10,036 bases of DNA from Eggerthellaceae bacterium. Its GTDB lineage: Bacteria > Actinomycetota > Coriobacteriia > Coriobacteriales > Eggerthellaceae. Shown here piece by piece: positions 1 through 10,036 of the stretch. Under the pieces are notes generated by a model. That model did no database searches. It had not been told where the DNA came from and saw nothing but the letters and a program-made list of their open reading frames with translations. The first letter of the stretch is position 1, and each line of letters starts with the position of its first letter. The stretch spans positions 403-10,438 of the forward strand of contig DMNP01000212.1 of NCBI GenBank assembly GCA_003452695.1, written 5' to 3'. A program made the translations under genes and the position numbers.

Positions 1-3
1 GCC

Positions 4-2409
4 GTGGCAAAGCGCTACATTCCCGCCATCGACGGGCTGCGCGCCTTCGCCGTGTTCGCGGTCATCTTCTACCACATGGGCGCGCCGTTCGCCCAAGGCG
101 GCCTGCTCGGCGTTACCGTGTTCTTCGTCATATCGGGATACCTGATTACCGGTCTGCTCACGGCCGAATGGGAATCCACCCGCACGATAAACCTGCCGCA
201 GTTCTGGCTGCGCCGCATCCGGCGCCTGTTTCCGGCCATCTTCACCGTTATCCTGGTCATGGCTGCCGTGTTCACGATATTTTCGCCCCTGTTGCTTACC
301 AAGATGCGCCCGGACATACTGCCCGGGCTGTTCTGGTTCCAGAACTGGTGGTACATCCTGCGCGACATAAGCTACTTCGACGCCGTGGGAGCGCCCAGCC
401 CGCTCACCCATTTCTGGTCGCTTGCCATCGAGGAGCAGTTCTACTTAATCTGGCCGATTATCCTGCTCGGCGTATTCAAGGCCGGCATGGGCAGGACGGG
501 CGTTCGGCGCGCCTGCCTGGTGCTGGCCGTCGTAAGCGCCGTTGCCATGGCCGTGCTGTACGTGCCGCAAGGCGACCCCTCGCGCGTGTACTACGGCACG
601 GACACGCGGGCGTTTTCGCTGCTCATCGGAGCATGGCTGTCGTTCGCCTGGCCCGGCGCGCAGCTGACCGAAGAAGGCACGCGCAACGTGCCCGCGGCAT
701 CCATCAGGGCCCTGGACATAGCCGGCATCGCCGCTTTTCTGGGCATCGTGGCCATGTGCGTGTTCATAAGCGGCTACTCCGATTTCATGTACTACGGGGG
801 GCTCGTGCTGTGCAGCGCGCTTTCGGCGGTCGTCATCGCCGTGCTGGCCCATCCGCGCAGCATGTTCGCGCGCGTGGCGCAACTGAAGCCCTTCGTGTGG
901 ATAGGCCAGCGCAGCTACGGCATGTACTTGTGGCACTACCCGATAATCGAACTGCTGCAACCGCGCAATGCGACGATGCTTCCCTGGTGGATCTACCTCG
1001 TGGAAATCGCGCTTACCGTGCTCGTGGCCCATGTGTCCTACGAACTTATCGAAACGCCCATCCGCAAACGGGGCCTGAGCGCCTTCCGCGCGCCGGACCC
1101 CACGACGACCGGCGCCGGCGTCGAGCCGCGGGCGACCTTCCGCGGTTGGGTGCGCACGCATATCCCCGCTGTGGCCGTTACCGGCGTTATAGCCGCGGTG
1201 GCCGTGTTCGGCATCGCGTTCGTCCCGCCCGTGTCCGAAGGCGGCGCAGCTCCCAACGAGACGCGCGTGATGAGCGCAACGCTGAAGAAACCGCTCGTCG
1301 ACGGCGTGTACGACGTCGTGCTCATCGGCGATTCCGTGTCTCTGGGCGCCAACGAGCAGCTGAACGAGAAGTTCCCCCATGGCCTGATAGACACCGAGGG
1401 CAGCCGCCAGTTCGCCGCGGGCATCGAGGCGTACCAAGGCTATCTGGACCGCGGCATCGTCGGCGACACGGTTATCTTCAGCCTCGGCACGAACGGCTAC
1501 GCCGAGCCCGACGAACTGCAGCAGATAGTGGACATGTCCGGCCCCGACCGCACCGTGTGGTTCGTGAACACCCGCGTGCCCGACGAGCGCTGCGAACCCA
1601 ACAACCAGGCAATTCAGGCATGCGTCGACGCCAACGGCAACACGAACCTCATCGACTGGTTCGGCGCGTCCACCGGACACGACGAATGGCTCTCGGAAGA
1701 CGGCATCCACCTTACCTGGGATGGCCGCGATGCCTACGCGAACCTCGTGGTGGACACGATCGGCTACGTGCAGCCCGACGACGAGAACACGAAGTACGAC
1801 GTTACGTTCATGGGCGACATCGTGGCGCTCGACGCCGTGGACGAGCTGGCCGAGCTGTTCCCGCACGGCATCGTGGACTGCTCGGAGGGCCGCAGCCTGA
1901 ACGCCACCAAGGACGCCTTCCAGGCATACCTGGACAAGGGGGTCGTCGGGGACGACGTGGTCCTCTGCCTGGGCAACGAGGAAATCCTGGACCGCGATAC
2001 CTTGCGCCAGCTTATCGAAGCCGCGGGAACCGACCGCACGGTGTGGCTCGTGAACAACCGCACCGCCGGCATGTGGATGTCGGCGAACAACGACCTGCTT
2101 GCCGAACTTGCCAACGGAGCCGACAACGTGAAGCTTGTCGACTGGTTCGGCGCATCGCAAGGCCACGACGACTACCTGGCGGAGAACGGCATGAACCTGA
2201 CCGAAGCAGGAGTGACGGCGTTCGCGGACACGGTCCATGCGGCCTTGGGCGACCACACGGCATCTGCCAAAACAAGCGACCAGGCGGCTGCAGCCGACAA
2301 CGCCGAAAGCGGCGACGGCAATGCCGAAACCGACGCGCAAGCCGCTGCGGAAGCTTCGGGCGCCCAGGATGCGTCCGACAGCGCGACCAGCGCGCTCATG
2401 GATTTGTAG
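4..2409 (+). CDS. OatA-like membrane O-acyltransferase (AT3 + two SGNH domains)
   Basis: Predicted to move acetyl or acyl groups across the membrane and onto a cell-surface glycan such as peptidoglycan, as OatA-type proteins do; the real acceptor is unknown. Residues 1-350 form the polytopic Acyltransferase_3 domain with about ten membrane segments. The family R-x10-H motif is present as Arg13...His24 (YHMG). A further membrane segment lies at about 388-408. The first SGNH domain (about 430-588) has Ser444 in GDSVS, Asn497 in LGTNG, and Asp566 and His569 in DGIHLT. A second copy (about 595-755) shares its framework (FPHG, VVGD, DRTVW.VN, DWFGAS.GHD) but has Ile606, Glu659, Asn728 and Asn731 in place of those residues, so it is probably non-catalytic. 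The tail (756-801) is Ala/Asp/Ser-rich and low complexity. The GTG start is three bases from the window edge; MAKRYIPAIDGLRA fits the family's N-terminus, but an upstream start cannot be excluded. Confidence 0.9.
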   Translation: MAKRYIPAIDGLRAFAVFAVIFYHMGAPFAQGGLLGVTVFFVISGYLITGLLTAEWESTRTINLPQFWLRRIRRLFPAIFTVILVMAAVFTIFSPLLLTKMRPDILPGLFWFQNWWYILRDISYFDAVGAPSPLTHFWSLAIEEQFYLIWPIILLGVFKAGMGRTGVRRACLVLAVVSAVAMAVLYVPQGDPSRVYYGTDTRAFSLLIGAWLSFAWPGAQLTEEGTRNVPAASIRALDIAGIAAFLGIVAMCVFISGYSDFMYYGGLVLCSALSAVVIAVLAHPRSMFARVAQLKPFVWIGQRSYGMYLWHYPIIELLQPRNATMLPWWIYLVEIALTVLVAHVSYELIETPIRKRGLSAFRAPDPTTTGAGVEPRATFRGWVRTHIPAVAVTGVIAAVAVFGIAFVPPVSEGGAAPNETRVMSATLKKPLVDGVYDVVLIGDSVSLGANEQLNEKFPHGLIDTEGSRQFAAGIEAYQGYLDRGIVGDTVIFSLGTNGYAEPDELQQIVDMSGPDRTVWFVNTRVPDERCEPNNQAIQACVDANGNTNLIDWFGASTGHDEWLSEDGIHLTWDGRDAYANLVVDTIGYVQPDDENTKYDVTFMGDIVALDAVDELAELFPHGIVDCSEGRSLNATKDAFQAYLDKGVVGDDVVLCLGNEEILDRDTLRQLIEAAGTDRTVWLVNNRTAGMWMSANNDLLAELANGADNVKLVDWFGASQGHDDYLAENGMNLTEAGVTAFADTVHAALGDHTASAKTSDQAAAADNAESGDGNAETDAQAAAEASGAQDASDSATSALMDL

Positions 2410-2413
2410 AACG

Positions 2414-2443
2414 GCGCCGGCCGCAGGAGCCCCGGGCCGGCGC
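2414..2443. terminator. GC-rich stem-loop between convergent genes
   Basis: A perfect 9-bp stem (GCGCCGGCC at 2414-2422 with GGCCGGCGC at 2435-2443) and a 12-nt loop begin 4 nt after the acyltransferase stop and lie 29 nt beyond the stop of the convergent gene. This is the expected place for a shared bidirectional terminator. No clear T-tract follows on either strand, so the terminator role is inferred from position and stem strength. Confidence 0.5.
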
Positions 2444-2472
2444 GATTCGCAATCCGGTCCGGCCGGCACGCC

Positions 2473-2916
2473 CTATTCGGAGGGACGGTACGTGTTGCCG
2501 CAGCCGTTCTGATAGCAGGTGGGCTTGAAGGCCAGCACCTTCTTGGCAATGTCGGGCTGGGTGCGCAAACGCACCATGGTCCCGTAAATCGCACCTGCGT
2601 CCAGCGCCACGATGCGTGGATTCGAGGCTATCATCGTGCGGTAGATTTCGGCAGCGGTCCAGCCTTCGATGGCCAGGGGATTTTCGACCGTGTCGAAGTA
2701 GCGCGGTTCGGGCTGGTCGACGAAGCGGCAGAACTCGCGGTAGATGTCGTCGTGTTCGGGTGCGAACAGCGTATCGGTGTAGTCGGGACGATGCGTCAGG
2801 CACGAAGCTTCCTCGCTTATCGTGGCGTCCAGTTCGGCGAAATAGGCGCGCGCCGCATCGCCGCGCTTGCCCGTTCCTGCAGCTATGGCCTCTTGCTCTC
2901 GTTCGTAACAGCCCAT
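2473..2916 (-). CDS. Uncharacterised 147-aa protein downstream of tatA
   Basis: I do not recognise this family. The start is well supported: the ATG at 2916-2914 follows a strong Shine-Dalgarno sequence, GGAAGGA, five bases upstream. The protein looks soluble, with no signal peptide or membrane segment. It has an acidic, helix-rich N-terminal half. Cysteines lie near the N-terminus (MGCYERE), in the middle (SCLTH, EFCRF) and as a pair in the C-terminal sequence PTCYQNGCGNTYRPSE. The cysteine spacing and a few histidines would allow metal or Fe-S binding or a redox role, but no known motif is matched. It lies 57 nt downstream of tatA on the same strand, so the two are probably co-transcribed. 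A link to Tat-dependent cofactor-containing proteins is possible but unproven. Confidence 0.75.
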   Translation of the reverse strand: MGCYEREQEAIAAGTGKRGDAARAYFAELDATISEEASCLTHRPDYTDTLFAPEHDDIYREFCRFVDQPEPRYFDTVENPLAIEGWTAAEIYRTMIASNPRIVALDAGAIYGTMVRLRTQPDIAKKVLAFKPTCYQNGCGNTYRPSE

Positions 2917-2973
2917 GTCAATCCTTCCGGCAATCGCACCCGCAGAGACGCGCAGCCCCGCGCCTCCCCGCGG

Positions 2974-3363
2974 CTATTCGGCCTGCTTCTTCCTTACAAC
3001 GCGCCTGACCTTCTTCGGCTCAGCCGCATCGTCGTCGGACGCCCCCGAATCCTCGACGGAAGCCTCGGATGCCGCAGGGGCTTCTTCTTCGGGCGCGGCC
3101 GGCGGCGGCGCCTGCTGCGCTTCCTGCAGCTCGGGAACAACGCTTGCGGCAACCGGTTCTTCGCCCGCGGCGCCATCGTCCACGCTCGCCCCGTCCTCCG
3201 GCTCTTCCGCACGCTTCTCTTTCCTGCCTGCGCTCATGCCCTCGCGCAGGCTGCTCATCGTGTTGCCGATGGCCTTCCCCAATTTGGGAAGGTTCTTCGG
3301 CCCGAAGATGATCAGGATGACGATAAGGATAATTACGATTTCCCACCCCTTTGGCAGCGGCAT
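2974..3363 (-). CDS. tatA: TatA/E-type twin-arginine translocase subunit
   Basis: Pore-forming component of the Tat pathway, which exports folded, often cofactor-containing proteins. The 129-residue product starts MPLPKGWEIVIILIVILIIF, a single membrane helix (about 7-21). Glu8 sits at the polar position typical of the family, and the FGPKNLPKLG hinge and an amphipathic helix (about 27-45) follow. From about residue 47 the protein has a long acidic Ala/Pro/Glu-rich tail ending in a basic segment (KKVRRVVRKK), longer than most TatA tails. I chose the ATG at 3363-3361 because GAAGGGAGAGG lies just upstream and the product then matches TatA length at the N-terminus; an in-frame ATG at 3414 would add a 17-residue hydrophilic extension unlike the family. 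No tatC is in the window. A weak TATACT box lies at 3517-3512 on this strand without a convincing -35. Confidence 0.9.
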   Translation of the reverse strand: MPLPKGWEIVIILIVILIIFGPKNLPKLGKAIGNTMSSLREGMSAGRKEKRAEEPEDGASVDDGAAGEEPVAASVVPELQEAQQAPPPAAPEEEAPAASEASVEDSGASDDDAAEPKKVRRVVRKKQAE

Positions 3364-3420
3364 TCGCCTCTCCCTTCTCGCCTGCATGCACCCGGCATTC
3401 GAACTCGTTTGCAAAGTGGT

Positions 3421-3454
3421 TCTTTCGCGGCCACGCCGATGGCGAGGAAAGAAC
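3421..3454. promoter_or_regulatory. Two-tier stem-loop in the tatA leader
   Basis: TTCTTTC (3421-3427) pairs with GAAAGAA (3448-3454), and between them CGCC (3435-3438) pairs with GGCG (3442-3445) around GAT. The structure lies 58 nt upstream of the tatA start and would be in its 5' leader if transcription begins near 3505. No known riboswitch fold is recognised. Confidence 0.35.
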
Positions 3455-3459
3455 GGATG

Positions 3460-3476
3460 GGCAACCTGGTTGCCCC
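3460..3476. promoter_or_regulatory. 17-bp perfect palindrome in divergent intergenic region
   Basis: GGGCAACC and GGTTGCCC are perfect inverted repeats around a single central T. A dyad of this size between divergently transcribed tatA and the lipoprotein gene looks like an operator for a dimeric regulator. It could instead fold as a 6-bp hairpin in the tatA leader. No regulator family is identified. Confidence 0.4.
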
Positions 3477-3545
3477 GCCCATTCTGGCGCGGCTGCGGTA
3501 ACTAACACCGAGTATAGGCCGCTGGACGGGCTGGAGACTGAACAA

Positions 3546-3573
3546 TTTGCGCGATGCACCGTTTTGGTACAAT
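3546..3573 (+). promoter_or_regulatory. Extended -10 promoter of the lipoprotein gene
   Basis: TACAAT at 3568-3573 is preceded by TGG, giving an extended -10 (TGGTACAAT). A weak -35 match (TTTGCG, 3546-3551) lies 16 nt upstream. Initiation near 3580 would leave a leader of only about a dozen bases, just enough to hold the GAGGAGGA ribosome-binding site at 3581-3588. Confidence 0.55.
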
Positions 3574-3591
3574 CGGGCACGAGGAGGACCC

Positions 3592-4755
3592 ATGACCGCC
3601 ACGCAGCCCGTCTTTCGCGCGCAAACCAAGCTTCTGCCCACGCACGCCATCCATGTGCTCTGCGCTCTCGCGCTGGCGGCGTTGGCCTGCCTGTCGGGCT
3701 GCGCGAAGTCCACGCCCTCGTTTCCCGAAATGCACCAGACAGCCCGCTCGGGTGCATCGGTCGAAGCCGAAACCCCGGCAACTTCCGGCAATGCGGCAGC
3801 GCGGGAAACGCAGGAGGCGCCGGCGGCATCGAGCGCAGCACGCGAGCCCGATGCGGCTGGCCAGGCCGGCGCTTCGGCGAATTCCGGCTCTTCGGGGGCG
3901 TCGTCGCACCCGGGCGGCACAAGCGTGCTGGCCGGCATTGCGGAAATGCCGCTAACCGACATCTTGGCCAGCGAAGACGGCGCCATGCCCGACCCCGGCC
4001 TGCTTGCCGGCATCATGGGCGAAGAAGAAGCCGCGCGCCTGCTGGAGGGCGCGCAATCCAACCGCGACCTGTTCTGGATAGCCGCGCACCCGGACGCCTT
4101 CGCCAACGACGGCGACGTCGTGCAGAGGAAGGTCCTGCGTTTGGCGGCGAACGAGCCCGAGGCCGTCCCCTACGTACGCGCCTGGCCCGACCGGTTCCCC
4201 CAGGAGACGGGCGCAAGCGGACAAACAGAGGGCGCGCCGCCGGAACCCACGGACCCGAGCGGGCGCATTCCCCGCCTGTACCAATGGGACCCGCGGTGGG
4301 GCTATGTCTTGTATAGCGGCAGCGCGTTCGGCATGACGGGATGCGGCCCGACCGCCTTCGCCATGGTGTACCAGGGGCTGACCGGCAACCGCAACCTTTC
4401 TCCCTACGACATGGGCGTGCTGGCCCAACAACTCGGCGACGAGGAAGAGGGCACTTCCGTCATGTTCCTCTACGACGGCGCGGAACACCTGGGGCTGGCA
4501 TGTGCGGGCATTCCCGTGGAAGAAGAGGCGCTGCGCTGGGAGCTGGACCAGGGACACATAATACTGGCCAACATGGACCATGGCTATTTCAGCCAGTTCG
4601 ACGGACACTACCTGGTCATCACCGGCTACGATGCCAACGGCCTGCTCACGATGAACGACCCCTATTCGGCCGTGAACTCGCAACGCTCGTGGGAAATTCC
4701 CTTCATATTGAACGAGGCGAAGGGCCTGTACTCCTACTGGATAGACCAACCCTGA
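3592..4755 (+). CDS. Lipoprotein with C39-like cysteine peptidase domain
   Basis: A 387-residue secreted lipoprotein, probably anchored to the outer face of the membrane. The N-terminal signal sequence ends in a lipobox (Leu34-Ser35-Gly36-Cys37), with Cys37 the predicted lipidated residue. Residues about 40-115 are a Ser/Ala/Glu/Pro-rich spacer, then a mostly helical region (about 118-200), then a papain-fold domain of the Peptidase_C39-like family (about 222-387). The likely catalytic residues are Cys251 in GCGPTAFAM, His339 in GHYLVITG, and Asp356 (or neighbouring Asn355) in MNDPYS. The substrate is unknown; cleavage of a surface or secreted peptide, or of cell-wall cross-links, would fit. 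The ATG at 3592 was chosen over an in-frame ATG at 3547 because GAGGAGGA precedes it and it yields a proper signal peptide. No ABC transporter lies alongside, so this is not a classical bacteriocin-processing exporter. Confidence 0.85.
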   Translation: MTATQPVFRAQTKLLPTHAIHVLCALALAALACLSGCAKSTPSFPEMHQTARSGASVEAETPATSGNAAARETQEAPAASSAAREPDAAGQAGASANSGSSGASSHPGGTSVLAGIAEMPLTDILASEDGAMPDPGLLAGIMGEEEAARLLEGAQSNRDLFWIAAHPDAFANDGDVVQRKVLRLAANEPEAVPYVRAWPDRFPQETGASGQTEGAPPEPTDPSGRIPRLYQWDPRWGYVLYSGSAFGMTGCGPTAFAMVYQGLTGNRNLSPYDMGVLAQQLGDEEEGTSVMFLYDGAEHLGLACAGIPVEEEALRWELDQGHIILANMDHGYFSQFDGHYLVITGYDANGLLTMNDPYSAVNSQRSWEIPFILNEAKGLYSYWIDQP

Positions 4756-4759
4756 CGAA

Positions 4760-4795
4760 CCGCTTGGAAACCACGGTTTTCGCGCCTGCAAGCGG
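4760..4795 (+). terminator. Possible terminator after the lipoprotein gene
   Basis: CCGCTTG (4760-4766) and CAAGCGG (4789-4795) form a 7-bp perfect stem starting five bases after the stop codon. The 22-nt loop contains AAACC/GGTTT, which could lengthen the structure. There is no immediate T-run; the nearest (TTTT) is at about 4811. Position supports termination, sequence only weakly. Confidence 0.3.
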
Positions 4796-4846
4796 CCATA
4801 TCGTACGTAGTTTTGCTTGGCTTTTCGGCTTTCCAAATTATTCGCC

Positions 4847-4875
4847 TTGACCGCCACGCAAGGTCAGCCGATAAT
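4847..4875 (+). promoter_or_regulatory. Sigma70-type promoter for the ahb operon
   Basis: TTGACC (4847-4852) and GATAAT (4870-4875) are separated by exactly 17 bases and each differs from consensus at one position. The predicted start near 4882 gives a leader of about 104 nt. An inverted repeat, TGACC-N9-GGTCA (4848-4866), overlaps the -35 and spacer and could be an operator. No matching regulator is identified. Confidence 0.65.
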
Positions 4876-4940
4876 CGCGCTTGGATTTAAATGAGCAACG
4901 TGAATGGCCAATGGCGGCGTCTCCGGCGGATACCTTGTCC

Positions 4941-4958
4941 CCCTGCGTTTTCGCAGGG
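4941..4958 (+). promoter_or_regulatory. Stem-loop in the ahbC leader
   Basis: CCCTGCG-TTTT-CGCAGGG is a perfect 7-bp stem with a 4-nt loop, ending 14 nt before the AAGGA ribosome-binding site (4973-4977) and 27 nt before the ahbC start. The downstream bases (TCCGCGGCC) are not a T-tract, so it is not an obvious intrinsic terminator. It may affect mRNA stability or translation of the operon. Confidence 0.45.
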
Positions 4959-4985
4959 TCCGCGGCCAGCGTAAGGAACGGCTAG

Positions 4986-6182
4986 ATGATTGGAATATCG
5001 AAACTGTACTGTGGGGCGGTAGAGCCCTCAGACGTGCTGCGCTACAAGCGCCGATCGGCGCAGCTGCCAAGCGGCCTGCTGCAATTCTCGCGCGACAAGA
5101 AGCCCGTCGTGGTGTGGAACTGCACGCGCACGTGCAACCTGAACTGCATGCATTGCTATGCAGGGTCGGACGCTCGGACCTACGACCAGCTGGACACCGA
5201 CGAGGCAAAGGCCATGATCGACGACCTGGCCGCTTTTGGGTCGCCCGTGCTGCTGTTCAGCGGCGGTGAACCGTGCATCCGCCCCGACTTGGTCGAGCTT
5301 ATGCGCTATGCCAAAGGCGCCGGCATGCGCGTGGTGCTGTCCACCAACGGCACGCTTATCACACCCGAGCTTGCCCGCGAATACGCCGAAGTCGGCCTGT
5401 CGTACGTGGGCGTATCCATCGACGGGGGGCCTGCCACGCACGACCGCTTCCGCGGCGCACAGGGCTCGTTCGCCCGCGCGATGGATGGGCTTGCAAACGC
5501 GCAGGAAGCCGGCATAAAAGTGGGCCTGCGCATGACTTTGAACAAGCTGAACTTCCACGAAGTGGACGACGTGTTCGACATCATGCGCGAACGCAGCATA
5601 AACCGCGCCTGCTTCTACCACCTGGTATATACCGGCCGCGGATCGGACATGATGCAGATGGACCTGGACCACGACGAGACCCGCGCCGTGGTGCGCCATA
5701 TCATGGACCGCACGCAGGAATGGTTCGACCAGGGCGGACGCCCGGAAATCCTTACCGTGGACAACCATGCGGACGGCCCCTTCATCTATTTGCAGCTGCT
5801 GCGCGAAAACCCCGAACGCGCCGAGGAAGTGCTGCAGCTGCTGAAATGGAATCAGGGCAATTCCACCGGCAACGGCATTGCCTGCATCAGCTGGGATGGC
5901 GAAGTGCACGCCGACCAGTTCTGGCGCCACTTCAGCTTCGGCAACGTGCGCAAGCGGCCCTTTTCCGAAATCTGGACCGACGTGAGCCGCGCGACCGAGG
6001 CCAGCGAGCTCATGTACCGCCTGAAAGACAAGCGGCCCTTCCTGAAGGGCCGGTGCTCCCGGTGCCAGTGGCTGGACATCTGCGGCGGCAACTTCAGGGT
6101 TCGCGCCGAAGCGGCCACGGGCGACCTGTGGGCAAGCGATCCGGCGTGCTATCTGACCGACGAAGAAATCGGGGTGCTGTAA
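4986..6182 (+). CDS. ahbC: 12,18-didecarboxysiroheme deacetylase AhbC
   Basis: Cytoplasmic radical-SAM enzyme of the siroheme-dependent haem pathway. It removes the two acetate side chains of 12,18-didecarboxysiroheme to give Fe-coproporphyrin III. The 398-residue length and the N-terminus MIGISKLYCG...EPSDVLRY match the family. The radical-SAM CxxxCxxC motif is Cys50-Cys54-Cys57 (TCNLNCMHCY), followed by the SAM-binding GGEP. C-terminal cysteines for an auxiliary cluster are Cys300, Cys357, Cys360, Cys366 and Cys388 (RCSRCQWLDICGGNFR). The start is set by AAGGA eight bases upstream and by the conserved N-terminus. The stop overlaps the start of the AhbD fusion gene (TAATG), implying translational coupling. 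Heme d1 NirJ and other SPASM proteins are relatives, but N-terminus and context favour AhbC. Confidence 0.93.
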   Translation: MIGISKLYCGAVEPSDVLRYKRRSAQLPSGLLQFSRDKKPVVVWNCTRTCNLNCMHCYAGSDARTYDQLDTDEAKAMIDDLAAFGSPVLLFSGGEPCIRPDLVELMRYAKGAGMRVVLSTNGTLITPELAREYAEVGLSYVGVSIDGGPATHDRFRGAQGSFARAMDGLANAQEAGIKVGLRMTLNKLNFHEVDDVFDIMRERSINRACFYHLVYTGRGSDMMQMDLDHDETRAVVRHIMDRTQEWFDQGGRPEILTVDNHADGPFIYLQLLRENPERAEEVLQLLKWNQGNSTGNGIACISWDGEVHADQFWRHFSFGNVRKRPFSEIWTDVSRATEASELMYRLKDKRPFLKGRCSRCQWLDICGGNFRVRAEAATGDLWASDPACYLTDEEIGVL

Positions 6183-8335
6183 TGACCCCATCAGCAGGAC
6201 ACTCCGACGGGCATCCGACAACCGGGCATCCGGATGGGCATCCCAGCGGGCATCCGGGCGGGCGCCCCGGCGGGCATCCGGGTAACGCATCCGGCAGCCG
6301 ACGGGCCAAACGCCCCGGCGCGGGACCCGCGGCGAAGGCCTTCGAGGAACGCACGGGCATAAAGGCCCCGCGCATCATCGCCTGGGAGATAACGCGCAGC
6401 TGCAACTTGGCCTGCGCGCACTGCCGCGCCGCAGCCCATTGCGACCCCTATCCGGGCGAGCTGTCGCTTGAAGAATGCAAGGCGGTGATGGACGACATCG
6501 CGTCCATCACCGACCCCATCCTCATCCTTACCGGCGGCGAGCCCCTTATGCGCCCCGACATCTGGGAAATCATTGACTATGCGCACGAGATGGGCCTGAG
6601 CCCGGTCATCGGCACGAACGGCACGCTCATCAGCGACGAGTGCGCCGCCCAGATTGCCGCGCACGGCATTCCGCGCGTTTCCGTCTCGCTGGACTTTCCC
6701 GATGCGGCCGGGCAAGATGCCTTCCGCGGGCGGGAAGGGGCCTTCGACGAGGCGCTGGCCGGCATCCGCAACCTCCGCGCGCACGGCGTGGGCGTGCAGG
6801 TGAACACCACTATAACGAAGATGAACCACCGACTCGTGGACGACATGCACGAGCTGGCGCTGTCCGAAGGCGCCGAAGCATTCCACCCGTTCCTGCTCGT
6901 GCCAACGGGCCGTGGCGAGGACCTGGTGGACGTGGAGCTTAGCCCCGACGAATACGAGGAAGTGCTGACCTGGGCATATCACTGCCAAAAGACCAGCCCG
7001 ATGCACTTCAAGCCCACCGATGCGCCACAGTACTACCGCATAATCCGCCAGCTGTCCGCCCGCGAGGGACGCGAAGTCACGCCCGAGACCTACGGCATGG
7101 AGGCCATGACGCGCGGGTGCCTGGGCGGCATCACGTTCGCCTTCATCAGCCACGTGGGCGACGTTCAGCCCTGCGGCTATTTCGACATGCAGCTCGGCAA
7201 CGTGAAGGAAACGCCCTTCTCGGAAATTTGGGAAACTTCCCCGGTCTTCGACGACCTGCGCCATTACGACCGGTTGCGCGGCAAATGCGGAGCCTGCGAA
7301 TACAAGGGCGTCTGCGGAGGCTGCCGCGCCCGAGCGCTTGCGACCACGGGCGACTACCTTGCCGAAGAGCCCTACTGCGCCTATGTTCCGCGCGCCGTCG
7401 CGCGCCAGCGCGTGCTGGACGCCATACAGAGCGGCTTCCCGCTGGAAAGCGATCCCTACGGGGTGCTCGCCGGCAAGCTGGGACTATCGCGCCAGCAAAC
7501 GATAGAAGCCGCCGAGGCCCTGCGCGGCGACGGCACCATACGCCGCATCGGGGCATCGTTCGCCTCGAACCGCCTGGGCTACGTATCCACGCTCTGCACG
7601 CTTCGGGCTGAAGGAGGCGAAGGCGAAATAGAGCGCATCGCCGGCTTGGTAAGCGCCCATCCGGAAACGACGCACAACTACCTGCGCGATGACGAATTCA
7701 ACATCTGGTTCACGCTGATAGCGCCCTCGACCGAACAGATCGACCGGGTCGTGCGCGAAATTCGCGAGAGCACGGGCTGCGACGAGGTGCTGAACCTTCC
7801 CATCCTGAAGACCTACAAGATAAACGTGGATTTCAGCGGGAAGCGCGCGGCCAAGGCGGACCCGGCATCCGCGCCCGCCTTCGACCCGGAGGACCCCTTC
7901 GACGTGGCGCTGGTCCGTTGGGCCCAAGGCGACGCCGCGGGCCCGGAGCCGTACGCCACGTGCGGCTTGGATGAGCAGCGCGCGCTCGAGCGGCTGCGCG
8001 AATGGAAGGCCAACGGGACCATCCGGCGCTTCGGCGCCTTCGTCGCGCACCGGAAGATGGGCTACGCCTTCAACGGCATGACGGTCTGGCACGCCGCAGA
8101 AGAGGACATCGACCGCATCGGCACCTCCTTCGCCGGGCTTTCCTGCGTATCGCATTGCTACAAGCGCGTGCAGCAGGAGAAGTGGCCCTACAACCTGTAT
8201 GCCATGGTGCACGCGCAAAGCCGGGAGGAACTGGACGCCTACATTTCCGAAATGCGCGCCCTGAGCGGCCTGGATTGCAAGACGCTCGTATCGCACAAGG
8301 AATACAAGAAGGCCGCGCCGGTCTACTTCGCGTAG
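6182..8335 (+). CDS. ahbDAB: AhbD-AhbA-AhbB fusion: haem b synthase plus siroheme decarboxylase
   Basis: A 717-residue polypeptide joining enzymes usually encoded by separate genes. Residues 1-34 are a His/Gly/Pro-rich leader. Residues about 50-403 are AhbD, the radical-SAM enzyme that decarboxylates the two propionates of Fe-coproporphyrin III to make haem b. It has Cys74-Cys78-Cys81 (RSCNLACAHC), GGEP, and C-terminal cysteines 313, 331, 369, 372, 378, 381 and 399 available for an auxiliary cluster. Residues about 404-553 are AhbA-like (Lrp/AsnC-type winged helix, RRIGASF, then THNYLR with His498). After a charged linker (554-571), residues about 572-717 are AhbB-like (RRFGAFVAH, then SHCYKR with His658). 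AhbA/AhbB together decarboxylate siroheme at C12 and C18. The winged-helix part of the AhbB half is about four residues shorter than the AhbA half. The start is the ATG overlapping the ahbC stop; I see no other in-frame start before the AhbD core. Confidence 0.92.
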   Translation: MTPSAGHSDGHPTTGHPDGHPSGHPGGRPGGHPGNASGSRRAKRPGAGPAAKAFEERTGIKAPRIIAWEITRSCNLACAHCRAAAHCDPYPGELSLEECKAVMDDIASITDPILILTGGEPLMRPDIWEIIDYAHEMGLSPVIGTNGTLISDECAAQIAAHGIPRVSVSLDFPDAAGQDAFRGREGAFDEALAGIRNLRAHGVGVQVNTTITKMNHRLVDDMHELALSEGAEAFHPFLLVPTGRGEDLVDVELSPDEYEEVLTWAYHCQKTSPMHFKPTDAPQYYRIIRQLSAREGREVTPETYGMEAMTRGCLGGITFAFISHVGDVQPCGYFDMQLGNVKETPFSEIWETSPVFDDLRHYDRLRGKCGACEYKGVCGGCRARALATTGDYLAEEPYCAYVPRAVARQRVLDAIQSGFPLESDPYGVLAGKLGLSRQQTIEAAEALRGDGTIRRIGASFASNRLGYVSTLCTLRAEGGEGEIERIAGLVSAHPETTHNYLRDDEFNIWFTLIAPSTEQIDRVVREIRESTGCDEVLNLPILKTYKINVDFSGKRAAKADPASAPAFDPEDPFDVALVRWAQGDAAGPEPYATCGLDEQRALERLREWKANGTIRRFGAFVAHRKMGYAFNGMTVWHAAEEDIDRIGTSFAGLSCVSHCYKRVQQEKWPYNLYAMVHAQSREELDAYISEMRALSGLDCKTLVSHKEYKKAAPVYFA
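6209..6280 (+). repeat. In-frame GGGCATCC repeats encoding a His-rich leader
   Basis: GGGCATCC occurs five times, at 6209, 6224, 6236, 6248 and 6272, each in the coding frame and giving Gly-His-Pro. They sit at the start of the ahbDAB gene. Irregular spacers (12-24 nt unit spacing, multiples of three) suggest growth by repeat slippage under selection to keep the frame. The encoded stretch has six histidines (7, 11, 16, 20, 24, 32). Confidence 0.85.
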
Positions 8336-8354
8336 ACGACAGTGCAAGCTCGTA

Positions 8355-8378
8355 CGCTTCGGCCGCATTGCCGAAGCG
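8355..8378 (+). terminator. Terminator of the ahb operon
   Basis: CGCTTCGGC (8355-8363) pairs perfectly with GCCGAAGCG (8370-8378) around a 6-nt loop, 19 nt after the ahbDAB stop. The following CTTCTTC is pyrimidine-rich but not a clean T-tract. Position and stem make this the likely end of the operon transcript. Confidence 0.6.
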
Positions 8379-8411
8379 CTTCTTCGACGGGACATGACGA
8401 CCTTAGGGGGT

Positions 8412-8490
8412 GCCGAACCGCGCATTTCGTGCAATCTGATGCAGCGCGAGCGCGGAAATGCATCAGATTGCACGAAATGCGCGGTTCGGC
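8412..8490. repeat. Perfect 32-bp inverted repeat (79-nt hairpin)
   Basis: The left arm (8412-8443, beginning GCCGAACCGCGC and ending CTGATGCA) and the right arm (8459-8490) are exact reverse complements over all 32 positions, with a 15-nt GC-rich loop. A T5 run begins 10 nt after the stem (8501-8505). The size and perfection far exceed a normal terminator, and the ahb operon already has one at 8355-8378. It could be a dispersed palindromic repeat or MITE-like insertion, a structured small RNA, or a transcription block. I cannot test copy number here. Confidence 0.9.
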
Positions 8491-8591
8491 GAGCGGCGAC
8501 TTTTTCGCAACTGGCGCAGTTTATCGATAGCACGCGAAATGGGGGCATGAGAGGGGGACAGGCGTCTCGTTTCGAATTAAACGGCATGCGG

Positions 8592-8617
8592 GTGCCAAAT
8601 CACACGACCCTTGGCAC
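8592..8617. repeat. Inverted repeat at the LytTR breakpoint
   Basis: GTGCCAA (8592-8598) and TTGGCAC (8611-8617) are perfect 7-bp inverted repeats with a 12-nt spacer. The right arm coincides with the place where recognisable regulator sequence begins. It may be the end of an inserted or excised element, or a regulator site; neither can be decided from one copy. Confidence 0.5.
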
Positions 8618-9168
8618 GCATACGCACGGTCGATCCCGACGTGATGCTGGCGTTCGTGACGACGAGCGGCGATTACGCCATGGCGGGTTACCGGGCGCGC
8701 GTGGAGCGCTACCTCCTGAAGCCTTTCCGGGACGAGGAGGCGCACGAGATCGTTGCAAGCGCGGCGCAAAGGGCCGGCCTGAAAACGGAGCACGGCCTCG
8801 ATCTTGCGGGAGAAACGATACCGCATTCCCGCATCCGCTTCATCGAGCAGAACAATCACGCGATCGTTATCCACCTGATGAGCGGCGGAGAGCGGAGGCG
8901 CAGGGCCAGGCTCGACGATATCGAGGCGAAGCTGCCGTGCCCTCCGTTCTACCGTTGCCATAAGAGCTACCTCGTGAACCTCGACCACGTAAAGAACATC
9001 GACCGAAGTCTGAACACGTTCGAGCTCGACGGCAAGGAGCGTGCCTACATCAGGCGAGCGAGCATGGCAGAAGCCCAGCGACTGTTCGAAGAGCGGACTA
9101 TAGAGCGCACGTTGCGGCTTGGAGAGGGCTCGGCGTCAGGGGTCGTATCGGTATCAGGGGCCATGTGA
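8611..9168 (+). pseudogene. LytTR-family response regulator, N-terminally truncated
   Basis: The sequence from about 8611 encodes the last part of a response-regulator receiver domain (DPDVMLAFVTTS, then the LLKPF lysine at residue 37) followed by a full LytTR DNA-binding domain (about 72-170), with ARLDDIEAKLP and RCHKSYLVNLDHV (111-127). The first half or more of the receiver, including the acidic pocket and phospho-acceptor Asp, is missing: the frame has a TAA at 8578-8580. No ribosome-binding site precedes the TTG at 8611. In intact relatives (AgrA/LytR type) the receiver controls DNA binding, so this copy is probably inactive, or at most an unregulated LytTR protein. The last 15 residues are Ser/Gly-rich and outside the domain. 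No histidine kinase gene lies nearby. Confidence 0.75.
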
Positions 9169-9233
9169 CCTGACGCTAACATCCCCTCGGCATAAGATTC
9201 GCCCTTCGTTTCCCGCCGAGTGATGGAGCCGGC

Positions 9234-9377
9234 GTGCCAAGGTCCCTGCGAAAGCTCAGCGCATCCGACCTCCACCATGCGTTCGCGCGCAGCGTCGACC
9301 GCCAGGCGATCTTCGAGGGCACCGAAGACGACCGCCGGTTTCGCAATCGGATAGCGGGATTTGCGGTTACACACTAA
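9234..9377 (+). pseudogene. N-terminal stub of a REP-associated (Y1) transposase
   Basis: The 47-codon frame begins VPRSLRKLSASDLHHAFARS and continues DRQAIFEGTEDDRRF. This matches the typical start of REP-associated tyrosine transposases of the IS200-like Y1 superfamily (PRK.R..S.S.IYH...RG...Q.IFE..ED...F). Resemblance stops at about residue 38, and a stop follows at 9375-9377; the catalytic HUH and tyrosine parts, normally over 150 further residues, are absent. GGAG lies five bases before the GTG. The identification rests on pattern recognition of a short stretch. Its closeness to several palindromes is typical of such elements. Confidence 0.6.
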
Positions 9378-9594
9378 CGTCGTCCTGGGAGGTTGCCGCT
9401 AAATGGATACCATGGGCCGTGGGCAGCAACTTGCATGATTCGCCTGGAGAAATGATTTCTATCACCCTCAAGCGCCATTGCATGACGGGCGTGCTTGCGG
9501 TAAGTGTCGTCGGCGTGTCTGCGAACGCCGCCCCTGCGCAGGCCAACGACAGGATTGCTGCCGCTAAGAAGCCGATAAGTGCCTGCCGTTTCAT
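9367..9594 (-). CDS. Short putative secreted protein (possibly truncated)
   Basis: A 75-residue product with a clear Sec signal peptide: MKRQ, a hydrophobic core (about 6-22), and a likely cleavage site after AGAAFA at about residue 26. AGGGGAG five bases upstream of the ATG is a good ribosome-binding site, which sets this start over longer in-frame alternatives. The mature part (TPTTLTASTPV...) starts like a surface or secreted protein. It then turns into sequence without recognisable features that runs into the transposase stub on the opposite strand, overlapping its end by 11 bases. I suspect a longer secreted protein cut short by rearrangement, but a genuine small secreted peptide cannot be excluded. 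No family recognised. Confidence 0.5.
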   Translation of the reverse strand: MKRQALIGFLAAAILSLACAGAAFADTPTTLTASTPVMQWRLRVIEIISPGESCKLLPTAHGIHLAATSQDDVSV

Positions 9595-9653
9595 GGAAAC
9601 TCCCCTATTCTGCTCCGCGTTGCTCCATGTGATACGAACGTTTCGGAGGCTTT

Positions 9654-9665
9654 TGTTGCGCAACA
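9654..9665. promoter_or_regulatory. 12-bp perfect palindrome upstream of the secreted-protein gene
   Basis: TGTTGCGCAACA is its own reverse complement and lies 60 nt upstream of the start codon at 9594, in the promoter region of that minus-strand gene. It has the form of an operator for a dimeric regulator. No clear -35/-10 pair was found around it. Confidence 0.35.
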
Positions 9666-9674
9666 TTGCTCGCA

Positions 9675-9936
9675 TCAGAACTCGATTTCTCTCGAAGAGT
9701 TGATAGCCGCCGCCTTCACCGTCATGGCCGTGTCGAGAATCGGCAAGGTCGTTTTCCCATTGGCGATGAACACGCGCCATCTTGCCGATTACGTCGACAG
9801 GCCCAGGACGCTCGAGGCCCTATCGGATTCCAAGCGGAAAGCCGCCCTTCTCGAGCTGCAACGCCCATCGCGCCATCTGTAGCGGCAGCGCGTCGCGACC
9901 GCCTGACAAATACCGGTGCCAGGCACCCGTATTCAT
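9675..9936 (-). pseudogene. Possible broken gene, unidentified
   Basis: On the minus strand, protein-like sequence starts at an ATG at 9936 (MNTGAWHRYLSGG, then LQMARWALQLEKGGFPLGIR). A TAG interrupts it at 9822-9820, it continues in frame as RPGPVDVIGKMARV, and after a one-base frame change near 9770 it reads FIANGKTTLPILDTAMTVKA to a stop at 9677-9675. Composition across the breaks looks coding, but I recognise no family. The first residues are encoded by the REP-like palindrome, so part of this could be repeat rather than gene. Chance is a real alternative. Confidence 0.25.
9912..9930. repeat. REP-like short palindrome
   Basis: GGTGCC (9915-9920) and GGCACC (9922-9927) flank a single A. 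Two more pairing bases lie on each side beyond one C/C mismatch (AC at 9912-9913, GT at 9929-9930). Short GC-rich imperfect palindromes of this shape are typical of repetitive extragenic elements mobilised by Y1 transposases, and a stub of such a transposase lies 535 nt upstream. Copy number cannot be tested here. Confidence 0.5.
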
Positions 9937-9948
9937 TCGGCCGGCGCC

Positions 9949-10001
9949 ATCCACCCGCAAGGCCGCCCTCGTGTCCGGCGAGGCGCGGGTTGCGGGTGGA
10001 T
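9949..10001. repeat. 12-bp inverted repeat with inner stem near window end
   Basis: ATCCACCCGCAA (9949-9960) and TTGCGGGTGGAT (9990-10001) are perfect inverted repeats. Inside the 29-nt interval CCTCG (9967-9971) pairs with CGAGG (9979-9983). The result is a two-tier hairpin with no T-tract. It lies 19 nt after the REP-like palindrome and may be part of the same repeat cluster or a structured RNA or terminator for a gene beyond the window. Confidence 0.6.
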
Positions 10002-10036
10002 CGGGGCACCAGATCGCCGTTTCCCGGGGTTCCGGC

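Follow-up and report, generated by a model that had tools for sequence, protein, structure and literature searches.

Within the 10,036-nucleotide stretch of Eggerthellaceae DNA analyzed here (the window), a plus-strand reading frame at positions 6182 to 8335 encodes 717 residues with no inner stop, and three NCBIfam profiles match its product in the order AhbD, AhbA, AhbB (Table 1). The initial annotation had proposed a triple fusion in one 717-residue chain, and the intact frame together with the three ordered matches bears this out. It had also placed the AhbD/AhbA border at about position 7391, which coincides with the domain boundary at residue 404. AhbC was likewise correctly described as encoded apart from the fusion: it has its own frame (4986 to 6182), and its product scores above the TIGR04546 cut-off. 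The fusion protein was found on three contigs, the longest of 25,910 bases, which are possibly not independent assemblies.

Table 1. Positions of ahbC, the fusion gene, and its parts in the window.
Feature	Position	Strand	Basis
ahbC, 12,18-didecarboxysiroheme deacetylase (radical SAM/SPASM), 398 aa	4986..6182	+	TIGR04546, 659.3 bits (cut-off 650)
TAATG, ahbC stop and fusion-gene start, one-base overlap	6180..6184	+	sequence read
ahbD-ahbA-ahbB fusion gene, 717 aa	6182..8335	+	ORF translation, profile matches
N-terminal tail, residues 1-61, His/Gly/Pro-rich	6182..6364	+	residues 1-40 predicted disordered (pLDDT <50)
AhbD domain (heme b synthase), residues 62-404	6365..7393	+	
Radical SAM cluster motif C74-X3-C78-X2-C81	6401..6424	+	cysteines in 138/138 AhbD rows
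Asp280, where full-SPASM AhbD has its first AuxI cysteine	7019..7021	+	aligned AhbD rows
SPASM cysteines C313, C331, C369, C372, C378, C381, C399	7118..7378	+	invariant in 54 fusions; spacing fits published motif
AhbD/AhbA junction, predicted continuous helix 404-417	7391..7432	+	mean pLDDT 94 (residues 401-410) and 93 (residues 411-420)
AhbA domain, residues 406-553, THNYLR at 497-502	7397..7840	+	NF040708, 171.8 bits (cut-off 140)
AhbB domain, residues 574-717, SHCYKR at 657-662	7901..8332	+	

The siroheme decarboxylase alpha model (NF040708) matched residues 409 to 551 above its cut-off, as did the beta model (NF040707) at residues 593 to 711, with 184.5 bits against a cut-off of 125. The heme b synthase model (TIGR04545) matched residues 65 to 403 with 489.2 bits, 10.8 under its naming cut-off of 500. 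Pfam agrees with these assignments, giving Radical_SAM, SPASM, a NirDL-like HTH, and two AsnC_trans_reg2 stretches, and the predicted structure of the fusion contains the paired AsnC-like fold by which AhbA/AhbB are recognized. For the AhbD part, TIGR04545 was the best of the related radical SAM models, the next being NirJ2 at 335.6 bits. Identity as NirJ, the heme d1 radical SAM protein, was rejected on profile scores, since TIGR04051 gave 212.1 bits against a cut-off of 515.45. When seven other fusions were checked against TIGR04545, the Slackia heliotrinireducens protein was the sole one to pass the naming cut-off (502.7 bits); three other Coriobacteriia fusions scored 471.3 to 484.2 and three fusions of a gut clade, described below, 407.2 to 422.4. 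Three split Coriobacteriia AhbDs were likewise below 500 (482.9 to 498.1). Homology thus assigns to the fusion putative AhbD, AhbA, and AhbB activities.

All expected motifs had been described as intact in the initial annotation. The CX3CX2C, THNYLR, and SHCYKR motifs are indeed present; the SPASM region holds seven of the eight published cysteines, with Asp280 at the first auxiliary place, and to that extent the description does not stand. The AhbD cluster motifs are found at C74/78/81 and at C-terminal C369/372/378/381/399, and both decarboxylase halves carry HXYXR (HNYLR at 498 to 502 and HCYKR at 658 to 662). Across 54 aligned fusions, residues C74, C78, C81, H498, Y500, R502, H658, and R662 are invariant, and the AhbB tyrosine varies. 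In comparisons with six relatives, dN was lower than dS in AhbD, AhbA, and AhbB, with dS near saturation (about 0.75 to 2.35, and undefined for AhbB in one pair). Values of dN were 0.07 to 0.09 in AhbD and 0.28 to 0.42 in AhbA and AhbB; the looser regions were the AhbA-AhbB linker (0.34 to 0.86) and the N-terminal tail (0.17 to 0.64). All three enzyme parts look to be under constraint, with AhbD far more conserved than AhbA or AhbB. The earlier view that the gene is functional rather than decaying is upheld by the frame being intact in many genomes, by the kept catalytic residues, and by dN below dS in all three parts.

As published, the complete SPASM motif of AhbD comprises eight cysteines, the first AuxI ligand being C223 in Methanosarcina barkeri (PMC10452713). 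Asp280 was placed by fit to the published cysteine spacing, and the window AhbD is without the eighth cysteine of the full motif. Of 138 aligned AhbD rows, 90 (the window among them) have Asp at the first AuxI place, 46 have Cys, and 2 have Glu. The 90 Asp rows make up exactly one side of one tree branch, with a support of 90. Since fused and split proteins alike are found among them, the Asp-for-Cys change is separate from the fusion.

Fused AhbA-AhbB proteins have long been known (PMC4145669, PMC3942049), yet neither those of most heme-making archaea nor the solved NirDL proteins (4ch7, 4czc) have an AhbD domain attached. The Desulfovibrio desulfuricans AhbA/B proteins (4czd, 4un1) share the HXYXR motifs and the fold with the fusion (chain A 42% identical, chain D 33%) but form a heterodimer from two separate chains and genes. 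M. barkeri AhbD, as reported, shares CX3CX2C and the C-terminal CX2CX5CX2CX17C with the fusion; it is a separate protein with eight SPASM cysteines, whereas the fusion has seven plus Asp280 (PMC10452713, PMC11306076). Split ahbD/ahbAB pairs of Coriobacteriia, such as that of Curtanaerobium respiraculi (L040), have the same gene order and 67% identity in the best segment, but they retain stop and start codons between AhbD and AhbAB that are absent from the fusion. An ahbAB-ahbD fusion combining these three enzymes into a single composite protein was reported in 2024 from five Methanomicrobia assemblies (PMC11237513). That fusion is archaeal, whereas the one described here occurs in Coriobacteriia and in a gut clade with a Kiritimatiellia-labeled member, and has ahbC nearby. 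A literature search by titles and abstract openings, with subscription journals mostly outside it, found no published case of a bacterial AhbD-AhbAB fusion.

Among 5.8 billion clustered proteins, 1,646 relatives were found, and among the matches listed, 109 of 120 combined AsnC_trans_reg2 with radical SAM. When two protein searches were combined, the order AhbD-AhbA-AhbB recurred in 149 of 166 among the relatives listed, a share biased towards fusions because only candidates near the query length were considered and the best ones listed; the search across genomes that the initial annotation had called for thus found the same domain order again. Fused loci were found in the isolates Berryella wangjianweii (L007), Gordonibacter sp. 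Marseille-P4307 (L013), Hugonella massiliensis AT8 (L015), Slackia exigua ATCC 700122 (L016), and Coriobacteriales bacterium DNF00809 (L018), and also in S. heliotrinireducens. Within one family of 138 genomes, 30 had a match at 1e-100, of which 19 were fused (one, L106, cut by a contig end, and another, L099, without its front), 10 split, and 1 unresolved. A second fused group, of about 650 residues, includes P0123, labeled Kiritimatiellia bacterium, and L027, which join in the tree with a support of 98; on the strength of the label of P0123, this gut clade apparently represents a second bacterial phylum. Sampling of the class of L027's genome (45 of 288 genomes matched at 1e-70) and of its phylum (36 of 387 genomes matched) yielded five more fused loci (L119, L121, L148, L149, and L150). 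Among plasmid records, the best 20 of 251 were all below 60% identity and were mostly nirJ beside separate AsnC genes. The domain order is therefore not the exception that had been supposed: it is widespread in Coriobacteriia, it occurs in the gut clade and its phylum, and an ahbAB-ahbD fusion is published for Methanomicrobia. The possibility that the junction arose from a frameshift or an assembly error was rejected because many other assemblies, and isolates as well, show the same junction, and the protein lies on three contigs; the chance of such an artifact is negligible. The fusion is recurrent and real, and commoner than the initial annotation assumed.

AhbA was seen at 92 of 133 distinct AhbD loci, which were sampled for their similarity to the fusion and had limited flanks: it was fused in 28, within 400 bases downstream in 60, farther downstream in 4, and upstream in none, the other 41 loci having no AhbA in view. 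In M. barkeri the reported tags for ahbD (A1458), ahbA (A1459), and ahbB (A1460) are consecutive, with ahbC apart at A1793 (PMC3942049). Because ahbD lies directly upstream of ahbAB in the split relatives, gene order explains why the first and last enzymes were joined. Split junctions are of ordinary form, with TAATG in L020 and TGATG in L022. Programmed read-through was considered for seven split loci with the ahbAB frame right after the stop (L006, L017, L021, L026, L068, L076, and L077) and was set aside: the stops vary (TAA, TGA), the frames are mixed, and L006 and L017, read at the base level, have ordinary starts.

The AhbD tree (138 rows, built by a quick method that gave long-branch warnings) requires six changes between the fused and split states, and the number stays at six when L020 and L069, in which ahbAB adjoins ahbD in an overlapping frame, are counted as split. 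With fused rows set against all others, the starred branches force five changes. The groups submitted to AU tests were chosen after inspection of the tree. One clade of all fusions, with P0085 left out and a split trio taken in, was rejected (p = 7e-76), which indicates more than one origin. A joint clade of the gut clade and the main Coriobacteriia fusions (trio in, P0085 out) was not rejected (p = 0.24), nor was P0085 with the main Coriobacteriia fusions (p = 0.42). A p of 0.0008 for separate origins of the Coriobacteriia and gut-clade fusions was set aside because it came from a group without the split trio and with P0085, which made the grouping irrelevant to the question. Since a joint origin was not rejected, gut lineages may have exchanged a fusion that was already complete. 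Some of the supposed fusion events could instead be gene transfers or losses, and the number of origins is unsure. The split trio (L006, L020, and L022) is a 99% clade nested in the fused clade, with support of 84 to 93 for the enclosing branches. This nesting makes a re-split likely and indicates that the fused state is not essential.

These data suggest that one protein combines both siroheme decarboxylase halves with AhbD, that it was formed by loss of a stop between neighboring genes, and that it fixes a 1:1 enzyme ratio, a reading that we consider probable. The decarboxylase halves would pair within the chain, as in the solved fused NirDL, and the AhbA-AhbB part would convert siroheme to didecarboxysiroheme. 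AhbC, made separately from the upstream gene that overlaps the fusion gene, would then form Fe-coproporphyrin III, from which the AhbD part would make heme b. Stop loss between adjacent ahbD and ahbAB would have occurred more than once in bacteria, and its chief consequence would be that both enzymes stay in one place at a fixed ratio. Intermediates might also be handed over directly via AhbC, but nothing in this reading requires it.

Such hand-over is central to another reading, which we hold to be unlikely, in which AhbC docks on the fusion as a scaffold and siroheme products pass from AhbAB through AhbC to AhbD within the complex. It would fit the overlap of ahbC with the fusion gene and the confident junction helix of the model, in which the fusion was predicted alone (pTM 0.82, no direct measure of inter-domain error), as well as the reported copurification of didecarboxysiroheme, the reaction product, with Desulfovibrio AhbAB (PMC4145669). 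However, gene order alone explains the choice of joined enzymes, in S. exigua hemB separates ahbC from the fusion, a split trio sits inside the fused clade, and M. barkeri AhbAB is described as being without bound substrate or product (PMC4145669). The plural origins of the fused state favor such a complex and speak against a third reading, possible though doubtful, that stop loss between adjacent genes brought no functional gain and was tolerated by both enzymes. Tolerance of this kind would agree with the coexistence of 10 split and 19 fused loci among the 30 matching genomes of a single family, with the apparent reversal to split, and with the variable AhbD-AhbA linker, which spans 1 to 43 residues across 85 fusions and 84 in L025. 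The gap between the AhbD and AhbA domain models is nevertheless short, with a median of 2 residues in those 85 fusions and 0 in another 64 (groups split by protein number, not taxonomy). The fixed enzyme ratio remains our preferred reading.

The heme pathway was surveyed in 20 Ahb genomes (14 fused and 5 split Coriobacteriia plus G139, fused and from the gut clade), whose assembly completeness is unstated. Each has exactly two PF17805 domains, and CobA was found in 19. HemE was above its cut-off in none of the 20 (weak matches in 5, the best at 83.7 bits versus 302.95), and ChdC was found in none. HemH-type ferrochelatase aside, Ahb is the only route with terminal enzymes found in these genomes. 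S. exigua has the gene row hemA-hemC-cobA/hemD-ahbC-hemB-ahbDAB-hemL. A HemH-type ferrochelatase was present in 17 of the 20 genomes, above the TIGR00109 cut-off in both that were checked, and CbiK in 9; CbiX was barely over its cut-off in 6 (22.7 to 28.3 bits versus 22), in every case within a CbiK match. Of the three chelatase families searched (HemH-type, CbiK, and CbiX), the HemH type is the sole one in 10 of the 11 CbiK-less genomes, and the eleventh, G139, has none of them. Because HemE and ChdC were not found, the HemH-type protein may, judging from gene content, insert iron into sirohydrochlorin in these genomes.

Tethering could also serve regulation, with the AhbAB part receiving, binding, and being tuned by some of the heme b that AhbD would make. 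AhbAB of M. barkeri and D. vulgaris reportedly copurifies with heme, and the heme redox state alters the activity of the M. barkeri enzyme (PMC4145669, PMC3942049). The same reports state, however, that M. barkeri AhbAB is not inhibited by added heme (PMC3942049), that feedback inhibition is clearly not so, the enzyme being active with heme bound (PMC4145669), and that D. vulgaris AhbAB is indifferent to reductant (PMC4145669); such tuning is improbable. It is also quite improbable that the recurrent fusion is a self-regulating heme synthase, in which AhbAB would take heme b from the tethered AhbD as a redox signal and so couple product level to the first step, in a lineage with an Asp-for-AuxI-Cys AhbD and perhaps HemH-type iron insertion into sirohydrochlorin.

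The Asp-for-Cys branch of AhbD bears on the open question of what role the auxiliary clusters play. The fusion itself offers a single-chain test case for whether heme pathway enzymes work as a complex. Close relatives carry the enzymes fused, split, or apparently split again, so the effect of tethering is directly measurable.

From fused and split loci, 138 AhbD sequences were aligned and placed in one tree. At the place of the first cysteine of the auxiliary cluster AuxI, 90 of the 138 carry aspartate, including the AhbD of the window, and these 90 form exactly one branch of the tree. Other AhbD clades have TCAP at this place. AhbDs of the aspartate branch may hold a Cys3-Asp cluster. The N-terminal tail of the fusion contains His/Gly/Pro repeats, for which metal or heme binding is possible. 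When fusions were divided by protein number rather than taxonomy, GHP, HPG or HPS was present in 40/85 tails of the first group versus 0/64 of the second.

Features of the window
Feature	Position
N-terminal tail of the fusion	6182-6364
Codon at the first AuxI cysteine place (Asp)	7019-7021
Perfect inverted repeat, 32-base arms, directly 3' of the fusion gene	8412-8443 and 8459-8490
185-residue frame with LytTR DNA-binding domain	8611-9168

The inverted repeat could be terminator-like or a mobile-element remnant. The LytTR frame looks like a truncated response regulator, since no Pfam match to a receiver domain was found within its 185 residues.

Three relatives' loci with split ahbD/ahbAB (L006, L020 and L022) were placed within the fused clade of the AhbD tree, and in L020 and L022 the two genes share a stop/start overlap. 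The split state of these loci is likely the result of gene fission. At locus L023, from a metagenome-assembled genome titled Slackia heliotrinireducens, ahbD, ahbA and ahbB are separate genes, and its AhbD was placed apart from the S. heliotrinireducens fusion (P0050). This genome is therefore probably misnamed.

In Slackia exigua, one gene row (L168) encodes much of the heme path; no precorrin-2 dehydrogenase was found among the frames scanned there, and neither CbiK nor CbiX had a match in the genome. Across the 20 Ahb genomes, no HemE over the cut-off and no ChdC were found. A HemH-type ferrochelatase is present in 17 of the 20 (G001, G103 and G029, at L165, L166 and L167, and 14 others). 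Among the three chelatase families searched, it is the sole chelatase found in 10 genomes that lack CbiK.
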